Assembly (NCBI RefSeq): GCF_004364865.1 | Contig: NZ_SOAU01000001.1 | Location: 2,264,001 to 2,328,000, forward strand | Reading direction: 5' to 3' | From: Ilumatobacter fluminis | GTDB lineage: Bacteria > Actinomycetota > Acidimicrobiia > Acidimicrobiales > Ilumatobacteraceae | Length of the DNA stretch: 64,000 bases | Part shown: positions 1 to 64,000 of the stretch, in pieces | Layout of the letters: the number at the start of each line of letters is the position of its first letter | Numbering within the stretch: position 1 is the first letter of the stretch | The notes under the pieces: model-generated | Told to the model about the DNA's origin: nothing | Database searches by the model: none | Seen by the model: the letters and a program-made list of their open reading frames with translations, nothing else | Translations under genes and position numbers: made by a program

Positions 1-21
1 TCGCGCGAAGGTCTCGGCCCG

Positions 22-27
22 TAGCAT
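22..27 (+). promoter_or_regulatory. -10 element for leaderless creatininase mRNA
   Basis: TAGCAT lies 8 bases before the ATG at 36, and no Shine-Dalgarno sequence fits in between. This matches the TANNNT-N(6-11)-start pattern seen across the window, so transcription probably begins at or next to the start codon. Confidence 0.5.
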
Positions 28-35
28 CGACGTCC

Positions 36-806
36 ATGAGTCGTCGCTACGAAGACTTGGCCGGACCCGACATCGCGGAACGGGTGTCCGCCGAGTCGAT
101 CCTGTTGTTACCGATCGGCGCTGTCGAGCAGCACGGACCGCACCTGCCCCTGGCCGTCGATCACGTGATCGCACACGAGACGGCGACGGCGGTGGTCGAC
201 CGGGTCGGCGACGAACTCGACATCTGGCAGCTGCCCACGATCTCCATCAGCAAGTCGAACGAGCACGCCTGGTCTCCCGGCACGCTGTGGTTCTCGGCCG
301 AGACGATGCTGGCGATGTTGCGCGATCTCGGCCGGAGCATCGCGACGACCGGGTGCGAACGGCTCGTCCTGCTGAACGGCCATGGCGGCAACACCACCAT
401 CCTCGCCACGGCGCTCCGAGAGCTCCGACTCGAGTTCGGGCTCAAGACGTTCCTCGTCCACCCGTCGGTCCCACCGGCCTATGGCGGCGAGTCGACCGAG
501 GACGAGCTCGGCATGGGGATCCACGGCGGCCTCCACGAGACGTCGATCTACATGCACCTCCGGCCCGAACACGTCGACCTGTCGAAGGCCGAGCGCAAGG
601 TGCCCGAGGGGCTCGACTCGAACGAGTTCGTGAAGTTCGGCGGCGCCGTGATGTTCGGCTGGCTGTCGAACGACTTCGACCCCGACGGCTACATCGGCGA
701 CCCCACCGGTGCCAGCGCAGAACTCGGCGCCCGGTTGTTCGAGGCCAACGTTGCTCATCTCGCCCGACAGATGGCCGAGATCAAGACCTTCGACTTCGGC
801 CGCTGA
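36..806 (+). CDS. Creatininase-family amidohydrolase
   Basis: A 256-residue protein of the creatininase/creatinine amidohydrolase family, the usual length for these metal-dependent amidases. The family N-terminal metal motif is visible as E31-Q-H33 with D42 (GAVEQHGPHLPLAVD), followed by LLNGHGGN near residue 116 and HGGLHE near 168, which supply further ligands and the catalytic Glu. Family members open cyclic amides such as creatinine or act in cofactor pathways (MftE, formamide hydrolases), so the substrate cannot be read from sequence. The next gene overlaps its stop (TGATG), and an ABC importer with an M20 carbamoylase-type hydrolase lies nearby, which suggests use of a nitrogen-containing small molecule; that is inference. 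Confidence 0.85.
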   Translation: MSRRYEDLAGPDIAERVSAESILLLPIGAVEQHGPHLPLAVDHVIAHETATAVVDRVGDELDIWQLPTISISKSNEHAWSPGTLWFSAETMLAMLRDLGRSIATTGCERLVLLNGHGGNTTILATALRELRLEFGLKTFLVHPSVPPAYGGESTEDELGMGIHGGLHETSIYMHLRPEHVDLSKAERKVPEGLDSNEFVKFGGAVMFGWLSNDFDPDGYIGDPTGASAELGARLFEANVAHLARQMAEIKTFDFGR

Positions 807-1597
807 TGCGCTTCGCCCAGATCACCGACTGTCACATCACCGAGCCGGGTGACCTCGTCGCCGACCGCGTCGACCCGACCGACGGTCTCCGCCGAGCCGT
901 CGACCGACTCGCCGAACTCGGATCCGAGATCGACGTCGTGCTCGCCACCGGCGACCTGACGAACGACGGACGTCCCGGCGAGTACGACGTGCTCGAACGA
1001 CTGCTGGAGCGGATCCCGCAGCGGATCGTCGTCGTACCCGGCAACCACGACGACCGCGGCGAGCTCCGTCGCCGGTTCGATCTGCCGGTCGCCGCCGACG
1101 ACGATCCGATCGATCACGTCGTCGATCTCGGCGACTGCCGTCTGGTCTGCCTCGACACGACCGTGCCGGGTCGCAACGACGGGCGCGTCACCATCGAGCA
1201 GCTCACCTGGCTCGACACCCAGATCGCCGAACGCATCGACGTCCCGGCGATCGTCGTGCAGCACCACCCGCCCTTCGCGTCCGGCATCGAGTCGATGGAT
1301 CAGTACGGCCTCGACGGGGCCGACATCGAGGCCGACATCGTCTCGCGCCACCGCCACGTCGCCGGCATCGTCGGCGGGCACTATCACCGCCCGATCGCCC
1401 GCGCCGTCGGTGGCACGGTGGCATTCGCGTGTCCGAGTACGGCCGTGCAGCTGCATGCGCGGCTCGGGGACGGGCCCACCACCTACGCCGACGATCCGCC
1501 GGCGTTCGCGCTCCACGAGCTCACCGGCGGGTCTCTGACGTCGCACGTGGTCCAGCTCCGGGAGACCACGTCCTGGGTGCCGTCGTGGGCGATGTGA
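806..1597 (+). CDS. Metallophosphoesterase (CpdA/GpdQ-like class III phosphodiesterase)
   Basis: A 263-residue calcineurin-like phosphoesterase. The five metal-binding blocks are present in order: DCH at residues 8-10, GDLTNDG near 50, GNHDD near 75, QHHPPF near 152 and GGHYHRP near 191. Proteins of this size and motif spacing hydrolyse cyclic nucleotides or glycerophosphodiesters; which one applies here is not determinable. The start ATG at 806 overlaps the upstream TGA, so translation is coupled to the creatininase. The frame stays open far upstream, but only as a shadow of the creatininase gene. Confidence 0.85.
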   Translation: MRFAQITDCHITEPGDLVADRVDPTDGLRRAVDRLAELGSEIDVVLATGDLTNDGRPGEYDVLERLLERIPQRIVVVPGNHDDRGELRRRFDLPVAADDDPIDHVVDLGDCRLVCLDTTVPGRNDGRVTIEQLTWLDTQIAERIDVPAIVVQHHPPFASGIESMDQYGLDGADIEADIVSRHRHVAGIVGGHYHRPIARAVGGTVAFACPSTAVQLHARLGDGPTTYADDPPAFALHELTGGSLTSHVVQLRETTSWVPSWAM

Positions 1598-1658
1598 ACG
1601 CCCGATGAATCGACTGCGTTCGGGTGGACCGCCCGAGGTTCCTCCCGTCGTCAGCGGC

Positions 1659-1664
1659 TAAGTT
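1659..1664 (+). promoter_or_regulatory. -10 element upstream of the ABC importer ATPase
   Basis: TAAGTT stands 8 bases before an ATG at 1673 that opens a 17-codon reading frame, and about 58 bases before the ATPase GTG. The spacing matches the leaderless pattern of the neighbourhood and would place the short frame at the mRNA 5' end. Confidence 0.45.
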
Positions 1665-1672
1665 GCTGCCCC

Positions 1673-1726
1673 ATGCCCCGCGCCGAATTCCTGCGCCGTC
1701 CCACCGAGCCGGAGGTCCGACCGTGA
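1673..1726 (+). CDS. Putative 17-residue leader peptide (uORF) of the ABC ATPase gene
   Basis: ATG at 1673 opens a 17-codon frame (MPRAEFLRRPTEPEVRP) whose TGA at 1724-1726 overlaps the GTG start of the ABC ATPase as GTGA. A TAAGTT -10-like hexamer ends 8 bases before the ATG. The arrangement would let ribosomes load on a leaderless mRNA and reach the ATPase start by coupling. The peptide has no recognisable function, and no run of one amino acid that would suggest a classic attenuator, although it contains four Pro and four Arg. It may be fortuitous, since the ATPase also has its own GGAGGT site. Confidence 0.35.
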   Translation: MPRAEFLRRPTEPEVRP

Positions 1727-2481
1727 GCGACACGACCACCGACATCCGCACCGACTCACTCGCCTTCGAGCACACCGGCATGGTGTTCCCCGACGGCACG
1801 GAGGCGGTCCGCGACGTCAGCTTCACGGTCAAGAAGGGCGAGTTCGTCACCATCGTCGGCCCGTCCGGCTGCGGCAAGTCCACCCTCCTCAAGATCGCCT
1901 CGGGTCTGCTCGAACCCACGTCGGGCGCCGTGCAGGTCGACCGCGACCGGCTCGGGTACGTGTTCCAGGACGCCACCCTGCTGCCGTGGCGCACGGTCAA
2001 GAAGAACGTCGAGTTGTTGGCCGAACTGCACGACTTCCCGAAGTCCGAGCGGTCGAAGCTGGCTCAGGAAGCGATCGATCTGGTCGGCCTGAAGGGCTTC
2101 GAGGAGCACTACCCGAAGTCGCTGTCGGGTGGCATGAAGATGAGGGCGTCCCTCGCCCGCACGCTCACGCTCAAGCCGCCGGTCTTCCTGTTCGACGAAC
2201 CGTTCGGCGCCGTCGACGAGATCACCCGCGAACACCTGAACGACGAGACCCAGCAGCTGTTCCAGCGTGAGGGGTTCGCCGGCTTGTTCATCACCCACTC
2301 GATCTCGGAGGCTGTGTTCATGTCGACCCGCGTGCTCGTCATGTCGGCGCGCCCCGGGCGGATCGTCGCCGAGTACCAGGTGCCGTTCGACTACCCGCGT
2401 GACCCCGACCTGCGGTTCGACCCCGAGTTCGCCCGGCTCAGCGGCGAGATCTCACACGCCCTCCGCGGCTCCCACTCGTAG
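1723..2481 (+). CDS. ABC transporter ATP-binding protein, NitT/TauT (SsuB/TauB) type
   Basis: A 252-residue nucleotide-binding subunit. It has Walker A GPSGCGKST near residue 46, a Q-loop (YVFQDATLLPW) near 80, the signature LSGGMKMRASLAR near 132, Walker B VFLFDEP near 155 and the switch His in ITHS near 192. The WRTVKKNV segment after the Q-loop and the FITHSISEAVFMSTRV stretch are typical of nitrate/sulfonate/taurine-type importers. GTG 1723 is chosen because GGAGGT sits at 1711-1716 with a six-base spacer. The cognate permease and binding protein lie at 4968 and 5941, separated from it by an FAD oxidoreductase on the other strand and an SDR gene. Confidence 0.88.
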   Translation: MSDTTTDIRTDSLAFEHTGMVFPDGTEAVRDVSFTVKKGEFVTIVGPSGCGKSTLLKIASGLLEPTSGAVQVDRDRLGYVFQDATLLPWRTVKKNVELLAELHDFPKSERSKLAQEAIDLVGLKGFEEHYPKSLSGGMKMRASLARTLTLKPPVFLFDEPFGAVDEITREHLNDETQQLFQREGFAGLFITHSISEAVFMSTRVLVMSARPGRIVAEYQVPFDYPRDPDLRFDPEFARLSGEISHALRGSHS

Positions 2482-2496
2482 CGCGACGTCCGGCCG

Positions 2497-4059
2497 TCAC
2501 GGGTGGAGCACGGCGTCGGCGGCGTTGCGGCCACTGGCGCCGAACACGCCGGCGCCCGGGAACGTGCCGGCGCCGGAGAGGAACAAGCCGTCGATCGGTG
2601 TGCGGTAGCGGGTGAGTTCCTTGCGACGACCGAGGAACGCCACCAGCGGGGCTTCGCCGTAAGCCGGGGTGTGCCCACGGTGCATCTGGAACTCTGCCTC
2701 GTACCGGTCGGGTGTCATCGCCCGCCAACGATCGACCTGCAACGTGCCCGGCTCCATGAAGCCGTCGAGGACGTCGAGCCACCGGGCCGGCTCGCCCGAC
2801 GCCGGCCAGCCACCGGGATGGTCGTACGGCGTGAACAGCACCTCGACGCTCAACACGTGCTCGTCCGGTGTCGGACGCATGCTCTCGTCGAGCACCGACG
2901 GCAGGTTCACCATCATCGAGGGCCTGGCGTGCACCTCGCCTCGTTCGCGCAATCGGTGCGCCTCGGCCACCTCGTCGGGGCTCGGGTTGAGGAAGTTGGT
3001 CGGAGCGAGCAGATCGGCCCCATTCGCGGCATCGACGAACCCGTCGGTGTCGGCCCATCGGGGTGTCCCGGTGACGACACCGTCGACCTTCGACTCGTAT
3101 CCGTCGGCCACGGGCTGCGACCGCCACAGCTCGACCGCTCGCCTCGCGGCCGGTGGCACGCCGTCGAGCCAGTCGACGAACACCCGCTGTGGGTCGACGG
3201 CCGCCACGATGGTCGGTGCCCGCAGAGTCGTGCTGTCGTCGAGCACGACACCGAACGCCCGCCCGTCCTTCACCAGCAGACGCTCGACCCGCGCCCCCAC
3301 CCGCGTCTGGCCACCCGCCGCCTCGAACGACCGCCGCACGGCGTCGGGCAGGGCGCCGCTCCCGCCCGTCGGCCGACCGGTCTTGACGACGTGGCGGGTC
3401 GCGTACAGGGCCGCTGCCGTTCCCGTTCCCGGCGCCGTGTGCGGCACGCCCCACACGCTGGGGCCGCCCGTCACCGCCGGCATGATCATGTGCCAGTCGT
3501 CGAAGTACTGACCGAGTACGTCGGCCTGACTTGCTCGCGCCCAGCGCAGCAGTCGGGTTGCACCGGCGGCGCGGCGCCGCAAGACGGTCGATGCCATCGC
3601 ACGCATCGACGGCTTGGTGCGTGCCACGTCGAGCGCGAGCTCGGCGACCGGGACGGCGTCGGCCAGGTAGCGGCGGTACCCGTCGACGGCGTGCGGGTGC
3701 GTCTGTGCCAACGCCTCGAGGTGGGCGTCCACGTCGTGGAAGAGCAGCCAGGGGTCGGAACCGTCGTAGAAACGGTTCACGTTCGTCACCTCGGGGGCGA
3801 CGTACTCCAGCCCGAACGATGCCAGGTCGAGTTCGTCGGCGATCGGCATCGCTCGCACCATCGTGTGATCGCAGTTGCAGATGTTGAACCGGGCCCCGAG
3901 GTCGCTCACGGTCGACGCACAGCCGCCGACGTCGGGCCGGGCGTCGAGCAGCAGGACGTCGCGGCCCGCACGGGCGAGATACGCGGCGCAGATCAGGCCG
4001 TTATGACCAGCGCCCACGACGATGATGTCGGCGTCACGCTGGGCCTCGGTCGTGGTCAT
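2497..4059 (-). CDS. FAD-dependent oxidoreductase of the phytoene desaturase-like amine-oxidase family
   Basis: A 520-residue flavoprotein. The N-terminus carries the dinucleotide-binding motif VVGAGHNGLICAAYLARAG followed by DARPDVGG. The C-terminus has the family's second flavin contact (GLFLSGAGTFPGAGVFGASGRNAADAVL). This carotenoid-desaturase-like family also includes many uncharacterised NAD(P)/FAD enzymes, and no carotenoid genes are nearby, so the substrate is unknown. ATG 4059 is preferred over a start 45 bases upstream because it fits homologous N-termini and lies 7 bases after a TACCGT -10 element. It sits on the opposite strand inside the transporter gene group and ends 15 bp from the ATPase stop. 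Confidence 0.8.
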   Translation of the reverse strand: MTTTEAQRDADIIVVGAGHNGLICAAYLARAGRDVLLLDARPDVGGCASTVSDLGARFNICNCDHTMVRAMPIADELDLASFGLEYVAPEVTNVNRFYDGSDPWLLFHDVDAHLEALAQTHPHAVDGYRRYLADAVPVAELALDVARTKPSMRAMASTVLRRRAAGATRLLRWARASQADVLGQYFDDWHMIMPAVTGGPSVWGVPHTAPGTGTAAALYATRHVVKTGRPTGGSGALPDAVRRSFEAAGGQTRVGARVERLLVKDGRAFGVVLDDSTTLRAPTIVAAVDPQRVFVDWLDGVPPAARRAVELWRSQPVADGYESKVDGVVTGTPRWADTDGFVDAANGADLLAPTNFLNPSPDEVAEAHRLRERGEVHARPSMMVNLPSVLDESMRPTPDEHVLSVEVLFTPYDHPGGWPASGEPARWLDVLDGFMEPGTLQVDRWRAMTPDRYEAEFQMHRGHTPAYGEAPLVAFLGRRKELTRYRTPIDGLFLSGAGTFPGAGVFGASGRNAADAVLHP

Positions 4060-4066
4060 GACGCGG

Positions 4067-4072
4067 ACGGTA
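4067..4072 (-). promoter_or_regulatory. -10 element for leaderless FAD oxidoreductase mRNA
   Basis: On the minus strand TACCGT is followed by 7 bases and then the ATG at 4059. Together with the plus-strand TAACGT at 4170 it makes the 126-bp gap between the oxidoreductase and the SDR a divergent promoter region. Confidence 0.5.
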
Positions 4073-4169
4073 GCGCGACGGCGCCGCGACCTCGGAAAGC
4101 GCACCGCTCTGAAACAAGATGTACACGCTCACGTCGCCGACGGACGACGGCGCGTCCCGACGCGACGGC

Positions 4170-4175
4170 TAACGT
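4170..4175 (+). promoter_or_regulatory. -10 element for the SDR gene
   Basis: TAACGT ends 10 bases before the ATG at 4186, giving at most a few bases of leader. No ribosome-binding sequence is visible. Confidence 0.45.
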
Positions 4176-4185
4176 CGCGCGGGTC

Positions 4186-4935
4186 ATGCCAGCGATGACT
4201 CCGAGTGACAACGCTCCACGCCGTGTCGTGGTGACCGGCGCCGCCCGCGGCATCGGCGCGGCGATCGCCGGCGCCTTCGTGGCCGAGGGCGATCAGGTCG
4301 TCCTCGTCGACCGTGCCCCCGATGTCGCCGATACCGCCGCCGATCTCGGCGCGAAGTCGGCGGTGTGCGATCTCGGTGATCCCGACGACGCCCGTCGCGG
4401 CATCAGCGAGGCGATCGACACGCTCGACGGCATCGACGTGCTGGTCAACAACGCCGGCGTGTTCGAGATCGTCCCCTTGCTCGACATCGAGGCCGAGCAG
4501 TGGAGCCGGATGTTCGACATCAACACCCGGTCGATGCTGCTCACCACACAGGTCGCCGCCCGCCGCATGATCGACCAGGGCACCGGTGGCCGGATCGTCA
4601 ACATGGCCAGCATGGGCGGTAAGGACCCCGCACGCGGCCAGTCGCACTACGCGGCATCGAAAGCAGCCGTCATCGCGCTCACGCAGGCGACGGCGAAAGA
4701 GCTCGGCGAGTACCAGATCACGGCCAACTCGCTGTGCCCCGGCTACGTGCTGACCGAGATGGGCGCCGACACCCGCACACCGGAGATGGTTGCCGGGTGG
4801 TCGTCACTGTCGCCGCTCGGCCGATGTGGCTCACCCGACGACGTCGCCGCCATGGCCGTCTTCCTCGCCTCGCCCAGCGCGGCGTATCTCACCGGACAGG
4901 CGTTCAACGTCACCGGTGGGATGATCATGCACTGA
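4186..4935 (+). CDS. Short-chain dehydrogenase/reductase
   Basis: A 249-residue classical SDR. It shows the TGAARGIG cofactor motif near residue 18, NNAG near 87, the catalytic Ser region (NMASMGG) near 140, the YAASK Tyr-Lys pair near 155 and the PGYVLTEM segment that follows. The acidic residue after the second strand (LVDRAP) suggests NAD(H) preference. The gene ends 32 bp before the permease start on the same strand, so it probably belongs to the transporter transcription unit and may act on the imported compound. An alternative ATG lies at 4195. Substrate unknown. Confidence 0.85.
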   Translation: MPAMTPSDNAPRRVVVTGAARGIGAAIAGAFVAEGDQVVLVDRAPDVADTAADLGAKSAVCDLGDPDDARRGISEAIDTLDGIDVLVNNAGVFEIVPLLDIEAEQWSRMFDINTRSMLLTTQVAARRMIDQGTGGRIVNMASMGGKDPARGQSHYAASKAAVIALTQATAKELGEYQITANSLCPGYVLTEMGADTRTPEMVAGWSSLSPLGRCGSPDDVAAMAVFLASPSAAYLTGQAFNVTGGMIMH

Positions 4936-4967
4936 CCGACTACGACATTCCTCGAGACCCACGACCC

Positions 4968-5870
4968 ATGACGACCGATTCACCCGCCCACATCAGCGAC
5001 GCCACCGACGTCGGCGCCGTCCCCGCCGGAGCCGGACAGCCGATGTTGCCGCCCAAGGCGGCCGGCCGTTCGTCGAAGGCGTTGAGCAAGGTCGCAGGCC
5101 CACTGATCGGACTCGCCGTCTTCGTCGGCATCTGGTACTTCATGCACTACTGGGTGCTCGAGAACGTGTTCGACAAGCCGAGCTTCCTGATCACCGAACC
5201 GCACCGTGTCATCAAGGACTCGTTCTTCGACAGCGTCCCGCGTGAGCAGATGCTGACCGGTCTCGGATGGACCACCATGATCGCCCTGATCGGCCTCGGT
5301 ATCTCGATCGTGCTCGGCATGACGATCGCCGTCCTGATGGCCCAGTCGACACTGCTCGAGGGCGCCTTCTGGCCGTACCTCATCGCCGCGCAGGCGGTGC
5401 CGATCCTGGCGATCGTGCCGATCCTCGGCAGCATTTTCGGGTTCGGGTACGGATCGCGCGTGCTCGTGTGCGTGATCATCTCGATCTTCCCGATCGTGTC
5501 GAACACCTTGTTCGGTCTGTTGTCGGCCGAGAAAGGGATGCACGACCTGTTCACCCTTCACCGCGCCAGCCGGACGACGCGGCTGTTCAAGCTGCAGTTC
5601 CCGGCTGCGCTGCCGGCGATCTTCGCCGGATTCCGCATCGCCGCCGGCCTGTCGGTGATCGGCGCCGTGGTCGGCGAGCTGTTCTTCCGCCGAGGCAGCA
5701 AGGGGATCGGGATCCTGATGGACCAGTACCGGTCCCGCAACCTCTATCCGCTCACCTACGGCGCACTCATCTTGTCGTCGCTGCTCGGCATCGCCGTGTT
5801 CGTCTTCTTCGGCTGGCTCAGCAAGGTCGCCATCGGCAAGTGGCACGAGACGAGCCGCACCGGCACCTGA
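4968..5870 (+). CDS. ABC transporter permease, NitT/TauT (SsuC) type
   Basis: A 300-residue integral membrane subunit with a polar N-terminal tail (about 40 residues), a first membrane helix near residues 45-62 and a BPD_transp_1 core. The EAA-type coupling loop is visible around LHRASRTTRLFKLQFPAALPAIFAGFRIAAG near residue 197, where the motif docks on the ATPase. It pairs with the ATPase at 1723 and the lipoprotein gene 70 bp downstream. The start ATG follows the SDR stop by 32 bp. Confidence 0.87.
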   Translation: MTTDSPAHISDATDVGAVPAGAGQPMLPPKAAGRSSKALSKVAGPLIGLAVFVGIWYFMHYWVLENVFDKPSFLITEPHRVIKDSFFDSVPREQMLTGLGWTTMIALIGLGISIVLGMTIAVLMAQSTLLEGAFWPYLIAAQAVPILAIVPILGSIFGFGYGSRVLVCVIISIFPIVSNTLFGLLSAEKGMHDLFTLHRASRTTRLFKLQFPAALPAIFAGFRIAAGLSVIGAVVGELFFRRGSKGIGILMDQYRSRNLYPLTYGALILSSLLGIAVFVFFGWLSKVAIGKWHETSRTGT

Positions 5871-5884
5871 TCTCCCTACCCACC

Positions 5885-5902
5885 GAGCCCCTTCGAGGGC
5901 TC
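5885..5902 (+). promoter_or_regulatory. Intercistronic hairpin between permease and binding-protein genes
   Basis: GAGCCC and GGGCTC form a 6-bp stem with a CTTCGA loop, 38 bases before the lipoprotein ATG. Hairpins here can protect and over-express the binding-protein part of an ABC operon mRNA; that role is inference. Confidence 0.4.
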
Positions 5903-5940
5903 ACGACTCCAGCGTGAACACCGAGAAACAGGAGAACCAC

Positions 5941-7224
5941 ATGACCCGTCGAACCCGACGTTTCGCAGCGATGTCCGTGGTCGCAGCGCTCGCCCTCGCG
6001 GCGTGCGGTGACGATGACGACAGCGCCGACGAGCCGGCTGACGAGCCGACCGAAGAACCCGCCGAGGAGCCCTCGGAGGAACCGGCCGAGGAGCCCGCCG
6101 ACGAGCCGGCCGAGGACGATATGGACGAGCCGGCCGAGGAGCCCGCCGACGACATGGACGAGCCGGCCGAAGAACCAGCCGAGGGCGTGTCGCTCGCCGA
6201 CGTCTGCCCCTCCCCCGTCGTCATCCAGACCGACTGGAACCCCGAGGCCGAGCACGGCTGGATCTACGAGATGATCGGTGACGGCTACGAGATCGACACT
6301 GGCGCTGTCGCCGTCCGCGGTCCGCTGGTGGCGGGTGGCGTCGAGACCGGCGTCGACATCGAGATCCGCTCCGGTGGTCCGGCGATCGGTTTCCAGACCG
6401 TGACGTCGCAGCTGTACGCCGACGAGGACATCTTGCTCGGTTACGTCTACACCGACGAGGCGATCCAGAACTCGGCCGAGTTCCCGACCGTGGCCGTGAT
6501 GGCCGGCATGGAGAAGAACCCGCAGATCCTGTTCTGGGATCCGGAGACGTATCCCGAGATCGAGTCGATCGAAGACCTCGGTGAGGCAGGCGTGCTCGTC
6601 CGCTACTTCGGTGGCGCCGCGTACATGGACTACTTCACCCAGTCGGGGATCTTGTCGGCCGATCAGGTCGACGGCTCGTACGACGGCACCCCGGCGCTGT
6701 TCATCGCCGATCAGGGCGCCTCGGCGCAGCAGGGCTTCGGCTCGGCCGAGCCGTACATCTACGAGAACGAGGTTCCGGACTGGAACAAGCCGATCGAGTA
6801 CGCCTACATCAACGACGCCGGCTGGGAGAACTACGCCGAGTCGATCGCGATCAAGGCGGACCGCCTCGAGGAGAACCGGGCCTGCCTCGAGCAGCTCGTG
6901 CCGATCATCCAGCAGAGCTCGGTCGACTACGTGACCGATCCCGCCGAGACCAACACGGTGATCATCGAAGCCGTCGAGGCGTTCGACAACGGCTGGGTCT
7001 ACACCGAGGGTGTGGCCGCCTACGCCGTCGAGACGATGCTCAACGACGGCCTCCTCTCGAACGGACCCGACGACACGCTCGGCAACTTCGACATGGACCG
7101 TGTCCAGGGCCTGATCGACATCGCGATCCCGGTCTACGAGTCGCTCGGCCAGGCGCCGAAGGAAGGCCTCGTGCCCGAAGACATCGTGACCAACGAGTTC
7201 ATCGACGAGAGCATCGGTCTCTGA
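5941..7224 (+). CDS. ABC transporter substrate-binding lipoprotein, NMT1/TauA-like
   Basis: A 427-residue exported lipoprotein. The signal peptide RRTRRFAAMSVVAALALAAC ends in a lipobox with Cys22. It is followed by about 60 residues of Glu/Asp/Pro-rich repeats (DEPAEEP units, about residues 27-83) that should act as a flexible spacer to the membrane. The mature domain starts near VSLADVCPSPVVIQTDWNPEAEHG, the QTDW.P..EHG pattern of NMT1/THI5-like periplasmic proteins that feed NitT/TauT importers. GAG-rich sequence (AGGAG at about 5930) precedes ATG 5941. A strong hairpin follows the stop. The ligand is not readable from sequence; thiamine precursors, sulfonates or nitriles are typical of relatives. 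Confidence 0.85.
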   Translation: MTRRTRRFAAMSVVAALALAACGDDDDSADEPADEPTEEPAEEPSEEPAEEPADEPAEDDMDEPAEEPADDMDEPAEEPAEGVSLADVCPSPVVIQTDWNPEAEHGWIYEMIGDGYEIDTGAVAVRGPLVAGGVETGVDIEIRSGGPAIGFQTVTSQLYADEDILLGYVYTDEAIQNSAEFPTVAVMAGMEKNPQILFWDPETYPEIESIEDLGEAGVLVRYFGGAAYMDYFTQSGILSADQVDGSYDGTPALFIADQGASAQQGFGSAEPYIYENEVPDWNKPIEYAYINDAGWENYAESIAIKADRLEENRACLEQLVPIIQQSSVDYVTDPAETNTVIIEAVEAFDNGWVYTEGVAAYAVETMLNDGLLSNGPDDTLGNFDMDRVQGLIDIAIPVYESLGQAPKEGLVPEDIVTNEFIDESIGL

Positions 7225-7249
7225 CCGACCGAACCCATCGACACTCGTG

Positions 7250-7283
7250 AACGGGTGCGGCGCCTTCGGGTGCCGCACCCGTT
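7250..7283. terminator. Bidirectional hairpin terminator between convergent genes
   Basis: A 12-bp perfect stem (AACGGGTGCGGC with GCCGCACCCGTT) extends inward by three more pairs around a TTCG loop. It lies between the lipoprotein stop (7224) and the stop of the opposing hydrolase (7300). There is no T tract, as is common for actinobacterial terminators. Confidence 0.7.
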
Positions 7284-7299
7284 GCGCGTCCGCACCGTG

Positions 7300-8562
7300 T
7301 CAGATCCGGGCACGGTCGAGCAGGACGTGGAGGAGCGTGTTGGCGCCGGCGGCGATGTCGTCGGGGTGGGTGTCCTCGGCGATGTTGTGACTGAGCCCGT
7401 CGATGCTCGGCGTGAAGATCATCGACGTGGGACACACCCGAGCGAGCATCTGGGCGTCGTGCCCGGCGCCGCTCGGCATGCGGCGGGTCGAGTGCCCGAG
7501 CGACCGAGCCGTCGCCTCGACACACTCGATCATGTCCGCGTCGAACTCGACCGGCTCGAAACGGGCGAGCGTCCGTCGCTCGATCGTGACCCCTTCGGCG
7601 GCGGCCACCTCGTCGACGATCGACGCGAATCGGGCCTCGGCGTCGCAGAGCACGGCCTCGCTCGTGTTCCTCAGATCGACGGTCAGCACGACCGACTGTG
7701 CCACCACGTTGACCAGGTTCGGGTGCGGCTCGAACCGACCGACGGTGGCGACCTGGTCGCCACCGATCTCGTCGGCGATCCGACGGACGCCGTCGGCGAT
7801 CCGTGCCCCGGCGAGCAGCGGGTCGCGGCGGAGCCGCATCGGTGTGGTGCCGGCGTGGGCCGATCGACCGGTGATCGTCAGCTCGGTCCAGCTGATGCCC
7901 TGCACGCCCTCGACGACGCCGATCGTCACGCCCTCGTCCTCGAGGATGGGGCCCTGCTCGATGTGTAACTCCACGAACGCGTGCGGGAATCGGGCGGCCG
8001 GGGCCGGCAACGGCCCGGCATAACCGATGCGGGACAGCTCGTCGCCGAGTCGAGCGTCGTCGTCGACCGCTCGCACGTCGAGCGCCTCCTCGAGCGCCAT
8101 CCCGCCGACGTACACGAGGCTGCCGAGCATGTCGGGCGGGAAACGGGCGCCCTCCTCGTCGGTGAAGAACGCGACGGTGATGCCCCGGGACGGCTCGACG
8201 CCGGCGGTCATCACGGTTTCGATCGCCTCGAGGCCCGCCAGGACGCCGAGGTTGCCGTCGAAGCGGCCACCGGTCCGCACGGTGTCGATGTGCGAACCGG
8301 TCATCACCGGCGCCAGGTCGGGATCGGTGCCGGGCAGGGTCGCGAACACGTTGCCGATCTCGTCGATCTCGACGATCAGACCGAGGTCGCGCATCCACGT
8401 GACCACCAGGTCGCGGCCCGCCCGATCGTCGTCGGTGAGGGCGAGTCGCGCGCAGCCGCGTTCCCCGTTCGGACCGTCGATCGCGCCGATCCGGCCGAGT
8501 TCGTCGAGCCGGTTCACGAGTCGTTCGGTGTCGATGCGCAGCGAGGCGGTGTCCGGCGTCAT
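7300..8562 (-). CDS. M20-family Zn-dependent amidase/carbamoylase (AllC/HyuC/AmaB-like)
   Basis: A 420-residue dizinc hydrolase. It has the family metal blocks GSHIDTVRTGGRFDG near residue 80, FTDEEGARF near 128, ELHIEQGP near 191, SGAGHDAQM near 362 and GLSHN near 386. Relatives cleave N-carbamoyl-amino acids, allantoate or ureidoglycine. Start ATG 8562 is placed by homologous N-termini and a TAACGT element 7 bases upstream; longer in-frame extensions lack support. With the creatininase and the NMT1-type importer it could complete breakdown of a cyclic ureide or hydantoin, which is inference from proximity only. Confidence 0.87.
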   Translation of the reverse strand: MTPDTASLRIDTERLVNRLDELGRIGAIDGPNGERGCARLALTDDDRAGRDLVVTWMRDLGLIVEIDEIGNVFATLPGTDPDLAPVMTGSHIDTVRTGGRFDGNLGVLAGLEAIETVMTAGVEPSRGITVAFFTDEEGARFPPDMLGSLVYVGGMALEEALDVRAVDDDARLGDELSRIGYAGPLPAPAARFPHAFVELHIEQGPILEDEGVTIGVVEGVQGISWTELTITGRSAHAGTTPMRLRRDPLLAGARIADGVRRIADEIGGDQVATVGRFEPHPNLVNVVAQSVVLTVDLRNTSEAVLCDAEARFASIVDEVAAAEGVTIERRTLARFEPVEFDADMIECVEATARSLGHSTRRMPSGAGHDAQMLARVCPTSMIFTPSIDGLSHNIAEDTHPDDIAAGANTLLHVLLDRARI

Positions 8563-8569
8563 CCGCTCG

Positions 8570-8575
8570 ACGTTA
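8570..8575 (-). promoter_or_regulatory. -10 element for leaderless M20 hydrolase mRNA
   Basis: Minus-strand TAACGT is followed by 7 bases and the ATG at 8562. No ribosome-binding site is present. Confidence 0.5.
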
Positions 8576-8681
8576 CCGACGAGCGCCGTCGTCGAGGATC
8601 GTCGACGACCGTTCCCGGGCGAGAGGCGTCGGGGGCGCTCCACGACCGGGAATACGCCGTGGCAAGATGGTGGTTGCATCC

Positions 8682-8700
8682 GACGTCGAGGGTCGACGTC
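8682..8700 (+). promoter_or_regulatory. Palindrome before the M50 protease gene
   Basis: GACGTCGA-GGG-TCGACGTC is a perfect 8-bp inverted repeat with a 3-base spacer, ending 6 bases before the CAGGAG ribosome-binding site (8707-8712). It could be an operator for a dimeric regulator or an mRNA hairpin masking the start region. Confidence 0.4.
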
Positions 8701-8716
8701 AGCCCTCAGGAGCACC

Positions 8717-9793
8717 ATGCAACGAGGATCACTACGGTTGGGCACGTGGCTCGGCATCCGGGTCAACGTGCACTGGAGCGTCGCCGTCGTCGCGGTGTTC
8801 CTCGGTTCCAGCCTGGCGGGCGCCGTCGGCTGGACCGCTGCCACGATCGGGGTCGTCGGCTTCCTCGTCTCGATCCTCGTGCACGAGTTCGCCCACGCGC
8901 TGACCGCCCGCCACTACGACGTCGAGACCGAGTCGATCCAGCTGTGGGCGCTCGGTGGCATCGCACGGCTGAAGAGCGAGTCGCCGTCGGCACGCGCCGA
9001 GGGCTGGATCGCTGCCGCCGGGCCGCTGGCGAGCTTCGGGCTCGCCTTCGTGTTCGCCGGTGTCTGGTGGTCCGCCGGTGCGCGAGAGTTCGACGGTCCG
9101 ATCGCCGCCATCGTGGTGTGGCTCGCGATCGTCAACGCCATCCTCGCTGCGTTCAACCTGCTGCCCGGAGCACCGCTCGACGGTGGCCGCATCGTCAAGG
9201 CGGTCCGCTGGTCGCAGCACGGGAGCCGCTACCGGGCTGCACGCGAGGCAGGGCGAGCCGGCACCGCGCTGGCGTGGCTGCTGACCGGTGTCGGGTTCTT
9301 GATGCTCGTTCGCAGCGACGGCGGTCTGTGGATGATGGTCATCGGCCTGTTCGTGCTCGTCAACGCCCAGGTCGAGATCCGTGCGGCCGAGCTCGGCGAG
9401 CGACTCGAGGGCATCACCGTCGGCGATCTCACCTGGTACGGCGTCGCCCAAGCCGGACCCGACATGGACGCCGACTCGATGCTCTGGCAGCGCGCCCGTC
9501 TCGGCAACGTCGGCGGTGTGGTCGTCACCGACGCCACTGGTGGCCCACAGGGTCTCGTGCTGGAGGATCAGCTCTGGAACGTGCCGGCCGAGGAACGACC
9601 CTGGGTGCTGCTCTCCCAGCTGATGGTGCCGCTCGACGGAATCACCAGGGCGTCGCCCGACGAACCCATCACGAGCGTGCTGCCCCGGCTCGACCCGAGA
9701 CGGCCTGCGGTGACCGTGTGGCGCGACGAGCGGATGGTGGGGCTGATCTCACCCGAGCGGCTGCTCGACCGGCTGCGCCCGGCGCAACGGTGA
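8717..9793 (+). CDS. Site-2-protease-family (M50) zinc metalloprotease
   Basis: A 358-residue membrane protease of the Rip3/SpoIVFB-like M50 group. The HEFAH zinc motif is near residue 56 inside the second hydrophobic segment, and the third zinc ligand lies in LPGAPLDGGR near 155. Hydrophobic helices cover about residues 15-65, 98-150 and 180-215. The cytoplasmic C-terminus (about 220-358) resembles a degenerate CBS-pair domain, as in relatives. The start is set by CAGGAG and ATG 8717. Such proteases release membrane-held regulators; the target here is unknown. The gene faces the phosphoribosyltransferase gene, with only 9 bp between their ends. Confidence 0.87.
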   Translation: MQRGSLRLGTWLGIRVNVHWSVAVVAVFLGSSLAGAVGWTAATIGVVGFLVSILVHEFAHALTARHYDVETESIQLWALGGIARLKSESPSARAEGWIAAAGPLASFGLAFVFAGVWWSAGAREFDGPIAAIVVWLAIVNAILAAFNLLPGAPLDGGRIVKAVRWSQHGSRYRAAREAGRAGTALAWLLTGVGFLMLVRSDGGLWMMVIGLFVLVNAQVEIRAAELGERLEGITVGDLTWYGVAQAGPDMDADSMLWQRARLGNVGGVVVTDATGGPQGLVLEDQLWNVPAEERPWVLLSQLMVPLDGITRASPDEPITSVLPRLDPRRPAVTVWRDERMVGLISPERLLDRLRPAQR

Positions 9794-9802
9794 GCGACGC
9801 GC

Positions 9803-10300
9803 TCAGGCGTCGGCGACCGACCAGTCGCGCTTGGTGACGGGCGGCTGATCGCTCCACGGGAAGTTGATCCAGAGGTCGGTGCGCTTCCAGACGTAGTCGC
9901 ACTTGACGACCGAGTGGGACTTCTCGTAGATCACGGCGGTGCGGACCTCGCCGACCTTGCCCTCGCAGAACTCCTCGACGCTCTTGAGCGTGTGGCCGGT
10001 GTCGGCGACGTCGTCGACGATGAGGATCTTGGCGTCGTGCAGGTCGACGAAGTCGGGCGCCGGCGGCAGGATACGGGGCACCTCGAGGCGCTCGTCGACG
10101 CCCGTGTAGAACTCGACGTTCATCGTGTAGGTGTTCTTGACCGACAGCGCATAGCCCATCGCTCCGCCGATGAGCAGACCGCCCCGGGCGATGGAGAGCA
10201 CCATGTCGGGCTCGTAGCCGTCATCGGCCACCATCTGGGCGAGGGCTCGCGACGCCTCGCCGAACTTGTCCCAGGTCAGGATCTCACGCTCTTCCGACAT
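9803..10300 (-). CDS. Purine-type phosphoribosyltransferase
   Basis: A 165-residue type I phosphoribosyltransferase. The PRPP-binding loop is ILIVDDVADTGHT near residues 98-110, and the N-terminal part has the SIARGGLLIGGAMGYAL segment contacting pyrophosphate. It looks most like the small xanthine/hypoxanthine-guanine PRTases involved in purine salvage, but the base specificity is not certain. The start ATG 10300 has TAGCGT 8 bases upstream (leaderless pattern). Confidence 0.82.
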   Translation of the reverse strand: MSEEREILTWDKFGEASRALAQMVADDGYEPDMVLSIARGGLLIGGAMGYALSVKNTYTMNVEFYTGVDERLEVPRILPPAPDFVDLHDAKILIVDDVADTGHTLKSVEEFCEGKVGEVRTAVIYEKSHSVVKCDYVWKRTDLWINFPWSDQPPVTKRDWSVADA

Positions 10301-10308
10301 GCACGCTG

Positions 10309-10314
10309 ACGCTA
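10309..10314 (-). promoter_or_regulatory. -10 element for leaderless phosphoribosyltransferase mRNA
   Basis: Minus-strand TAGCGT is followed by 8 bases and the ATG at 10300. Confidence 0.5.
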
Positions 10315-10382
10315 CAGGATCGGTCGGCCGGGCCGGTCAGGCCGCTCGTCACGTCGACGCCGGTTCGGGTGAGCGACCTGCT

Positions 10383-11216
10383 TCACTCGACGACGAGGCC
10401 GTCGATGTCCTCCTCGGCCGGCGGGTACTCGGGCCCGATCTGCTCGAGATGGTGGCGCAGCGCCAGAGCGACGACGAGGTTGCGCACCCATTTCCGGTCG
10501 CCCGGGACGACGTACCAAGGGGCAGCGTCGGTCGACGTCTCGCGAAGTGCCTCCTGGAACGCGGCCTGGTAGTCGTCCCACATCACTCGGTCGTCGAGAT
10601 CGCCCTTGCGGAACTTCCAGCGTTCGTCGGGATCGTCGATCCGGTCCTGGAGCCGCTCACGCTGCTTCTCCTTCGAGACGTCGAGGAAGAACTTGACGAC
10701 CGTCGTGCCCTCGTCGTCGAGCAACTCCTCGAAGTTCCGGATGTGCTCGTAGCGCTTACGCCAGACCGGTTCGGGGACGAGATCCTTCACGCGGACGACG
10801 AGCACGTCTTCGTAATGACTCCGATCGAACACGGCGATCTTGCCGCGTTCGGGGGCATGGTCGTGGATTCGCCACAAGAAGTCGTGCGCGCGCTCCTCGT
10901 CGGACGGCACACCGAAACCGTGCACCGACACGCCGGCGGGGTTGAGTCGGTTCATCACCGACCGGATCGTGCCGCCCTTGCCGCCGGCGTCGATGCCCTG
11001 GAGGACCATGAGCAGCGCTCGTTCGTCGGCGGCGAAAAGACGCTTCTGGAGCTCCGACACCTCGTCGGCGACGATCCGGAACCGATCCTTCGCCGCATCC
11101 TTGTCCCAACCGAACGTGGCGCGCGGATCGTGGTCGGCGAGTGCGGTGTCGGAATGCACCCGGCAGGCGGCGAGCACCTCGCGATCGTCGAGCGGTTCAT
11201 GGGCGTGGTCGGGCAT
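10383..11216 (-). CDS. Polyphosphate kinase 2 (polyphosphate:nucleotide phosphotransferase)
   Basis: A 277-residue PPK2-family enzyme that moves phosphate between polyphosphate and nucleotides. Walker A is GIDAGGKGGT near residue 70, the lid/Walker B region has FDRSHYEDVLVVRV near 125, and the conserved FFLDVSKEKQRERLQDR helix follows near 172. This one-domain form (rather than the doubled 500-residue form) occurs in AMP- or ADP-phosphorylating classes; the class is not assigned here. ATG 11216 is supported by TACGGT 7 bases upstream; longer upstream frames are spurious. Confidence 0.88.
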   Translation of the reverse strand: MPDHAHEPLDDREVLAACRVHSDTALADHDPRATFGWDKDAAKDRFRIVADEVSELQKRLFAADERALLMVLQGIDAGGKGGTIRSVMNRLNPAGVSVHGFGVPSDEERAHDFLWRIHDHAPERGKIAVFDRSHYEDVLVVRVKDLVPEPVWRKRYEHIRNFEELLDDEGTTVVKFFLDVSKEKQRERLQDRIDDPDERWKFRKGDLDDRVMWDDYQAAFQEALRETSTDAAPWYVVPGDRKWVRNLVVALALRHHLEQIGPEYPPAEEDIDGLVVE

Positions 11217-11223
11217 GGCACCG

Positions 11224-11229
11224 ACCGTA
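11224..11229 (-). promoter_or_regulatory. -10 element for leaderless PPK2 mRNA
   Basis: Minus-strand TACGGT is followed by 7 bases and the ATG at 11216. Confidence 0.5.
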
Positions 11230-11376
11230 GTCCCGATCACGAATGCACGATTGCGTGTGGCATCTGAACACGCGCGTAGGGTGACGCAAATGGTCAGACC
11301 AATGCCCTCCGTGCACGACCATGGGCGCCCTGTCAAGGACGTCCGGTGGTGTTGGGATGGCGACGCCGGCCTGTTG

Positions 11377-11382
11377 TAACGT
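11377..11382 (+). promoter_or_regulatory. -10 element of the peptide-type ABC operon
   Basis: TAACGT with an upstream TTG-containing stretch near 11352. No start codon follows within 10 bases, so this mRNA carries a leader of about 50 bases that includes a hairpin. The 223-bp gap 11217-11439 otherwise holds only the divergent PPK2 promoter. Confidence 0.45.
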
Positions 11383-11393
11383 CCGTCACATCT

Positions 11394-11411
11394 GCAGCCC
11401 GAACGGGCTGC
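11394..11411 (+). promoter_or_regulatory. Leader hairpin upstream of the binding-protein gene
   Basis: GCAGCCC-GAAC-GGGCTGC is a perfect 7-bp stem with a 4-base loop at the predicted 5' end of the transcript. It could stabilise the mRNA or act in regulation; no known riboswitch is recognised. Confidence 0.4.
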
Positions 11412-11439
11412 GGCGACACCCAGGGGGATATCTCTCACG

Positions 11440-13299
11440 ATGAGCACACAGCAACGACCTGCCGTGCGGCGCCGTCTCGCGGCGCTCGCCGTGGCGGCCG
11501 GCCTGGTCTTCACGGCCTGCGGCGGAGGCGACTCCGACGACGACGCCGGGACCGACGACTCGTCCGAACAGGACGACTCGGGCTCGGACGACTCGGGCTC
11601 CGACGACAGCGACGACTCGGACTCCGACGACTCGGGGTCCGACGACAGCGATGCCGACGAGCCCGCTGACGCAGCCGAGGCCGTCGAGGAGTCCGGCGAA
11701 GACCGCGAGGAGGCGATCGACATCACGATCGCCGAGGAGGAGAACACCGACCCGGTCACGGGCGGCACACTCCGCTACGGACTGGAAGCCGACGTGAACG
11801 GCCTCAATCCGACGGCGTCGAGCCTGTCGGCACCGGGCATCACGATGTCGTTCGCCGTGTTCGACACCCTGGCGGCGAGCACCACCGACGGCGACTGGGT
11901 GCCGTACCTCGCCGAATCGTTCACGCCGAACGACGACTTCACCCAGTGGACGGTGAAGCTCCGAGAAGGCATCACCTTCCACGACGGCACGCCGCTGAAC
12001 GCCGAAGCGGTCGTGGTCAACTTCGAGGCCCAGCGCGCCCACCCGCTCGTCGGCCTGGCCGTGAAGCCGTACTTCCCCGAGGAAGGCGCCACCACGGTCG
12101 TCGACGACCTCACGGTCACGTTCACGATGCTCGACCCGAACGCCAACTTCCCGACGGCACTCACCGGCCAGCTCGGCCTGATGGCGTCGCCGACGTGGCT
12201 CGAGGCCGCACTCGCCGACGGCTCGCTCAACCAGGCGCCGGTCGGCACCGGCCCGTTCGTGTTCGAGAGCCGCAGCGAGGACTCGGTCACCCGGTTCGTC
12301 CGCAACGACAACTGGTGGAACGGCGAGGTCTACCTCGACGCCGTCGAGTTCCTGCCGGTGCCCGATCCCGACTCGCGGACCGAGCTGCTGTTCGGTGGTG
12401 AGCTCGATGCGCTCCAGACGACCAACCAGGCGTCGGTGCTCGACCTGACCGAGGACGGCTCGATCCAGAACGTGCTCAACGACGCGAGCGAGGAGTCGTT
12501 CGCGATGATGAACACGGCGAGCGCCCCGTTCGACGACATCCGTGCTCGCAAGGCGCTCACGTTGGCCACCCCGGTCGACCTCTACAACGAGCTGATCGCC
12601 CTCGGTGTCAACCGACCGGCGGAGCAGATGTTCACGCCCGACAGCCCGTTCTACAACCCGGACGTGGTGCAGGAACACGACGACATCGAAGGTGCCCAGG
12701 CGCTCGTCGCCGAGTACTGCGGTGAGCGTGCGGGCGACGAGAACACCGTGCTCGGCACGCCGGCGTGCACCGACGGCAAGATCAACATCGAGCTGCAGTG
12801 GTCGGGCCCCTCGACCGTGCAGACCCGCATCGCGGAGCTCCTGAACGAGTCGTGGACCGAGGCCGGCTTCAACGTCACCTTCGACGAGCTGCTCCAGGAC
12901 GAGCACGTCAGCCAGACCGCGTTCGGTCAGTACAACGTCAACACCTGGCGTCAGTTCGGCGCCACCAACCCGGCCGACGACCGTGTCTGGTTGATGTGCC
13001 GCAACATCGGCGGCATCTCGCTCAACTGGCCCCGCTTCTGCGACGAGGAACGCGACGCGATCATCCTCGAGATCATGGCGACCCCGAACCCCGACGATCA
13101 GGTCCCGCTGTGGCAGCAGCTCACCGAGAAGATCAACCAGGACTACCTGTACGTCTTCTTCAACCACACCCTCTGGGACAACGCGTTCGCCGAGAACGTG
13201 AAGGGCGTTTGCAACCGCACCGCCCCGGGCGACCCCGAGGTCACGCTGAAGTGCTCGTCGAACGGCGCCAACTGGTTCAGCTCCATCTGGATCGAGTGA
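11440..13299 (+). CDS. ABC transporter substrate-binding lipoprotein, peptide/nickel (DppA/OppA, SBP_bac_5) family
   Basis: A 619-residue exported lipoprotein. The signal peptide ends at VAAGLVFTAC (lipobox Cys near residue 27). About 65 residues of Asp/Ser/Glu-rich linker follow (DDSGSDDS repeats, residues about 30-95), making it longer than the usual 500-550. The SBP_bac_5 domain starts at GGTLRYGLEADVNGLNPT near 108 and includes the typical LAESFTPNDDFTQWTVKLREGITFHDGTPLNAEAVV. It heads an operon with two permeases and two ATPases. Ligands of this family include oligopeptides, glycosides and nickel; none can be assigned. Confidence 0.9.
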   Translation: MSTQQRPAVRRRLAALAVAAGLVFTACGGGDSDDDAGTDDSSEQDDSGSDDSGSDDSDDSDSDDSGSDDSDADEPADAAEAVEESGEDREEAIDITIAEEENTDPVTGGTLRYGLEADVNGLNPTASSLSAPGITMSFAVFDTLAASTTDGDWVPYLAESFTPNDDFTQWTVKLREGITFHDGTPLNAEAVVVNFEAQRAHPLVGLAVKPYFPEEGATTVVDDLTVTFTMLDPNANFPTALTGQLGLMASPTWLEAALADGSLNQAPVGTGPFVFESRSEDSVTRFVRNDNWWNGEVYLDAVEFLPVPDPDSRTELLFGGELDALQTTNQASVLDLTEDGSIQNVLNDASEESFAMMNTASAPFDDIRARKALTLATPVDLYNELIALGVNRPAEQMFTPDSPFYNPDVVQEHDDIEGAQALVAEYCGERAGDENTVLGTPACTDGKINIELQWSGPSTVQTRIAELLNESWTEAGFNVTFDELLQDEHVSQTAFGQYNVNTWRQFGATNPADDRVWLMCRNIGGISLNWPRFCDEERDAIILEIMATPNPDDQVPLWQQLTEKINQDYLYVFFNHTLWDNAFAENVKGVCNRTAPGDPEVTLKCSSNGANWFSSIWIE

Positions 13300-13328
13300 C
13301 CGGGTCCGTTCTGCAACGATGACGATTG

Positions 13329-13360
13329 CCGGTGCGGGTCCCATCACGGGCCCGCACCGG
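13329..13360 (+). promoter_or_regulatory. Intercistronic hairpin between binding protein and permease
   Basis: CCGGTGCGGG pairs with CCCGCACCGG (10 bp), and the inner CCC/GGG adds three pairs around ATCAC. It lies between the binding-protein stop (13299) and the permease start (13375), the place where ABC operons often carry a stabilising or partly terminating stem-loop. Confidence 0.6.
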
Positions 13361-13374
13361 CCGATTGAGGTGAG

Positions 13375-14577
13375 ATGAACTACTGGCTGCAACGCGCGGG
13401 TATGGCCGTTCTGCTGCTGCTGGCCGTCAGCATGCTGACGTTCGGCGCGATGAACGTCCTCGGCGACCCGTTGTTCAACATCCTCGGACCGGTGTCCGGG
13501 GCAAAGGATCTCCAGGGCACGGCACAGGCCGACGGGTATGCCCTGCGGACCCAGGGCGACATCCCGTCGGGCTCGTACACGATCGTCGAGGGGGTCGAGA
13601 CGCTCGATCACGGCGAGGCCGTGCTCGTGGTCACCGGCGACACCCTGCCCAAGCGGGCCGACACGATCGCGGGTATGGACGCCGTCGACGAGACAGGCTC
13701 CACCATCACCATCGTCGGCGGTGTCGTACCGGGCCAGTTCGTCCAGAACGGCCCCGAGCCGAGCCAGTTGGCCGACGTCGAGGCGGCCGAGGAAGAGTTC
13801 TATCTCGATCAGCCGCTCCCGGTTCGGTACGTCTCGTGGCTCACCGACTTCGTCCAGGGCGACATGGGACCGCAGTTCTCCAAGACCGGTGAGCCGCCCG
13901 TCACCGACCTCATCAAGGAGCGACTCCCCCGCTCGTTCGCCCTCCTCGTGATGGCCCAGATCATGGCGACGATCATCGCCATCCCGTGGGCGCTCATCTC
14001 CGCGGCGAAGGCGAACAAGCCCGTCGACCGGGTGTCGACGATCACCACGTTCCTCATCATCGCCCTGCCGAACTTCGCACTCGGCGTCATCCTCAAATAC
14101 GTGTTCGCGATCCAGCTCGGCTGGTTCCCGCAGACGTTCAACGCCGGCGACCCCTTCTACCAGCGCATGTACCAGCTGTTCCTGCCGGCGCTCACGATCG
14201 CACTCCCCGCCGCCGCCGTGTACCAGCGACTGCTGCGCACCGACCTGATCACCACGCTCCAGGAGGACTTCATCCTCATGGCTCGCGCCAAGGGCGTCAG
14301 CCGGCGCGACGTGCTGATGAAGCACGCCCTGCGGCCGTCGCTGTTCTCGTTCATCACCGTGTTCGGGATCAACACCGGCGCGCTCATCGGTGGAGCGCTG
14401 GTCGTGGAGAACATTTTCCGTGTTCCCGGCCTCGGCTCGGCGATCGTCGAGGCGGTGCTGGTCGAGGACTTCCCGGTCGTGTTGGCGATCGTCATGATCG
14501 TCGCCTTTGCGTTCGTGATGGTGAACATCATCATCGACGTGATCTACACCCTGATCGACCCGAGGGTCCGGACATGA
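13375..14577 (+). CDS. Peptide-type ABC permease, DppB-like, with extra extracytoplasmic insert
   Basis: A 400-residue permease, clearly longer than the usual 310-340. TM1 covers residues about 8-28, followed by the normal GDPLFNILGP. About 85 extra residues follow (about 42-130), reading as beta-rich (SYTIVEGVETL, AVLVVTGDTL, STITIVGGVVPG) before the normal LDQPLPVRYVSWLTDFVQGDMG resumes. The remaining five helices and the EAA loop (ARAKGVSRRDVLMKHALRPS near 305) are ordinary. GAGGTGAG precedes ATG 13375. The insert should face outwards, near the docking face for the binding protein. Confidence 0.88.
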   Translation: MNYWLQRAGMAVLLLLAVSMLTFGAMNVLGDPLFNILGPVSGAKDLQGTAQADGYALRTQGDIPSGSYTIVEGVETLDHGEAVLVVTGDTLPKRADTIAGMDAVDETGSTITIVGGVVPGQFVQNGPEPSQLADVEAAEEEFYLDQPLPVRYVSWLTDFVQGDMGPQFSKTGEPPVTDLIKERLPRSFALLVMAQIMATIIAIPWALISAAKANKPVDRVSTITTFLIIALPNFALGVILKYVFAIQLGWFPQTFNAGDPFYQRMYQLFLPALTIALPAAAVYQRLLRTDLITTLQEDFILMARAKGVSRRDVLMKHALRPSLFSFITVFGINTGALIGGALVVENIFRVPGLGSAIVEAVLVEDFPVVLAIVMIVAFAFVMVNIIIDVIYTLIDPRVRT

Positions 14578-15485
14578 GCGATCTCCCCGAATCCCCGGCG
14601 CTCGTCGCCGCCGACGTCATCCTCGAGGACGAACCCAGCGAGTCGATGAAGACCCGCCGCACCCTCGGTGTCGGCTTCTGGGTCTCGATCGCCTGGCTGG
14701 TCATCATCGTCCTGGCCGCGATCCTGGCGCCCTACCTCGGGCTCAAGGATCCCGATGCGAACTACATCGACCGCGATCTCGGTCGACCTCCGTACCCGCC
14801 CAGCGCCGACTTCTGGTTCGGCTCCGACAACGACGCGAAAGACGTGTTCTCTCGCACCATCTGGGGCGCACGGGTGTCGCTGGTCGTCGGTTTCGTGGCG
14901 ATCGCCTGCGGCATGCTGATCGGCGGCACCCTCGGGTTGCTCGCCGGCTACCTCCGTGGCTGGTTCGACCGGGCGATCTCGTTCGTCTTCCTCGTCTTGC
15001 TGTCGTTCCCGGCGCTCGTGCTCGCGATCTTGATCACGGCGCTCCTCGACCGCAGCCTCCGCACGGTGGCCGGCACCCTGGGCTTCTTGTCGATCGCCCC
15101 CGTCGGCCGGCTCGCCCGAGCGACGACGATCCAGTACTCCGAGCGCGAGTTCGTCCTCGCCTCACGCACACTCGGCGCCAAGCACGGCCGGATCATGGTT
15201 CGTGAGTTGTTGCCCAACGTCCTCATCCCGATGGGTGCGTTGGGCCTGCTCGGCATGGCCGTCGCGATCGTGGCCGAAGGTGCGCTCGCGTTCCTCGGTC
15301 TCTCCGTCGAACAGGAACTCACGTGGGGCAAGCTGATCCAGCTCGGCTCCGGCAGCCGCGACCTGCAGGAGGCGCCATGGATCTCGATGGGGCCGATCCT
15401 CATCCTGTTCCTCACCGTGCTGGCGCTGAACTTCGCCGGCGACCGTGTTCGTGAGTACTTCGACGTCCGGGAGGTCTCGCTGTGA
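14574..15485 (+). CDS. Peptide-type ABC permease, DppC-like
   Basis: A 303-residue permease partner. It has an N-terminal cytoplasmic stretch, TM1 near residues 34-55, the short extracytoplasmic PYPPSADFWFGSDNDAKDVFSRTIWGARVSL segment typical of DppC, and the EAA loop ASRTLGAKHGRIMVRELLPN near 201. The start overlaps the DppB stop as ATGA, so the two permeases should be made in equal amounts. Confidence 0.9.
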   Translation: MSDLPESPALVAADVILEDEPSESMKTRRTLGVGFWVSIAWLVIIVLAAILAPYLGLKDPDANYIDRDLGRPPYPPSADFWFGSDNDAKDVFSRTIWGARVSLVVGFVAIACGMLIGGTLGLLAGYLRGWFDRAISFVFLVLLSFPALVLAILITALLDRSLRTVAGTLGFLSIAPVGRLARATTIQYSEREFVLASRTLGAKHGRIMVRELLPNVLIPMGALGLLGMAVAIVAEGALAFLGLSVEQELTWGKLIQLGSGSRDLQEAPWISMGPILILFLTVLALNFAGDRVREYFDVREVSL

Positions 15486-16564
15486 GTACCCATCTCCAGT
15501 CCGAGGGCCGGGTCCCCGATGGCACGCTCCTCGAGGTCGCCGATCTGAAGACCCACTTCCGAACCGAACGAGGCCTCGTGCGCGCCGTCGACGGCGTCAC
15601 CTTCAGCCTGGCCCGCGGCAAGGCGCTCGGCGTCGTCGGTGAATCCGGCTCCGGCAAGACGGTCCTCAGCCGCACGATCATGGGCCTGCTGCCCTCGAAC
15701 GCCGTCAACTCGGGTTCGGTCCGGTTTGCCGGCCAGGAGGTACTCGGCCTCGACTCGAAGCAGATGCGGCATCTGTGGGGTCGCGAGATGTCGATGGTCT
15801 TCCAGAACCCGATGGTGTCACTCAACCCGCTCATGAAGATCGGCAAGCAGATCGAGGAGCCGTTGCAGATCCACCTCGGACTCGACCGCCGAGCGGCCCG
15901 CGAGACGGCCGAGCGCCTGCTGCGAGACGTCCACATCCCCGAGGCCACGAAGCGCCTCGATCAATACCCGCACGAGCTGTCGGGCGGCATGCGCCAACGA
16001 GTCATGATCGCGATCGCCATGGCGTGCGGACCGACCCTGCTCTTCGCCGACGAGCCGACGACGGCACTCGACGTGACGGTGCAGGCGCAGATCCTCGAGC
16101 TGATCGGCGAGCAGCGACGCGAGCGCAACATGTCGGTGATCCTCGTGACCCACGACCTCGGCGTGGTGGCCGGCCACACCGACGAGATCGCTGTGATGTA
16201 CGGCGGGCGTCTGGTCGAGAAGGCCCCGACCCGCGAGCTGTTCGCCAACATGCGGATGCCGTACACGAAGTCGCTGATGCGTTCCATCCCCAAGCTCGAC
16301 GACCCGAGCCACACCCGGCTGGTCACGATCCCCGGCCGGCCACCCGATCTCGTCAACCCGCCGAAGGGGTGCCGCTTCGCGCCCCGCTGCGCCTACGCGC
16401 GCGACAAGTGCCTGCAGGAGGAGCCGCCGTTGGTCACCGCCGACACGTCCCCGGACCACGTCTACGCGTGCTGGTTCCCGGTGGGCTCGCCCGAGTTCCA
16501 GGAGCGTGACGCCGAGATCATGGCGGCGACCACGACCGGCGTCCAGCTCGGGGGTGGTCGCTGA
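15482..16564 (+). CDS. Peptide-type ABC ATPase, DppD-like
   Basis: A 360-residue ATPase starting with GTG that overlaps the DppC stop (GTGA). Walker A is GESGSGKTV near residue 52, the Q-loop [10 protein letters not shown] near 105, the signature [14 protein letters not shown] near 166, Walker B LLFADEPT near 187 and the switch His TH near 222. The C-terminal oligopeptide-transporter extension ([17 protein letters not shown] ... YACWFPV) carries four Cys positions known to bind a 4Fe-4S cluster in characterised Dpp-type ATPases. Confidence 0.9.
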
Positions 16565-17571
16565 TGGCCGGCACCGGCACCGCACACCTCCGCGAGGGCG
16601 ACGCCGTGCTGCGCGTCGAAGACCTCGTCGTCGAGTTCCCGATCGGTCGCAACCAGACGGTGAGCGCCGTCGCCGGCATCAGCTTCGACGTGATGCCCGG
16701 TGAGACGCTCGGCATCGTCGGTGAGTCCGGGTGCGGTAAGTCGACGACGGGTCGGGCGATCATGCAGATCAACGAACCCACGTCGGGTTCGGTCGTCTTC
16801 CAGGGCCGTGACCTCACGTCACTGTCGGCCGAGGAACTCCGATCGGCACGCACGAAGATCCAGATGATCTTCCAGGACCCGATCTCGAGCCTCAACCCGC
16901 GACGCAAGGTGCGCGACAGCGTCAAGGATCCGCTCGACATCTGGAACCGCGGCACGAAGCAGGAGCGACTCGATCTCGTCGATGCCACGCTCGAACAGGT
17001 CGGTATCGATCCGGCGCGCGCCGCCGAGAGCCGTCCGCACGAGTTCTCGGGCGGCCAGTGTCAGCGCATCTCGATCGCTCGGTCGCTCGTGCTCGACCCG
17101 ACGATGATCATCTGCGACGAGCCCGTGTCGGCGCTCGACGTGAGTGTCCAGGCGCAGGTCCTGAACCTGCTCGAAGATCTGAAGGAGGAGTACGGCCTCA
17201 CCCTGATCTTCATCGCTCACGACCTCGCCGTCGTCAAGAACATCTCCGACCGGGTCGCGGTGATGTACCTCGGCAAGTTGTGCGAGATCGCCGCCAGCGA
17301 CGACTTGTACGCCCAGCCTGCGCACCCGTACACCAACGTGCTCGTCGAGTCGATCCCGATCCCCGATCCCGATATTGCCGTCGGTCAGGCTGCGGCGATC
17401 GGCGAACCGCCGTCGCCGGTGGCTCCCCCGTCCGGGTGCCGGTTCCATCCCCGGTGTCCGAACGCGACCGAGGTGTGTTCGACGGCCGAACCCGAGATCC
17501 GCGAGATCGCACCCGCGCACTACGTTGCGTGTCATCACCCGAACGTCACCCCCGTCACGATCGGCTCCTGA
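16564..17571 (+). CDS. Peptide-type ABC ATPase, DppF-like
   Basis: A 335-residue ATPase whose ATG overlaps the DppD stop (TGATG). Walker A is GESGCGKST near residue 54, the signature FSGGQCQRISIARS near 161, Walker B MIICDEPVSALDVS near 180, and the oligo-HPY extension PSGCRFHPRCPNATEVC near 285 ends in the YVACHHP cysteine. It completes a five-gene importer from 11440 to 17571. Confidence 0.9.
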   Translation: MAGTGTAHLREGDAVLRVEDLVVEFPIGRNQTVSAVAGISFDVMPGETLGIVGESGCGKSTTGRAIMQINEPTSGSVVFQGRDLTSLSAEELRSARTKIQMIFQDPISSLNPRRKVRDSVKDPLDIWNRGTKQERLDLVDATLEQVGIDPARAAESRPHEFSGGQCQRISIARSLVLDPTMIICDEPVSALDVSVQAQVLNLLEDLKEEYGLTLIFIAHDLAVVKNISDRVAVMYLGKLCEIAASDDLYAQPAHPYTNVLVESIPIPDPDIAVGQAAAIGEPPSPVAPPSGCRFHPRCPNATEVCSTAEPEIREIAPAHYVACHHPNVTPVTIGS

Positions 17572-18505
17572 AGCCACCTGGCGAACCGTCGAGGCGCCGC
17601 GCTCGCTGCGCCGCACGCTCGGCGCCTACCAGATCGGCGGCGGCGACCCGACGACCCGACTCGAACCCGGCCGATTCCGCCGAGCGACCCTGACCCCCGA
17701 CGGCCCCGGCACGCTCCAGTTGACGTGGCGCGCCGACCCGGCGCCGGTCGACGACGACGGGCTCGACGCCGGCGCGTGGGGGCCCGGCGCCGATTGGCTC
17801 CTCGCCCGGGTCGATGCGCTCACCGGTCGGCGGGACCAGGTGGTCGAGATCGAGGAGCCCGAGGAGTCCGACCGCCCGGTCGTCGCCGCGTTGGCCGCGT
17901 CGCGGACGATCCGCCTCGGTGCGTCCGGCACGCTGTACCACGAGCTGCTCCCGACGATCATCGGCCAGCGGATCACCGGCGGTGAAGCGCTGCGCCAATG
18001 GCACCGCCTGGTCCGAGAACTCGGTGAACCGGCGCCCGGCCCGCCCGAGGTGGCCGGCGAGCTGCGGTTGCCGCCCGCACCGGCGACGCTGTACCGGCGG
18101 CCGACCTGGTGGTTCCACCCGCTCGGGATCGAGGACAAGCGTGCCCGAGCCTTGACCGAGGTCGCCCGACATCCCCAGAAGCTGTTCGCCTGGGCCGACC
18201 TCTCCCCCGCCGACGCGGCCGCCAAGATGACGCTCATCCCCGGCGTCGGTCCGTGGACCGCCGGCACGGTGCGCGGCCTTGCGCTCGGCGACCCCGACGC
18301 CGTCGTCGTCGGCGACTACCACTACGCCAACGTCGTGGCGTGGGCGCTGGCCGGTGAAGCCCGTGCCGACGACGACCGGATGCTCGAGCTCCTCGCTCCG
18401 TACCGCGGCCAGCGAGGTCGGGTGATGTACGCCGTCGTACGAGCCACGGGCTCGGCGCCGAAGTTCGGGCCCCGTCAGCGAATCCTGCCCATGTCCAAGT
18501 GGTGA
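17525..18505 (+). CDS. DNA-3-methyladenine glycosylase II / AlkA-like HhH-GPD protein
   Basis: About 310-326 residues of the HhH-GPD superfamily. The N-terminus (TWRTVEAPRSLRRTLGAYQIGGGDPTTRLEPG) looks like the AlkA N-terminal region. The helix-hairpin-helix is LIPGVGPWTAGTV near residue 238, and the catalytic Asp is in VVVGDYHYANVVAW near 261. It removes alkylated bases in base excision repair. No ATG or GTG lies in a suitable place, so I chose TTG 17525, which overlaps the DppF end by 47 bases; the true start is uncertain. It probably rides on the ABC operon transcript. Confidence 0.75.
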   Translation: MRVITRTSPPSRSAPEATWRTVEAPRSLRRTLGAYQIGGGDPTTRLEPGRFRRATLTPDGPGTLQLTWRADPAPVDDDGLDAGAWGPGADWLLARVDALTGRRDQVVEIEEPEESDRPVVAALAASRTIRLGASGTLYHELLPTIIGQRITGGEALRQWHRLVRELGEPAPGPPEVAGELRLPPAPATLYRRPTWWFHPLGIEDKRARALTEVARHPQKLFAWADLSPADAAAKMTLIPGVGPWTAGTVRGLALGDPDAVVVGDYHYANVVAWALAGEARADDDRMLELLAPYRGQRGRVMYAVVRATGSAPKFGPRQRILPMSKW

Positions 18506-18519
18506 ACGGTGCCGCTCGT

Positions 18520-18525
18520 TAGCAT
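18520..18525 (+). promoter_or_regulatory. -10 element for the GMC/epimerase/glycosyltransferase operon
   Basis: TAGCAT is followed by 9 bases and GTG 18535. This would be the first promoter of a chain of overlapping genes running to 29924. Confidence 0.45.
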
Positions 18526-18534
18526 GCTGCCTTC

Positions 18535-18888
18535 GTGCGCACCGCTCTCGCTCCTGACGGCCCGTTCGGCCGGTTCGCCGAGCGTCTGCTCGTGCTCGAA
18601 CTCCCCGACCTGCCCACCGATCGGCTCCGCACGACGGTCGCGTTCGTGTGTCGACGCGCCCAGCAGGTGCCCGGGCCGCTCCGCCTCGGCGTGACCACCC
18701 TCGCCGTCGGCACCGGGGTCGCCGAACGCTTCGTCGACCCTGACCGCATCGTCGGGTTCCTGCGTGTCACCGAGTTGCCGCTCGTCGGCGAGCTGGCCCG
18801 CATGGTGCGCTCGCTCGCGTTCGCGTTCGTGTGGGAGACCTGGCCCGACACCTCGCCCAGTGGGGCACCCGGAACGGTGACCGCCTGA
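18535..18888 (+). CDS. Hypothetical protein preceding a GMC oxidoreductase
   Basis: A 117-residue protein I do not recognise. It is Leu/Arg-rich, with no signal peptide or clear membrane segment; segments FAERLLVLELPDLPTDRLR and ELARMVRSLAFAFVWETW are predicted helical. Its stop overlaps the start of the GMC oxidoreductase (TGATG), so the two are made together and it may be a small partner or maturation subunit. The GTG start fits the leaderless pattern. It is probably real because of the coupling and typical codon use. Confidence 0.65.
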   Translation: MRTALAPDGPFGRFAERLLVLELPDLPTDRLRTTVAFVCRRAQQVPGPLRLGVTTLAVGTGVAERFVDPDRIVGFLRVTELPLVGELARMVRSLAFAFVWETWPDTSPSGAPGTVTA

Positions 18889-20321
18889 TGGGCACCCACT
18901 ACGACTGCGACGTCCTCGTCATCGGCAGCGGTGCCGGCGGCGCCCCGACCGCCGCCGTGCTCGCCGAGTCCGGACTCGACGTGCTCGTCGTCGAGGAGGG
19001 GCCGTGGGTCGAACAGGGCGAGGTGGTCCCGTTCTCGCTCGACCAGATGGATCGCCAGTACCGCAGCGGCGGGCTCACCGTCGCGCTCGGGCGGCCGTCG
19101 ATCGCCTACACCGAGGGTCGGTGTGCCGGCGGTGGCACCGAGGTGAACAGCGGCCTGTATCGGCGACCGTCGGAGCAGACCCTCGATCGATGGCGTCGCG
19201 GGTGGCGGATCGCCGACTTCGAGACCGACCGGTTCATGAGCCTCTGCGACGAGGTCGAGACCGCGCTGTCGGTCCAGACCGTGCCTGGCCGTCACACGCC
19301 GGCGAGCGAGCGACTCCGGTCGGGTGCCGCGGCACTCGGCTGGCAACATGACGAGATCCCGCGGTGGATGTCGTATCCCGACGACGGCGACGCCACCGAA
19401 GGGCAACGCCAGTCGATGACGCGGACCTACCTGCCTCGTGCGCGACGGGCGGGTGCCACGATCGTCACCGACACGCGAGTCGACCGGCTGATCATCGATC
19501 GCGGACATGCGTTCCGAGCGGAGCTCACCGATGCGAACGGGGAACCGGCGACGGTCGACTTCGGACACGTCATCGTGTGCGCCGGTGCGATCCACTCCCC
19601 TGCGTTGCTGCAACGGTCGGGCCTGCGCGGCCTCATCGGCCGACGCCTCGCCGTGCACCCGACCGTCAAGCTCGCCGCACGCTTCGACGAGGCCGTCAAC
19701 GTGGGCGACGACGTCCCGGTCCACCAGGTGAAGGAGTTCGCGCCCGAGCTGTCGTTCGGCGGTTCGGCGAGCCATCCCGGTCTCGTCGCCCTGGCCCTCA
19801 CCGACGCCTGGCCGACGATGCGTGACGCTGTCACCGCGTGGCCCGAGATCGCCGTGTACTACGCCGCGATCACCAGCGAGGGCCGAGGCCGTGTCCAGGC
19901 GCTCCCCGGGTTCCGTGACCCACTGGTCACCTACCGTCTCACGCGCCGCGACCGTGCGGTGCTCGGGCGAGGGCTGGCCCGGCTCACCCAGGTGATGCTC
20001 GCCGCCGGCGCACGCGAGGTCTACCCGTCGTTCCGCCACGCACCGATCGTGCGCGATCGCAGCGATCTCGCCACGCTCGCCAACCGTTTCAGCGCCGACG
20101 CTGCGAGCGTCATGACCGTCCATCTCTGCTCGACGGTGCCGATGGGCGACGACACCTCCGTCGCTGCGGCCGACAGCCACGGCAAGATCCACGGGACGAG
20201 CAACGTCTACGTCAACGACGCCTCGCTGCTGCCCGATGCGCCGGGCGTCAACCCGCAGGCGTCGGTCATGGCGGTGGCGCTCCGCAACGCACGACGCTTC
20301 GTCGAGGAGGTCGACGCGTGA
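18888..20321 (+). CDS. GMC-family FAD oxidoreductase
   Basis: A 477-residue glucose-methanol-choline-type flavoprotein. The FAD-binding motif GSGAGGAPTAAVLAESG is near residue 13. A GGTEVNSGLYRRPSE segment near 83 matches the second GMC block, ICCAGAIHSP-like VCAGAIHSPALLQRSG lies near 227, and the C-terminus has DASLLPDAPGVNPQASVMA. Relatives oxidise alcohols on sugars, sterols and polyols; this shorter form with GGGTE is common in actinobacterial sterol/lipid clusters. It is coupled to the small gene upstream and, by GTGA, to a 3-beta-hydroxysteroid-dehydrogenase-like gene downstream, so both probably work on the same alcohol. Substrate unknown. Confidence 0.83.
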   Translation: MGTHYDCDVLVIGSGAGGAPTAAVLAESGLDVLVVEEGPWVEQGEVVPFSLDQMDRQYRSGGLTVALGRPSIAYTEGRCAGGGTEVNSGLYRRPSEQTLDRWRRGWRIADFETDRFMSLCDEVETALSVQTVPGRHTPASERLRSGAAALGWQHDEIPRWMSYPDDGDATEGQRQSMTRTYLPRARRAGATIVTDTRVDRLIIDRGHAFRAELTDANGEPATVDFGHVIVCAGAIHSPALLQRSGLRGLIGRRLAVHPTVKLAARFDEAVNVGDDVPVHQVKEFAPELSFGGSASHPGLVALALTDAWPTMRDAVTAWPEIAVYYAAITSEGRGRVQALPGFRDPLVTYRLTRRDRAVLGRGLARLTQVMLAAGAREVYPSFRHAPIVRDRSDLATLANRFSADAASVMTVHLCSTVPMGDDTSVAAADSHGKIHGTSNVYVNDASLLPDAPGVNPQASVMAVALRNARRFVEEVDA

Positions 20322-21355
20322 GCCGGTCCATGCGATCCGTTCCCGACACCACCGTGGTCACGGGCGCCGGCGGTTGGCTGGGTACGGCCCTGGTCCACAC
20401 CCTGCTCGACGAACGGTCAGGCACGATCGTCGGCCTGGTGACCGACGGCGACGAGGCGGCACGCCTCGGGGCACTCGACGAGCGGATCCGACCCGTGGTC
20501 GGCGACATCCGCGCCCCCGAGACGCTGGCACCGCTGTTCGATGCGGCGGACGGCACCACCGACGTGGTCCACACGGCGGGCGTCATCCACCCGACGACGT
20601 TCGACGACTTCGACGCCGTCAACCACGTCGGCACCCGCAACGTCCTCGACGCCGCCCGGCGTGCAGACGTCCGACGCTTCGTCCACGTGTCGTCGAACAG
20701 CCCGTTCGGCACCAACACCCACCCCACCGACCGGTTCCGCAACGACGAGCCGTATGCGCCGTACTACGGCTACGGCGAATCGAAGATGCGGGGCGAACTG
20801 GCGGTGTTCGATGCCGTCGACGCCGGTCTCGACGCCGTGATCGTCCGCCCGCCGTGGTTCTACGGTCCGCACCAGCCACCGCGCCAGACCACGTTCTTCC
20901 GGATGGTCCGGACCGGGCGTTTCCCGGTCTTCGGTGACGGGCGCCAGCGGCGCTCGATGTCGTACGTCGACAACCTGGCCCAGGGCATCGTGCTGGCCGA
21001 ACTCGTCGAGACCGAACCCGGTCGGGCCTGGTGGATCGCCGACGAGCGACCGTACGAGGTGCGCGAGATCGTCGAGACGGTCGGCCGCGCGCTCGCCGAC
21101 GAGGGCTTCGACGTCAGCCCGAACCGGTTCCGGGTACCCGACGTGGTCGGACGGCTGGCCGAACGCGCCGACGCGCTCATCCAGTCACGAGGTGGCTATC
21201 ACCAGCAGATCCACGTGCTCGGCGAGATGAACAAGACCATCGCGTGCGACATCTCGGCGGCACAGCGCGACCTCGGCTACGCCCCGGAAGTCGACCTGTA
21301 CGAGGGCATGCGTCGTAGTATCCGTTGGTGCATCGCGCAGGGCCTCGAACTGTGA
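20318..21355 (+). CDS. NAD-dependent epimerase/3-beta-hydroxysteroid dehydrogenase-like SDR
   Basis: A 345-residue extended SDR. The cofactor motif TGAGGWLG is near residue 15, and the catalytic YGYGESKMRGE (Tyr-x3-Lys variant) near 149. A PPWFYGP segment near 179 and a substrate-domain tail follow. The layout resembles 3-beta-HSD/NSDHL-type and nucleotide-sugar dehydratase families. GTG 20318 overlaps the GMC stop and has GAGGAGG (20304-20310) seven bases upstream. Whether it acts on a lipid alcohol or a sugar is undecided. Confidence 0.8.
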   Translation: MSRSMRSVPDTTVVTGAGGWLGTALVHTLLDERSGTIVGLVTDGDEAARLGALDERIRPVVGDIRAPETLAPLFDAADGTTDVVHTAGVIHPTTFDDFDAVNHVGTRNVLDAARRADVRRFVHVSSNSPFGTNTHPTDRFRNDEPYAPYYGYGESKMRGELAVFDAVDAGLDAVIVRPPWFYGPHQPPRQTTFFRMVRTGRFPVFGDGRQRRSMSYVDNLAQGIVLAELVETEPGRAWWIADERPYEVREIVETVGRALADEGFDVSPNRFRVPDVVGRLAERADALIQSRGGYHQQIHVLGEMNKTIACDISAAQRDLGYAPEVDLYEGMRRSIRWCIAQGLEL

Positions 21356-21404
21356 CCACACCGACTCTTCCGACCCGTTTTACGCGCCCCGAGCAGGGCC
21401 GCCC

Positions 21405-22457
21405 ATGAGGTGTCTCGTCACCGGTGGCAGCGGCTACTTCGGCTCGCTCCTCGTCGAGCGCCTCGTCGCCGACGGCCACGACGTCCGGAATCTCGATCTG
21501 CTCGCGGCCGAGCACCCCGACGGGGTCGAGTACGTCGGTGGCGACGTCCGTGACCGTGCGGCGGTCGCCGACGCGGTCGGCGGGTGCGATGTGGTGTTCA
21601 ACAACGTCGCCCAGGTGCCGCTCGCACAGGACGAGTACCTGCTTCGCAGCGTGAACGTCGACGGGACGCGGGTGCTGCTCGACGCCTGCCACGACGCCGG
21701 CGTCGGCAAGGTCGTGCACACGTCGTCGAGCGCCGTCTTCGGCGTCCCCGACACCAACCCGGTGTTGCCGACCACGGTGCCCAAGCCGCAGGAGGCATAC
21801 GGCCACGCCAAGCTCGCTGCCGAATGGGCGTGCCTCGACGCCGCTCGCGACGGCCTCGACGTGTCGATCGTGCGTCCGCGCACCATCCTCGGCCACGGGC
21901 GCCTCGGCATCTTCGGGATCCTGTTCGACTGGATCGCCGACGGGGCCGACCCCGTCGTGCTCGGTGACGGCACGAACCGCTACCAGTTCGTCCACGCCGA
22001 CGATCTCGCCGACGCCATCGTGCGCGCCGGTTCGAGCGATGGCCCGGCGATCTTCAACATCGGCACCGATCGGTTCGGCACCATGGCCGACGCACTGCGC
22101 CACGTGTGCGAACACGCCGGCACCGGCTCACGGGTTCGCAGCGTTCCCGCCGGCCCGACGTCGGCGCTGATGAAGGCGACGGCTCGACTCGGTCTCACCC
22201 CGTTCGCGCCGTACCACTGGCTGATGTACTCGAAGTCGATGTGGTTCGACGTCGACCACGCTCGTGACCAGCTCGACTGGGCGCCGCGCTGGTCGACCGA
22301 CGACATGTTCGCCCAGTCGTACGACTGGTACGTCGCCAACCGGGCGTCGACCGAGAGCGCCGACGCCAGCCACCACCGCCGCACGACACCACAAGGCGCG
22401 CTCCGAGCGGCCAAGCGCATCACCGGACTGTTCCCGCTCGCCCCGATCTCCGCATGA
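21405..22457 (+). CDS. NAD-dependent epimerase/dehydratase
   Basis: A 350-residue extended SDR with TGGSGYFGSLL near residue 6 and the catalytic AYGHAKLAAE near 131. Also present are RPRTILGHGRLGIF near 157 and a QFVHADDLADAI segment near 196 typical of nucleotide-sugar epimerases and 3-beta-HSD-like enzymes. The tail after about residue 285 is unusually long and basic (TTPQGALRAAKRITGLFPL). It overlaps the following membrane mannosyltransferase by ATGA. Function within the cluster is unknown; sugar-nucleotide processing for the glycan region is plausible. Confidence 0.78.
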   Translation: MRCLVTGGSGYFGSLLVERLVADGHDVRNLDLLAAEHPDGVEYVGGDVRDRAAVADAVGGCDVVFNNVAQVPLAQDEYLLRSVNVDGTRVLLDACHDAGVGKVVHTSSSAVFGVPDTNPVLPTTVPKPQEAYGHAKLAAEWACLDAARDGLDVSIVRPRTILGHGRLGIFGILFDWIADGADPVVLGDGTNRYQFVHADDLADAIVRAGSSDGPAIFNIGTDRFGTMADALRHVCEHAGTGSRVRSVPAGPTSALMKATARLGLTPFAPYHWLMYSKSMWFDVDHARDQLDWAPRWSTDDMFAQSYDWYVANRASTESADASHHRRTTPQGALRAAKRITGLFPLAPISA

Positions 22458-23797
22458 CGACCGAACCGACCACCGCCGAGACCACCGACGGCACCACGAG
22501 CGAGACCCTCGATCCGGCCGAGGCGTCCGATCAGGAGGGGGCCGCTCCACTGACCGGAACCGCCGCGCCGCTCCGTCCGACGGGCTGGCAGCGACTCGAC
22601 CCCCGTCGGTACGGGTGGTGGGACATCTTCGTCTACGCCGTGCCGGTGTACATCGTTTCTCGTTTGTGCGTGTTGGCCGGCGCTGCCGTCGTTGCGGCCG
22701 AGATCCGCGTCGACACCAACATCGCCGACGACATCGGGCTGGAGACACCCGACCCGCACGGAGCCGCACGGGGCAACGCCATCCGACCGATCGTCGACGT
22801 GCTGACGTCGTGGGACGGCAAGTGGTACATGGAGATCGTCCGGAACGGCTACCCACGTGAGATCCCGCCGAACGTCACGTACCACGTCGACGAGGCGCGA
22901 GCGGCGTTCTTCCCGCTCTACCCGATGATCGCCCGGTGGTTCGACGTCGTGCTTCCGGGTGGCGATGTGGCTGCGGCGCTCGCGGTGAACATCGTGTTGG
23001 GCATCATCGCCATCACGCTCATCGGCGTGCTCGCCCGTCGGTTGTACGGGCCCGCCGTCGGCCGGATGTCGGTCATGCTCGCCGCGCTCTTCCCCGGCAG
23101 CTTCGTGCTGTCGTTCGCCTACAGCGAGGCACTGATGCTCGTGCTGGCGGCGGCGTGCCTGCTGATGCTCGTCGATCGCGAGTGGGTCGCCGCAGGCCTG
23201 TTCGCTGCCCTGGCGACCGCGACGCGTCCGAACTCGGTGGCCCTCATCGTGGCGTGCGCCGTCGCAGCGTTCCTCGCGATCAGGGAACGACGTGAGTACC
23301 GCTCGTTGATCGCCGTGGCGCTGGCGCCGCTCGGCTTCATCACGTTCCAGCTCTGGCTCGGCCAACACGCCGGAGAGATGGGTGCATGGTTCCGGGTGCA
23401 GCGTGAGGCGTGGGGCGAGGGTGCGAGCTTCGGTTGGACAGCAGTGAAGAACACGGTCGATGCGTTCACGAACCCGCTGACCTCGCCGACCGACACCATC
23501 ACCGCCATCTGTTTCGCCGCCACGATCCTGCTCGTGTACCTCGCGTGGCGGGTCAGGCTCCACTGGGTGCCCTTCGCCTACTCGCTGGCCGTCGTCGCAT
23601 TGATGCTCGCTCCGGCCACCGTCACCGCCCGACCGCGGTTCATGTACGCCGCCTTCCCGCTCCTCATCGCCGCCGCGAAGTGGTACGAGCCCCACCGCAC
23701 CCGTGACGAGCTGATCTGGCCGCTGACGATCGGTGCGTGCGGTGCCGGTCTCGCGGCCCTCACCGGCCTGTACGGAGTCTTCGGCGCGATCCCGTGA
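22454..23797 (+). CDS. PIG-V-type membrane mannosyltransferase (GT-C)
   Basis: A 447-residue multi-pass protein with an acidic/Thr-rich cytoplasmic N-terminus of about 45 residues. It shows features of the PIG-V/GT76 family: SWDGKWYMEIVRNGYP near residue 117 (the Asp in the first extracytoplasmic loop is the presumed catalytic residue), AFFPLYPMIARW near 152 and LFPGSFVLSFAYSEALML near 214. Family members use polyprenol- or dolichol-phosphate-mannose. A polyprenol-P-mannose synthase gene lies at 29952, which fits. Overlaps with the genes on both sides (ATGA, GTGA) place it in one operon with aftD. Confidence 0.82.
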   Translation: MTTEPTTAETTDGTTSETLDPAEASDQEGAAPLTGTAAPLRPTGWQRLDPRRYGWWDIFVYAVPVYIVSRLCVLAGAAVVAAEIRVDTNIADDIGLETPDPHGAARGNAIRPIVDVLTSWDGKWYMEIVRNGYPREIPPNVTYHVDEARAAFFPLYPMIARWFDVVLPGGDVAAALAVNIVLGIIAITLIGVLARRLYGPAVGRMSVMLAALFPGSFVLSFAYSEALMLVLAAACLLMLVDREWVAAGLFAALATATRPNSVALIVACAVAAFLAIRERREYRSLIAVALAPLGFITFQLWLGQHAGEMGAWFRVQREAWGEGASFGWTAVKNTVDAFTNPLTSPTDTITAICFAATILLVYLAWRVRLHWVPFAYSLAVVALMLAPATVTARPRFMYAAFPLLIAAAKWYEPHRTRDELIWPLTIGACGAGLAALTGLYGVFGAIP

Positions 23798-26700
23798 GCG
23801 ACGACGAGCACCGCGACGACCGGCCGGACGACGATCGCCCGGCTGATGAGCGTGTCGCGTGGTGGCGTCGCCCGTGGGTCGGGGCGACAGCATTGTTCGC
23901 CGTCCTGGCGTACGTTCCGGCGCTGATCGCAGCGCCCGGCCGGATGACGGCCGACAGCAAGCTGTACCTGTACCTCGACCCGGGCCGCCTGATGGCCGAT
24001 GCGCTCGGTTCGTACGATCCGCGCCAGTTCGCCGGATGGGTCCCGCACCAGCACATCTCCTTCGTCTGGCCGTCGGGGCCGTGGTACTGGGTGTTCGAAC
24101 GGGTCGGTGCTCCCGACTGGATCGCACACCGGCTGTGGCTCGGCACCCTGCTGCTCACCGCAGCGCTCGGGGTGCGGTGGTGTGCCCGCCAACTGGGCCT
24201 GTCGCCACTGCCGGCCCTCGTCGCCGGCGTGGTCTACGAGGTGGCGCCGTACATCCTCCCGTACGTCTCGCGGACCTCGGTCATGCTGCTGCCGTGGGCG
24301 GGGCTGGGCTGGATCGTCGGGCTGACGATCCGGGCGACGCGCCGACCGGGATGGCGTGACCCGGCGCTGATCGCGTTGGTCGTGCTCACCGTGGGTGCCG
24401 TCAACGCCACCGCCTTGGCGATGATCGTGCCGGCACCGGTGCTGTGGCTCGTCCACGCCGTCTGGGGCCGATGGTGCTCGTGGCGCGAAGCGCTCGTGGT
24501 CGGCGCCCGAACGGCGCTCCTGTCGATCGGTGTCTCGTTGTGGTGGATCGCTGCGCTCGCCGTGCAAGGCCGATACGGCGCCGACGTGCTGCCCTACTCC
24601 GAGTCGCTCGCCGACGTGTCGTTCACGGCCACCTCCGCCGAGGTGTGGCGAGGGCTGGGCTACTGGCTCTTCTACATCCGAGATCCGTACGGAGCGACCA
24701 CGACCGCGTCCTTGCGCTACCTCGAGTCGTCACTGGCCATCGCCATCGGGTTCCTCCTCCCCGTCATCGCGCTCGGGGCGCTCGTGTGGGTCCGGTGGGC
24801 GCACCGCCGCTTTGCGATGCTGCTCGTCGCTGCCGGCGTCGTGCTCGCCGTCGGCGTGCACCCGATCGACGACCGGTCGCCGCTGATGCGCATCCTGACC
24901 GGCGACGGTGAGTCGGGTCTCGCACTGGCGCTGCGCAGCAGCACGCGCGCCCTCCCGGTGATGAACCTCGGGCTGGCACTGGCGCTCGGCTCGCTCGTGG
25001 CCGGTGTCGCCCACGTGCGCTGGCGTTCGTGGTGGGCCGATCGGTTCGTCGCGATCGGCATCGTGGCGCTGGTCCTGCTCAACGTTCCGGCGATCTGGTC
25101 CGGCGCCTTCGTCGACCCGGCGCTCGAGCGCGATCAGGACCCACCGGTGGCATGGGCCGACGCAGCGGAGACGCTCGACGCCACCGGCGACGGCCGGGTG
25201 CTGATGCTGCCCGGCACCGAGTTCGGCGCCTATCGCTGGGGCTACACCGTCGACCAGCCGCTCCCGGGGCTGACCGAACGGGCGCTCGTGACCCGTGACC
25301 TGCTGCCGCTCGGGTCGCCGGCCGCGATGGACCTCTGGTTCGCGTTCGACGACCGTGTCCAGGACGGTGTCGCCGAAGCCGAGAGTCTCGAGACCATCGC
25401 CCGGTTCTTCGCGGCCGACGTGATCTGGTTGACGAACGACATCGCCTTCGACCGGTTCGGTCTGGCCCGGCCGGAGACGGTTCGAGACCTGGTGCTCTCC
25501 TCCCCCGCCGTGATCGACGTCGAGGCCTTCGGCGAGCCGGTGGTCAACGTTCCCGAGTTCGCCATGACCGACCCGACCGAGCTGGCCGACGATTCGGTCG
25601 GCGGCGCCAACGCGCCGGTCGAACTGGTCTTCCTCGGGACGGACGCCGAACTCGCCCGCGCGTACGACCGGACGGTCCTCGTCGCCGGCAGCGGCGACGG
25701 CGTCGTCGACCTGGCGGCCGCCGGGCTGCTGCCCGACGGTGTCGGGGTGCGTTACGCAGCCGACGACGTCGGCTCCTGGCCCAGCGATGTCGGCGTGATC
25801 GTCACCGATTCGAACCGCGATCAGGCCCGCCACTGGCGGAGTTCCCAGGACACGCGGGGTTTCACCGAGACGGGCGGGCCCGAGCAGGACGTGCTCGACG
25901 AGGTCGCGTCCGATACACGGCTGCCCGTTTTCGACGACGTGGACGCCACCGAGCAGACGACGGCAGAGCAGCGGGGTCCGGTCGTCGCGACGGCGTCGGC
26001 GTACGGGGAGCCGTTCGTGTACACGCCGGAGCGGCGAGCCGCGATGGCCGTCGACGGCGACCCGGCCACGGCGTGGATCGTGGGCGATCACGGTGATCCG
26101 ATCGGGGAACGCCTCCGGCTGACGTTCACCGAGGGCTCACCGACTGGCCGGCTCCGCCTCCTCCAGCCCGACGCTCCGGGCGATCGCCGCATCAGTCGGA
26201 TCTCGATCACCGAGGGTGCGTCCGAACTCAAGCCGGGCACGCGTCGTGACGTCACCGTCGAGCACGCCGACGACGGCTGGTCGTCGCCGATCGAACTCGA
26301 CGCCGACACCACCGTGGTCGAGATCGAGATCGTCGAGGTCGAGGGCGGCGAGCCGTTCACACCGAGCATCGTCGCCGGCGTCGGGATCGCGGAGATCGAT
26401 CTCGGCCTCGAACCGACGCTCGAGGTCGTCGTGCCCCCGGCCGTCCCCGAATCGGTCGACCCGGAGATGCCGCTCGGTTGGGCGCTCACGCGGTGGCGAA
26501 CCGACCCGCTCGACCCGTGGCGCTCCGACCCCGAGCCGACTTTGGTGCGGGAGATCACGACCGATGCGCTGCGTACCGTGACCGTGTCACCGACCGTCCG
26601 TCTCGACGCTCGTGCCACCGACGCCGAGCTCGCCGACCTCTTCGACTGGCCGGCAGTCGCATCGAGCCGGCTCATCGGCAGCATCGAGCACGCCGGTGTC

Positions 26701-28098
26701 GCCGCCCTCGACGGTGATCTCGCCACGACCTGGATGTCCGACTTCGACGAGGCCGTCGGTGCACGGCTGACGATCGGGAACGTCACCGAACCGGTCGAGC
26801 GCATCGTGCTCACCCAGCCGATCGACGACATCTCGGCCATCACCGAGGTCGAGATCACCGGTGGCGGCGTCACCGAACGGCTGTCGGTGATACCCGACGA
26901 GAACGGCACCGCCGTGCTCGACCTCGCGGCCGCAGTACCGCCCGGTCGACTCGCCATCGAGGTCACCGCCATCGATCCGGTCGTCACCCTCGACCGCCGG
27001 TACGGCGACCCGTTCGTCACCCCGGTCGCCGTGGGGGAGGTCCGATTCGACGGGGCGCCGTCGGTCGACCCGATCGAGGAGCTGGCGTGGACCGGCGAGT
27101 GTGTCGTCGTCGCCACGATCGACGACGAACCGGTCCGGGCGACACTCTCGATCGACGACCCGTCGGTCCTCGACGGGGCCCCGCTCTCGGCGACGCCGTG
27201 CACCGACACGATCGAACTCGACGTCGGCAACCACCTCGTCGTCGGAGCCGACGGCCCGTTGCAGCTCGATCGCCTCGTGCTCGACGACGGGGTCCGGTCG
27301 GCGGTCGAGCGCACCGGAACCGCACCGCGGGTGTCCGTGCTCGACGAGCACCGGTACGGCGGTTCGTACACCGTCACCGGCTGCCAGGACGGCTGCTGGT
27401 TCGTCTACGGCGCCGGCTACAACGAGGCGTGGGCCGCCGACATCGCCGGTGAGGACGCCGGCCAGCCCGACCTCGTCGACGGCGGCTTCAACGGCTGGTG
27501 GATCCAGCCGACCGATGGCGAGGTCACCGTTGAGGTGCGGTGGGCAGCACAGCGCACCCTGACGATCGCCGTCGTGCTCACCGTCGTGTCGATCCTGGCG
27601 TGCATCGTCCTCGTCGGGCTCGCTCACCTCCGGCGTCGCCGCGACCGGGCTCCGGCGCCGAAGGCGGTCGTGGCGGTTCGCCGCCGGGCCACCCCGCTCT
27701 CCCGTCCCGGTGCAATCGTCGGCGGTGCGGTGTGGATCATCTCGTCGTTCCTCCTGATCGGGCCCTGGGGTGCGCTGTGGGGCGCAGTGGGAGGCGCTGC
27801 GCTCCTGGTGACCGGCCGGCGCCTGTTGCCCGCTCTCACGGCCGTTGCGACCGTCGTCGGAGTCGGCGGGTACGTCGTGGTCGTCGAGCGATCGGAGATG
27901 TTCCGGGCCGACGGGGGCTGGCCCGACCGGTTCTCGTCGATGCACTCGTTCGGGATGTTCGCCGCGGCATGCGTCGTCACCGCCGCCGTTGTGGCCGACG
28001 ACGCGTCCGCCGACCGGTCGGTGGGAAGCGGCACGGTGCCGCCCCCTGCCACGAACCCGTCCACCCCACCGGCGTCGGCGCTACCGTCCGAGCCGTGA
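23794..28098 (+). CDS. aftD: AftD-type alpha-(1->3)-arabinofuranosyltransferase
   Basis: A 1434-residue GT-C protein matching mycobacterial AftD in length (about 1400) and architecture. The N-terminal half-domain has about eleven membrane helices (residues about 30-450), with the first-loop motif ADSKLYLYLDPGRLM at 53-67 holding the presumed catalytic Asp54, then VPHQHISFVWPSGPWYW. A long extracytoplasmic part follows with two discoidin/CBM-like repeats: AMAVDGDPATAW near 750 and AALDGDLATTW near 970. The C-terminus returns to membrane helices (about 1253-1405). AftD adds branching arabinofuranose from decaprenyl-phosphoryl-arabinose in arabinogalactan and lipoarabinomannan. Its donor pathway (ubiA, dprE1, dprE2) lies 7-11 kb away. 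GTG 23794 overlaps the upstream stop. Confidence 0.85.
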   Translation: MSDDEHRDDRPDDDRPADERVAWWRRPWVGATALFAVLAYVPALIAAPGRMTADSKLYLYLDPGRLMADALGSYDPRQFAGWVPHQHISFVWPSGPWYWVFERVGAPDWIAHRLWLGTLLLTAALGVRWCARQLGLSPLPALVAGVVYEVAPYILPYVSRTSVMLLPWAGLGWIVGLTIRATRRPGWRDPALIALVVLTVGAVNATALAMIVPAPVLWLVHAVWGRWCSWREALVVGARTALLSIGVSLWWIAALAVQGRYGADVLPYSESLADVSFTATSAEVWRGLGYWLFYIRDPYGATTTASLRYLESSLAIAIGFLLPVIALGALVWVRWAHRRFAMLLVAAGVVLAVGVHPIDDRSPLMRILTGDGESGLALALRSSTRALPVMNLGLALALGSLVAGVAHVRWRSWWADRFVAIGIVALVLLNVPAIWSGAFVDPALERDQDPPVAWADAAETLDATGDGRVLMLPGTEFGAYRWGYTVDQPLPGLTERALVTRDLLPLGSPAAMDLWFAFDDRVQDGVAEAESLETIARFFAADVIWLTNDIAFDRFGLARPETVRDLVLSSPAVIDVEAFGEPVVNVPEFAMTDPTELADDSVGGANAPVELVFLGTDAELARAYDRTVLVAGSGDGVVDLAAAGLLPDGVGVRYAADDVGSWPSDVGVIVTDSNRDQARHWRSSQDTRGFTETGGPEQDVLDEVASDTRLPVFDDVDATEQTTAEQRGPVVATASAYGEPFVYTPERRAAMAVDGDPATAWIVGDHGDPIGERLRLTFTEGSPTGRLRLLQPDAPGDRRISRISITEGASELKPGTRRDVTVEHADDGWSSPIELDADTTVVEIEIVEVEGGEPFTPSIVAGVGIAEIDLGLEPTLEVVVPPAVPESVDPEMPLGWALTRWRTDPLDPWRSDPEPTLVREITTDALRTVTVSPTVRLDARATDAELADLFDWPAVASSRLIGSIEHAGVAALDGDLATTWMSDFDEAVGARLTIGNVTEPVERIVLTQPIDDISAITEVEITGGGVTERLSVIPDENGTAVLDLAAAVPPGRLAIEVTAIDPVVTLDRRYGDPFVTPVAVGEVRFDGAPSVDPIEELAWTGECVVVATIDDEPVRATLSIDDPSVLDGAPLSATPCTDTIELDVGNHLVVGADGPLQLDRLVLDDGVRSAVERTGTAPRVSVLDEHRYGGSYTVTGCQDGCWFVYGAGYNEAWAADIAGEDAGQPDLVDGGFNGWWIQPTDGEVTVEVRWAAQRTLTIAVVLTVVSILACIVLVGLAHLRRRRDRAPAPKAVVAVRRRATPLSRPGAIVGGAVWIISSFLLIGPWGALWGAVGGAALLVTGRRLLPALTAVATVVGVGGYVVVVERSEMFRADGGWPDRFSSMHSFGMFAAACVVTAAVVADDASADRSVGSGTVPPPATNPSTPPASALPSEP
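28082..28087 (+). promoter_or_regulatory. Possible internal -10 element at the end of aftD
   Basis: TACCGT, followed by 7 bases and GTG 28095, lies in the last codons of aftD. It would allow separate leaderless expression of the next gene. Being inside coding sequence, it may be chance. Confidence 0.35.
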
Positions 28099-29924
28099 CC
28101 GCCGTCGACGAACGCTCACGATCGACCCGCGCCGCCTGGTGGGCGGTCGTGGCCAGCCCGCTCCTGTTCGCCGCCGTCGTCCTGTTGTGGCGCCCCTGGG
28201 CGCCGACGCTCGACATGGCCATGACCGAGTTGCGCGTCCGCGACGTCGGCGGGCGCAACACGCCCCTGGTCGGTCTCCCCGGCCGCATCGGCGACTTCCC
28301 CGATCAGGGCAACCACCCCGGGCCGTGGTCGTTCTACCTCATCGCCCCGTTCTACTGGCTGAGCGGCCGCAGGGCCTGGGGTCTCGAGTTCGGCAGTGCC
28401 GTGCTCAACATGGCGACGATCGGGCTGATCATGTGGCTGGGCCACCGCATCGACCGGCGGTGGGGTGCGATCGTCGCCGGCGCCGTTGCGGCGGTTGCCG
28501 TGCGCGGCTACGGGCTGTCGGTCCTCACGCATCCGTGGAATCCGTATTTTCCGGTACTGATCTGGCTCGTGGTGCTGTTCGCCACCTGGCTCGTCGTGCG
28601 GGGCGACCACGCCGTCCTGGTCGTCGTGGTGGTCGCGGCGACGATCGCCGCCCAGACCCACATCCCGTATCTCGTCAACGGCGTGCCGATGTGTGCGCTG
28701 GCGATCGGTGCGGCGCTCTGGCACCGTCACCGATCCGACGACGAGCACGAACGACGCTCGGTCCTCCGATCGCTCGGGATCGCCGTCGGGGTCGGGGCGA
28801 TCTTCTGGCTCCCGCCGTTCGTCGACCAGATCGTCCGCGACCCGGGCAACATCCGGATGATCATCGAACACTTCCTCGGCGAACCCACCGACCGCCGCGT
28901 GGCCGCGTCCGAGGCGGTCCGCGTCTTCTTCCGCCATCTCGATGTCATCGCGCTCGGCCCCGACCTCCTCACCGAAGCCGACGCCTTCGTGTACCGGTCG
29001 GGGCTGCCCGGCGGCAACGGGATCGGTGGCGTGGTGATCTTCGCGCTGTGGGTCGGTGCCGCCGTGTGGGCCTTCCGCCGCCGGCACGCCTCGCTGATGG
29101 CACTGCACGTCGTGTTGGCCACGGCGCTCGTGATGCAGCTGCTGTCGATCAGCCGGATCTTCGGCAAGGTCTGGTACTACCTGACGCTGTGGGCGTGGGG
29201 CACCACGCTCCTCGTCGCCCTCTCGATCGTGTGGACGGCGTGCGTGGTGATCGCCGAGCATCGTGCCGATCTCCGGCTCCGCGAGCGCGTGCCCTACGTC
29301 GCCGGCGGTGTCGCCGTCGTCGTCACGGTGGCGTCGATCGTCGCATCGTTCGGGCTCGACGTGCCCGATCCGCAGCTCTCCGGACCGCTGCGCACGGTGA
29401 TGCCCGACACCGTCGAGGCCATCGACGACGGCGTCGGTGCCGCCGTCGGCCCGGACGGAACGTATCTCGTGTTCTGGCAGGACGCCTTGTTCATCGGGTC
29501 GCAGGGCTACGGGCTCGTCAACGAACTCGAACGCCGCGGCTACGACGTCGGCGTGCACGACACCTGGCGGGTCCCGGTGACCCCACATCGGGTGCTCCCC
29601 TTCGGCGAGTACGACGCCGAGGTGCACCTCACGACCGGCATCTTCATCGACGAGTGGCGGGCACGCGACGGCTTCGTCGAGGTCGCCTACACCGACGACC
29701 GCAGCGACGACGAACGCGAGCGCTACGACGAGCTGCGTGCGTACGTGCTGGAGCGGCTCGTCGAGGAAGGCCGCGACGATCTGGTGCCCGTGGTCGACGA
29801 AAACCTGTTCGGCGCGTCGCTCGATCTCGATCTCCCCCAGGACATCGTCGACGCGATGAGCGAGATGATCGAGATCGGCCTGCCGATCGCGATCTTCATC
29901 GCCCCGAGCGGCAACAGCTTCTGA
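28095..29924 (+). CDS. GT-C-type membrane glycosyltransferase, paralogue of the 31868-33493 product
   Basis: A 609-residue multi-pass protein with TM1 at about residues 13-32. The first loop holds DMAMTELRVRDVGGRNTPLVGLPGRIG and NHPGPWSFYLIAPFYWL, a GT-C layout, then repeated hydrophobic helices to about residue 425 and a soluble C-terminal domain (about 430-609). Alignment by eye shows the same order of motifs as the 541-residue protein encoded at 31868 (D.A...LR..DV, G.L.......P, QTH..Y, DQ). The start overlaps the aftD stop as GTGA, so it is a candidate partner arabinosyl- or mannosyltransferase. Exact family not recognised. Confidence 0.72.
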   Translation: MTAVDERSRSTRAAWWAVVASPLLFAAVVLLWRPWAPTLDMAMTELRVRDVGGRNTPLVGLPGRIGDFPDQGNHPGPWSFYLIAPFYWLSGRRAWGLEFGSAVLNMATIGLIMWLGHRIDRRWGAIVAGAVAAVAVRGYGLSVLTHPWNPYFPVLIWLVVLFATWLVVRGDHAVLVVVVVAATIAAQTHIPYLVNGVPMCALAIGAALWHRHRSDDEHERRSVLRSLGIAVGVGAIFWLPPFVDQIVRDPGNIRMIIEHFLGEPTDRRVAASEAVRVFFRHLDVIALGPDLLTEADAFVYRSGLPGGNGIGGVVIFALWVGAAVWAFRRRHASLMALHVVLATALVMQLLSISRIFGKVWYYLTLWAWGTTLLVALSIVWTACVVIAEHRADLRLRERVPYVAGGVAVVVTVASIVASFGLDVPDPQLSGPLRTVMPDTVEAIDDGVGAAVGPDGTYLVFWQDALFIGSQGYGLVNELERRGYDVGVHDTWRVPVTPHRVLPFGEYDAEVHLTTGIFIDEWRARDGFVEVAYTDDRSDDERERYDELRAYVLERLVEEGRDDLVPVVDENLFGASLDLDLPQDIVDAMSEMIEIGLPIAIFIAPSGNSF

Positions 29925-29951
29925 CGTCGATGACGACGGCAGGATGCGGCG

Positions 29952-30677
29952 TCAGTGGCGATCGCGACCGAACAGGCGGTTCACGACCGCCCATCGGGTG
30001 ACCCGCCACATCGACTCGGCGATGATCGTCGGCGACATCTTCGACGAGCCGAGCGTGCGATCGGTGAAGGTGATCGGCGTCTCCTCGATCCGGTAGCCCT
30101 GGTGATCGAGCCGACGGATCAGCTCGGTGAGGAAGGCGTAGCCCTCGGCCCGCGTCGTACCGGGGTCGATCGACGCGAGCACGTCGGAGCGATAGGCCCG
30201 GTAGCCGGCGGTGCAGTCGCGGACGTGGATCCCGAGCACGGCGCGGGTGTAGGCGTTGCCCCAACGGGACAGGACTCGGCGTCGCATCGGCCAGTTCGCC
30301 GTGCCGCCACCCTCGACGTACCGCGAGCCGATCACGACGTCGGCGCCCTGCTCGATCAGCTCGAGCATCGTCGGGATCACCGCCGGGTCGTGGCTGAGGT
30401 CGGCATCCATCGACACGATCACGTCGTAGTCCTCGGAGAGCACCGTCCGGAAGCCGGCTCGGTAGGCGGCTCCGAGACCGTCCTTGGCATCGCGGTGGAG
30501 CAACCGGATACCCGGATCGTCGGCTCCGAGCTCGCGCACGATGTCGCCGGTGCCGTCGGGACTGTTGTCGTCGACGACCAGGAGTTCGATGTCGGTGCTC
30601 ACCGCTCGCAGGGCGCGCACGTACGGACGGATGGTCTCCGCTTCGTTGTAGGTGGGCAGCACGACGATCGAACGCAC
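29952..30677 (-). CDS. Polyprenol-phosphate-mannose synthase-like GT2 (Ppm1/DPM1 type)
   Basis: A 241-residue GT2 enzyme. It has LPTYNEAETI at residues 7-16, LVVDDNSPDGTGD near 37 and MDADLSHDP near 90 (metal-binding DxD). Also present are GSRYVEGGG near 118, the DCTAGYRAYR segment near 157 and ETPITFTDRTLGSSKMS near 203, all standard for dolichol/polyprenol-phosphate mannosyltransferases. It lacks the acyltransferase domain fused in some mycobacterial Ppm1. The product would be the donor for the PIG-V-type enzyme at 22454. GTG 30677 is chosen because TAGATT lies 9 bases upstream; GTG 30683 is the alternative. Confidence 0.85.
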   Translation of the reverse strand: MRSIVVLPTYNEAETIRPYVRALRAVSTDIELLVVDDNSPDGTGDIVRELGADDPGIRLLHRDAKDGLGAAYRAGFRTVLSEDYDVIVSMDADLSHDPAVIPTMLELIEQGADVVIGSRYVEGGGTANWPMRRRVLSRWGNAYTRAVLGIHVRDCTAGYRAYRSDVLASIDPGTTRAEGYAFLTELIRRLDHQGYRIEETPITFTDRTLGSSKMSPTIIAESMWRVTRWAVVNRLFGRDRH

Positions 30678-30686
30678 GAGCACGGC

Positions 30687-30692
30687 AATCTA
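30687..30692 (-). promoter_or_regulatory. -10 element for the Ppm-like gene, starting in the upstream stop codon
   Basis: Minus-strand TAGATT is followed by 9 bases to GTG 30677. Its first three bases are the TAG stop of the GT4 gene, so the promoter is packed into the gene junction. Confidence 0.4.
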
Positions 30693-31871
30693 CTGGTCGT
30701 GGCCGCCCGAACGCAGGACTTCGGCGTGGAGGGCGGCGGTGAGCCCGAGTGCCGAACGCTCCCAGGTGAGCGATGCGCCCCACTCGCGAGCTCCTGCGGC
30801 GAGACGGTCGAGCCAAGGCCGATCGTGCAGCAGCTCCACCATCGTCGTGGCGAGTCGGTCGGGTGGGACGAGGACGCCCGAGCGGCCGTCGAGCACGCTG
30901 TTGCGATGACCGCGGATGTCGGTGGCCAGTGCAGGCGTGCCGCACCCGGCGCCTTCGGTGAGGCTGAGACCCCATCCTTCGGCGATCGATCCCGATGTGA
31001 CGAGCCACGAGGAGCGATAGAGGTCGATCAGGTCGGCGTCGTCGACGCGGCCGGCGAGGCGGATGTAGCCACCGGCGCCCGCGGCGTCGATCCGCGCCTG
31101 CAGTTCGTCGGCGAGCGGGCCCCGTCCGACGATCGTCGCCGTGAGTCCGTCGACCTCGCGGCGTGCGGCGACGACGGCGTCGATCACCCGGTCGAACCGC
31201 TTCACCGGAGCGAGACGGCCGACGGCAACCACCGACGGCTGCGCGGTCTTGGTGCCACCGGGTGAGAAGCGGGGGTCGACGCCGTACGGGACCGCCAGCA
31301 CCCGGTCTGGCCGGAATCCGAGTTCGAGCAGCTCGTCACGGCTGGTCTCGGCCCCGGTGACGGTGAGACCGCGCCGGTAGAACGGCGGCGCCAGTCGCGA
31401 CTCCAGAAAGCGTCCGGCGGGGCCCAGCGGCCCGGGCAGCATCTGATCCCACATCGGACCGTGGACGTGGTGCAGCACCGTCACGCGAGGGCGCCGGCAC
31501 CAGATCGGTGAGAACCACGGCACGCCGTTCCAGATCTCGACCAGCGCGTCGTACGGGCCCATGCGCCGGGTCAGCTCGGACGCCACCGTCCGGCCGAACA
31601 CCGTGTAGCGACTCCCCCGTCGCACCACCCGGTAGCCGTTGCGCTCGGCTTCGGTCGGCAGCCCCTCGGCGTACGACGTGCGGTGCAGCACATCGAGGCC
31701 GAGATCGGCCCACCGCCGCATCACCTCGTCGGCGTGCACCTCTGACCCGCCGGCATCGGCGTCGTCGAGGTCGCGCCAGGCGAGCACGTGGACCCGCCGG
31801 ATCCCGCGCTGTCGGAGGTCGTCGACGTACCACGCCAGATCGTGCTCGGGCACGGGGTTCAGGGCGTTCAC
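30690..31871 (-). CDS. GT4-family glycosyltransferase
   Basis: A 393-residue GT-B enzyme. The N-terminal acceptor half includes GGSEVHADEVMRRWADLG near 38. The donor half begins near VVAVGRLAPVKRFDRVIDA (about 214) and has the GT4 EX7E element in AEGWGLSLTEGAGCGTPAL near 300. Acceptor and sugar are unknown; neighbours suggest envelope glycan or glycolipid assembly on the cytoplasmic face. GTG 31871 overlaps the stop of the upstream membrane-protein gene (GTGA) and has AGGAAGGA just upstream. Confidence 0.82.
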   Translation of the reverse strand: MNALNPVPEHDLAWYVDDLRQRGIRRVHVLAWRDLDDADAGGSEVHADEVMRRWADLGLDVLHRTSYAEGLPTEAERNGYRVVRRGSRYTVFGRTVASELTRRMGPYDALVEIWNGVPWFSPIWCRRPRVTVLHHVHGPMWDQMLPGPLGPAGRFLESRLAPPFYRRGLTVTGAETSRDELLELGFRPDRVLAVPYGVDPRFSPGGTKTAQPSVVAVGRLAPVKRFDRVIDAVVAARREVDGLTATIVGRGPLADELQARIDAAGAGGYIRLAGRVDDADLIDLYRSSWLVTSGSIAEGWGLSLTEGAGCGTPALATDIRGHRNSVLDGRSGVLVPPDRLATTMVELLHDRPWLDRLAAGAREWGASLTWERSALGLTAALHAEVLRSGGHDQ

Positions 31872-33493
31872 GGGGTTCCTTCCTCGATCAGCTCGACGGC
31901 GACCGGCGGGTCGACGTCGACCCACACGACGGTGCTCGGGTCGTCGCGCCGTTCCTCGGCATCGGCACCGGCCCACAGCACGAGGGTGGTCGTCTCGGTG
32001 CCGTCGGCGACGCGGTCGGCACCGAAGCGGCGCTCCTGCATCTCGGAGATGAAGCGGTAGTCGACACCTCGGGCTCGCAGCACCACGGCGGTCGGGTACC
32101 CGTACGAGTGGCCGAAGTACATGTTGGTCTGGTCGATCACGACGGGACCGTCGAGTGGCACGTCGTCCAACTGTTCCATCAGCGATGCGACGCCGGCCTG
32201 GTCCATCTCGTAGCGGCCGACGTCGGGCACCTGGAGCGAGACCGGCACGTTCGCGAGAGTCAGCAGGCCGACGACGCCGACCACGCCGAACGATGCTCGG
32301 CGGTCGTCGAGCCACCGATCGACCGTGTCGAGCCGGCTGAGGGCCACGGTGGCGCCGATCAGCAGGAAGGTCGCCGTCGGCCACAGCCACCGATAGTTGA
32401 ACGGGGTCAGCCCGAAGACCGTGATCGGGAGCTGTGACGCGTCGATGACGGCGGCGCCGACCGCCGCCGTCGCGACGGCGAACCCGGCCGCCGCAGCCGG
32501 ACGGCGACGCAGGAAGGCGAACATGGCCAGTGCTGCGAGACCGATGGTGAGGAGGATCACGGCAGCGGCCGCCACGGTGCTGTCGAGTAGCTCGGGGTCG
32601 AAGTCGGCATAGCCGCGCCGGACGTACGAGCCGGGGTCGAACAACATGCCGCCCACGATCGATGCCGCCGTGCGCAGCCCGGGCTGCTCGCCGGTGCCCG
32701 GTGAGGCGAGCACGTCGGTGAAGTTCCCCCAGACGAAGAGCTGGTCGTACGCCGTCTGCCACCAGAGCACCACGGCGAGGACGGCCGACGTCGTCCACGG
32801 ACGGATCCAACGCGAACGTTCGTCGGATCGCCACCACGCCGCGACCTGCCCCGCCACCGCGACGGCGCCGACCGACGCCACCAGGATCGGGTAGCTCAGG
32901 TGCGTCTGAGTGAGCAGGCTGGCCGTCGCCACCGCCGGCACCATCGCCCAGCGATCGCCCGCCGCTGCGGCCCACGCCGCCACCAGGAAACAGAGATACG
33001 TGAGCAGCAGGAACTGGTGCTGCCGGGGGGTGATGAGCATCTCACTCCCCATCGTCCACGTGAGCAGTCCGATCGGGACCATCGATACGAGCGTCGCCCG
33101 TCGCCCACCGATGCGGCCGAGCAGCCAGGCGGCGACGACCACGGCCGCGATGTTGATCAGTCCGACGGCGATCGCGGTGCCGCCCGACGGGGCGATCCGG
33201 GTGAAGGGCGCGAGCAGGTCGAGTTGGAGCGGACCGAGGTTGTTCACGCTCCGGTCGACGCCGACGGATCCGGACGACCAGGCGCCGAGCCACGGGTGAT
33301 GTTCGGTCGCGACGTCCATCGAGCGCAGGGTGAAGTACGCGTCGTCGCCGATCGGGACCCAGTCGGACGCCGCCGCGCGGACTGCGTGCCAGCCGATCGG
33401 GAAACAGACCAGGAACGTCGCCAGCACGTCGAGTCGGCGGGCGAACGATCGCAGCGCCGACGGAGCGCGGGAGGCGGTGTCGGCGGTCGTCAT
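31868..33493 (-). CDS. GT-C-type membrane glycosyltransferase, paralogue of the 28095-29924 product
   Basis: A 541-residue multi-pass protein. After TM1 (about residues 22-40) the loop has GDDAYFTLRSMDVATEHHPWLGAWSSG, with an Asp pair placed like the GT-C catalytic acid, and NNLGPLQLDLLAPFTRIAP. About ten further helices and a C-terminal soluble part of about 110 residues follow. It parallels the 609-residue protein at 28095 motif by motif. It is coupled to the GT4 gene downstream. Candidate arabinosyl- or mannosyltransferase using lipid-phosphate sugars; function is inference. Confidence 0.7.
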   Translation of the reverse strand: MTTADTASRAPSALRSFARRLDVLATFLVCFPIGWHAVRAAASDWVPIGDDAYFTLRSMDVATEHHPWLGAWSSGSVGVDRSVNNLGPLQLDLLAPFTRIAPSGGTAIAVGLINIAAVVVAAWLLGRIGGRRATLVSMVPIGLLTWTMGSEMLITPRQHQFLLLTYLCFLVAAWAAAAGDRWAMVPAVATASLLTQTHLSYPILVASVGAVAVAGQVAAWWRSDERSRWIRPWTTSAVLAVVLWWQTAYDQLFVWGNFTDVLASPGTGEQPGLRTAASIVGGMLFDPGSYVRRGYADFDPELLDSTVAAAAVILLTIGLAALAMFAFLRRRPAAAAGFAVATAAVGAAVIDASQLPITVFGLTPFNYRWLWPTATFLLIGATVALSRLDTVDRWLDDRRASFGVVGVVGLLTLANVPVSLQVPDVGRYEMDQAGVASLMEQLDDVPLDGPVVIDQTNMYFGHSYGYPTAVVLRARGVDYRFISEMQERRFGADRVADGTETTTLVLWAGADAEERRDDPSTVVWVDVDPPVAVELIEEGTP

Positions 33494-33504
33494 GGCAGTC
33501 GGCA

Positions 33505-33510
33505 AGGGTA
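33505..33510 (-). promoter_or_regulatory. -10 element for the GT-C/GT4/Ppm unit
   Basis: Minus-strand TACCCT is followed by 11 bases and the ATG at 33493. With the plus-strand TACCTT at 33537 it makes the 57-bp gap a divergent promoter for two glycosyltransferase units. Confidence 0.4.
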
Positions 33511-33536
33511 ACCGTGGCGCGGCCCTCGCGGGTGGG

Positions 33537-33542
33537 TACCTT
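33537..33542 (+). promoter_or_regulatory. -10 element for leaderless membrane protein mRNA
   Basis: TACCTT is followed by 8 bases and GTG 33551. Confidence 0.45.
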
Positions 33543-33550
33543 GGTCGATC

Positions 33551-35416
33551 GTGCCGTCCGCGCCCTCGTCTCGAACCTCCACGCCGTACGTGCTCGGTGG
33601 TGGCTTCCGCTGGGGGTTCGGTGGCGTCTCCTGGCTCGGACGGGCGGCGATCGCACTCCTGATCGTGGTCCTGATCGCACCGATCCGTGGCCTGTACAAG
33701 GCGACGGGGTCGTCGCTCGAAGAGGGCTTCATGCTCGTCTTCCCCAACCTGGTCCAGCAGGGGTGGGTGCCGAACCGCGACTTCCTCCATCTGTACGGTC
33801 CGACGTCGCTCGACTCGTTGGCGCTCTGGTACCGGGTGTTCGGCGACACGCTCGAGAGCGAGCGCACGTTCGGACTGCTGCAGAACCTCGCGATCGTCGC
33901 GGCGATCTACACCCTGGCGCGGGTGTCGGGCCATGTCGCGGCCGTCGGTGCCGCCCTGGTTGCGGCGATGTTCGTCATGACACCGATCGGGCTCACCGCC
34001 CTGGCGTGGCACGGCGGCGTGGCGCTGGCACTGTGGGCGACCGTGTACGGCGCACGCGCCCGGGCGACCGGGCAGCCCGCCGACTGGTGGCGTGCAGCGA
34101 TCTTCGCCGGCCTCGCGCTCGGCTTCCGGCCCGACCTCGTCGTCGCCCTCGGGCTGACGCTGGCGTTCCTGCTGTGGCCACTGCGGCGTCACGCCTCGAC
34201 CCTGTTGATCGCGTTCGCGGGACTCATGGTCGGTCTGCTCCCGATGTGGTGGCACCTCGGTCGGGCGGGCCTCCGGACGGCGTTCGAGGGCATGGTGCTC
34301 GAACCGGTCGTCGATCTGCGCCCGGGCCGCGAGCTGCCGGCGCCGCCGTCGTGGGACAAGATCGACGGCGCCCTGCAGGCGGTCGCCGAAGAACCGGCGC
34401 CCCGCTGGTGGCTGCCCGCCCCGCAGGCCAGCCATCAGCTCTACCTGTGGTTCTGGGCGGTCGTGATCGTGGCGATCGGCACGCTGGTCTTCGCTGCGTG
34501 GCGCTACCGGCGAGCGACCACCGAACAACCGCCCGAGACGGTCGAGGCGGACGGTGCAGCCGAGACGGACGGCGACCGGGACGGCGGCTCGTTCGTGCCG
34601 TTGGGCCGCACCGAACTGCTGCCGCTGCTCGCCGGGGCCGTGTTCGGCTTCGGGATCATCCCGCAGGCCCTCCAACGTCCCGACTCGGCACACCTGGCGT
34701 GGGTCGCGATGGTGTCGTGGCCGATCCTCACGGTCTTGCTCGTCGATCCGATCCGCCGCCTCGTGCCACTGTTGCGACCGTCGTGGGCGGGGGCCACCGC
34801 TGCCACCGCACTGATCGGGATCGTGATGATCGTGATCTGCCCCTTCTACACGTACCGGATGTACGCGCTGCACACCCGGGTGTCGATCGGCCAGATCCCA
34901 CCGCCGTTCGAGATCCAGCGGGGCGACCATCGCTTCTGGGTCGGCGACGCCGCCGTGGCTCGTGCCGTGAACGACATGATCCCCGACCTCGAGGCGCTGA
35001 TGGACGACGGCGACACCCTGATCGTCGGGCCGGGCGACCTCAGTCGGACCGTCTACGCCGACACGTACATCTACTGGCTGTTCCCCGAGCTCGAACCCGG
35101 CACCCGGTACATCGAGATGGACCCGGGACTCGCCGACCAGGCCGACTCGGGCCTCGCCGAGGAGATCGCCGCGGCCGACTTCGTCGTGCTCACGAACACC
35201 TGGAGCGGCTGGTACGAGCCGAACGCCTCGATCGAGCAGGGCTCGCAGGAACACAACCGCGCCGTCGCCGACCACCACTGCCTGGTGCAGAGCTACGAGA
35301 CGAACCTCGTGCTGCTGTTCGCCGCGTGCGAGGGCGGCGGAGGACTCGACCCGGTCACCATCGCCGGCCGCGAGAACGCCATCGGCGGCGGCGGAGTCGA
35401 GTCGGCGATCCCCTGA
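33551..35416 (+). CDS. Multi-pass membrane protein, GT-C glycosyltransferase-like
   Basis: A 621-residue protein with TM1 near residues 30-50. The loop that follows (SSLEEGFMLVFPNLVQQGWVPNRDFLHLYGPTSLDSL) has the E.G/NRDF..LYGP pattern of GT39/GT-C-type transferases. Helices continue to about residue 435, interrupted by an acidic cytoplasmic stretch (TTEQPPETVEADGAAETDGDRDGG, about 322-345), and a soluble C-terminal domain closes it. It is not obviously related to the other two GT-C proteins here. By position it belongs to the envelope-glycan region. Sugar and acceptor unknown. Confidence 0.68.
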   Translation: MPSAPSSRTSTPYVLGGGFRWGFGGVSWLGRAAIALLIVVLIAPIRGLYKATGSSLEEGFMLVFPNLVQQGWVPNRDFLHLYGPTSLDSLALWYRVFGDTLESERTFGLLQNLAIVAAIYTLARVSGHVAAVGAALVAAMFVMTPIGLTALAWHGGVALALWATVYGARARATGQPADWWRAAIFAGLALGFRPDLVVALGLTLAFLLWPLRRHASTLLIAFAGLMVGLLPMWWHLGRAGLRTAFEGMVLEPVVDLRPGRELPAPPSWDKIDGALQAVAEEPAPRWWLPAPQASHQLYLWFWAVVIVAIGTLVFAAWRYRRATTEQPPETVEADGAAETDGDRDGGSFVPLGRTELLPLLAGAVFGFGIIPQALQRPDSAHLAWVAMVSWPILTVLLVDPIRRLVPLLRPSWAGATAATALIGIVMIVICPFYTYRMYALHTRVSIGQIPPPFEIQRGDHRFWVGDAAVARAVNDMIPDLEALMDDGDTLIVGPGDLSRTVYADTYIYWLFPELEPGTRYIEMDPGLADQADSGLAEEIAAADFVVLTNTWSGWYEPNASIEQGSQEHNRAVADHHCLVQSYETNLVLLFAACEGGGGLDPVTIAGRENAIGGGGVESAIP

Positions 35417-35454
35417 CCGGCATCCATCGCGGCCGAACGGGACGGCTGCGTGCA

Positions 35455-35527
35455 GGTTCTCGGTGGCGGTGGTCCGGGATCTCGGACGGGAGCCGCCGAG
35501 AACCGGGGTCGTGTCGTTCTCGGCGGC
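35455..35527. terminator. Three-part repeat able to form two exclusive hairpins between convergent genes
   Basis: GGTTCTCGGTGGC (35455-35467) pairs with GCCGCCGAGAACC (35492-35504) with one wobble, while the same middle strand pairs perfectly with GTTCTCGGCGGC (35516-35527). Only one stem can form at a time. It lies between the membrane-protein stop (35416) and the dprE2 stop (35543), so a two-way terminator is the simplest reading. Confidence 0.5.
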
Positions 35528-35530
35528 GGT

Positions 35531-35553
35531 CGCTCGGCTGCGTCAGCCGAGCG
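35531..35553 (-). terminator. Hairpin at the dprE2 stop codon
   Basis: CGCTCGGCTG-CGT-CAGCCGAGCG is a perfect 10-bp stem with a 3-base loop that overlaps the dprE2 TGA (35543-35545). A likely 3'-end structure of the dprE mRNA. Confidence 0.55.
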
Positions 35554-36298
35554 GCAGGCGCCGGAAGATGGGGCGTGGGACGTGCCGCAGAGTCATGAAG
35601 ACGTAGCGGAGGATGCCCGGCGTCCAGACCGTGTGCTTGCCCTTGCGCATCGCCTCGGCGGTGAGTTCGCCGACGACACGAGGCGTCGTGGCGAACGGGG
35701 CCGACTTCATGCCTCGGGTCATCTTGCTGTGCACGAAACCGGGGCGGACGACCGTGACGCGGACACCGGTGCCCTGGAGAGCGTCGCCGAGCCCCTGTGC
35801 GAACGCGTCGATGCCGGCCTTCGACGAGCCGTACACGTAGTTCGAGGCGCGGGCCCGCTCCCCCGCCACGCTCGACAGCACCGTGATGTGCCCGTGCCCC
35901 TGGCGCCTCATCTGTGCCGCCGTGGCGAGGCAGGCCGTGACCGCGCCGGTGTAGTTCACGTGCACGACCTCGGCGGCGGCCTGCGGGTCGGCGTCGAAGT
36001 CGGCCTGATCGCCGAGCTGGCCGAACGCCACCACGACCACGTCGAGATCGCCGTGGTCGGCGGCGAGCCCGCGGACGAACGGATCGTGCGTGTCGGTCGC
36101 CGCCGCGTCGAAGTAGGTCGTGACCACGTTCAGCCCGTCGCGCGCGAACTCGTCGGGGTTGGCCTCGTCGGGTCGCCGACAGGCGAGCACGAGGGTTCGC
36201 GTGGCCGGGGTGACGAGCTGTTCGACGATCGCTCGTCCGATCTCGCTGGTGCCGCCGAGCAGCACGATGGTCTGGGCTTCGTGGAGGGCGTTCTGCAT
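35543..36298 (-). CDS. dprE2: Decaprenylphosphoryl-2-keto-beta-D-erythro-pentose reductase, DprE2-like SDR
   Basis: A 251-residue SDR, near the 254 of mycobacterial DprE2. It has LLGGTSEIGRAIVEQL near residue 13 (cofactor loop), the VVVAFGQLGD segment near 82 in place of NNAG, and a catalytic Ser then YGSSKAGIDAFAQGL near 151. The C-terminal RPGFVHSKMTRGMKSAPFATTP matches this SDR subgroup. It lies 20 bp behind dprE1, and together they epimerise decaprenyl-phosphoryl-ribose to -arabinose through a keto intermediate. AGAGGA precedes the ATG. Assignment rests on the gene pairing plus the motif set. Confidence 0.85.
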   Translation of the reverse strand: MQNALHEAQTIVLLGGTSEIGRAIVEQLVTPATRTLVLACRRPDEANPDEFARDGLNVVTTYFDAAATDTHDPFVRGLAADHGDLDVVVVAFGQLGDQADFDADPQAAAEVVHVNYTGAVTACLATAAQMRRQGHGHITVLSSVAGERARASNYVYGSSKAGIDAFAQGLGDALQGTGVRVTVVRPGFVHSKMTRGMKSAPFATTPRVVGELTAEAMRKGKHTVWTPGILRYVFMTLRHVPRPIFRRLPLG

Positions 36299-36318
36299 GG
36301 GTCCTCTTCGGGGTGGGG

Positions 36319-37689
36319 TCAGGTGAGGCCGAGTCGGCGACTCTGGTCGCTGGCCCAGACGCCGGCCGGGTCGACGCGCTCGCGGACCGCCTGCCACTCG
36401 GCGAGGCGCGGGTAGCCGCGACGGAACGTCTCGGCCGACATCGAGGCGTCCTTGGCGAGATAGTGGCGTCCGCCGACGGCGAGGACCATCCGGTCGAACT
36501 CGCCGAGCAGGGTGCCGATCCGTCGGTGTGCGACACCGATGTCGACCGCGAGCTGCCACCCCGACTGGGGGAAGCTCAGCGGTGCCGGATTGCCCGGCCC
36601 GAACCGCTTCAACACCGTCATGAAGATCGGCAGTTGTGCGGCGGCGAGCCGGTGGATGATCGACACCATCGTGTCGACGGCGTCGTCGGGCACGTGGAAC
36701 TGGTACTGGACGAACCCTTCGGCTCCGTAGACCCGGTTCCAGTTGCCGACCAGGTCGAGCGGATGGAAATACGTCGGAATCGACTGGAGTTCGCCGGTGC
36801 GCTGACGCGGTGCCTTGCGGAACCACATCTCGTTGAACGCCTTGACGGTGAGCTTGTTGATCACGCCGTGGGGCGGCACGAGCGGGGGCATCACGGCGAT
36901 CTGATCGGCTGCGTAGCCGAGCGGGTCGTTCGATGCCGCCGGATCGAGCTGGTCGGTCACGGCGTGTGCGCCGTTGGTCAGGACCCCGCGGCCGACGCGT
37001 CGTCCGGTCGCCAACAGGTCGAGCCACGCGACCGAGTACCGGAAGTCGGATTCGCTCGCCACCATCTCGGTCATCACGTCGTCGAGCGAGTCGAGCCGGT
37101 AGGTGTCGACCGAGATGCGGCTCGTCTCGATCGGCAGGAGCCGGAACGTGACCTCGAGCATGAGCCCGGTGAGGCCCATCCCACCGACGGTCGCCCAGAA
37201 CAGCTCCGGGTCGTCGTCGGGGCCGACATCGACGACGGTCGTGTCGGCCAGCATCATCCGGATGTTGGTGACGTGGTTGCCGAACGATCCGTCGAGGTGG
37301 TGGTTCTTGCCGTGGATGTCGCTCGCGACGGCACCGCCGATCGTCACGTAGCGGGTGCCCGGTGTGACGGGGACGAAGAAGCCCCGGGGCACGATGACCC
37401 GCAGGACGTCGTCGAGGCTGACACCGGCGCCGACCGTGGCCGTGCAGGCCTGCTCGTCGACGACGATCGATCCGGGAGCCAGACGCAGGACGTGGCCGCC
37501 ACCGTTCTGCGCCGGGTCACCGTACGACCGGCCGAGGCCGCGAGCGATGCCGCCGCGGGCGGGCAGGTCTTTGATCGCCGTCGCCGCCACCTCGTCGTCG
37601 ATGTCGACGACCACCGCACCGGACGGGTTCGTCAGACCGAAGCCGGTCAGCTCGGCCCGATGCGATTCGAGTTGGTCGCGCGCACCCAT
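36319..37689 (-). CDS. dprE1: Decaprenylphosphoryl-beta-D-ribose 2'-oxidase, DprE1-like
   Basis: A 456-residue FAD-dependent (FAD_binding_4/ALO-type) oxidase, close to the 461 of the mycobacterial enzyme. It shows GLGRSYGDPAQNGGG near residue 48, VGAGVSLDDVLRVIVPRGFFVPVTPGTRYVTIGGAVASDIHGKNHH with the GSFGNHV flavin region around 80-138, and a C-terminal ALO tail (YPRLAEWQAVRERVDPAGVWASDQSRRLGL). At the position of the benzothiazinone-target Cys387 (GWNICVD in M. tuberculosis) this protein reads GWQLAVD, with Ala381. It heads the dprE1-dprE2 pair with TAACCT 8 bases before its ATG. Confidence 0.9.
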   Translation of the reverse strand: MGARDQLESHRAELTGFGLTNPSGAVVVDIDDEVAATAIKDLPARGGIARGLGRSYGDPAQNGGGHVLRLAPGSIVVDEQACTATVGAGVSLDDVLRVIVPRGFFVPVTPGTRYVTIGGAVASDIHGKNHHLDGSFGNHVTNIRMMLADTTVVDVGPDDDPELFWATVGGMGLTGLMLEVTFRLLPIETSRISVDTYRLDSLDDVMTEMVASESDFRYSVAWLDLLATGRRVGRGVLTNGAHAVTDQLDPAASNDPLGYAADQIAVMPPLVPPHGVINKLTVKAFNEMWFRKAPRQRTGELQSIPTYFHPLDLVGNWNRVYGAEGFVQYQFHVPDDAVDTMVSIIHRLAAAQLPIFMTVLKRFGPGNPAPLSFPQSGWQLAVDIGVAHRRIGTLLGEFDRMVLAVGGRHYLAKDASMSAETFRRGYPRLAEWQAVRERVDPAGVWASDQSRRLGLT

Positions 37690-37697
37690 CGATCGTG

Positions 37698-37703
37698 AGG
37701 TTA
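37698..37703 (-). promoter_or_regulatory. -10 element for leaderless dprE1-dprE2 mRNA
   Basis: Minus-strand TAACCT is followed by 8 bases and the dprE1 ATG at 37689. It separates dprE1E2 from the methyltransferase-ubiA unit upstream. Confidence 0.45.
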
Positions 37704-37727
37704 CCGGTGTGCCGGACGCCGGTCGGC

Positions 37728-38435
37728 TCAATACGGCCACTCGCGGCCGCGCAGGATCTTGGCGCTGATCAGCACCTTCAGGATCACGTTCTTGGCGAAC
37801 CAGGGCACCTGAGCGAGCTGTCGACCGGCGTTCTTCCACGACGACACGCCGGTGTCGGCGCGATAGATCGCGAGCGACCGTGAACGGCCGACGTAGCGCC
37901 AACGCTGCGACCAGAGCAGTTCGCGGCCGATGGCACCGGTGACGCCGATGCTCGAGAAGCTGTCGTGGATCAGCATCGTGCCGCCGGGCCGTACCTTGGC
38001 ACCCCACTGCCGGATGTCGGCGAGGGCGGGGCCGTACCGGTGGGCTCCGTCGATGTAGAGCACGTCGATCTCGGCGACCTCGCCCAGCGCCTCGTCGGAG
38101 AACATGCGGAGGTGTCGGACCCGGTCGGCGACGCCGGCGCGTTGCAGGTTCGCGTTGAACCGTGCGTGGTCGCTCTCGGCGTCGTCGGCATAGCCCTCGA
38201 TCTCCTGCGGGCCGCGGTCGTTGCCGGCGTGCGGATCGATCGCCGTCACGGTGGCGCCGTCGGGTGCGGCCGAGGCGAGGATGATGGTCGACCGGCCCTG
38301 GAACGAACCGATCTCGACGATCGTGCCGCCCTCCGGCGCCGACGCGGACGCGTCGTACAGCGCCCGGGCCTGACCGTCGGTCATCCAGCCGTCGACGTCG
38401 GCCACCGACGCCCATGCAGTCGAGAAATCGATCAC
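37728..38435 (-). CDS. Class I SAM-dependent methyltransferase (Methyltransf_24/CmcI-like)
   Basis: A 235-residue methyltransferase. The SAM motif VEIGSFQGRSTI is near residue 42, the acidic residue ending strand 2 is in AIDPHAG near 68, and the metal-type VLYIDGAHRYGPALADI near 118 is typical of CmcI/rhamnosyl-O-methyltransferase-like enzymes acting on sugars. The C-terminal tail is basic and amphipathic, suggesting membrane association. It starts with GTG overlapping the ubiA stop (GTGA), placing it in the arabinan-precursor operon. Target unknown; an O-methylated glycan or lipid is a plausible guess. Confidence 0.8.
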   Translation of the reverse strand: MIDFSTAWASVADVDGWMTDGQARALYDASASAPEGGTIVEIGSFQGRSTIILASAAPDGATVTAIDPHAGNDRGPQEIEGYADDAESDHARFNANLQRAGVADRVRHLRMFSDEALGEVAEIDVLYIDGAHRYGPALADIRQWGAKVRPGGTMLIHDSFSSIGVTGAIGRELLWSQRWRYVGRSRSLAIYRADTGVSSWKNAGRQLAQVPWFAKNVILKVLISAKILRGREWPY

Positions 38436-39298
38436 GTGTACACCGCCAGTCCGAAGATGATCACCCACGACAGGCCGAGCAGCTGCAGGACGCGATCGTT
38501 CGAGAAGACTTCTTCCGGCGCGGCGCCGTGTCCCTGGTCGAGGACGAGTGCGTACCGCAGGAACGCCGCCAGCATCGGCACGACCGACAGCTCGTACAGC
38601 GGCAGGTCGGAGGCGGCGATCTCCTTGGTCTCGAACGCCCACACGCAGTAGCTCACCAGCGCCCCGCCACAGCTGACGGCGAGGACGAAGCTCAGGTACC
38701 GCTCGCTGTACTCACCCAGCGTCGAACGCACCGAGACTGCACCGTCGCCCAGCTCGCGGGCCTCGGCGTAACGCTTGCCGGTCACGATGAACAGCGAGCC
38801 GAAGGTGGTCACGAGGACGAACCAGCTCGACATCGGCACGTCGACGGCGTAGGCGCCGCCGGCGGCGCGGAGGACGAACCCGGAAGCGATCGCGATCAGG
38901 TCGAGCACGGCGATGTGCTTCCACACGGCGCTGTAGCTGAGCGTGACCGCCAGATAGGTGGCGACGACGAGCACCGCCTTCCAGCTGCCCGTGAGGGCCA
39001 TCGCCCCGAGCGCCAGCACGGGCAGGATGACGCCCATCGTGCGGCCGAGCCCGAGCGAGACCTCACCCGCCGCGATCGGGCGGCGAGACTTGGTGGGGTG
39101 CGCTCGGTCGGCTTCGACGTCGAGCACGTCGTTCCAGAAGTACGTGCCACTCGCTGCGAGGCAGAACGACACGAACGCCAGCACCGTCTTGAGGAGCTGA
39201 TCGGGTTCGTCGAGGACGCCCGCGGCGCCGGGGGCGGCGAACACGAGCACGTTCTTGGCCCATTGGCGCGGGCGGGCGCATCGAAGCAGGGGTGGCAT
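38432..39298 (-). CDS. ubiA: Decaprenyl-phosphate phosphoribosyltransferase (UbiA family)
   Basis: A 288-residue UbiA prenyltransferase-fold protein with about eight helices. The N-terminus RPRQWAKNVLVFAAP and the first Asp-rich motif NDVLDVEADRAHPTKSRRPIAAG near residue 55 are those of the DPPR synthase subgroup (mycobacterial Rv3806c) rather than quinone enzymes. GKRYAEARELGD near 174 supplies the second polar motif. It joins PRPP to decaprenyl phosphate, the first committed step to decaprenyl-phosphoryl-arabinose. It lies between a HAD phosphatase gene (6 bp upstream) and the methyltransferase. Confidence 0.88.
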   Translation of the reverse strand: MPPLLRCARPRQWAKNVLVFAAPGAAGVLDEPDQLLKTVLAFVSFCLAASGTYFWNDVLDVEADRAHPTKSRRPIAAGEVSLGLGRTMGVILPVLALGAMALTGSWKAVLVVATYLAVTLSYSAVWKHIAVLDLIAIASGFVLRAAGGAYAVDVPMSSWFVLVTTFGSLFIVTGKRYAEARELGDGAVSVRSTLGEYSERYLSFVLAVSCGGALVSYCVWAFETKEIAASDLPLYELSVVPMLAAFLRYALVLDQGHGAAPEEVFSNDRVLQLLGLSWVIIFGLAVYT

Positions 39299-39304
39299 GG
39301 CGGA

Positions 39305-39934
39305 TCAGGGCGCCACGCTAGCCAGCGGTTCGGTCACCCAGACGGGATGGTCGGCCCACTCGAGCAGCTCGCGGTCACCGGCGGAGTCGCCATAGGCCCA
39401 CAACGTGACGTCGTCGCGGCGGAGGCCGCGCCCGGCCATCCACTCGTCGAGGCGGCGGACCTTCTCCGGGCCGCGGCAGTTCGGGCCGTCGAGCCGGCCG
39501 GTGCATCGGTCGTCGGTGACCTCGAGGCGGGTTGCGACGACCCCGTCGACGCCGAGCCGGTCGCCGACCACGTGGACGTACTGCTCGTACGACGCCGACA
39601 CGATCACGACGAGGTGGCCTCGTTCCCGGTGCCAGGCGAGTCGGGCGGCCGTGTCGTCACGGAGCAGGCCGTCGGCGATCGAGACCCCGTAGTCGTCGGC
39701 CAGCCGCTCGACGTCGGCGATCGGTCGTCCGCTGAACACGACCTCGGTCGCCACGGAGCGCAGCAGGTGCCGGTCGCGGCGAGCGAGCGCCTGGAAGGTG
39801 CGCACGCCGCGCATGGCGACACCCGCCCCGATCCGACGCCGTGACGCCATCAGACGGAGGAACGGCACGACGGTGTCGCGCCGGGTCAGCGTCTCGTCGA
39901 AGTCGAACGCGGCGATCGTCGTCGGCGAGCTCAC
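39305..39934 (-). CDS. HAD-IB family phosphatase next to ubiA
   Basis: A 209-residue haloacid-dehalogenase-type phosphatase of the SerB/CicA-like IB group. Motif I is AFDFDETLTRRD at residues 8-19, motif II IVSASYEQY near 107 and motif IV YGDSAGDRELL near 187. GTG 39934 overlaps the aroA stop (GTGA). Homologues include phosphoserine phosphatase and lipid-phosphate phosphatases. Its place directly before ubiA makes it a candidate for removing the 5-phosphate from decaprenyl-phosphoryl-5-phosphoribose, a step assigned to a PAP2-type protein in mycobacteria. That role is inference. Confidence 0.82.
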   Translation of the reverse strand: MSSPTTIAAFDFDETLTRRDTVVPFLRLMASRRRIGAGVAMRGVRTFQALARRDRHLLRSVATEVVFSGRPIADVERLADDYGVSIADGLLRDDTAARLAWHRERGHLVVIVSASYEQYVHVVGDRLGVDGVVATRLEVTDDRCTGRLDGPNCRGPEKVRRLDEWMAGRGLRRDDVTLWAYGDSAGDRELLEWADHPVWVTEPLASVAP

Positions 39935-41196
39935 GTCGTGACGGCCGACAGCATCTGCCAGAAACCGGGCCAGCTCTTCGACACGACGTCGGGCTCGGCC
40001 ACCTCGACGTCGCCGATGCGGCTCCCGAGGACGCCGAAGGCCATCGCCAGTCGGTGATCGTGGTGGGTGTCGACGCGTCCGCCGTGCCAGCCCTCGGCGG
40101 ACGGGCGGATCTCGAGTCCGTCGTCGGTTTCGTCGATGTCGACGCCGAGACGCCGCAGCTCGTTGGTGAGATCGCCGAGCCGGTCGCTCTCCTTGGCACG
40201 GATGAACCCCACGCCTCGGATCCGGGTCGGCGACGACGCACACGCCGCCACGATCGCGACGGTCGGAACGAGATCGGAGATATCGCTCATGTCGACGTCG
40301 ATCCCGCGGAGGACGCCCCCGGATTCGACGGTGACGGCCGACGTCGTGCGGGTGACGGCGCACCCCATCGACGCCAACAGATCGGCGAACCTGGCGTCTC
40401 CCTGCAGCGCCCCCAGGCCGAGGCCCTCGACCGTCACCCGTCCGCCGCAGACCGCGGCGAGTGCGAGCGGATAGCTGGCCGACGAGGCGTCGGGTTCGAT
40501 CGTCACCTCGCCCGCCCGGTAGCTGCCGTGGGGCACGGCGATCCGGTCGTGCGTCCGCTCGATGCCGTCGACACCGAACCACCCCATCACGTCGGCCGTG
40601 AGGTCGACGTAGGGCACGGAGACGAGCGGCGAGGTGAGCTCGATCACGAGTCCGTTGTCGATCGCCGGCCCGATCATCATCAACGCCGAGACGAACTGGC
40701 TCGACACGTCGCCACGGAGCGACACGCCGGTGCCGTTCGGTGGCCCGGTGATCGTGAGTGGGAGATGTCCCGGCTGTTCGCCGAATTCGATGCCCACGCC
40801 GAGCTGGGTGAGCGCGTCGAGCAGTGGTCCGAACGGTCGGCCACGCAGCGGCGGATCGCCGTCGATCGTGATCGGGGTGGATCCGAGGGCGACCAGCGCC
40901 GTGAGGAACCGTGATGTGGTGCCGGCGAGCCCGGCGTGCAGCGTGGCCGACGGCCAGTTCCCGCCGTGCCCGTCGATCACGGCACGTTCGCCGTCGTGGG
41001 TGACCGCGACGCCGAGCGCCTCGACCGCGGCGAGGAGCGCCGTCGTGTCGTCGCCGTCGGGGAGGTTCGACAGGGTGCTGGTGCCGTCGGCGAGCGCTGC
41101 ACAGACCAGTGCACGGTTCGCGATCGACTTGGAGCCGGGTACGGCGACCACGGCGTCGATTCGTCCGGACGGTGCGACGCGCATCGTGGTGCTCAT
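39931..41196 (-). CDS. aroA: 3-phosphoshikimate 1-carboxyvinyltransferase (EPSP synthase)
   Basis: A 421-residue EPSP synthase of the shikimate pathway. It has PGSKSIANRALVCAALADG near residue 20 (substrate loop), AGTTSRFLTALVALG near 89, RGDVSSQFVSALMM near 152, and DHRLAMAFGVLG near 379. The ATG overlaps the tyrA stop (ATGA), and its own stop overlaps the HAD gene. It turns shikimate-3-phosphate and PEP into EPSP for aromatic amino acids. Length is normal. Confidence 0.94.
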   Translation of the reverse strand: MSTTMRVAPSGRIDAVVAVPGSKSIANRALVCAALADGTSTLSNLPDGDDTTALLAAVEALGVAVTHDGERAVIDGHGGNWPSATLHAGLAGTTSRFLTALVALGSTPITIDGDPPLRGRPFGPLLDALTQLGVGIEFGEQPGHLPLTITGPPNGTGVSLRGDVSSQFVSALMMIGPAIDNGLVIELTSPLVSVPYVDLTADVMGWFGVDGIERTHDRIAVPHGSYRAGEVTIEPDASSASYPLALAAVCGGRVTVEGLGLGALQGDARFADLLASMGCAVTRTTSAVTVESGGVLRGIDVDMSDISDLVPTVAIVAACASSPTRIRGVGFIRAKESDRLGDLTNELRRLGVDIDETDDGLEIRPSAEGWHGGRVDTHHDHRLAMAFGVLGSRIGDVEVAEPDVVSKSWPGFWQMLSAVTT

Positions 41197-42254
41197 GTCA
41201 GCGCCGTGATCGACGGCTTGAAGCCGCGGGCGATGAGGCCGCCCTTGAAGACGTCGCTCGACGCGGCGTCGATCAGCACCACGGCGACGCCGCGGTTGCC
41301 CTCGGCGAGGTGCACGACCTCGAAGTTGGCGATGTTGACGCCGAGATCGGCGGCGAGGGTGAACACCTCGGCCGCCGCGCCGGCACGGTCGGGGATGCGG
41401 ATCCGGACCTCGACGAGTTCCTCGGGGTGCACCACTCGTCCCGGCAGGTTGGTGCGCGCCTCACGGGCGCCGGTGAGGGCGGCCAACAGGGCGTCTCGGT
41501 CGTCGGCGGCGACCGTCTCGCGCATCGACGCCAGCCCGGTGATCAGCTCGTCGAGGGCGGCGATGATCGCCGTCCGGTTCTCGGCGCAGATGTCGAGCCA
41601 GATGTCGGGACGGCCGGACGCGATGCGGGTCATGTCACGGAAGCCGCCCGCCGCCAGGCGCAGCAGGGGTGCGTGTTCCTCGGCACGATCGACGGCGAGG
41701 CGCATCAGCGTGGCCGCCGTGAGATGGGGGACGTGGCTGACGACGGCGACGACCTGGTCGTGTCGATCGGGCGACAGGGCGACCACCTCGGCGCCGAGCT
41801 CGCGGAGCACGCCGGTGATCTTGGCGAGGGTGACGTCGTCGGTGGTCGGAACCGGTGTCACGACCCAGACCGCACCGTTGAACATCTCCGGGTCGGCGCC
41901 GTCGAGCCCGTCGAGTTCGCTGCCGGCCATCGGGTGGCTGCCGACGAAGCGGGGGTCGTCGCACTGCTCGCTGACCATCGACTTCACGGAGCCCACGTCG
42001 GTCACGACGCCCTTGGTCTCGCGCAGCGCTCGCCCGACCTGGTCGGCGACCGCGAGCACGGGGACCGCGACGAAGGTGATGTCGGCGTCGGGCGCCAGGC
42101 CACCGGCGTCGATCACGCCGAGTTCGACGGCTCGCGTTTCGGTGCCGGGGCGGGTGTCGTCGCCGTGGACCCGCCATCCGCGCTGGCGGAGCCCGATCGC
42201 GATCGATCCACCGATCAGGCCGAGGCCGATCACGTTCGCAGTTCGCTGGGTCAC
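41193..42254 (-). CDS. tyrA: Prephenate dehydrogenase with C-terminal ACT domain
   Basis: A 353-residue protein. The Rossmann motif GLGLIGGSIAIGLRQRGW is at residues 9-26, the SVKSMVSEQ and GSHPMAGSE motifs near 88-110 are family signatures, and an ACT-type regulatory domain (RIPDRAGAAAEVFTLAADLGVNIANFEVVH) starts near 285. It makes 4-hydroxyphenylpyruvate for tyrosine and probably senses an aromatic amino acid through the ACT domain. GTG 42254 is supported by TACGAT 8 bases upstream; a longer N-terminus from 42293 is unlikely. Confidence 0.92.
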   Translation of the reverse strand: MTQRTANVIGLGLIGGSIAIGLRQRGWRVHGDDTRPGTETRAVELGVIDAGGLAPDADITFVAVPVLAVADQVGRALRETKGVVTDVGSVKSMVSEQCDDPRFVGSHPMAGSELDGLDGADPEMFNGAVWVVTPVPTTDDVTLAKITGVLRELGAEVVALSPDRHDQVVAVVSHVPHLTAATLMRLAVDRAEEHAPLLRLAAGGFRDMTRIASGRPDIWLDICAENRTAIIAALDELITGLASMRETVAADDRDALLAALTGAREARTNLPGRVVHPEELVEVRIRIPDRAGAAAEVFTLAADLGVNIANFEVVHLAEGNRGVAVVLIDAASSDVFKGGLIARGFKPSITALT

Positions 42255-42262
42255 GGGCGCCG

Positions 42263-42268
42263 ATCGTA
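42263..42268 (-). promoter_or_regulatory. -10 element for leaderless tyrA-aroA mRNA
   Basis: Minus-strand TACGAT is followed by 8 bases and GTG 42254. Confidence 0.5.
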
Positions 42269-42303
42269 CCGACGTCGCCGCGTCGGGCCCCATTGCGTTG
42301 CCG

Positions 42304-43089
42304 TCACGAGGTGGCGACCGCTTCGGCGAGCGCCCGGCGTTCGCCCGTCGACAGCTCGCGCCAGTCGCCCGGCCGCAGCGAGCGGTCGGTGATGGGGCCG
42401 ATGCGTGTCCGGACGAGCCGCAGGACCGGGTGGCCGATCGCGTCGCACATCCGCCGGACCTGCCGGTTGCGGCCCTCGTGGATCGTGAGCCGGAGTACGC
42501 CCGGTGACGGTTGCGATGCTGCGGCGGGCGCCGTCAGCCCGTCGTCGAGCTCGACACCGTCGCGCAGACGACGCAGGCCGCCCTGACTGACCCGACCCTT
42601 GACGTGGACGAGGTACTCCTTCTCGACGCCGTGGCTCGGGTGCGTGATGCGATGCGCCAGGTCGCCGTCGTTGGTGAGCAGCAGCAGCCCTTCGGTGTCG
42701 ACGTCGAGTCGGCCCACCGGGAAAACCCGGGGTTCGCTCGGCACGAGATCGACGACGGTTCGGCGGCCGTGGGTGTCCTTGGCGGTCGTGACGACACCCG
42801 TCGGCTTGTTGAGCAGGTAGTACACCAGCCCCGGCTTGACACCGACCGGTGCGCCGTCGACCTCGATGCGGTCCTGCTCCGGATCGACGCGTCGGCCGAG
42901 CTGGGCCACGTCACCGTTCACGGTGACCCGACCTTCGGCGATCAGTTCCTCACACGTGCGTCGACTGCCCCACCCGGTGGAGGCGAGCACCTTCTGGAGC
43001 CGCTCCCCCGTCGGCAGCTGCTTGCGCTGTTCGGCCCACTGCTCCCACAGTGGCGCCTCCGGCTCGTCGGGATCAGACGGCGTCGTCAT
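42304..43089 (-). CDS. rluB: 23S rRNA pseudouridine synthase, RluB/RsuA family
   Basis: A 261-residue protein. An S4 RNA-binding domain (RLQKVLASTGWGSRRTCEELIAEGRVTVNG) lies near residues 31-60, followed by the RsuA/RluB catalytic domain with the GRLDVDTEGLLLLTNDG motif holding the catalytic Asp near 130 and EGRNRQVRRMCDAIGH near 217. It converts uridine to pseudouridine in rRNA. It follows scpB with a 17-base overlap, the normal actinobacterial order scpA-scpB-rluB. Confidence 0.92.
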   Translation of the reverse strand: MTTPSDPDEPEAPLWEQWAEQRKQLPTGERLQKVLASTGWGSRRTCEELIAEGRVTVNGDVAQLGRRVDPEQDRIEVDGAPVGVKPGLVYYLLNKPTGVVTTAKDTHGRRTVVDLVPSEPRVFPVGRLDVDTEGLLLLTNDGDLAHRITHPSHGVEKEYLVHVKGRVSQGGLRRLRDGVELDDGLTAPAAASQPSPGVLRLTIHEGRNRQVRRMCDAIGHPVLRLVRTRIGPITDRSLRPGDWRELSTGERRALAEAVATS

Positions 43090-43864
43090 CGTCGGGCGGC
43101 GCACCCGCGCCGGGGTCCGGGGCCTGGGAGTCGATCGACTCGACGTGCTCGACGTGATCGTCCTGGTCGCCGTGGTCGTCCTGCTCGACGTGGTCGTCCT
43201 GCTCGCCGTGGTCGGGAGCTGCGTCGGGCGTGTCGTCGGTGACCGGTGCCGCGTCGAGATCGGGCAGGTCGACCGGGGCGACCCGGAGACCGTGTTCGAG
43301 CGCTTCGACGACGTCGGCGTCGGGGATGAATTCGGCGATCGGTGGCAGGTCGTCGAGGGTGTCGAGGCCGAGCTTCTCGAGGAACATCGGCGTCGTGCCG
43401 AACAGCACCGCCTGGCCCGGACCGTCGTCGCGGCCGATCTCGTCGATGTAGCCGCGCGCCTGGAGTGTCCGGATCACGCCGTCGGGGTCGACACCGCGGA
43501 TCGACGCGACCTGTGCCCGCGAGATCGGCTGCTTGTAGGCGATGATCGCCAGTGTCTCGAGCGCTGCACCCGACAGGCGCGCCTTCTGGTCGTGCAGCAC
43601 GAACCGTTCGACGTACGGCGTCTGGTCGGGGTGCGTCTGGTACCGGAAGCCGCCGGCGACGCGACGCAACTCGAAGCCGCGTCCCTGCTCGACGTACTCG
43701 GCGGCGAGCTCCTCGCACCACTGCTCGACGAGCGCGATCGGCTGCTCGAGCAGTTGGGCCAGCAGATCGGTCGGGACCGGATCATGGCTGACGATGATGA
43801 CGGCCTCGATGGCGCGCTTGAACGATGCGATCTGTTCCTCGACGGGCACGAGTTCGTCGGACAT
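43073..43864 (-). CDS. scpB: Segregation and condensation protein B
   Basis: A 263-residue ScpB. Two winged-helix domains occupy about residues 1-180, with ALETLAIIAYKQPISRAQVASIRGVDPDGVIRTLQARGYI near 106 as the family hallmark. It works with ScpA and SMC in chromosome condensation. The last 60 residues are an unusual Asp/His/Gln-rich tail (DHGEQDDHVEQDDHGDQDDH) absent from typical ScpB. It precedes rluB with overlapping ends. Confidence 0.93.
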   Translation of the reverse strand: MSDELVPVEEQIASFKRAIEAVIIVSHDPVPTDLLAQLLEQPIALVEQWCEELAAEYVEQGRGFELRRVAGGFRYQTHPDQTPYVERFVLHDQKARLSGAALETLAIIAYKQPISRAQVASIRGVDPDGVIRTLQARGYIDEIGRDDGPGQAVLFGTTPMFLEKLGLDTLDDLPPIAEFIPDADVVEALEHGLRVAPVDLPDLDAAPVTDDTPDAAPDHGEQDDHVEQDDHGDQDDHVEHVESIDSQAPDPGAGAPPDDDDAV

Positions 43865-43913
43865 GCGGACAGTTCTACCTGCTGGAAAGCCGTGCCGTCA
43901 GCGGCAGGTCGGA

Positions 43914-44690
43914 TCAGCCGTCGTAGGCGTCGATCAGGATCGCTTCGGCGGAGGCGTCGGCCGGTGCCGACCAGATCACCTCGATGTCGCCGAACCGATC
44001 GGGCTGGTCGACCTCGACGTACCCCTGCTTGAAGAGTTCGAGCACGGCGAGGAACCGGACGATCACCTCGATCCGGTCGGCGAGATCGGCGGTGAGGCGA
44101 CGGAACGAGATCCGGCCCGCCCGCGGCAGTTCGTCGATCAGCTCGGCGACGGCGTCGGCCACCGTGACCTTGATCGGGTTGACGTGGAACAGGTCGACGA
44201 TCGGCTCGGGGCGCGGCGTGAGCGCCCGGATCGCAGCGCTCTGGAAGCGGCGCAGGCTGGTTCCCTCGAGCAGGTCGGGCATGAGGCCGGCGAACCGCTC
44301 GTCGGGACCGACGGTGCGCGGGAACGACAGATCGGCTTCGTCGGCGAGGCCGCTGAAGACCTGGGCGACGTCTTTGAAGGTCTTGCACTCGATGAGGCGG
44401 GCGAGCAGCAGGTCGCGCTCTTCCCACAGGGCGAGTTCCTCGTCGAGGTCGACGTCGCCGGAACCCGGGAGGAGGCGGCGCGTCTTGAGCTCGACCAGGG
44501 TGGCGGCGATGAGCAGGAACTCGGTGGCCACGTTCAGGTCGAGTGCCTGCATCTGCTCGATCTCGTGCAGGTAGGCGTCGACGATGCGCGACAAGTTGAC
44601 CTCGTACAGGTCGACCTGTTCTTTCAGGATCAGCTGGAGCAGCAGATCGAACGGGCCGTCGTAGACGGGGGTGGTCACGTCGATCGACAT
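43914..44690 (-). CDS. scpA: Segregation and condensation protein A
   Basis: A 258-residue kleisin. The N-terminal YDGPFDLLLQLILKEQVDLYEVNLSRIVDAYL near residues 10-41 is diagnostic, and the C-terminal winged helix is near residues 195-250. It bridges SMC heads. TAAGCT lies 7 bases before ATG 44690. parA, often found upstream of scpA in actinobacteria, is not there; a CGNR-type gene stands in its place. Confidence 0.93.
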   Translation of the reverse strand: MSIDVTTPVYDGPFDLLLQLILKEQVDLYEVNLSRIVDAYLHEIEQMQALDLNVATEFLLIAATLVELKTRRLLPGSGDVDLDEELALWEERDLLLARLIECKTFKDVAQVFSGLADEADLSFPRTVGPDERFAGLMPDLLEGTSLRRFQSAAIRALTPRPEPIVDLFHVNPIKVTVADAVAELIDELPRAGRISFRRLTADLADRIEVIVRFLAVLELFKQGYVEVDQPDRFGDIEVIWSAPADASAEAILIDAYDG

Positions 44691-44697
44691 GGGCGCC

Positions 44698-44703
44698 AGC
44701 TTA
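44698..44703 (-). promoter_or_regulatory. -10 element for leaderless scpA-scpB-rluB mRNA
   Basis: Minus-strand TAAGCT is followed by 7 bases and ATG 44690. Confidence 0.5.
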
Positions 44704-44749
44704 CACCGTCGAAATCACATCGCTGTAACGCCCACGGCGCCCGTCGGCG

Positions 44750-45331
44750 TCACTCCGGGTTCTGACGTGCCCGGTGGGCGGCCGTGTGGGTTCGGCTCGC
44801 GCAGCGGGGGTCGGTGCAGAACCGTCGGGAGTGGTTCTTCGTCGTGTCGTGGAACACCCGATTGCAGTCGTCGGCAGCGCATCGCCCGAACCGGTCGGTG
44901 CCGTGATCACACACCGCCTGCGCCAACGCCATGAGCAGATCGACCGCCACCTGATGAGCGAACGGTGTGCTCGGCCCGGTCCAGTGGATGTGGAGCGCGA
45001 AGCCGTCGTGCGCACTGAGCGATGGCGCAATGGCGGCCGCCTCGAGCTGAGCGTTGAGGGCGTCGACGGCGCTCGACAGGTCGATGTCGGGCAGGGACCG
45101 CACCAACCGCCCGACCGAGACGAGCCGATCGGCGAAGGCGCCGAGTTCGGCGTCGGTCGCGCCACGCGCCCGCAAGAACTCGAACTCGACGAGGACGGCA
45201 CGCAGCCGCTCGAGTTCGGACAGCACCTCGTGGTCGGGCAGCGGTTCGCCCGCCGAGATGTTCGCCAGCTCGACGGCGGCATCGACCGTGAGCCTGATCT
45301 CGTCGTCGATCGAGTTGGCCCGCACGTGCAT
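44750..45331 (-). CDS. CGNR zinc-finger domain protein (putative regulator)
   Basis: A 193-residue protein of the ABATE-CGNR type. The N-terminal part is an alpha/beta stress-associated module. The C-terminus has the zinc-finger pattern CAADDCNRVFHDTTKNHSRRFCTDPRCASRT near residues 148-178, with Cys in two CxxxxC pairs and the R-F-C spacing of this family. Such proteins are presumed DNA-binding regulators. ATG 45331 fits family N-termini and has TACGAT 6 bases upstream; a longer frame from 45403 would overlap the divergent promoter. It faces away from the PQ-loop gene at 45407 and may regulate it. Confidence 0.8.
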   Translation of the reverse strand: MHVRANSIDDEIRLTVDAAVELANISAGEPLPDHEVLSELERLRAVLVEFEFLRARGATDAELGAFADRLVSVGRLVRSLPDIDLSSAVDALNAQLEAAAIAPSLSAHDGFALHIHWTGPSTPFAHQVAVDLLMALAQAVCDHGTDRFGRCAADDCNRVFHDTTKNHSRRFCTDPRCASRTHTAAHRARQNPE

Positions 45332-45337
45332 GACGAC

Positions 45338-45343
45338 ATCGTA
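45338..45343 (-). promoter_or_regulatory. -10 element for leaderless CGNR gene mRNA
   Basis: Minus-strand TACGAT is followed by 6 bases and ATG 45331. Confidence 0.45.
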
Positions 45344-45393
45344 CCGACTCCCCGCGGAGACGTTCGTCACAGTGCGTAAGGGTCTATATCGTT

Positions 45394-45399
45394 TATGCT
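45394..45399 (+). promoter_or_regulatory. -10 element for the PQ-loop gene
   Basis: TATGCT is followed by 7 bases and ATG 45407, in an AT-richer patch (GGTCTATATCGTTTATGC). An ATG inside the hexamer itself (45395) is rejected as a start. Confidence 0.5.
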
Positions 45400-45406
45400 C
45401 CACACA

Positions 45407-46057
45407 ATGTCCACCCAGCTCCTCACCGTCGTCGTCATCGCCGCCAACGCCGTCGGCGCCACCATGGCGATCCCGCAGGCCCGCAAAGTGCTGCGAAGCC
45501 GCCGGGTCGACGGGGTTTCCCCGGTCTGGGCTGCCGTGTCGGCAGCAGTCAACGCTGCATGGGTCCCGTACGGAGTCGCGATCGGCGATCTGGGGATCCT
45601 GCCGGTGAGCATCGTCTCGGTGATGGCGTATCTGACGATTGCCGTTGGCATCTGCCGCTACGGCGACACCCCGGTCGTCGACGTCGTGGCCCGCATGGTG
45701 GTGAGCGCGGTCGGCATCCTGATCCTCCCCGCCGCCGTGCTCGTGTCGCAGGGCTGGGTCGCAGCGGGCGTCGCGCTCGGTCTGCTGTACGGCGTGCAGC
45801 TGACGCCGGCCGTCGTGGCCGTCTACCGCACCGCCGACGTGAGCGGCGTGTCGGTGGCGACCTGGGTGATCGCCTTCACCGAAGCGGCGCTCTGGGGTGT
45901 GTACGGCTTCGGGCGTGCCGACGCCGGCCTGTTGAGCCTGGCGGCCAGCGGCATGTTCATGGCGTCGCTCGTGCTCGCCCGGCTGATGGTGCGGCGTCCG
46001 CGCCGCGACCGCTCGACCGACGTCATGCCGGCCGGGCTCGGCCTCTCCCCCGCCTAG
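45407..46057 (+). CDS. Two-repeat PQ-loop (SWEET-like) membrane protein
   Basis: A 216-residue membrane protein with about seven helices built from two related three-helix units. Repeat 1 has IPQARKVLRSRRVDGVSPVWAAVSAAVNAAWVPYGV (about residues 23-58). Repeat 2 has LTPAVVAVYRTADVSGVSVATWVIAFTEAALWGVYGF (about 133-169). Each shows the PQ-loop pattern of a P residue at the helix turn, then VSGVS and a W..YG end. Bacterial SemiSWEETs are normally one such unit of about 90 residues. A sugar or small-molecule transporter is likely but unproven. The tail from about 195 is basic. Confidence 0.78.
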   Translation: MSTQLLTVVVIAANAVGATMAIPQARKVLRSRRVDGVSPVWAAVSAAVNAAWVPYGVAIGDLGILPVSIVSVMAYLTIAVGICRYGDTPVVDVVARMVVSAVGILILPAAVLVSQGWVAAGVALGLLYGVQLTPAVVAVYRTADVSGVSVATWVIAFTEAALWGVYGFGRADAGLLSLAASGMFMASLVLARLMVRRPRRDRSTDVMPAGLGLSPA

Positions 46058-46099
46058 ACCATCCGGGAAACCGCATCGGCCACCTGGCGCTGCGGCAGA

Positions 46100-46105
46100 T
46101 AGCCT
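46100..46105 (+). promoter_or_regulatory. -10 element for leaderless trpS mRNA
   Basis: TAGCCT is followed by 8 bases and GTG 46114. Confidence 0.5.
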
Positions 46106-46113
46106 CGCTCGCC

Positions 46114-47100
46114 GTGACTCGCGTGCTCTCCTGTATCCAACCGACCGGCGTCGTCCACCTGGGCAACTACCTGGGGGCGCTGCGCAACTGGGTACGCGAC
46201 CAGCACGACAAGGACGTGTTCCACGGCATCGTCGACCTCCACGCCCTGACGATCGCCGAGGAGCCCGGCGTCGTCGGAGACGCGACCCTCGAACTGGCGG
46301 CGATCCTGTTCGCCATCGGCCTCGATCCCGACGCCGCGACCGTGTTCGTCCAGAGCCACGTCCCGGAGCACTCCCAGCTCGCGTGGGTGATGGAGTGCAC
46401 CGTGTCGTTCGGCGAGCTCTCGCGCATGACGCAGTTCAAGGACAAGTCGACCAAGCGCGAAGGCAAGTTCATCTCGGCCGGGCTGTTCACGTATCCCGCG
46501 CTCCAGGCTGCCGACATCCTGCTCTACGACACGAACGAGGTGCCCGTCGGCGACGACCAGCGCCAACACATCGAGATCACCCGCGACATCGCCATGCGCT
46601 TCAACCATCGCTTCGGTGACACGTTCGTGATCCCCGACGCCGTGGTGCCCGCCGCCGGCGCTCGGGTGATGGACCTGCAGGACCCGACGTCGAAGATGTC
46701 GAAGTCGGCCAGCACCGATGCCGGCTGCGTCATGATGCTCGACGACCCGAAGTCGATCATGAAGAAGTTCAAGCGCGCCGTCACCGACTCCGACAGCGAG
46801 GTCCGCTACGACGTGGCCGAGAAGCCCGGAGTCTCGAGCCTGCTCGACATCCTGGCCGCGGCGACCGGCCGCACGCCGCAGCAGGCTGCCGAGGGCTACA
46901 CCCAGTACGGCCCGCTCAAGGTCGACACCGGCGAGGCGGTCGTCGCACTGCTCGAGCCGATCCAGGAACGCTACCGCGAGCTGATCGCCGACAAGGGCGA
47001 ACTCGCCCGACTCCTTTCGATCGGCTCCGAGAAGGCCCGGACGGTGTCGTCGGCCACGCTGAACCGCGTGTACGACAACATCGGTCTCGTGCGGCCGTAA
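46114..47100 (+). CDS. trpS: Tryptophanyl-tRNA synthetase
   Basis: A 328-residue class Ic synthetase. SCIQPTGVVHLGNYLGALRNW at residues 6-26 includes the HIGH-equivalent HLGN, DLHALTIAEEP near 40 contacts Trp, PVGDDQRQHIEITRDIA near 144 is standard, and KMSKS lies near 195. Length is normal. GTG 46114 is chosen from homologous N-termini and the -10 element; the frame is open far upstream only as a shadow of the PQ-loop gene. It charges tRNA-Trp. Confidence 0.94.
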   Translation: MTRVLSCIQPTGVVHLGNYLGALRNWVRDQHDKDVFHGIVDLHALTIAEEPGVVGDATLELAAILFAIGLDPDAATVFVQSHVPEHSQLAWVMECTVSFGELSRMTQFKDKSTKREGKFISAGLFTYPALQAADILLYDTNEVPVGDDQRQHIEITRDIAMRFNHRFGDTFVIPDAVVPAAGARVMDLQDPTSKMSKSASTDAGCVMMLDDPKSIMKKFKRAVTDSDSEVRYDVAEKPGVSSLLDILAAATGRTPQQAAEGYTQYGPLKVDTGEAVVALLEPIQERYRELIADKGELARLLSIGSEKARTVSSATLNRVYDNIGLVRP

Positions 47101-47110
47101 GCCACGACCC

Positions 47111-48433
47111 GTGACCGAGACGAGCGACGCGGACGAGTCGCGTAAGGCGCTCAACCGCCGCATCGTCTCGCTCGCCATCCCGGCGCTCGGGTCGCTCGCG
47201 GTCGAACCGGTCTACGTCCTCGTCGACACCGCCATCGTCGGCCGCCTCGGGACCGAACAGCTCGCCGGCCTGGCCATCGCCGCAACGGTCCTGTCGTTCG
47301 TGTTCGCCGGGGCCAACTTCCTGACGTACGGCACCACCGAACGGGTCGCACGGCGGCTCGGCGCCGGTGACACCACGGGCGCCGGCAACGTCGGCGTGCA
47401 GGCGCTCTGGTTGGGCGTGCTGTGCGGTGTCCCGCTCGCCGTCGTGCTCGCCGTGTTCGCCGAACCGGTCGCCCGCCTCCTCGGCGCCGGCGACGACGTG
47501 CTCGAGCACGCCACCACGTACCTCTCGTGGAGCGCGATCGGGGTGCCGTTCTTCCTCGTCACCCTGGCGGCGCAAGGCGTCTTTCGCGGCGAGTCCGACT
47601 ACATCACGCCGCTCTGGATCCTGCTCGGAGCGAACGTCGCGAACCTCGTGATCGAGCTGGTGCTCGTGTTCGGACTCGACATGGGCGTCGCCGGATCGGC
47701 CCTGTCGACCGTGATCGCCCAGGTGAGCGCCGCGCTGGTGTTCCTCTGGATCCTGCGCCCGCGGATGAGGGCGGCGGCGGTGCGCCGCCCCAGCCGGAGC
47801 GGCATGGCGCCGCTGATGTCGGCCGGCAAGCACCTCCTGCTGCGCGTCGGTTCGATGCTGGCGGTATTCGCGGGAGCGACGACGATCGCTGCGCGGATCG
47901 ACGACGAGACCCTCGCCGCGCACCAGATCGTGAACAGCATGTTCATCTTCCTGGCGCTCGTCCTCGATGCGTTCGCGGTGCCGGCCCACACCCTCGTCGC
48001 CGAGGAAGAGGGACGTGGCGACCTGGCCGGAGCTCGTTTCGTGGCCCGACGCTCGGTGACGCTGTCGATGATCGTCGGGGTCGGCCTCGGCGTCCTGATC
48101 GCCGCACTGTCGCCGCTGATCCCTCGAGTGTTCAGCGACGATGCCGACGTGACGAGCACGGCGACCGTCGGCCTGCTGTGGCTGGCGGTGATGATGATCC
48201 CGGGCGCCGTTGCGTTCGCCCACGACGGGATCCTCATCGGAGCCGGCGACTACCGGTTCCTCGGCCTCGCAGCACTCGGCTACCTGGTCGCGGTCACGCC
48301 CATCGCCGTGTTCACCCTGCTGACACCGTCACTCGGGATCAGCGGCATCTGGGGCGGCCTCCTGGTCTGGATGATCCTGCGAGCCGTCGTCAACGACCGC
48401 CGCACCCGACACGTCCTCGCCTCCCCCGCCTGA
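47111..48433 (+). CDS. MATE-family efflux transporter (DinF-like)
   Basis: A 440-residue protein with twelve helices in two pseudo-repeats of six. The first helix has LAIPALGSLAVEPVYVLVDTAIVGRLGTEQLAGLAIAATV (about residues 17-56), the DinF/MATE signature, and the second half begins near LMSAGKHLLLRVGSMLAVF (about 236). It exports cationic drugs or metabolites with H+ or Na+. It starts with GTG 10 bp after trpS and is probably co-transcribed. Confidence 0.9.
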   Translation: MTETSDADESRKALNRRIVSLAIPALGSLAVEPVYVLVDTAIVGRLGTEQLAGLAIAATVLSFVFAGANFLTYGTTERVARRLGAGDTTGAGNVGVQALWLGVLCGVPLAVVLAVFAEPVARLLGAGDDVLEHATTYLSWSAIGVPFFLVTLAAQGVFRGESDYITPLWILLGANVANLVIELVLVFGLDMGVAGSALSTVIAQVSAALVFLWILRPRMRAAAVRRPSRSGMAPLMSAGKHLLLRVGSMLAVFAGATTIAARIDDETLAAHQIVNSMFIFLALVLDAFAVPAHTLVAEEEGRGDLAGARFVARRSVTLSMIVGVGLGVLIAALSPLIPRVFSDDADVTSTATVGLLWLAVMMIPGAVAFAHDGILIGAGDYRFLGLAALGYLVAVTPIAVFTLLTPSLGISGIWGGLLVWMILRAVVNDRRTRHVLASPA

Positions 48434-48434
48434 G

Positions 48435-48896
48435 TCAGGCGTGGTCGCAGGCGTGGAGGGTCTCGAAGGCCGGGCCACGTTCGGCGATCAGGTCGACGGT
48501 GGCGGCGTCGCTGCCGGCGGCCTCGGCGAGTTCTGAGCCGATCCGCTCGTGGTCCTGGTAGCAACGGAACCGCTCGGTGCGGCCGCCGACGATCGACGCC
48601 GCCACGCGACCCCACGTGCCGAGTCCGCACTGGATCTTGCCGACATCGTGCAGCAACGCCCCGGCGATCTCGGCGCGTGTCGCCTCCGGCCGGGCGGCGA
48701 CGAACCGGCGCGCCACGGTGGCCGAGTGTCGGCGATCCTGGTTCGACATGCGGTGCCAGAGCTGCTGCTCGCCCGGGAGCAGCTGGGTCAGCGCCCACGC
48801 CTCCTCATCCGGCTCGGGCGGTTTCGACGACAACGACCCGAAGAACCGCATCGCCAGGTGGTGCGGGTGGGTGAGGAGATGGATTGGCTTGCTCAT
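48435..48896 (-). CDS. HD-domain hydrolase-like protein
   Basis: A 153-residue protein with the HD-type metal pattern: QDRRHSATVARRF near residue 55 (first His), ALLHDVGKIQCG near 79 (HD pair), and DHERIGSELAEAAG near 115. It resembles small phosphohydrolases or single-domain HDOD/HD-GYP relatives. The ATG overlaps the xerD stop (ATGA), so it is the last gene of the nudix-xerD unit. Substrate unknown. Confidence 0.78.
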   Translation of the reverse strand: MSKPIHLLTHPHHLAMRFFGSLSSKPPEPDEEAWALTQLLPGEQQLWHRMSNQDRRHSATVARRFVAARPEATRAEIAGALLHDVGKIQCGLGTWGRVAASIVGGRTERFRCYQDHERIGSELAEAAGSDAATVDLIAERGPAFETLHACDHA

Positions 48897-49840
48897 GCCG
48901 AGCTCCGAGCCGTCGCCCGAGGGTGGGCCGACCGGTACACGTCCCACAAGCGCTCCTGGCTGACCCGGGTGTACACCTGGGTCGTGGAGATCGAGGCGTG
49001 TCCGAGCATCTCCTGCACGATACGCAGATCGGCGCCGTGGTCGAGCAGGTGCGTCGCACACGAGTGCCGCAACACGTGGGGCGACAGTTCGGCGGTGATC
49101 CCGGCCCGCTGGCCGTACTTCTTGATGATCAGCCACACGCCCTGTCGGCTCAGTCGCCCGCCGCGTTGGTTGAGGAAGACGGCCTCGGCGTCTCCGCGCC
49201 GCTTCCACTGCGCCGGCACCAGCGCGGCGCGGCCGGAGGGCGAGAACCAGTCGTCGAGCGCTCGTCCCGCAGCACGGCCGAACGGGACGAGCCGTTCCTT
49301 GCTGCCCTTGCCGTAGAGGCGAACCATTCGATGATCGAAGTCGACGTCTCCGACCGACAAGCCGACCATCTCCGCGACTCGTGCACCGGTCGCGTACATC
49401 AGCTCGAGCAACGCACGATCACGCCGTGCCAACGGGTCGTTCCCGAGCACGGCGTCGAGCAGGCTCGTCACCTCGGCCTCGGTGAGTGGTTTCGGGATAC
49501 CCGACGGCGTCCGCACCCCGTCGAGGCGGCCGGTCGGGTCGTCGGGACGGTACCGCTCGGTCACCATGAAGCGATGGAACGATCGGATGGCGGCCAACCG
49601 GCGAGCGGTCGTCGACGCCGCCGCTCCGGAGTCGCGCTGGGCAGCGACCCAGTCGACGAGGTCGTCGTGCGCGACGGCGTTCACGTCGGTGCCCCGATCG
49701 CGTAGCCATGCCTCGTACTGGGTCAGGTCCCGCCGGTACGCGGCGACGGTGTTCCGGGCGCGTCCACGTTCGGCCGACAGCCACACGAGGAACTCCTCGG
49801 CCTCGAGCGACAGGTCGAGCGGCGCGTCGTCGAGGGGCAC
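48893..49840 (-). CDS. xerD: Tyrosine site-specific recombinase XerD
   Basis: A 315-residue tyrosine recombinase. The N-terminal SAM-like core-binding domain covers residues about 13-100. The catalytic domain has Arg in YATGARVAEMVGL near 150, Lys in GKGSKERLVPF near 175, the HVLRHSCATHLLDHGADLRIVQEMLGHAS box near 249-277 and the nucleophile Tyr in TTQVYTRV near 285. The place after pyrG and nudix is the conserved one of chromosomal xerD, which resolves chromosome dimers at dif, so it is not a phage integrase. Confidence 0.92.
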   Translation of the reverse strand: MPLDDAPLDLSLEAEEFLVWLSAERGRARNTVAAYRRDLTQYEAWLRDRGTDVNAVAHDDLVDWVAAQRDSGAAASTTARRLAAIRSFHRFMVTERYRPDDPTGRLDGVRTPSGIPKPLTEAEVTSLLDAVLGNDPLARRDRALLELMYATGARVAEMVGLSVGDVDFDHRMVRLYGKGSKERLVPFGRAAGRALDDWFSPSGRAALVPAQWKRRGDAEAVFLNQRGGRLSRQGVWLIIKKYGQRAGITAELSPHVLRHSCATHLLDHGADLRIVQEMLGHASISTTQVYTRVSQERLWDVYRSAHPRATARSSA

Positions 49841-49841
49841 G

Positions 49842-50408
49842 TCAGCCCTGTGCGGTGAGACGGCGGTGCGCCGTCAGCAGGCCGCACACGCTCTTGGCGT
49901 CGGCGATCTCGCCCCGGTCGATCATCGCGAGCGCGTCGTCGAGTGGCACGTGGAGCAGCTCCATCGACTCCTCTTCGGGCCCGTGGCGGTCGTGGGCGAC
50001 CGGTTCGCAGCCGGTCGCCATGTAGATCGCACACACCGAGTCGGTCATGCCCGGCGAGGGATACATGTCGATCAGGTGGACCATCTCGGTGGCGCGCAGG
50101 CCGGCTTCCTCGATGAGTTCGCGGCGTCCGGTCTCCTCGGCGGGCTCGCCCTCGACGTCGCGCATCCCGGCGGGGATCTCGATGATCGCCCGCTCGTACG
50201 GCGGGCGGTACTGACGCACGAGCACCACCGACGGCTGACCTTCCGGGTCGAAGATGATCGGCACGACCCCGACCGCGCCCGGGGACCGGACGATGTCGCG
50301 TTCGAACGTCGAGCCGTCGGGTGCCTCGAACTCGGCGACGACGACGTGCCAGACGTACCCCTGGTGGACTGGCCGGTCGCCGACGTGCCGAAAGCCGTGG
50401 TCGCTCAT
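49842..50408 (-). CDS. ADP-ribose pyrophosphatase-like Nudix hydrolase
   Basis: A 188-residue Nudix protein. The box lies near residue 81 (AGMRDVEGEPAEETGRRELIEEAGL), with one extra residue between the Gly and first Glu as in many ADP-ribose pyrophosphatases. The preceding VRQYRPPYERAIIEIPAG is the ADPRase-specific substrate region. It hydrolyses ADP-ribose or similar nucleotides. It lies 47 bp behind pyrG and 1 bp before xerD, as in other actinobacteria. Confidence 0.9.
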   Translation of the reverse strand: MSDHGFRHVGDRPVHQGYVWHVVVAEFEAPDGSTFERDIVRSPGAVGVVPIIFDPEGQPSVVLVRQYRPPYERAIIEIPAGMRDVEGEPAEETGRRELIEEAGLRATEMVHLIDMYPSPGMTDSVCAIYMATGCEPVAHDRHGPEEESMELLHVPLDDALAMIDRGEIADAKSVCGLLTAHRRLTAQG

Positions 50409-50455
50409 GGGTTCATGGTGGCAGACGCCGTTACGGCGTCGCTGTCAATCGACGG

Positions 50456-52190
<1,735 letters not shown>

Positions 52191-52217
52191 TCTCGCCGAA
52201 CGGCACCGAGGCGCGGA

Positions 52218-53867
52218 TCAGCGTCGGGTTCGCGTTGATTTTCCGTCACGGCCGGCCGCGACCTCGCCGATCAGCTCCCCCGCCGCCTGGCGCGCCGCAT
52301 CGGTCACCTCGCCGCTGAGCATGCGGGCGATCTCGTCGACACGGGCAGCGTCGGTGATCGGGGTGACGTCGGTGTACGTCGACTCGTCGCGGACCGACTT
52401 GCGCACCACGAACTGGTGGGCGGCTCGCCCTGCGACCTGCGCGAGGTGGGTCACGACGAGGACCTGGTGCCGTTGCGACAGGTCGGCCAGCGCCCGCCCC
52501 ACGGCGTTCGCAGCGCTGCCGCCGATGCCGGCATCGACCTCGTCGAACACGAGCGTGCCGACCGAGTCGTCGTCGCCTGCACCGGTGAGCACGAGTCGGA
52601 GGGCCAGCATCGTTCGGGCCAGCTCACCGCCCGACGCGACACGTTGCAGCGGGAGCAACGGTGAGCCCGGGTTCGCCGAGAACAGGAACCGCACACCGTC
52701 TCCGGCCAGGTCGGCGTCGTCGTCGCTGTCGTCGCCGACCTCGACCGCCACGGCGGCGTCGGGTAGCGCGAGCGAGCGAAGACGTTCCTCGACCGCCGTC
52801 GCCAACCCCGGCGCTGCGGCTCGGCGGGCGGCACGGACGGCTCGGGCGGCCTCGTCGGCGTCGGTTCGGGCCAACGCGAGCAAGCCGTCGAGTTCGGCCG
52901 CACGGCGGTCGTAGTCGAGCAGCTCGCGCAGCCGGTCGTCGGCCTCGGCGTGGAACGCCATGACGTCGGCGAGCGACTCGCCGTACTTGCGACGGAGATC
53001 GACGAGGAGCTGCCGTCGCTCTCGGATCTCGGCGAGGCGTTCGGGATCTTCGTCGATGCCCTCGGTGAGCCCGCGGAGTTCGGCAGCGACGTCGTCGAGT
53101 TCGGCCATGGCGGCGTCGAGCCGCGTGGCGATCGCTGCGAACGGTGCCCGGTCGTCGAGGAGGCGGCGGGCCGCCGACAGGAGGGCGTCGACGCCGCCCT
53201 CGTCGCCGCGGAGCGCCTCGATCGCTCCGGCGCCGGCCGCCCGGTGCCCCTGTGCGTCGGCGAGGGTTGATTCCTCGGCTGCGAGCGTGTCGTCCTCGTC
53301 GGGGTCGACGATCGCCGCCTGGTCGAGCTCGTCGACCTGGTAGCGGAGCAGATCGATTTCGCGGGCCCGAGCGCGTTCGTCGCCGCCGAGGGTCGCCAGT
53401 TCGGCCTCGAGTTCGGTGACCCGGGCGCGTGCGGCGCGGAGTGGGCCGAGATCGACACCGCCGTACCGATCGAGCGCCGCACGTTGGTGTGCGATCGACA
53501 TGAGGCTCTGGTGGGCGTGCTGGCCGTGCAGGTCGACCAGGTTGCGGGCCCGATCGGCGAGCGACGCCGCCGTGGCCGGGCGCCCGTCGACGTAGGCCCG
53601 TGACCGGCCGTCGGCCGGGACGACCCGCGTGAGCACGACCTCGCCGGCGTCGTCGCCGAGGTCGAACCGGCCGTCGACTCGTGCCTCGGCGGCACCGTGG
53701 CGCACGATCGACGCGTCGGCACGGCCACCGACGAGCAGGTCGATCGCCTCCACGAGCATGGTCTTGCCGGCACCGGTCTCGCCGGTGAGCGCGGACATGC
53801 CGGGACCGAACCGGAGCTCGGCCCGCTCGATCACGCCGAGATTCTCGATGTGCAGTTCGACGAGCAC
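52218..53867 (-). CDS. recN: DNA repair protein RecN
   Basis: A 549-residue SMC-like ATPase. The N-terminal Walker A is GETGAGKTMLVEAIDLLVGGRADASIVRHG near residue 29, two long coiled-coil arms follow (about 150-370), and the C-terminal half has the signature SGGELARTMLALRLVL near 426 and Walker B VFDEVDAGIGG near 457. It acts in double-strand-break repair. GTG 53867 gives the standard MLVELHIENLGV start. It sits between nadK and pyrG as usual in actinobacteria. Confidence 0.94.
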   Translation of the reverse strand: MLVELHIENLGVIERAELRFGPGMSALTGETGAGKTMLVEAIDLLVGGRADASIVRHGAAEARVDGRFDLGDDAGEVVLTRVVPADGRSRAYVDGRPATAASLADRARNLVDLHGQHAHQSLMSIAHQRAALDRYGGVDLGPLRAARARVTELEAELATLGGDERARAREIDLLRYQVDELDQAAIVDPDEDDTLAAEESTLADAQGHRAAGAGAIEALRGDEGGVDALLSAARRLLDDRAPFAAIATRLDAAMAELDDVAAELRGLTEGIDEDPERLAEIRERRQLLVDLRRKYGESLADVMAFHAEADDRLRELLDYDRRAAELDGLLALARTDADEAARAVRAARRAAAPGLATAVEERLRSLALPDAAVAVEVGDDSDDDADLAGDGVRFLFSANPGSPLLPLQRVASGGELARTMLALRLVLTGAGDDDSVGTLVFDEVDAGIGGSAANAVGRALADLSQRHQVLVVTHLAQVAGRAAHQFVVRKSVRDESTYTDVTPITDAARVDEIARMLSGEVTDAARQAAGELIGEVAAGRDGKSTRTRR

Positions 53868-53987
53868 ACCACCGTTCTACCCGATGGGTGTCACGATCGA
53901 ACGGATGTTCCCGCAGAAATCCGGGATATGGTCGGCCTCGACCGGCCCGTCAGCGGTCGTGTTCAGCGGCGTCGTCAGCAGACGTGC

Positions 53988-54851
53988 TCAGCGGTCGTGA
54001 AGGCCGAACTTCGCCTTCAACACCTGGTGGTAGTGGTGTTCACCGAACCGCACGAAGCAGGCGGTCGCCGTCGACGGACGGCAGGTGACCCTCGCTCCGC
54101 CCGACAGCGAACACGTCGCGCGACCGTCGATCGCCACCGAGGCCGAGTGTCCGTCGATCACCTCGATGTCGACGGTCTCGGAGGGGTCGAGCACGAGACT
54201 CCGGTCGAAGAGCATGTGCGGCGCCACCGGTGTGACGAGGATCGCCCGATGCTTCGGCGACACCACCGGGCCACGCGCCGACAGCGAGTACGCCGTCGAT
54301 CCGGTCGGCGTGCTGACGATCAATCCGTCGGTCGCGTAGGACGTGAACGGCTCGCCGTCGATCCGGACGAGCAGGTGGACCGTGCGGCCGGAGTCCTGTT
54401 TCTCGACGACGCCCTCGTTGAGCGCTCGCCAGGTGCCGACCGATCGTCCGTCGGGGTCGATCGCCTCGACCTCGAGCATCATCCGCTCGTCGAGCGTCCA
54501 GCCGCCCGCGTCGGCGCCGAGCGCGAATCGATCGAGCGCGTCCCGGACCCCGTCAACTTCGACCTCGGTGAGGTAGCCGAGCCGGCCGAGGTTCACCCCG
54601 AGCAGCGGCACGGAGGCGCCGTCGAGGAGGTGCACGCTGTGGAGCATCGTGCCGTCACCACCGAGGCTCAGCACCAGGTCGGCCTCGGCCGCAGGGCGGT
54701 CGCTCGTGACCGACGCGAGATCGTCGGTGGACGCATCGCCTGCCGGGACCCATCCTTCGTCGCCCCGCGCCCGGAGCCACTCGATCGTGTCGATCGCCAG
54801 CTCGTGGGCGTCGTCTCGGGCCTGGTGGGGAACCACGACGACCCGGATCAT
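53988..54851 (-). CDS. nadK: NAD kinase
   Basis: A 287-residue NAD/polyphosphate kinase. It shows LSLGGDGTMLHSVHLL near residue 65, GVNLGRLGYLTEVE near 89 and the TDGLIVSTPTGSTAYSLSARGP stretch near 178. It phosphorylates NAD to NADP with ATP or polyphosphate. ATG 54851 overlaps the tlyA stop (ATGA). About 120 bp without a gene separate its end from recN; I see no structure there beyond the recN start region. Confidence 0.94.
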   Translation of the reverse strand: MIRVVVVPHQARDDAHELAIDTIEWLRARGDEGWVPAGDASTDDLASVTSDRPAAEADLVLSLGGDGTMLHSVHLLDGASVPLLGVNLGRLGYLTEVEVDGVRDALDRFALGADAGGWTLDERMMLEVEAIDPDGRSVGTWRALNEGVVEKQDSGRTVHLLVRIDGEPFTSYATDGLIVSTPTGSTAYSLSARGPVVSPKHRAILVTPVAPHMLFDRSLVLDPSETVDIEVIDGHSASVAIDGRATCSLSGGARVTCRPSTATACFVRFGEHHYHQVLKAKFGLHDR

Positions 54852-55600
54852 GGTGTCGGCTCCGGAGCGAGTGCGTGGACGAGGAACTCGCGGTTGCCGT
54901 CGGCACCGGTGATCGGCGAATCGGTCCACGCGGCGATCCGGCACCCGTGGTCGGCGAACGCAGTCGTGACCTCGTCACGGACCCGCTGGTGCACCTCGGG
55001 GTCGGTGATGACGCCACGGCCGCGGCTCACCTCGGCCTTGCCGGCCTCGAACTGTGGTTTCACGAGCAGCACCATCGAGGCCCCAGGCTGGCACACCGAG
55101 GCCAGCGGGCCGATGACGAGCCGGAGCGAGATGAACGACAGGTCGCCCACGACGAGATCGACCGGGCCGCCGATCGTGTCGAGATCGAGATACCGGACGT
55201 TGGTGCGTTCGAGGTTCGTGACCCGCTCATCGGCGCGGAGCTTCTCGTGGAGCTGTCCGTGTCCGACGTCGACGGCCACGACGTGACGGGCGCCACGCTG
55301 GAGCAGGACGTCGGTGAATCCGCCGGTCGACGCCCCGGCGTCGAGTGCTCGCACGCCGTCGACATCGAGGTCGAACGCGTCGAGCGCATGATCGAGCTTG
55401 AGCGCACCGCGCCCGACGAACCGGGCCGGTGGCCCGTCGACGTGGAGCTGATCGGCCGGAGCGACCTGTCGTGTCGCCTTCTCGGCCACGGCACCGTTGA
55501 CGAGGACGCGCTTGGCGTCGATGAGTTCCTGGGCTGCCGCCCGGCTCGGCGCGAGTTCGCGGCGCACGAGTTCGGCGTCGAGACGCCGTCGCGGCGCCAT
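54848..55600 (-). CDS. tlyA: TlyA-family rRNA 2'-O-methyltransferase
   Basis: A 250-residue protein. The S4 domain (RLDAELVRRELAPSRAAAQELIDAKRVLVNG) covers about residues 6-36, and the FtsJ-type methyltransferase domain has ALDAGASTGGFTDVLLQRGA near 84 and VVGDLSFISLRLV near 149. TlyA methylates 16S and 23S rRNA riboses and affects capreomycin response. It starts 4 bases after the histone-like gene ends. Confidence 0.92.
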   Translation of the reverse strand: MAPRRRLDAELVRRELAPSRAAAQELIDAKRVLVNGAVAEKATRQVAPADQLHVDGPPARFVGRGALKLDHALDAFDLDVDGVRALDAGASTGGFTDVLLQRGARHVVAVDVGHGQLHEKLRADERVTNLERTNVRYLDLDTIGGPVDLVVGDLSFISLRLVIGPLASVCQPGASMVLLVKPQFEAGKAEVSRGRGVITDPEVHQRVRDEVTTAFADHGCRIAAWTDSPITGADGNREFLVHALAPEPTP

Positions 55601-55604
55601 CGGG

Positions 55605-56195
55605 TCAGCGCTTGCGCGTGTCGACCTTGCGGACGCCCGAGGAACCGACGGCAGCGCTCTTCTTCGCCGCCGCCTTCTTCTTGGCGGGCGCCTTCTTGGC
55701 GGGCGCCTTCTTGGCGGCGGCCTTCTTCTTGGCAGGCGCCTTCTTCTTGGCGGCAGCCTTCTTCTTCGCAGGCGCCTTCTTCTTGGCGGCAGCCTTCTTC
55801 TTCGCCGGCGCCTTCTTCTTGGCGGCAGCCTTCTTCTTCGCCGGCGCCTTCTTCTTGGCGGCGGCCTTCTTCTTCGCCGGGGCCTTCTTGGCGGGCTCCT
55901 GGCCGAGCGCCGAACGCACCTGATCGGCGAGGTGCTCGACCTCGCTCTCGAGCTCGTCGAACCGCTTGCCCCAGGCCTCGGTCTGCTTGCTGATCTCGGC
56001 CTGGACCTGCTCGGCGACCGCCTCGGCAGTTTCACGGCCTCGATCGACGAGCGTCTGCACGAGTTTCTCGGCGTCCTGCCGGCGCACCTCGCCCGACTTC
56101 ACGAGGCTCTGGACGAACTCCTCCACCTGCTTCCGCGAGGTGTCGGTGAACTGCACACCCGCGTCGATGAACTTCTGGACCTGGGATTTCGGCAT
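55605..56195 (-). CDS. Phasin-like/histone H1-like protein with Lys-Ala repeat tail
   Basis: A 196-residue two-part protein. Residues 1-100 are a charged helical, coiled-coil stretch (VEEFVQSLVKSGEVRRQDAEKLVQTLVDRGRE ... DELESEVEHLADQVRS) resembling phasins and PhaF-like N-termini. Residues about 101-180 are almost only Lys, Ala and Pro in 12-residue units (KKKAAAKKKAPA), like eukaryotic H1 tails. Such proteins bind DNA and, in PhaF types, polyhydroxyalkanoate granules. It lies between a HAD gene and tlyA and has TAGCAT 6 bases before its ATG. No PHA genes are in the window. Confidence 0.82.
   Translation of the reverse strand: MPKSQVQKFIDAGVQFTDTSRKQVEEFVQSLVKSGEVRRQDAEKLVQTLVDRGRETAEAVAEQVQAEISKQTEAWGKRFDELESEVEHLADQVRSALGQEPAKKAPAKKKAAAKKKAPAKKKAAAKKKAPAKKKAAAKKKAPAKKKAAAKKKAPAKKKAAAKKAPAKKAPAKKKAAAKKSAAVGSSGVRKVDTRKR
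55720..55863 (-). repeat. Four tandem 36-bp repeats inside the histone-like gene
   Basis: Four nearly identical 36-base units run head to tail (starts 55720, 55756, 55792, 55828), with a partial unit after them. Each encodes KKKAAAKKKAPA-type sequence. Unit identity at the DNA level suggests recent expansion by slippage or recombination, so copy number may vary between strains. Confidence 0.85.
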
Positions 56196-56201
56196 GTTCC
56201 C

Positions 56202-56207
56202 ATGCTA
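56202..56207 (-). promoter_or_regulatory. -10 element for leaderless histone-like gene mRNA
   Basis: Minus-strand TAGCAT is followed by 6 bases and ATG 56195. Confidence 0.45.
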
Positions 56208-56241
56208 TCCACGCCCGAACGACGGCCCCGACGACGTGCGG

Positions 56242-57033
56242 TCAGTGGTCGAGCAGGCGCCGCGCCACGGCCGCGAGGTCTGCCTCGTCGAGCGCGATCG
56301 GCACCTCGGCGTCGGGCAGTGCCCCGACGGCGGTCACGCCCGATCGGACCAGTGCGAACGGGCACCCGATCGCACCGGCGAATGCGCCGTCGGTACTCCC
56401 CCGGTCGCCGACGACGAGCGCCCGCTCGGGCCGGAAATCGGGCCCGCACCGCTCGGCGACCAGTGCCGCCATCGGCGAGTGCGGCTTGCCGGCGATCGTC
56501 GGGGCGGTCTCGGTCACCGCGCTGACCGCAGCGACGAGCGCACCGGCGCCGGGTGTCGGGCCGTCCGGGGTCGGGAAGCTGACGTCGTCGTTCGTCGCCA
56601 CGAAGCGTGCGCCACCGCGAATGGCTGCGTTCGCTGCCTGGAGCCCGTCGAAGTCGAAGTGCCGGTGCAGGCCGACGATCACGACGTCGAACCTGCCGCT
56701 CGGTCGATCCCCGACGTTGACCGGGTCGGCGCCCGACGCGGCCACGGCCTCCATCACCCCGTCGCCTCCGCACACGAGGACGCGCTGTCCGGACGACACG
56801 AGCGACGAAGCGGCTTGCGCACTCGTCACCACATCGCCCTCCGCCGGAATCCCGATCGCCGCCAGCGCGTCCTCCTGGTCGGCGATCGGCGACATCGAGT
56901 TGTTGGTGACGAACAGCACCCGTCTCCCAGCGGCGCGTAGGCGCTCGACGGCCTCGGCCGAACCGGGGATCGCCCGACGCGCCAGCCACACCACACCGTC
57001 CAGATCACACAGCACGAATCGCACGTCGTCCAC
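56242..57033 (-). CDS. HAD-IIA family phosphatase (NagD/PGP-like)
   Basis: A 263-residue phosphatase. Motif I is CDLDGVVW near residue 9, motif II FVTNNSMSP near 42, the IIA cap lies between, and GKPHSPM near 179 plus VGDRGSTDGAFA near 201 complete the site. Family members dephosphorylate small metabolites such as 2-phosphoglycolate. In actinobacteria one often lies next to tlyA. GTG 57033 is preferred because AAAGGA lies 5 bases upstream. Substrate not assigned. Confidence 0.86.
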   Translation of the reverse strand: MDDVRFVLCDLDGVVWLARRAIPGSAEAVERLRAAGRRVLFVTNNSMSPIADQEDALAAIGIPAEGDVVTSAQAASSLVSSGQRVLVCGGDGVMEAVAASGADPVNVGDRPSGRFDVVIVGLHRHFDFDGLQAANAAIRGGARFVATNDDVSFPTPDGPTPGAGALVAAVSAVTETAPTIAGKPHSPMAALVAERCGPDFRPERALVVGDRGSTDGAFAGAIGCPFALVRSGVTAVGALPDAEVPIALDEADLAAVARRLLDH

Positions 57034-57077
57034 GATGATCCTTTGTACCAGGGGGCGGGAGCTGCCACGCTGTGCGG

Positions 57078-58268
57078 GTGGCACGCTTCCTTCCGTTCCC
57101 GGCCATCCACTACGCGCCGAACGTCGTCCTCGACGACGTGATCGCGCCGCCGTACGACGTGTTGTCCGACGCCGACGTCGACGAGCTCGCCGCCCGCAGC
57201 CCCCACAACATCGTGCACGTCGACGTGCCGCGTGAGCGCGATGGCGACGGCCGCTACGACGCGGCCGGTGACGTGTTGCGCCGATGGCTGGCCGAGGGCG
57301 TGCTGGTGCGTGACGACGAGCCGAGCTTCGTGGTGTACCGGATGACCTTCCGTGACGCGGCCGGACGGGATCGTTCGATCGTGGGCGTGCTCGGTGGCGT
57401 CGAGGTGGAGCCCTACGGCGAGGGCGGTGTGCTGCCGCACGAGCGGATCACGCCGAAGGCGTCGACCGACCGGCTCGATCTCACCAGGGCCACCGAGGCG
57501 AACATGTCGCCGGTGTGGGGCCTGTCGCTCGCCGACGGTCTGACCGACCTGCTCACCGAGCCGGGCGAGCTGCTCGGCGAACTCCACGTCGACGGCGTCA
57601 CCCATCGGATCGAGCGGGTGACCGACGCCGACCGGGTCGCCGCGATCAGTGCATCGGTCGGGTCCGACGACGTCCTGATCGCCGACGGCCACCACCGGTA
57701 CGGCGTCGCGCAGCGCTACCGGGACGAGGTGCGTGAGGCGACCGGCCGCACCGACACGCCCGCCGAGGAAACGCTGATCTTCATCAGCGAGCTGATCGAG
57801 GAACAACTCAGCGTCGAGGCGATCCATCGCGTGTACCGCGGCATCGGACGTGACGAACTGGTCGCCGCGCTCGAGGTCGGGTTCGAGGTCACACCCGCCG
57901 GGCCGGTGACCCCGGCAACGCTGGCCGAGATGGACGAACGAGGTTGCCTGTGCCTGCTCGACCGCGACGGCTGGGGACACTGGCTGACCCCGAAGCCGGG
58001 CGCGTTCGACGACGTGCGGGCGCTCGACGGTGTGTGGCTCGAGCACTTGCTCGACGACACCGGCGCGGACGTGACCTACCAGCACGGCGTCGACGAGTTG
58101 CACACCCTGCTCGCCGGCGACACGACGGTCACCGCTGCGGTGCTGATCCGGCCCGTCAGCGTCGCCGAGATCGAGCGCACCGCCCGCGAGGGCGTCGTGA
58201 TGCCGCCGAAGTCGACCTTCTTCACTCCCAAACTCCGCACCGGCCTGGTCGTCCGCCCCCTCACCTGA
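57078..58268 (+). CDS. DUF1015-family protein
   Basis: A 396-residue protein of the DUF1015 family, recognised by RFLPFPAIHYAPN at the N-terminus, APPYDVLSDADVDELAARSPHNIVHVDVP near residue 24, GGVLPHERITPKASTDRLDL near 116 and IADGHHRYGVAQRYRDE near 202. The family is widespread and uncharacterised; some members are linked to serine kinase activity (SerK type), which shares the DGHHR motif. It is divergent from the HAD gene across 44 bp. GTG 57078 is chosen over GTG 57072 by spacing from a CACGCT hexamer. Confidence 0.85.
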   Translation: MARFLPFPAIHYAPNVVLDDVIAPPYDVLSDADVDELAARSPHNIVHVDVPRERDGDGRYDAAGDVLRRWLAEGVLVRDDEPSFVVYRMTFRDAAGRDRSIVGVLGGVEVEPYGEGGVLPHERITPKASTDRLDLTRATEANMSPVWGLSLADGLTDLLTEPGELLGELHVDGVTHRIERVTDADRVAAISASVGSDDVLIADGHHRYGVAQRYRDEVREATGRTDTPAEETLIFISELIEEQLSVEAIHRVYRGIGRDELVAALEVGFEVTPAGPVTPATLAEMDERGCLCLLDRDGWGHWLTPKPGAFDDVRALDGVWLEHLLDDTGADVTYQHGVDELHTLLAGDTTVTAAVLIRPVSVAEIERTAREGVVMPPKSTFFTPKLRTGLVVRPLT

Positions 58269-58298
58269 GCCCTTGGCCACCCGACCGGTGAGGTCGCG

Positions 58299-58634
58299 CT
58301 AGCCGGCGAGTTCGGCGGCGGCTCGCTGCAGGGCTCGGTCGACGGTGCGCTTGTTCGAGGCTCGGACCAGCTTGGTCGCCACCAGCTCGGTCCGGCTCTG
58401 GGTGACGCCGCCGGCTCGGAAGAACCGCCGAACGATGCGCCCGACGGCGACGACCTGATCGCCCGCACGCACCGTCACCGGTGCGTCGACGACCACGATC
58501 GGCACCGAGTGGGTGTCGTCGTCGAGCCTCGTGGTGACCTCGACGTTGGTCACGATCGAGCCCGACGGCAGCTCGCGCTGCTTCGGCTCGCTGGTCACGG
58601 TGCCGCACACGGCGGCCACGTTGAGATCGTTCAT
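58299..58634 (-). CDS. Short single-stranded DNA-binding protein-like OB-fold protein
   Basis: A 111-residue SSB-type OB fold. MNDLNVAAVCGTVTSEPKQRELPSGSIVTNVEVTT followed by VVVDAPVTVRAGDQVVAVGRIVRRFF matches the core of SSB proteins. It lacks the long Gly/Pro-rich linker and the acidic DDDLPF tip of housekeeping SSB, so it is probably an accessory paralogue. GAGGAGAGG precedes the ATG. The role (competence, plasmid or stress DNA work) is unknown. Confidence 0.78.
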   Translation of the reverse strand: MNDLNVAAVCGTVTSEPKQRELPSGSIVTNVEVTTRLDDDTHSVPIVVVDAPVTVRAGDQVVAVGRIVRRFFRAGGVTQSRTELVATKLVRASNKRTVDRALQRAAAELAG

Positions 58635-58675
58635 GTTGCCCTCTCCTCGGGTTCGAAGTGAGGGGGAAGCCGGTG

Positions 58676-58703
58676 TGTGACACCCTACGGCGAGGGTGTC
58701 ACA
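58676..58703 (-). terminator. Terminator hairpin downstream of fba
   Basis: TGTGACACCCT and AGGGTGTCACA form a perfect 11-bp stem with a 6-base loop, 19 bp past the aldolase stop in the direction of its transcription and upstream of the SSB-like gene. Confidence 0.65.
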
Positions 58704-58721
58704 TCGTGGTCCGGCCCGCCG

Positions 58722-59801
58722 TCAGGCGAGGGTGCCGACGTTGTTCAGCTCGGCGAACGCCTGCTTGAGGCGCTCGACAAAGGCTTCCTCGCCCGCACGC
58801 AGCCAGACCCGCGGGTCGTACTGCTTCTTGTTGGGCTTGTCGTCGCCCTCGGGGTTGCCGATCTGGCCCTGCAGGTAATCGTGCTTGTCGGCTTCGTAGC
58901 CGCGCACGCCGTCCCAGAACGCCCACTGCAGGTCGGTGTCGATGTTCATCTTCACCACGCCGTAGCTGATCGCCTCGGCGATCTCGGCGGGCGAGGAGCC
59001 CGATCCGCCGTGGAAGACGAAGTCGACCGGCATCGGGCCGGTGTCGAACTTCTGCTGGATGTACTCCTGGCTGTCGCGCAGGATCGTCGGCGTGAGCTTG
59101 ACGTTGCCCGGCTTGTACACCCCGTGGACGTTGCCGAACGCCGCCGCCACCGTGAACTTGTCGCTGACCTTCATCAGCTCCTCGTACACGTAGGCGACCT
59201 CTTCGGGCTTGGTGTACAGGTCGCTCTCGTCGGCGTCGGAGTTGTCGACGCCGTCTTCCTCGCCGCCGGTGATGCCGAGTTCGATCTCGAGCGTCATGTC
59301 CATCGCCGACATGCGCTCGAGGTAGCGCTTGGAGATCTCGACGTTCTCCTCGAGGGGTTCCTCCGACAGATCGAGCATGTGCGAGGAGAACAGCGGCTTG
59401 CCGGTCGCCTTGTAGTGCTCCTCACCGGCGTCGAGCAGGCCGTCGACCCACGGCAGCAGCTTCTTGGCGCAGTGGTCGGTGTGCAGGATGACCCGAGCGC
59501 CGTAGTGCTCGGCGAGCCGGTTGACGTGGTCGGCGCCGGCGAGCGAGCCGAGCACCGAGGCGCGGTGCGACTCGACCGGGATGCCCTTGCCGGCGACGAA
59601 CGCGCCGCCCGAGTTCGAGAACTGGATGATGACCGGCGAGTTGAGCTCGGCGGCGGCCTGCATGACGCCGTTCATCGAGTTGCTGCCGATGCAGTTGGCT
59701 GCGGGCAGCGCGAAGCCCTTCGCCTTGGCAAGGGCGAAGACCTCTTGCACCTCGGATCCGGTGATGACACCGGGGGCGAAATCGTTGCGTGGCTCGCTCA
59801 T
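58722..59801 (-). CDS. fba: Fructose-bisphosphate aldolase class II
   Basis: A 359-residue zinc aldolase of the E. coli-type class IIA. It has SNSGGAFVAGKG near residue 64, the metal ligands in HTDHCAKKLLPW near 109, ELGITGGEEDGVDNSD near 172, GNVHGVYKPG near 226, FVFHGGSGSS near 262 and NIDTDLQWAFWDG near 288. It splits fructose-1,6-bisphosphate in glycolysis or condenses it in gluconeogenesis. GAGGA with a 7-base spacer decides ATG 59801 over GTG 59807. Confidence 0.94.
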   Translation of the reverse strand: MSEPRNDFAPGVITGSEVQEVFALAKAKGFALPAANCIGSNSMNGVMQAAAELNSPVIIQFSNSGGAFVAGKGIPVESHRASVLGSLAGADHVNRLAEHYGARVILHTDHCAKKLLPWVDGLLDAGEEHYKATGKPLFSSHMLDLSEEPLEENVEISKRYLERMSAMDMTLEIELGITGGEEDGVDNSDADESDLYTKPEEVAYVYEELMKVSDKFTVAAAFGNVHGVYKPGNVKLTPTILRDSQEYIQQKFDTGPMPVDFVFHGGSGSSPAEIAEAISYGVVKMNIDTDLQWAFWDGVRGYEADKHDYLQGQIGNPEGDDKPNKKQYDPRVWLRAGEEAFVERLKQAFAELNNVGTLA

Positions 59802-59828
59802 GATCACTTCCTCGTGGATCGTGGAAAT

Positions 59829-59866
59829 GGCCGGTCGATCCGGCCGGGGGTTCGTGTTCGATCGTA
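59829..59866 (-). promoter_or_regulatory. fba promoter and leader hairpin
   Basis: Minus-strand TACGAT (59861-59866) is a likely -10. The leader of about 50 bases contains GGCCGG-TCGAT-CCGGCC (59829-59845), a 6-bp stem. Its upstream region overlaps the plus-strand promoter of the dCMP deaminase gene. Confidence 0.4.
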
Positions 59867-59876
59867 GCCAGATCGG

Positions 59877-59882
59877 TACCGT
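59877..59882 (+). promoter_or_regulatory. -10 element for leaderless dCMP deaminase mRNA
   Basis: TACCGT is followed by 8 bases and ATG 59891. It decides this start over TTG 59882, which lies in the hexamer. Confidence 0.5.
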
Positions 59883-59890
59883 TGCTGCCG

Positions 59891-60421
59891 ATGACCAGTG
59901 ATCCGAGCAGCGACCTGCCCGTCGACCAGCCGGGATCGCTCCCGGCGCGTGACGACTACTACATGGCCCTCGCCTTCACCGCTGCCCGTCGGGCCAACTG
60001 TCGGGGCCGGCGGGTCGGCGCCGTCCTGGTGAAGGAAGATCGCGTGATCGCGACCGGGTACAACGGGACGCCGGAAGGGCTGCCCAACTGTCTCGACGGC
60101 GGATGCGTGCGTTGTGCCGACCGCGACCAGTTCGAGCCGGGCACGCACTACGACCTGTGCATCTGTGTCCACGCGGAGGCGAATGCGCTCCTGACGGCCG
60201 GACGGTACGGGGCGTCGACCGACGCGACTACGGTGTACACGACCGACCAGCCGTGCTTCGCGTGCAGCAAGCAGCTGATCCAGGCCGGCGTGGAGAAGGT
60301 GTACTACGCCCGCACGTGGCGCCCCGATCCTCGAGTCGTCGACGACTACCGCAAGCTGCAGGCCCGCCTCGGCGCCGAGCACGTCCCCACCGAGTACGAG
60401 ATCGTCGACGTCGCCGGCTGA
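59891..60421 (+). CDS. Deoxycytidylate (dCMP) deaminase family protein
   Basis: A 176-residue zinc deaminase. The catalytic HAE is in CVHAEANALLTAG near residue 97, and the zinc cysteines are in DQPCFACSKQLIQAG near 120. The segment GTPEGLPNCLDGGCVRC near 58 and the N-terminal YYMALAFTAARRANCRGRRVGAVLV are typical of dCMP deaminases (ComEB-like). It makes dUMP for thymidylate synthesis. Its stop abuts the stop of gpgS with no spacer. Confidence 0.9.
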   Translation: MTSDPSSDLPVDQPGSLPARDDYYMALAFTAARRANCRGRRVGAVLVKEDRVIATGYNGTPEGLPNCLDGGCVRCADRDQFEPGTHYDLCICVHAEANALLTAGRYGASTDATTVYTTDQPCFACSKQLIQAGVEKVYYARTWRPDPRVVDDYRKLQARLGAEHVPTEYEIVDVAG

Positions 60422-61336
60422 TCAGGCGGTTCGGCCGGCTGCCGATGCGCCGCGGACGACTTCGGCGACGGGTGGGCGTTCGTCCAGGTTGAGCGCCACC
60501 TCGACCCCGTCGGATCGCCGGAACGTGGTGGCGACCTGGTGGCCGGCGCCGACCCGACCGAGCACGGTCGCCATGACCTCGGCCGCCTGAACCGACAGCG
60601 AGGTGAGCGACTGATGACGGTGTCGGCGCACGCCCACGTCGACCTGAGCGATGGCGTCGGGTCCGCACGTGTTCGCGATGTCGATGAGGAGCGCCATCTC
60701 GACGCCCCAGCCGGTCACGAACGGGAGCGTCTCGACGACGGTGCGACGGACGGCGTACTCCCCCGCCAGCGGCTGCCGGAGGTCGGTGAGCGCCGGGAGG
60801 TACAGCGACATGAGGGGGCGGGCGACCAGCTCGGTGGTGCGGCCGCCGCCGCCTTCGTCGTCGGGGCGCTCGGATGCGGCCTTCACGAGGGCGATGTCGT
60901 CGTGGGCGACGAGCGGTTCGACCAGACCGGCGACCCATGACGGTTCGAAGGTCGTCAGATCGCCGTCGAGCCACACGACCAGGTCGCCGTGGCTCGCGAG
61001 CAGGCTCGCCCACAGCACGTTGCCCTTGCCGCGTCCGATGCCGTAGCTCTCGTGGACGTCTTCGATGTGCACCACGTCGGCGCCCGCTTCACGCGCGAGG
61101 CGCGCCGTGTCGTCGACACTCCGGTCGTCGATCACGACGAGTTCGTCGACCAGACCGTCGTCGCCCATCAGCGACGCGCGGATCGTCGTCACGAGGTCGC
61201 CGATCGTCTCGGCTTCGTTCTTGCAGGGGATGCAGACCGAGACGGTGAGCGGCGCGCCGCTCGGACCGGGGGCGGCGAGCTTGGCCCGCCTGATCGCCTC
61301 GACGGACGACGCCCGGAAGGTCTGAACGCCGTTCAT
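60422..61336 (-). CDS. gpgS: Glucosyl-3-phosphoglycerate synthase
   Basis: A 304-residue GT81/GT2-like enzyme. It has SVCIPCKNEAETIGDLV near residue 32, VVIDDRSVDDTARLA near 67, VWLDGDLTTFEPSWV near 113 (the metal-binding D-x-D type motif), ALVKAASERP near 140 and TGWGVEMALLIDIA near 197. It joins glucose from a nucleotide sugar to 3-phosphoglycerate, the start of glucosylglycerate or methylglucose lipopolysaccharide. It is divergent from a FolP2-like gene, the same neighbourhood as in mycobacteria. ATG 61336 has CAGAAT 7 bases upstream. Confidence 0.88.
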   Translation of the reverse strand: MNGVQTFRASSVEAIRRAKLAAPGPSGAPLTVSVCIPCKNEAETIGDLVTTIRASLMGDDGLVDELVVIDDRSVDDTARLAREAGADVVHIEDVHESYGIGRGKGNVLWASLLASHGDLVVWLDGDLTTFEPSWVAGLVEPLVAHDDIALVKAASERPDDEGGGGRTTELVARPLMSLYLPALTDLRQPLAGEYAVRRTVVETLPFVTGWGVEMALLIDIANTCGPDAIAQVDVGVRRHRHQSLTSLSVQAAEVMATVLGRVGAGHQVATTFRRSDGVEVALNLDERPPVAEVVRGASAAGRTA

Positions 61337-61366
61337 CGGACCCATTCTGCCGGGTTGTGGTCGCAG

Positions 61367-61372
61367 TAGCGT
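61367..61372 (+). promoter_or_regulatory. -10 element for leaderless folP2-like mRNA
   Basis: TAGCGT is followed by 8 bases and ATG 61381. The 44-bp gap also holds the weaker minus-strand CAGAAT (61344-61349) for gpgS. Confidence 0.5.
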
Positions 61373-61380
61373 CGGTGGGC

Positions 61381-62154
61381 ATGTTCCTGTACGGCGTCGT
61401 CAACGCCAGCCCCGACTCGCTCAACGAAGACTCGATCGCCACCGACGCGGCCACAGCGGTCGGCCGGGCCCGTGCGCTGCTCGCCGACGGCGCCGACGGC
61501 ATCGACCTGGGCGGTCAGGGCAGCACCGACAACGCGACCGTCGTGCCGTGGCAGGCGGAATGGGACCGTCTCGCCGAGATCGTGCCGGCGATCGCGTCGC
61601 TCGGGGTGCAGCTGAGCATCGACACGTGGCGTCCCGAGGTCGCCCGTCGAGCTCTCGATGCCGGCGCCACAGTGATCAACGCTGCCGACGGCATGCAGAG
61701 CGACGAGATGTGGGAGGTCGCGGCCGACTTCGACGTGCCCATCGTGGTGCCGTTCCTGTCGGGTCCGAACCCGCGCGAGATGGAGCACGTCCGTGCCGAT
61801 CCCGTCGCCACGATGCTCGACTTCTTCGAGGCGCGACTGCGCGACGCCGACCGGTTCGGCGCACGCAGACGCTGCATTCTCGACCCCGGCACGGGCTTCG
61901 CACCGTCGGAGTGGCCGTGGGAGCAGCGCTTCATCTACCAGCGCGAGGTGTACACGCGGCTCGACGAGCTGCGCACGTTCGGGTTGCCGATCTACATCGC
62001 GATGCCGTGGAAGGAGACCGCTCAGCACGACGAGCTGCTCGACATCGTCGTGCGGCAGCAGCCGGAGTTCGGGCGCGTGCACTATCCCGCGAAGGTGCGC
62101 CGGTTCGAGGCGGCCGCCGCCGACCTCAGCGGCGGAGCTGGCCACGGGGAGTGA
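61381..62154 (+). CDS. Dihydropteroate synthase-like protein (FolP2 type)
   Basis: A 257-residue pterin-binding TIM barrel. NASPDSLNEDS at residues 8-18 is the DHPS first signature, DGIDLGGQGS near 39 the second, and SIDTWRPEVARRALDAGATVINAADG near 80 follows. Compared with functional FolP, the segments near the C-terminus (usually SRK and RVHDV) are altered. The position next to gpgS matches mycobacterial folP2, whose product lacks DHPS activity, so I favour the FolP2 reading. Its 3' end overlaps the folB-folK fusion, convergent, by 29 bp. Confidence 0.8.
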   Translation: MFLYGVVNASPDSLNEDSIATDAATAVGRARALLADGADGIDLGGQGSTDNATVVPWQAEWDRLAEIVPAIASLGVQLSIDTWRPEVARRALDAGATVINAADGMQSDEMWEVAADFDVPIVVPFLSGPNPREMEHVRADPVATMLDFFEARLRDADRFGARRRCILDPGTGFAPSEWPWEQRFIYQREVYTRLDELRTFGLPIYIAMPWKETAQHDELLDIVVRQQPEFGRVHYPAKVRRFEAAAADLSGGAGHGE

Positions 62155-62965
62155 CCTCGTCGGGCGGCAACGTGTCTCGCCACCCGTCCGGACAACGCTC
62201 TGGTGCGACCTCTTCGAGCGGCGTGAGCACGAACCGACGCTCGAAGATGCGCGGGTGCGGCACGAGGAGCTCGGGCGACGAGATCGTCACGTCGTCGTAG
62301 AACAGCACGTCGAGATCGAGCGTGCGAGGCCCCCAGTGCACGACGCGCTGGCGGGCGGCGTTGGCCTCGATTCGTTGACAGCGGCGGAGCAGTGCGAACG
62401 GATCGAGTGCCGTCTCGATCTTGACGACCATGTTCAGGTAGGCACCCTGCTCGGGGCCACCCACCGGGGCCGTCTCGAACACCTGCGACTGCGCCACGAC
62501 CCGGTCGAGTGAGTCGACGGCCAGACGCAGGAATCCTTCGCGGTCGCCGAGGTTGGACCCGAGGGCGATGATCGCCTCGTGCGGCCGCAGCATCGGGATG
62601 TCGACATCGGAACGGCGTCGGTGCAGGGTGACCGCCGTGCTCTCGAGTGCCGTCGGCACCGGCGGGCGGAGTTTGGTCACGGTGACGTCGACCGCCTCGA
62701 CGCGGTCGAACCGCAGTGTGTTGCGGGCGATCTCGTCGGCGAGTCGCTCGAGGAGCACGAACTTGTTGTCGGCCGCCATGGCGGCGATTTCGTCGGCGAC
62801 GAGGCCGTAGTTGACGGTGTCGTCGAGCTCGTCGGAAATGCCGGCCTCGGTGAGGTCGACGTGGAGGTCGAGATCGACCCGAATCGGTTGCGCCTGCTCT
62901 TGTTCGTGGGGCAGTGCGCCGATGACGGTGAGCACGCGCAGGTCCCGGATGTGGATCAGATCCAT
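62126..62965 (-). CDS. Fused dihydroneopterin aldolase / HPPK (FolB-FolK)
   Basis: A 279-residue bifunctional folate enzyme. Residues 1-118 are FolB (DLIHIRDLRVLTVIGALPHEQEQAQPIRVDLDLHVDL; YGLVADEI near 54; LLERLADEIA near 71). Residues about 130-279 are FolK (AIIALGSNLGDREGFLRLAVDSL near 134; VETAPVGGPEQGAYLNMVVKIET near 160; RTLDLDVLFYDD near 216; VPHPRIFERRFVLTPLEEVAP near 235). The two steps are consecutive in dihydrofolate synthesis. GAGAGG lies 6 bases before ATG 62965; longer frames upstream are unsupported. Confidence 0.9.
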   Translation of the reverse strand: MDLIHIRDLRVLTVIGALPHEQEQAQPIRVDLDLHVDLTEAGISDELDDTVNYGLVADEIAAMAADNKFVLLERLADEIARNTLRFDRVEAVDVTVTKLRPPVPTALESTAVTLHRRRSDVDIPMLRPHEAIIALGSNLGDREGFLRLAVDSLDRVVAQSQVFETAPVGGPEQGAYLNMVVKIETALDPFALLRRCQRIEANAARQRVVHWGPRTLDLDVLFYDDVTISSPELLVPHPRIFERRFVLTPLEEVAPERCPDGWRDTLPPDEVTPRGQLRR

Positions 62966-63037
62966 CGGTGGCCTCTCTGGTGGGTTGTGCAGTTCAAGGA
63001 TACGAGACCGTCGGATATTCCCGGGTATCGGCTCCCG

Positions 63038-63043
63038 TAGGCT
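63038..63043 (+). promoter_or_regulatory. -10 element for the histidine phosphatase gene
   Basis: TAGGCT is followed by 7 bases and GTG 63051, deciding this start over longer in-frame options. Confidence 0.45.
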
Positions 63044-63050
63044 CTCTACG

Positions 63051-63698
63051 GTGCGAACGACCGAAACGGATGCGAACGTCGATCTCGTGCTGGTCCGACA
63101 CGGCCAGAGCGAGTGGAACGCCGTTCGTCGCTGGCAAGGCACGGCCGACCCGCCACTCACCGAACTCGGCCGCGACCAGGCGAAGGCGCAGGCCGAATGG
63201 CTCGCCGAACTCGGCGACGAATGGGCGGGCGTCTGGGCGAGTCCACTCGAACGCGCCGCGCACACCGCCGCAATCATCGCCGACCATCTCGGCCTGCCGG
63301 CACCGCTCCACGACGTCCGTCTCGAGGAGGCGTACGCCGGTGAGTGGGAGGGCATGACGCCGACCGAGATCGAACGCGAATGGCCCGGCTACCTGACCCG
63401 GAACGACCGACCGCCGTCGTTCGAACCCGATCCGGTGGTGCGCGAACGCGCCTGGTCGGCGCTCGTCGAGATCGCCGACGCCGCCGTCGGACGCGGCTCG
63501 GCGCTGGTGGTCACGCATTCGGGCCTGATGCGACGGGTCTCCGAACTCCACGGGTACGGCGAGGTCGCCGTTCCGAACCTCGGCGGCTACCGCCTCGCGA
63601 CCGAGCTAGACGGCGACGGCTGGCGCGTGACCGATCTGAAGGTCTTCGAACCGCTGATCGCGTCACCGGCGCGGCCGCACCGCACCCACGTCGACTGA
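63051..63698 (+). CDS. Histidine phosphatase family protein (possible GpgP)
   Basis: A 215-residue branch-1 histidine phosphatase. The catalytic loop LVRHGQSEWNAVRRWQG is at residues 13-29, ASPLERAAHTAAII near 63 gives the second Arg, EEAYAGEWEGMT near 92 the acid, and VTHSGLMRRV near 154 the second His. The mycobacterial glucosyl-3-phosphoglycerate phosphatase (GpgP) is from this family. With gpgS 1.7 kb away, this gene is a candidate for that step, though the family has many other substrates. Confidence 0.85.
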   Translation: MRTTETDANVDLVLVRHGQSEWNAVRRWQGTADPPLTELGRDQAKAQAEWLAELGDEWAGVWASPLERAAHTAAIIADHLGLPAPLHDVRLEEAYAGEWEGMTPTEIEREWPGYLTRNDRPPSFEPDPVVRERAWSALVEIADAAVGRGSALVVTHSGLMRRVSELHGYGEVAVPNLGGYRLATELDGDGWRVTDLKVFEPLIASPARPHRTHVD

Positions 63699-63716
63699 AC
63701 GAGAGCTGCGTGGTGA

Positions 63717-64000
63717 TCAGCCGGTCAGGTCGATCACGTCACCGGGGTCGCCGAGTCCGGCACCGTTCTGCTCGTTGAGGTTGTCGCTGATGTTGTCGAT
63801 GCGGTCGCCGATCCAGTCGAACATGCTCTTCTGGGCGAACACCTGGAACGCGAACCAGGCCGCCGCGAACAACACGATCAGGATGCCGATCCGCCGGAAC
63901 CACTTGGTCGCCTTGATCGTGTACTCGCTGATCAGCGGCTGGAAGCTGTTCGCAGCCGAACGCGCTTGGGCGCCGAACATCTGGGCGGCCCGTTCGGCCT
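63717..64000 (-). CDS. Membrane protein, partial at window edge
   Basis: At least 87 residues (94 if the frame continues past the edge, since the codons before ATG 63980 are open and read AERAAQ). One hydrophobic helix (RIGILIVLFAAAWFAFQVFA) is followed by a short polar tail ending NEQNGAGLGDPGDVIDLTG. The 5' end probably lies outside the window. Function unknown. Confidence 0.5.
   Translation of the reverse strand, partial: AERAAQMFGAQARSAANSFQPLISEYTIKATKWFRRIGILIVLFAAAWFAFQVFAQKSMFDWIGDRIDNISDNLNEQNGAGLGDPGDVIDLTG

Follow-up and report, generated by a model that had tools for sequence, protein, structure and literature searches.

A candidate leaderless upstream reading frame joined by a GTGA overlap to an ABC-importer ATPase in Ilumatobacter fluminis, with frame and overlap apparently conserved and the peptide free to drift

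The gene for an ABC-importer ATPase in Ilumatobacter fluminis is preceded by a 17-codon upstream open reading frame (uORF) whose stop codon overlaps the ATPase start codon in the sequence GTGA. Judging from the DNA of this locus and its relatives, we consider it likely that the uORF is leaderless and delivers ribosomes to the ATPase by termination and re-initiation, the encoded peptide being irrelevant. Coupling is supported by the conservation of the frame and of the RTGA overlap in two groups of the ATPase tree. The mRNA of the importer ATPase would begin at or beside ATG 1673, and a ribosome would load without a leader on this 5'-terminal AUG, translate a short frame of indifferent peptide, halt at the TGA of GTGA and re-initiate on the overlapping ATPase GTG. 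The uORF would then act as a ribosome-loading adaptor, linking a leaderless promoter to a gene that starts 33-73 nt past the -10 box.

The window, that is, the whole stretch of DNA analysed, has a length of 64,000 nt, and the features that matter here are the following (positions in the window).

806..1597, + strand: metallophosphoesterase gene, 5' of the importer ATPase (profile matches)
1594..1610, + strand: GTGAACGCCCGATGAAT, a degenerate GTGAAC-N5-GTGAAC direct repeat with two mismatches, tentatively a GlnR-like site
1659..1664, + strand: TAAGTT, a -10-like box (TANNNT), from the sequence and the TANNNT peak 6-9 nt before gene starts
1673..1726, + strand: uORF of 17 codons, MPRAEFLRRPTEPEVRP and stop, probably leaderless, its layout shared by 17 of the 20 loci that could be read in two tree groups
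1711..1716, + strand: GGAGGT, Shine-Dalgarno-like, within the uORF codons
1723..1726, + strand: GTGA overlap of the ATPase GTG (1723) with the uORF TGA (1724-1726), read from the sequence, RTGA being part of the uORF-class definition
1723..2481, + strand: ABC-importer ATPase of NtrCD/Ssu/Tau type, 252 residues, GTG start (NCBIfam; ABC_tran)
4968..5870, + strand: importer permease (BPD_transp_1)
5914..7224, + strand: probable substrate-binding lipoprotein of the importer, from position and sequence

The original prediction had described TAAGTT, eight nucleotides, an ATG and a frame of 17 codons with its TGA overlapping the ATPase GTG, and the sequence agrees in every part, the intervening bases between TAAGTT and ATG 1673 being GCTGCCCC. 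It had missed the GGAGGT at 1711-1716, a strong Shine-Dalgarno sequence for the ATPase inside the uORF. The top NCBIfam match of the ATPase, ntrCD, scores 184.6 bits under a cut-off of 291.8, and since the scores lie under the NCBIfam cut-offs we leave the substrate without assignment. The lipoprotein gave weak NCBIfam lipoprotein matches, likewise under cut-off, and no Pfam match. Between the ATPase and the permease and lipoprotein genes stand an oxidoreductase gene in the opposite orientation and an SDR gene. In a plasmid search, the matches among the records listed (5 of 1064) were confined to ATPase-coding DNA.

We examined the leaderless spacing rule in a 1.264-Mb sample of the same genome, made up of the window and 60 stretches of 20 kb each, in which a purpose-written codon-usage gene finder called 1086 genes. 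For the 1005 genes preceded by non-coding DNA, TANNNT was matched 47, 56, 43 and 18 times at spacers of 6, 7, 8 and 9 nt, 164 times in total, and 0-6 times at each of the remaining spacers from 0 to 30, or about two per spacer. The leaderless spacing rule is thus valid in this genome, and the claim that the uORF obeys it was borne out, its spacer of 8 nt falling within the 6-9-nt peak. The SDR gene (ATG 4186) has a TAACGT 10 nt upstream (window 4170-4188), just beyond this peak.

ATPase orthologues were sought in 150 genomes of the family, the window's own included, and 110 gave a match at E <= 1e-80; from these we took the best 30 matches (including L001, the window itself) and 20 chosen from about 87 further ones, and all nine matches of the same genus are among the loci compared. 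GTDB contigs held at least 542 relatives, of which the best 80 were kept. Paralogues from the window's own genome (L002-L010) and a locus without upstream DNA (L117) were left out before counting, and identical upstream DNA was counted once. Of the resulting 106 distinct loci, 18 carry a leaderless uORF that ends in RTGA at the ATPase start, 14 a directly leaderless ATPase start, 54 a Shine-Dalgarno sequence only and 20 none of these; within the uORF class, four loci also have a Shine-Dalgarno sequence and one also has a direct leaderless candidate. When the uORF scan was widened to spacers of 5-10 nt, to TTG starts and to a box at any point within 160 nt, 21 of 83 loci matched; four of them, L041, L074, L082 and L103, have TTG as the start of the uORF or of the ATPase and lie outside the stricter 18-locus class. 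The family's other genera include loci at which the ATPase itself appears to be leaderless, with TANNNT 7-8 nt before its own ATG or GTG (L141, L143, L145, L147-L153, L156, L159); this directly leaderless class (L141-L159 in part) occupies a separate part of the tree and, judged by eye, often lies directly 3' of an SDR-like gene, not of a metallophosphoesterase gene. Boxes resembling CGACTAGGTT and GGCTAAGTT were likewise recognised by eye 5' of the ATPase in many relatives.

The uORF layout is concentrated in two groups of the ATPase tree, in both of which it consists of TANNNT, 7-9 nt, RTG, a frame of 9-22 codons and RTGA on the ATPase start. One of the two is a clade of 13 rows, in which all 12 that can be read have it; the remaining row, L022, ends at a contig edge and is unreadable on the tree, yet is counted among the 20 loci with none of the signals and among the 74 with neither a uORF nor a direct leaderless start. 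In the window's group five of eight rows have it (L001, L011, L140, L018 and L058). Tree support is 93/50 for the 13-row node, 97/84 for the inner 12-row node and 83/89 for the window's group. Elsewhere the layout occurs at one of the 85 remaining distinct loci, L081, which stands alone within Shine-Dalgarno relatives and is regarded as a chance case; both L081 and L058 are weak members of the class. The 9-nt spacers of L014, L018 and L019 lie at the edge of the TANNNT peak. The layout is retained in the two closest relatives, L011 and L140 (ATPase identity 95% and 89%), and within the genus it is found at four of nine loci (L001, L011, L140 and L018). The original prediction would have counted a uORF broken in close relatives against itself, and this objection holds in part: the short frame and its overlap are retained in L011, L140 and L018 but absent from the other five same-genus loci, three of them in the window's tree group (L012, L013, L026) and two elsewhere on the tree (L030, L158). 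All five are classed as Shine-Dalgarno-led, and in L026 a TAAGTT is in addition followed at 7 nt by an in-frame TTG.

The same five loci favour an alternative in which the ATPase is started by its own strong Shine-Dalgarno sequence and the uORF is an inherited, near-neutral passenger, like the 5'-uAUGs of E. coli mRNAs, changes to which left many downstream genes minimally affected in the portion of the study available (PMC4965119). Duplex energies, computed with an anti-Shine-Dalgarno sequence taken from general knowledge, give the GGAGGT before the window's GTG -10.7 kcal/mol, the strongest value among the 18 uORF-class loci, and because of this the coupling may be only auxiliary in the window's genome. 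Against this alternative, L011 and L140 retain frame and overlap with uORF bodies of 54 and 66 nt (51 nt in the window) at weaker pairing energies of -5.8 and -1.1 kcal/mol, and we consider it unlikely. If ribosomes are delivered through the uORF, as we prefer, the strong Shine-Dalgarno sequence could offer a second route to the ATPase start or an aid to re-initiation. Across the loci, a simple pattern search found the Shine-Dalgarno sequence missing in 14 of 18 uORF-class loci versus 20 of the 74 with neither a uORF nor a direct leaderless start (Fisher p 2e-4). Median duplex energies were -5.6 kcal/mol in the uORF class versus -7.2 kcal/mol (p 0.009), and with the best start per locus on both sides p was 0.016, neither value being corrected for relatedness; L019, like L140, shows next to no Shine-Dalgarno pairing. 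The association between a uORF and a missing Shine-Dalgarno sequence is suggestive; as a statistical claim, that the uORF replaces the Shine-Dalgarno sequence was dropped, since the tree provides only 2-4 independent pairs and the test has no power.

A further alternative places the main transcript start elsewhere, by read-through from the metallophosphoesterase gene, which lies on the same strand 125 nt upstream, or by a start farther downstream, so that 1673 would not be 5'-terminal; the recurrence among relatives of a -10 box 7-9 nt from the RTG speaks against it, and we regard it as improbable. The metallophosphoesterase gene, which runs from 806, itself overlaps the creatininase-family gene before it (36-806) in a TGATG stop/start at 804-808, and the two form a candidate coupled pair of their own.

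Chance could also bring a leaderless-looking ATG and a frame that happens to end on the ATPase start. Dinucleotide shuffles of the DNA between box and GTG reproduce the complete layout at a rate of 2.3% per promoter of such composition. When the genome sample was scanned for upstream frames of 4-40 codons with an RTGA end on the gene start and TANNNT at a spacer of 6-9 nt, seven layouts were observed in 1.264 Mb versus about 3.7 expected, the expectation for the four spacers being derived from 25 layouts over the other 27; in 464 kb, a smaller sample in which genes could also start with TTG, there were five. A single-genome case of the layout is therefore not significant, and the earlier statement that the overlap was unlikely to be planned otherwise was too strong for one genome. 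Genome-wide use of the device was rejected on the same figures, seven versus about 3.7 being no clear excess. The six other candidate leaderless RTGA-coupled uORFs of this genome lie at L192:153 (+), L160:12936 (+), L178:14395 (+), L133:10369 (-), L129:16784 (+) and L137:14788 (-), and about half of them are expected by chance.

Since the single case is not significant, what counts is retention among relatives. The presence of the layout in 17 of 20 readable loci of the two tree groups makes chance very improbable as an explanation: shuffles predict 0.63 layouts among the 17 loci, and when similar uORF bodies are collapsed into six groups, multiplying the largest probability of each group gives about 8e-9, an index rather than a probability because the loci share ancestry. 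The RTGA and the frame belong to the class definition, and outside the fully occupied clade the evidence is the counts per clade and not the phase of the loci counted. In the 12-locus clade the in-frame state is not an effect of selecting loci, because every readable member has the layout; in the window's group it is partly such an effect.

What varies among these loci is the length and content of the frame. In the 12-locus clade the uORF has nine codons in nine loci and 10, 13 and 19 in the others, and in the window's group it has 17, 18, 22, 14 and 9; the corresponding bodies of 27, 30, 39 and 57 nt in the former and 27, 42, 51, 54 and 66 nt in the latter are all in frame. The ATPases of L044, L017 and L040 are close relatives, but their uORF bodies of 39, 30 and 27 nt are unrelated, with an aligned identity of 51-54% that lies inside the shuffled 95% limit of 55%. 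In L014 and L019 the uORF start lies two bases farther from the box, yet nine codons still lead to RTGA. The peptides of relatives are unrelated (for example MFRLPHMFS, VIRFLGGQQ and MPCAESTCQRPCPPTEPS), except that the three nearest share an MP-AE start, where the DNA is alike too. Four 9-codon uORFs differ at 3, 20 and 16 of 48 sites at codon positions 1, 2 and 3, with 9 synonymous versus 21 non-synonymous codon changes, and in these small numbers there is no sign of peptide conservation by codon position. Conservation thus appears, from these comparisons, to act on the frame and the overlap and not on the peptide.

The original prediction had suggested that importer expression is tied to translation of an Arg/Pro-rich peptide. 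The coupling half of this idea gains from the conserved frame and RTGA in two groups, and the role for the peptide falls away, the relatives' peptides being unrelated; a length that varies in frame together with diverging peptides points to ribosome delivery, not to sensing through Arg and Pro codons. Attenuation by stalling on such codons, to which the 4 Arg and 4 Pro among the window peptide's 17 residues lend some colour, is hardly credible, as the relatives' peptides share neither an Arg/Pro run nor any other conserved run of regulatory codons of the kind expected of an attenuator leader and are unrelated beyond the nearest kin, local folding of the window's own sequence is no stronger than that of shuffles (z 0.05; z 0.75 and 1.03), and positions 1400-2000 have no Rfam match at E up to 0.1. 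The ordinary folding led us to set aside an RNA structure that hides the ATPase start and, together with the lack of an Rfam family, leaves neither unfolding of a hidden start nor a riboswitch supported.

Comparison of the start regions raises the possibility, which we put forward tentatively and with more doubt than confidence, that the start mode of the importer ATPase has switched in evolution between a directly leaderless start, an RTGA-coupled leaderless uORF and a Shine-Dalgarno-led leader. Such a comparison concerns one gene and not one promoter, because the directly leaderless class sits elsewhere on the tree and often follows an SDR-like gene. If it is true, the uORF would serve as an adaptor that needs no particular sequence and through which a leaderless promoter can serve a start tens of nucleotides away, and control at the transcript start would stay tied to ribosome loading while the spacer is free to vary.

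Leaderless small ORFs coupled to a following gene are known from mycobacteria, through a study whose first author is reportedly Shell. As far as the accessible text goes, the PLoS Genet 2015 paper on M. tuberculosis (PMC4633059) has 23 of 220 leaderless small ORFs coupled by RTGA, includes an orthologous case in which the sequence is unconserved and the leaderless start and the linkage are conserved, and proposes peptide-independent delivery of ribosomes in its discussion. By its sequence features, the window's uORF appears to belong to the coupling class described there: the small ORFs have 5-50 codons (17 here, 9-22 in the two tree groups), and their TGA overlaps the RTG of the next gene, as in GTGA 1723-1726. 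In the mycobacterial set the RTG stands at the transcript start, for which the proxy here is TANNNT 8 nt before the ATG. Linkage is kept and sequence is not, both in some of those cases and here, where linkage is missing in five of nine same-genus loci. The present case differs in coming from Acidimicrobiia-type genomes, in serving an ABC importer, in spanning many species versus two and in being known from DNA alone. Among the open-licence papers listed in our searches we found no report of leaderless RTGA-coupled uORFs in Acidimicrobiia.

Three other systems offer partial parallels, and translational coupling at large is covered by a review (PMC12548453). In M. tuberculosis uPPE2-ppe2, re-initiation occurs at an AUGA uORF overlap and ppe2 requires its uORF to be translated, chiefly through termination-reinitiation, according to the part of PMC11260477 consulted; that uORF is likewise short and out of frame with a 4-nt stop/start overlap, but it is Shine-Dalgarno-led, is governed by a B12 riboswitch and precedes a gene without a Shine-Dalgarno sequence. 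The 5'-uAUGs on Shine-Dalgarno-led E. coli mRNAs affect the main gene minimally to strongly (Beck et al. 2016, PMC4965119); the window, if its AUG is indeed 5'-terminal, would resemble them in that this AUG opens a uORF before a gene with its own Shine-Dalgarno sequence, and the accessible portion of that paper does not name a stop/start overlap as a requirement. Overlapping gene pairs share with our case the RTGA-type overlap and a Shine-Dalgarno sequence within the upstream frame, whose contribution to re-initiation varies in the material available from Huber et al. 2019 (PMC6728339); these are pairs of genes and not a leaderless uORF of 17 codons.

The pattern described here would extend a mycobacterial device of translation coupling to another actinobacterial group. 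Annotation easily passes over frames of 9-22 codons at the start of a transcript, and because frame and overlap are kept as the peptide drifts, this family of uORFs can be recognised from DNA alone, in a way that separates translation for its own sake from translation for the peptide. Natural orthologue pairs with and without the uORF are available.

The degenerate GTGAAC repeat upstream of the importer begins at 1594, about 60 nt 5' of the -10-like box, and GTGAAC-N5-GTGAA also precedes the ATPase in L011, L013, L018 and L140. GTGAAC or GTGAAA occurs in the corresponding upstream stretch of 30 of 103 loci, a count that carries no chance estimate, and at up to three mismatches the window contains 55 matches to the repeat versus 51 expected, so that its own degenerate copy is unremarkable alone. 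A phosphate (PHO) box was set aside as an interpretation in favour of nitrogen control of the importer, which on the sequence may be offered as a weak guess. The AC-N9-AC core of the repeat fits the M. smegmatis GlnR motif as given in the part of PMC3662644 available. The exact GTGAAC-N5-GTGAAC pattern has seven copies in the genome versus none for the reversed pattern. The neighbourhoods of three (L201, L202 and L206) show no nitrogen link, one (L204) lies downstream of a taurine-dioxygenase-like gene, past its 3' end and not in a promoter position, and another (L203) stands between an amidase gene, which it follows, and a gene that has no family match. L205 lies between an opposite-strand gene and the gene for an Amt ammonium transporter (amt) about 640 nt away, and L200 is found directly 5' of the gene for the glutamine synthetase GlnII (glnII).
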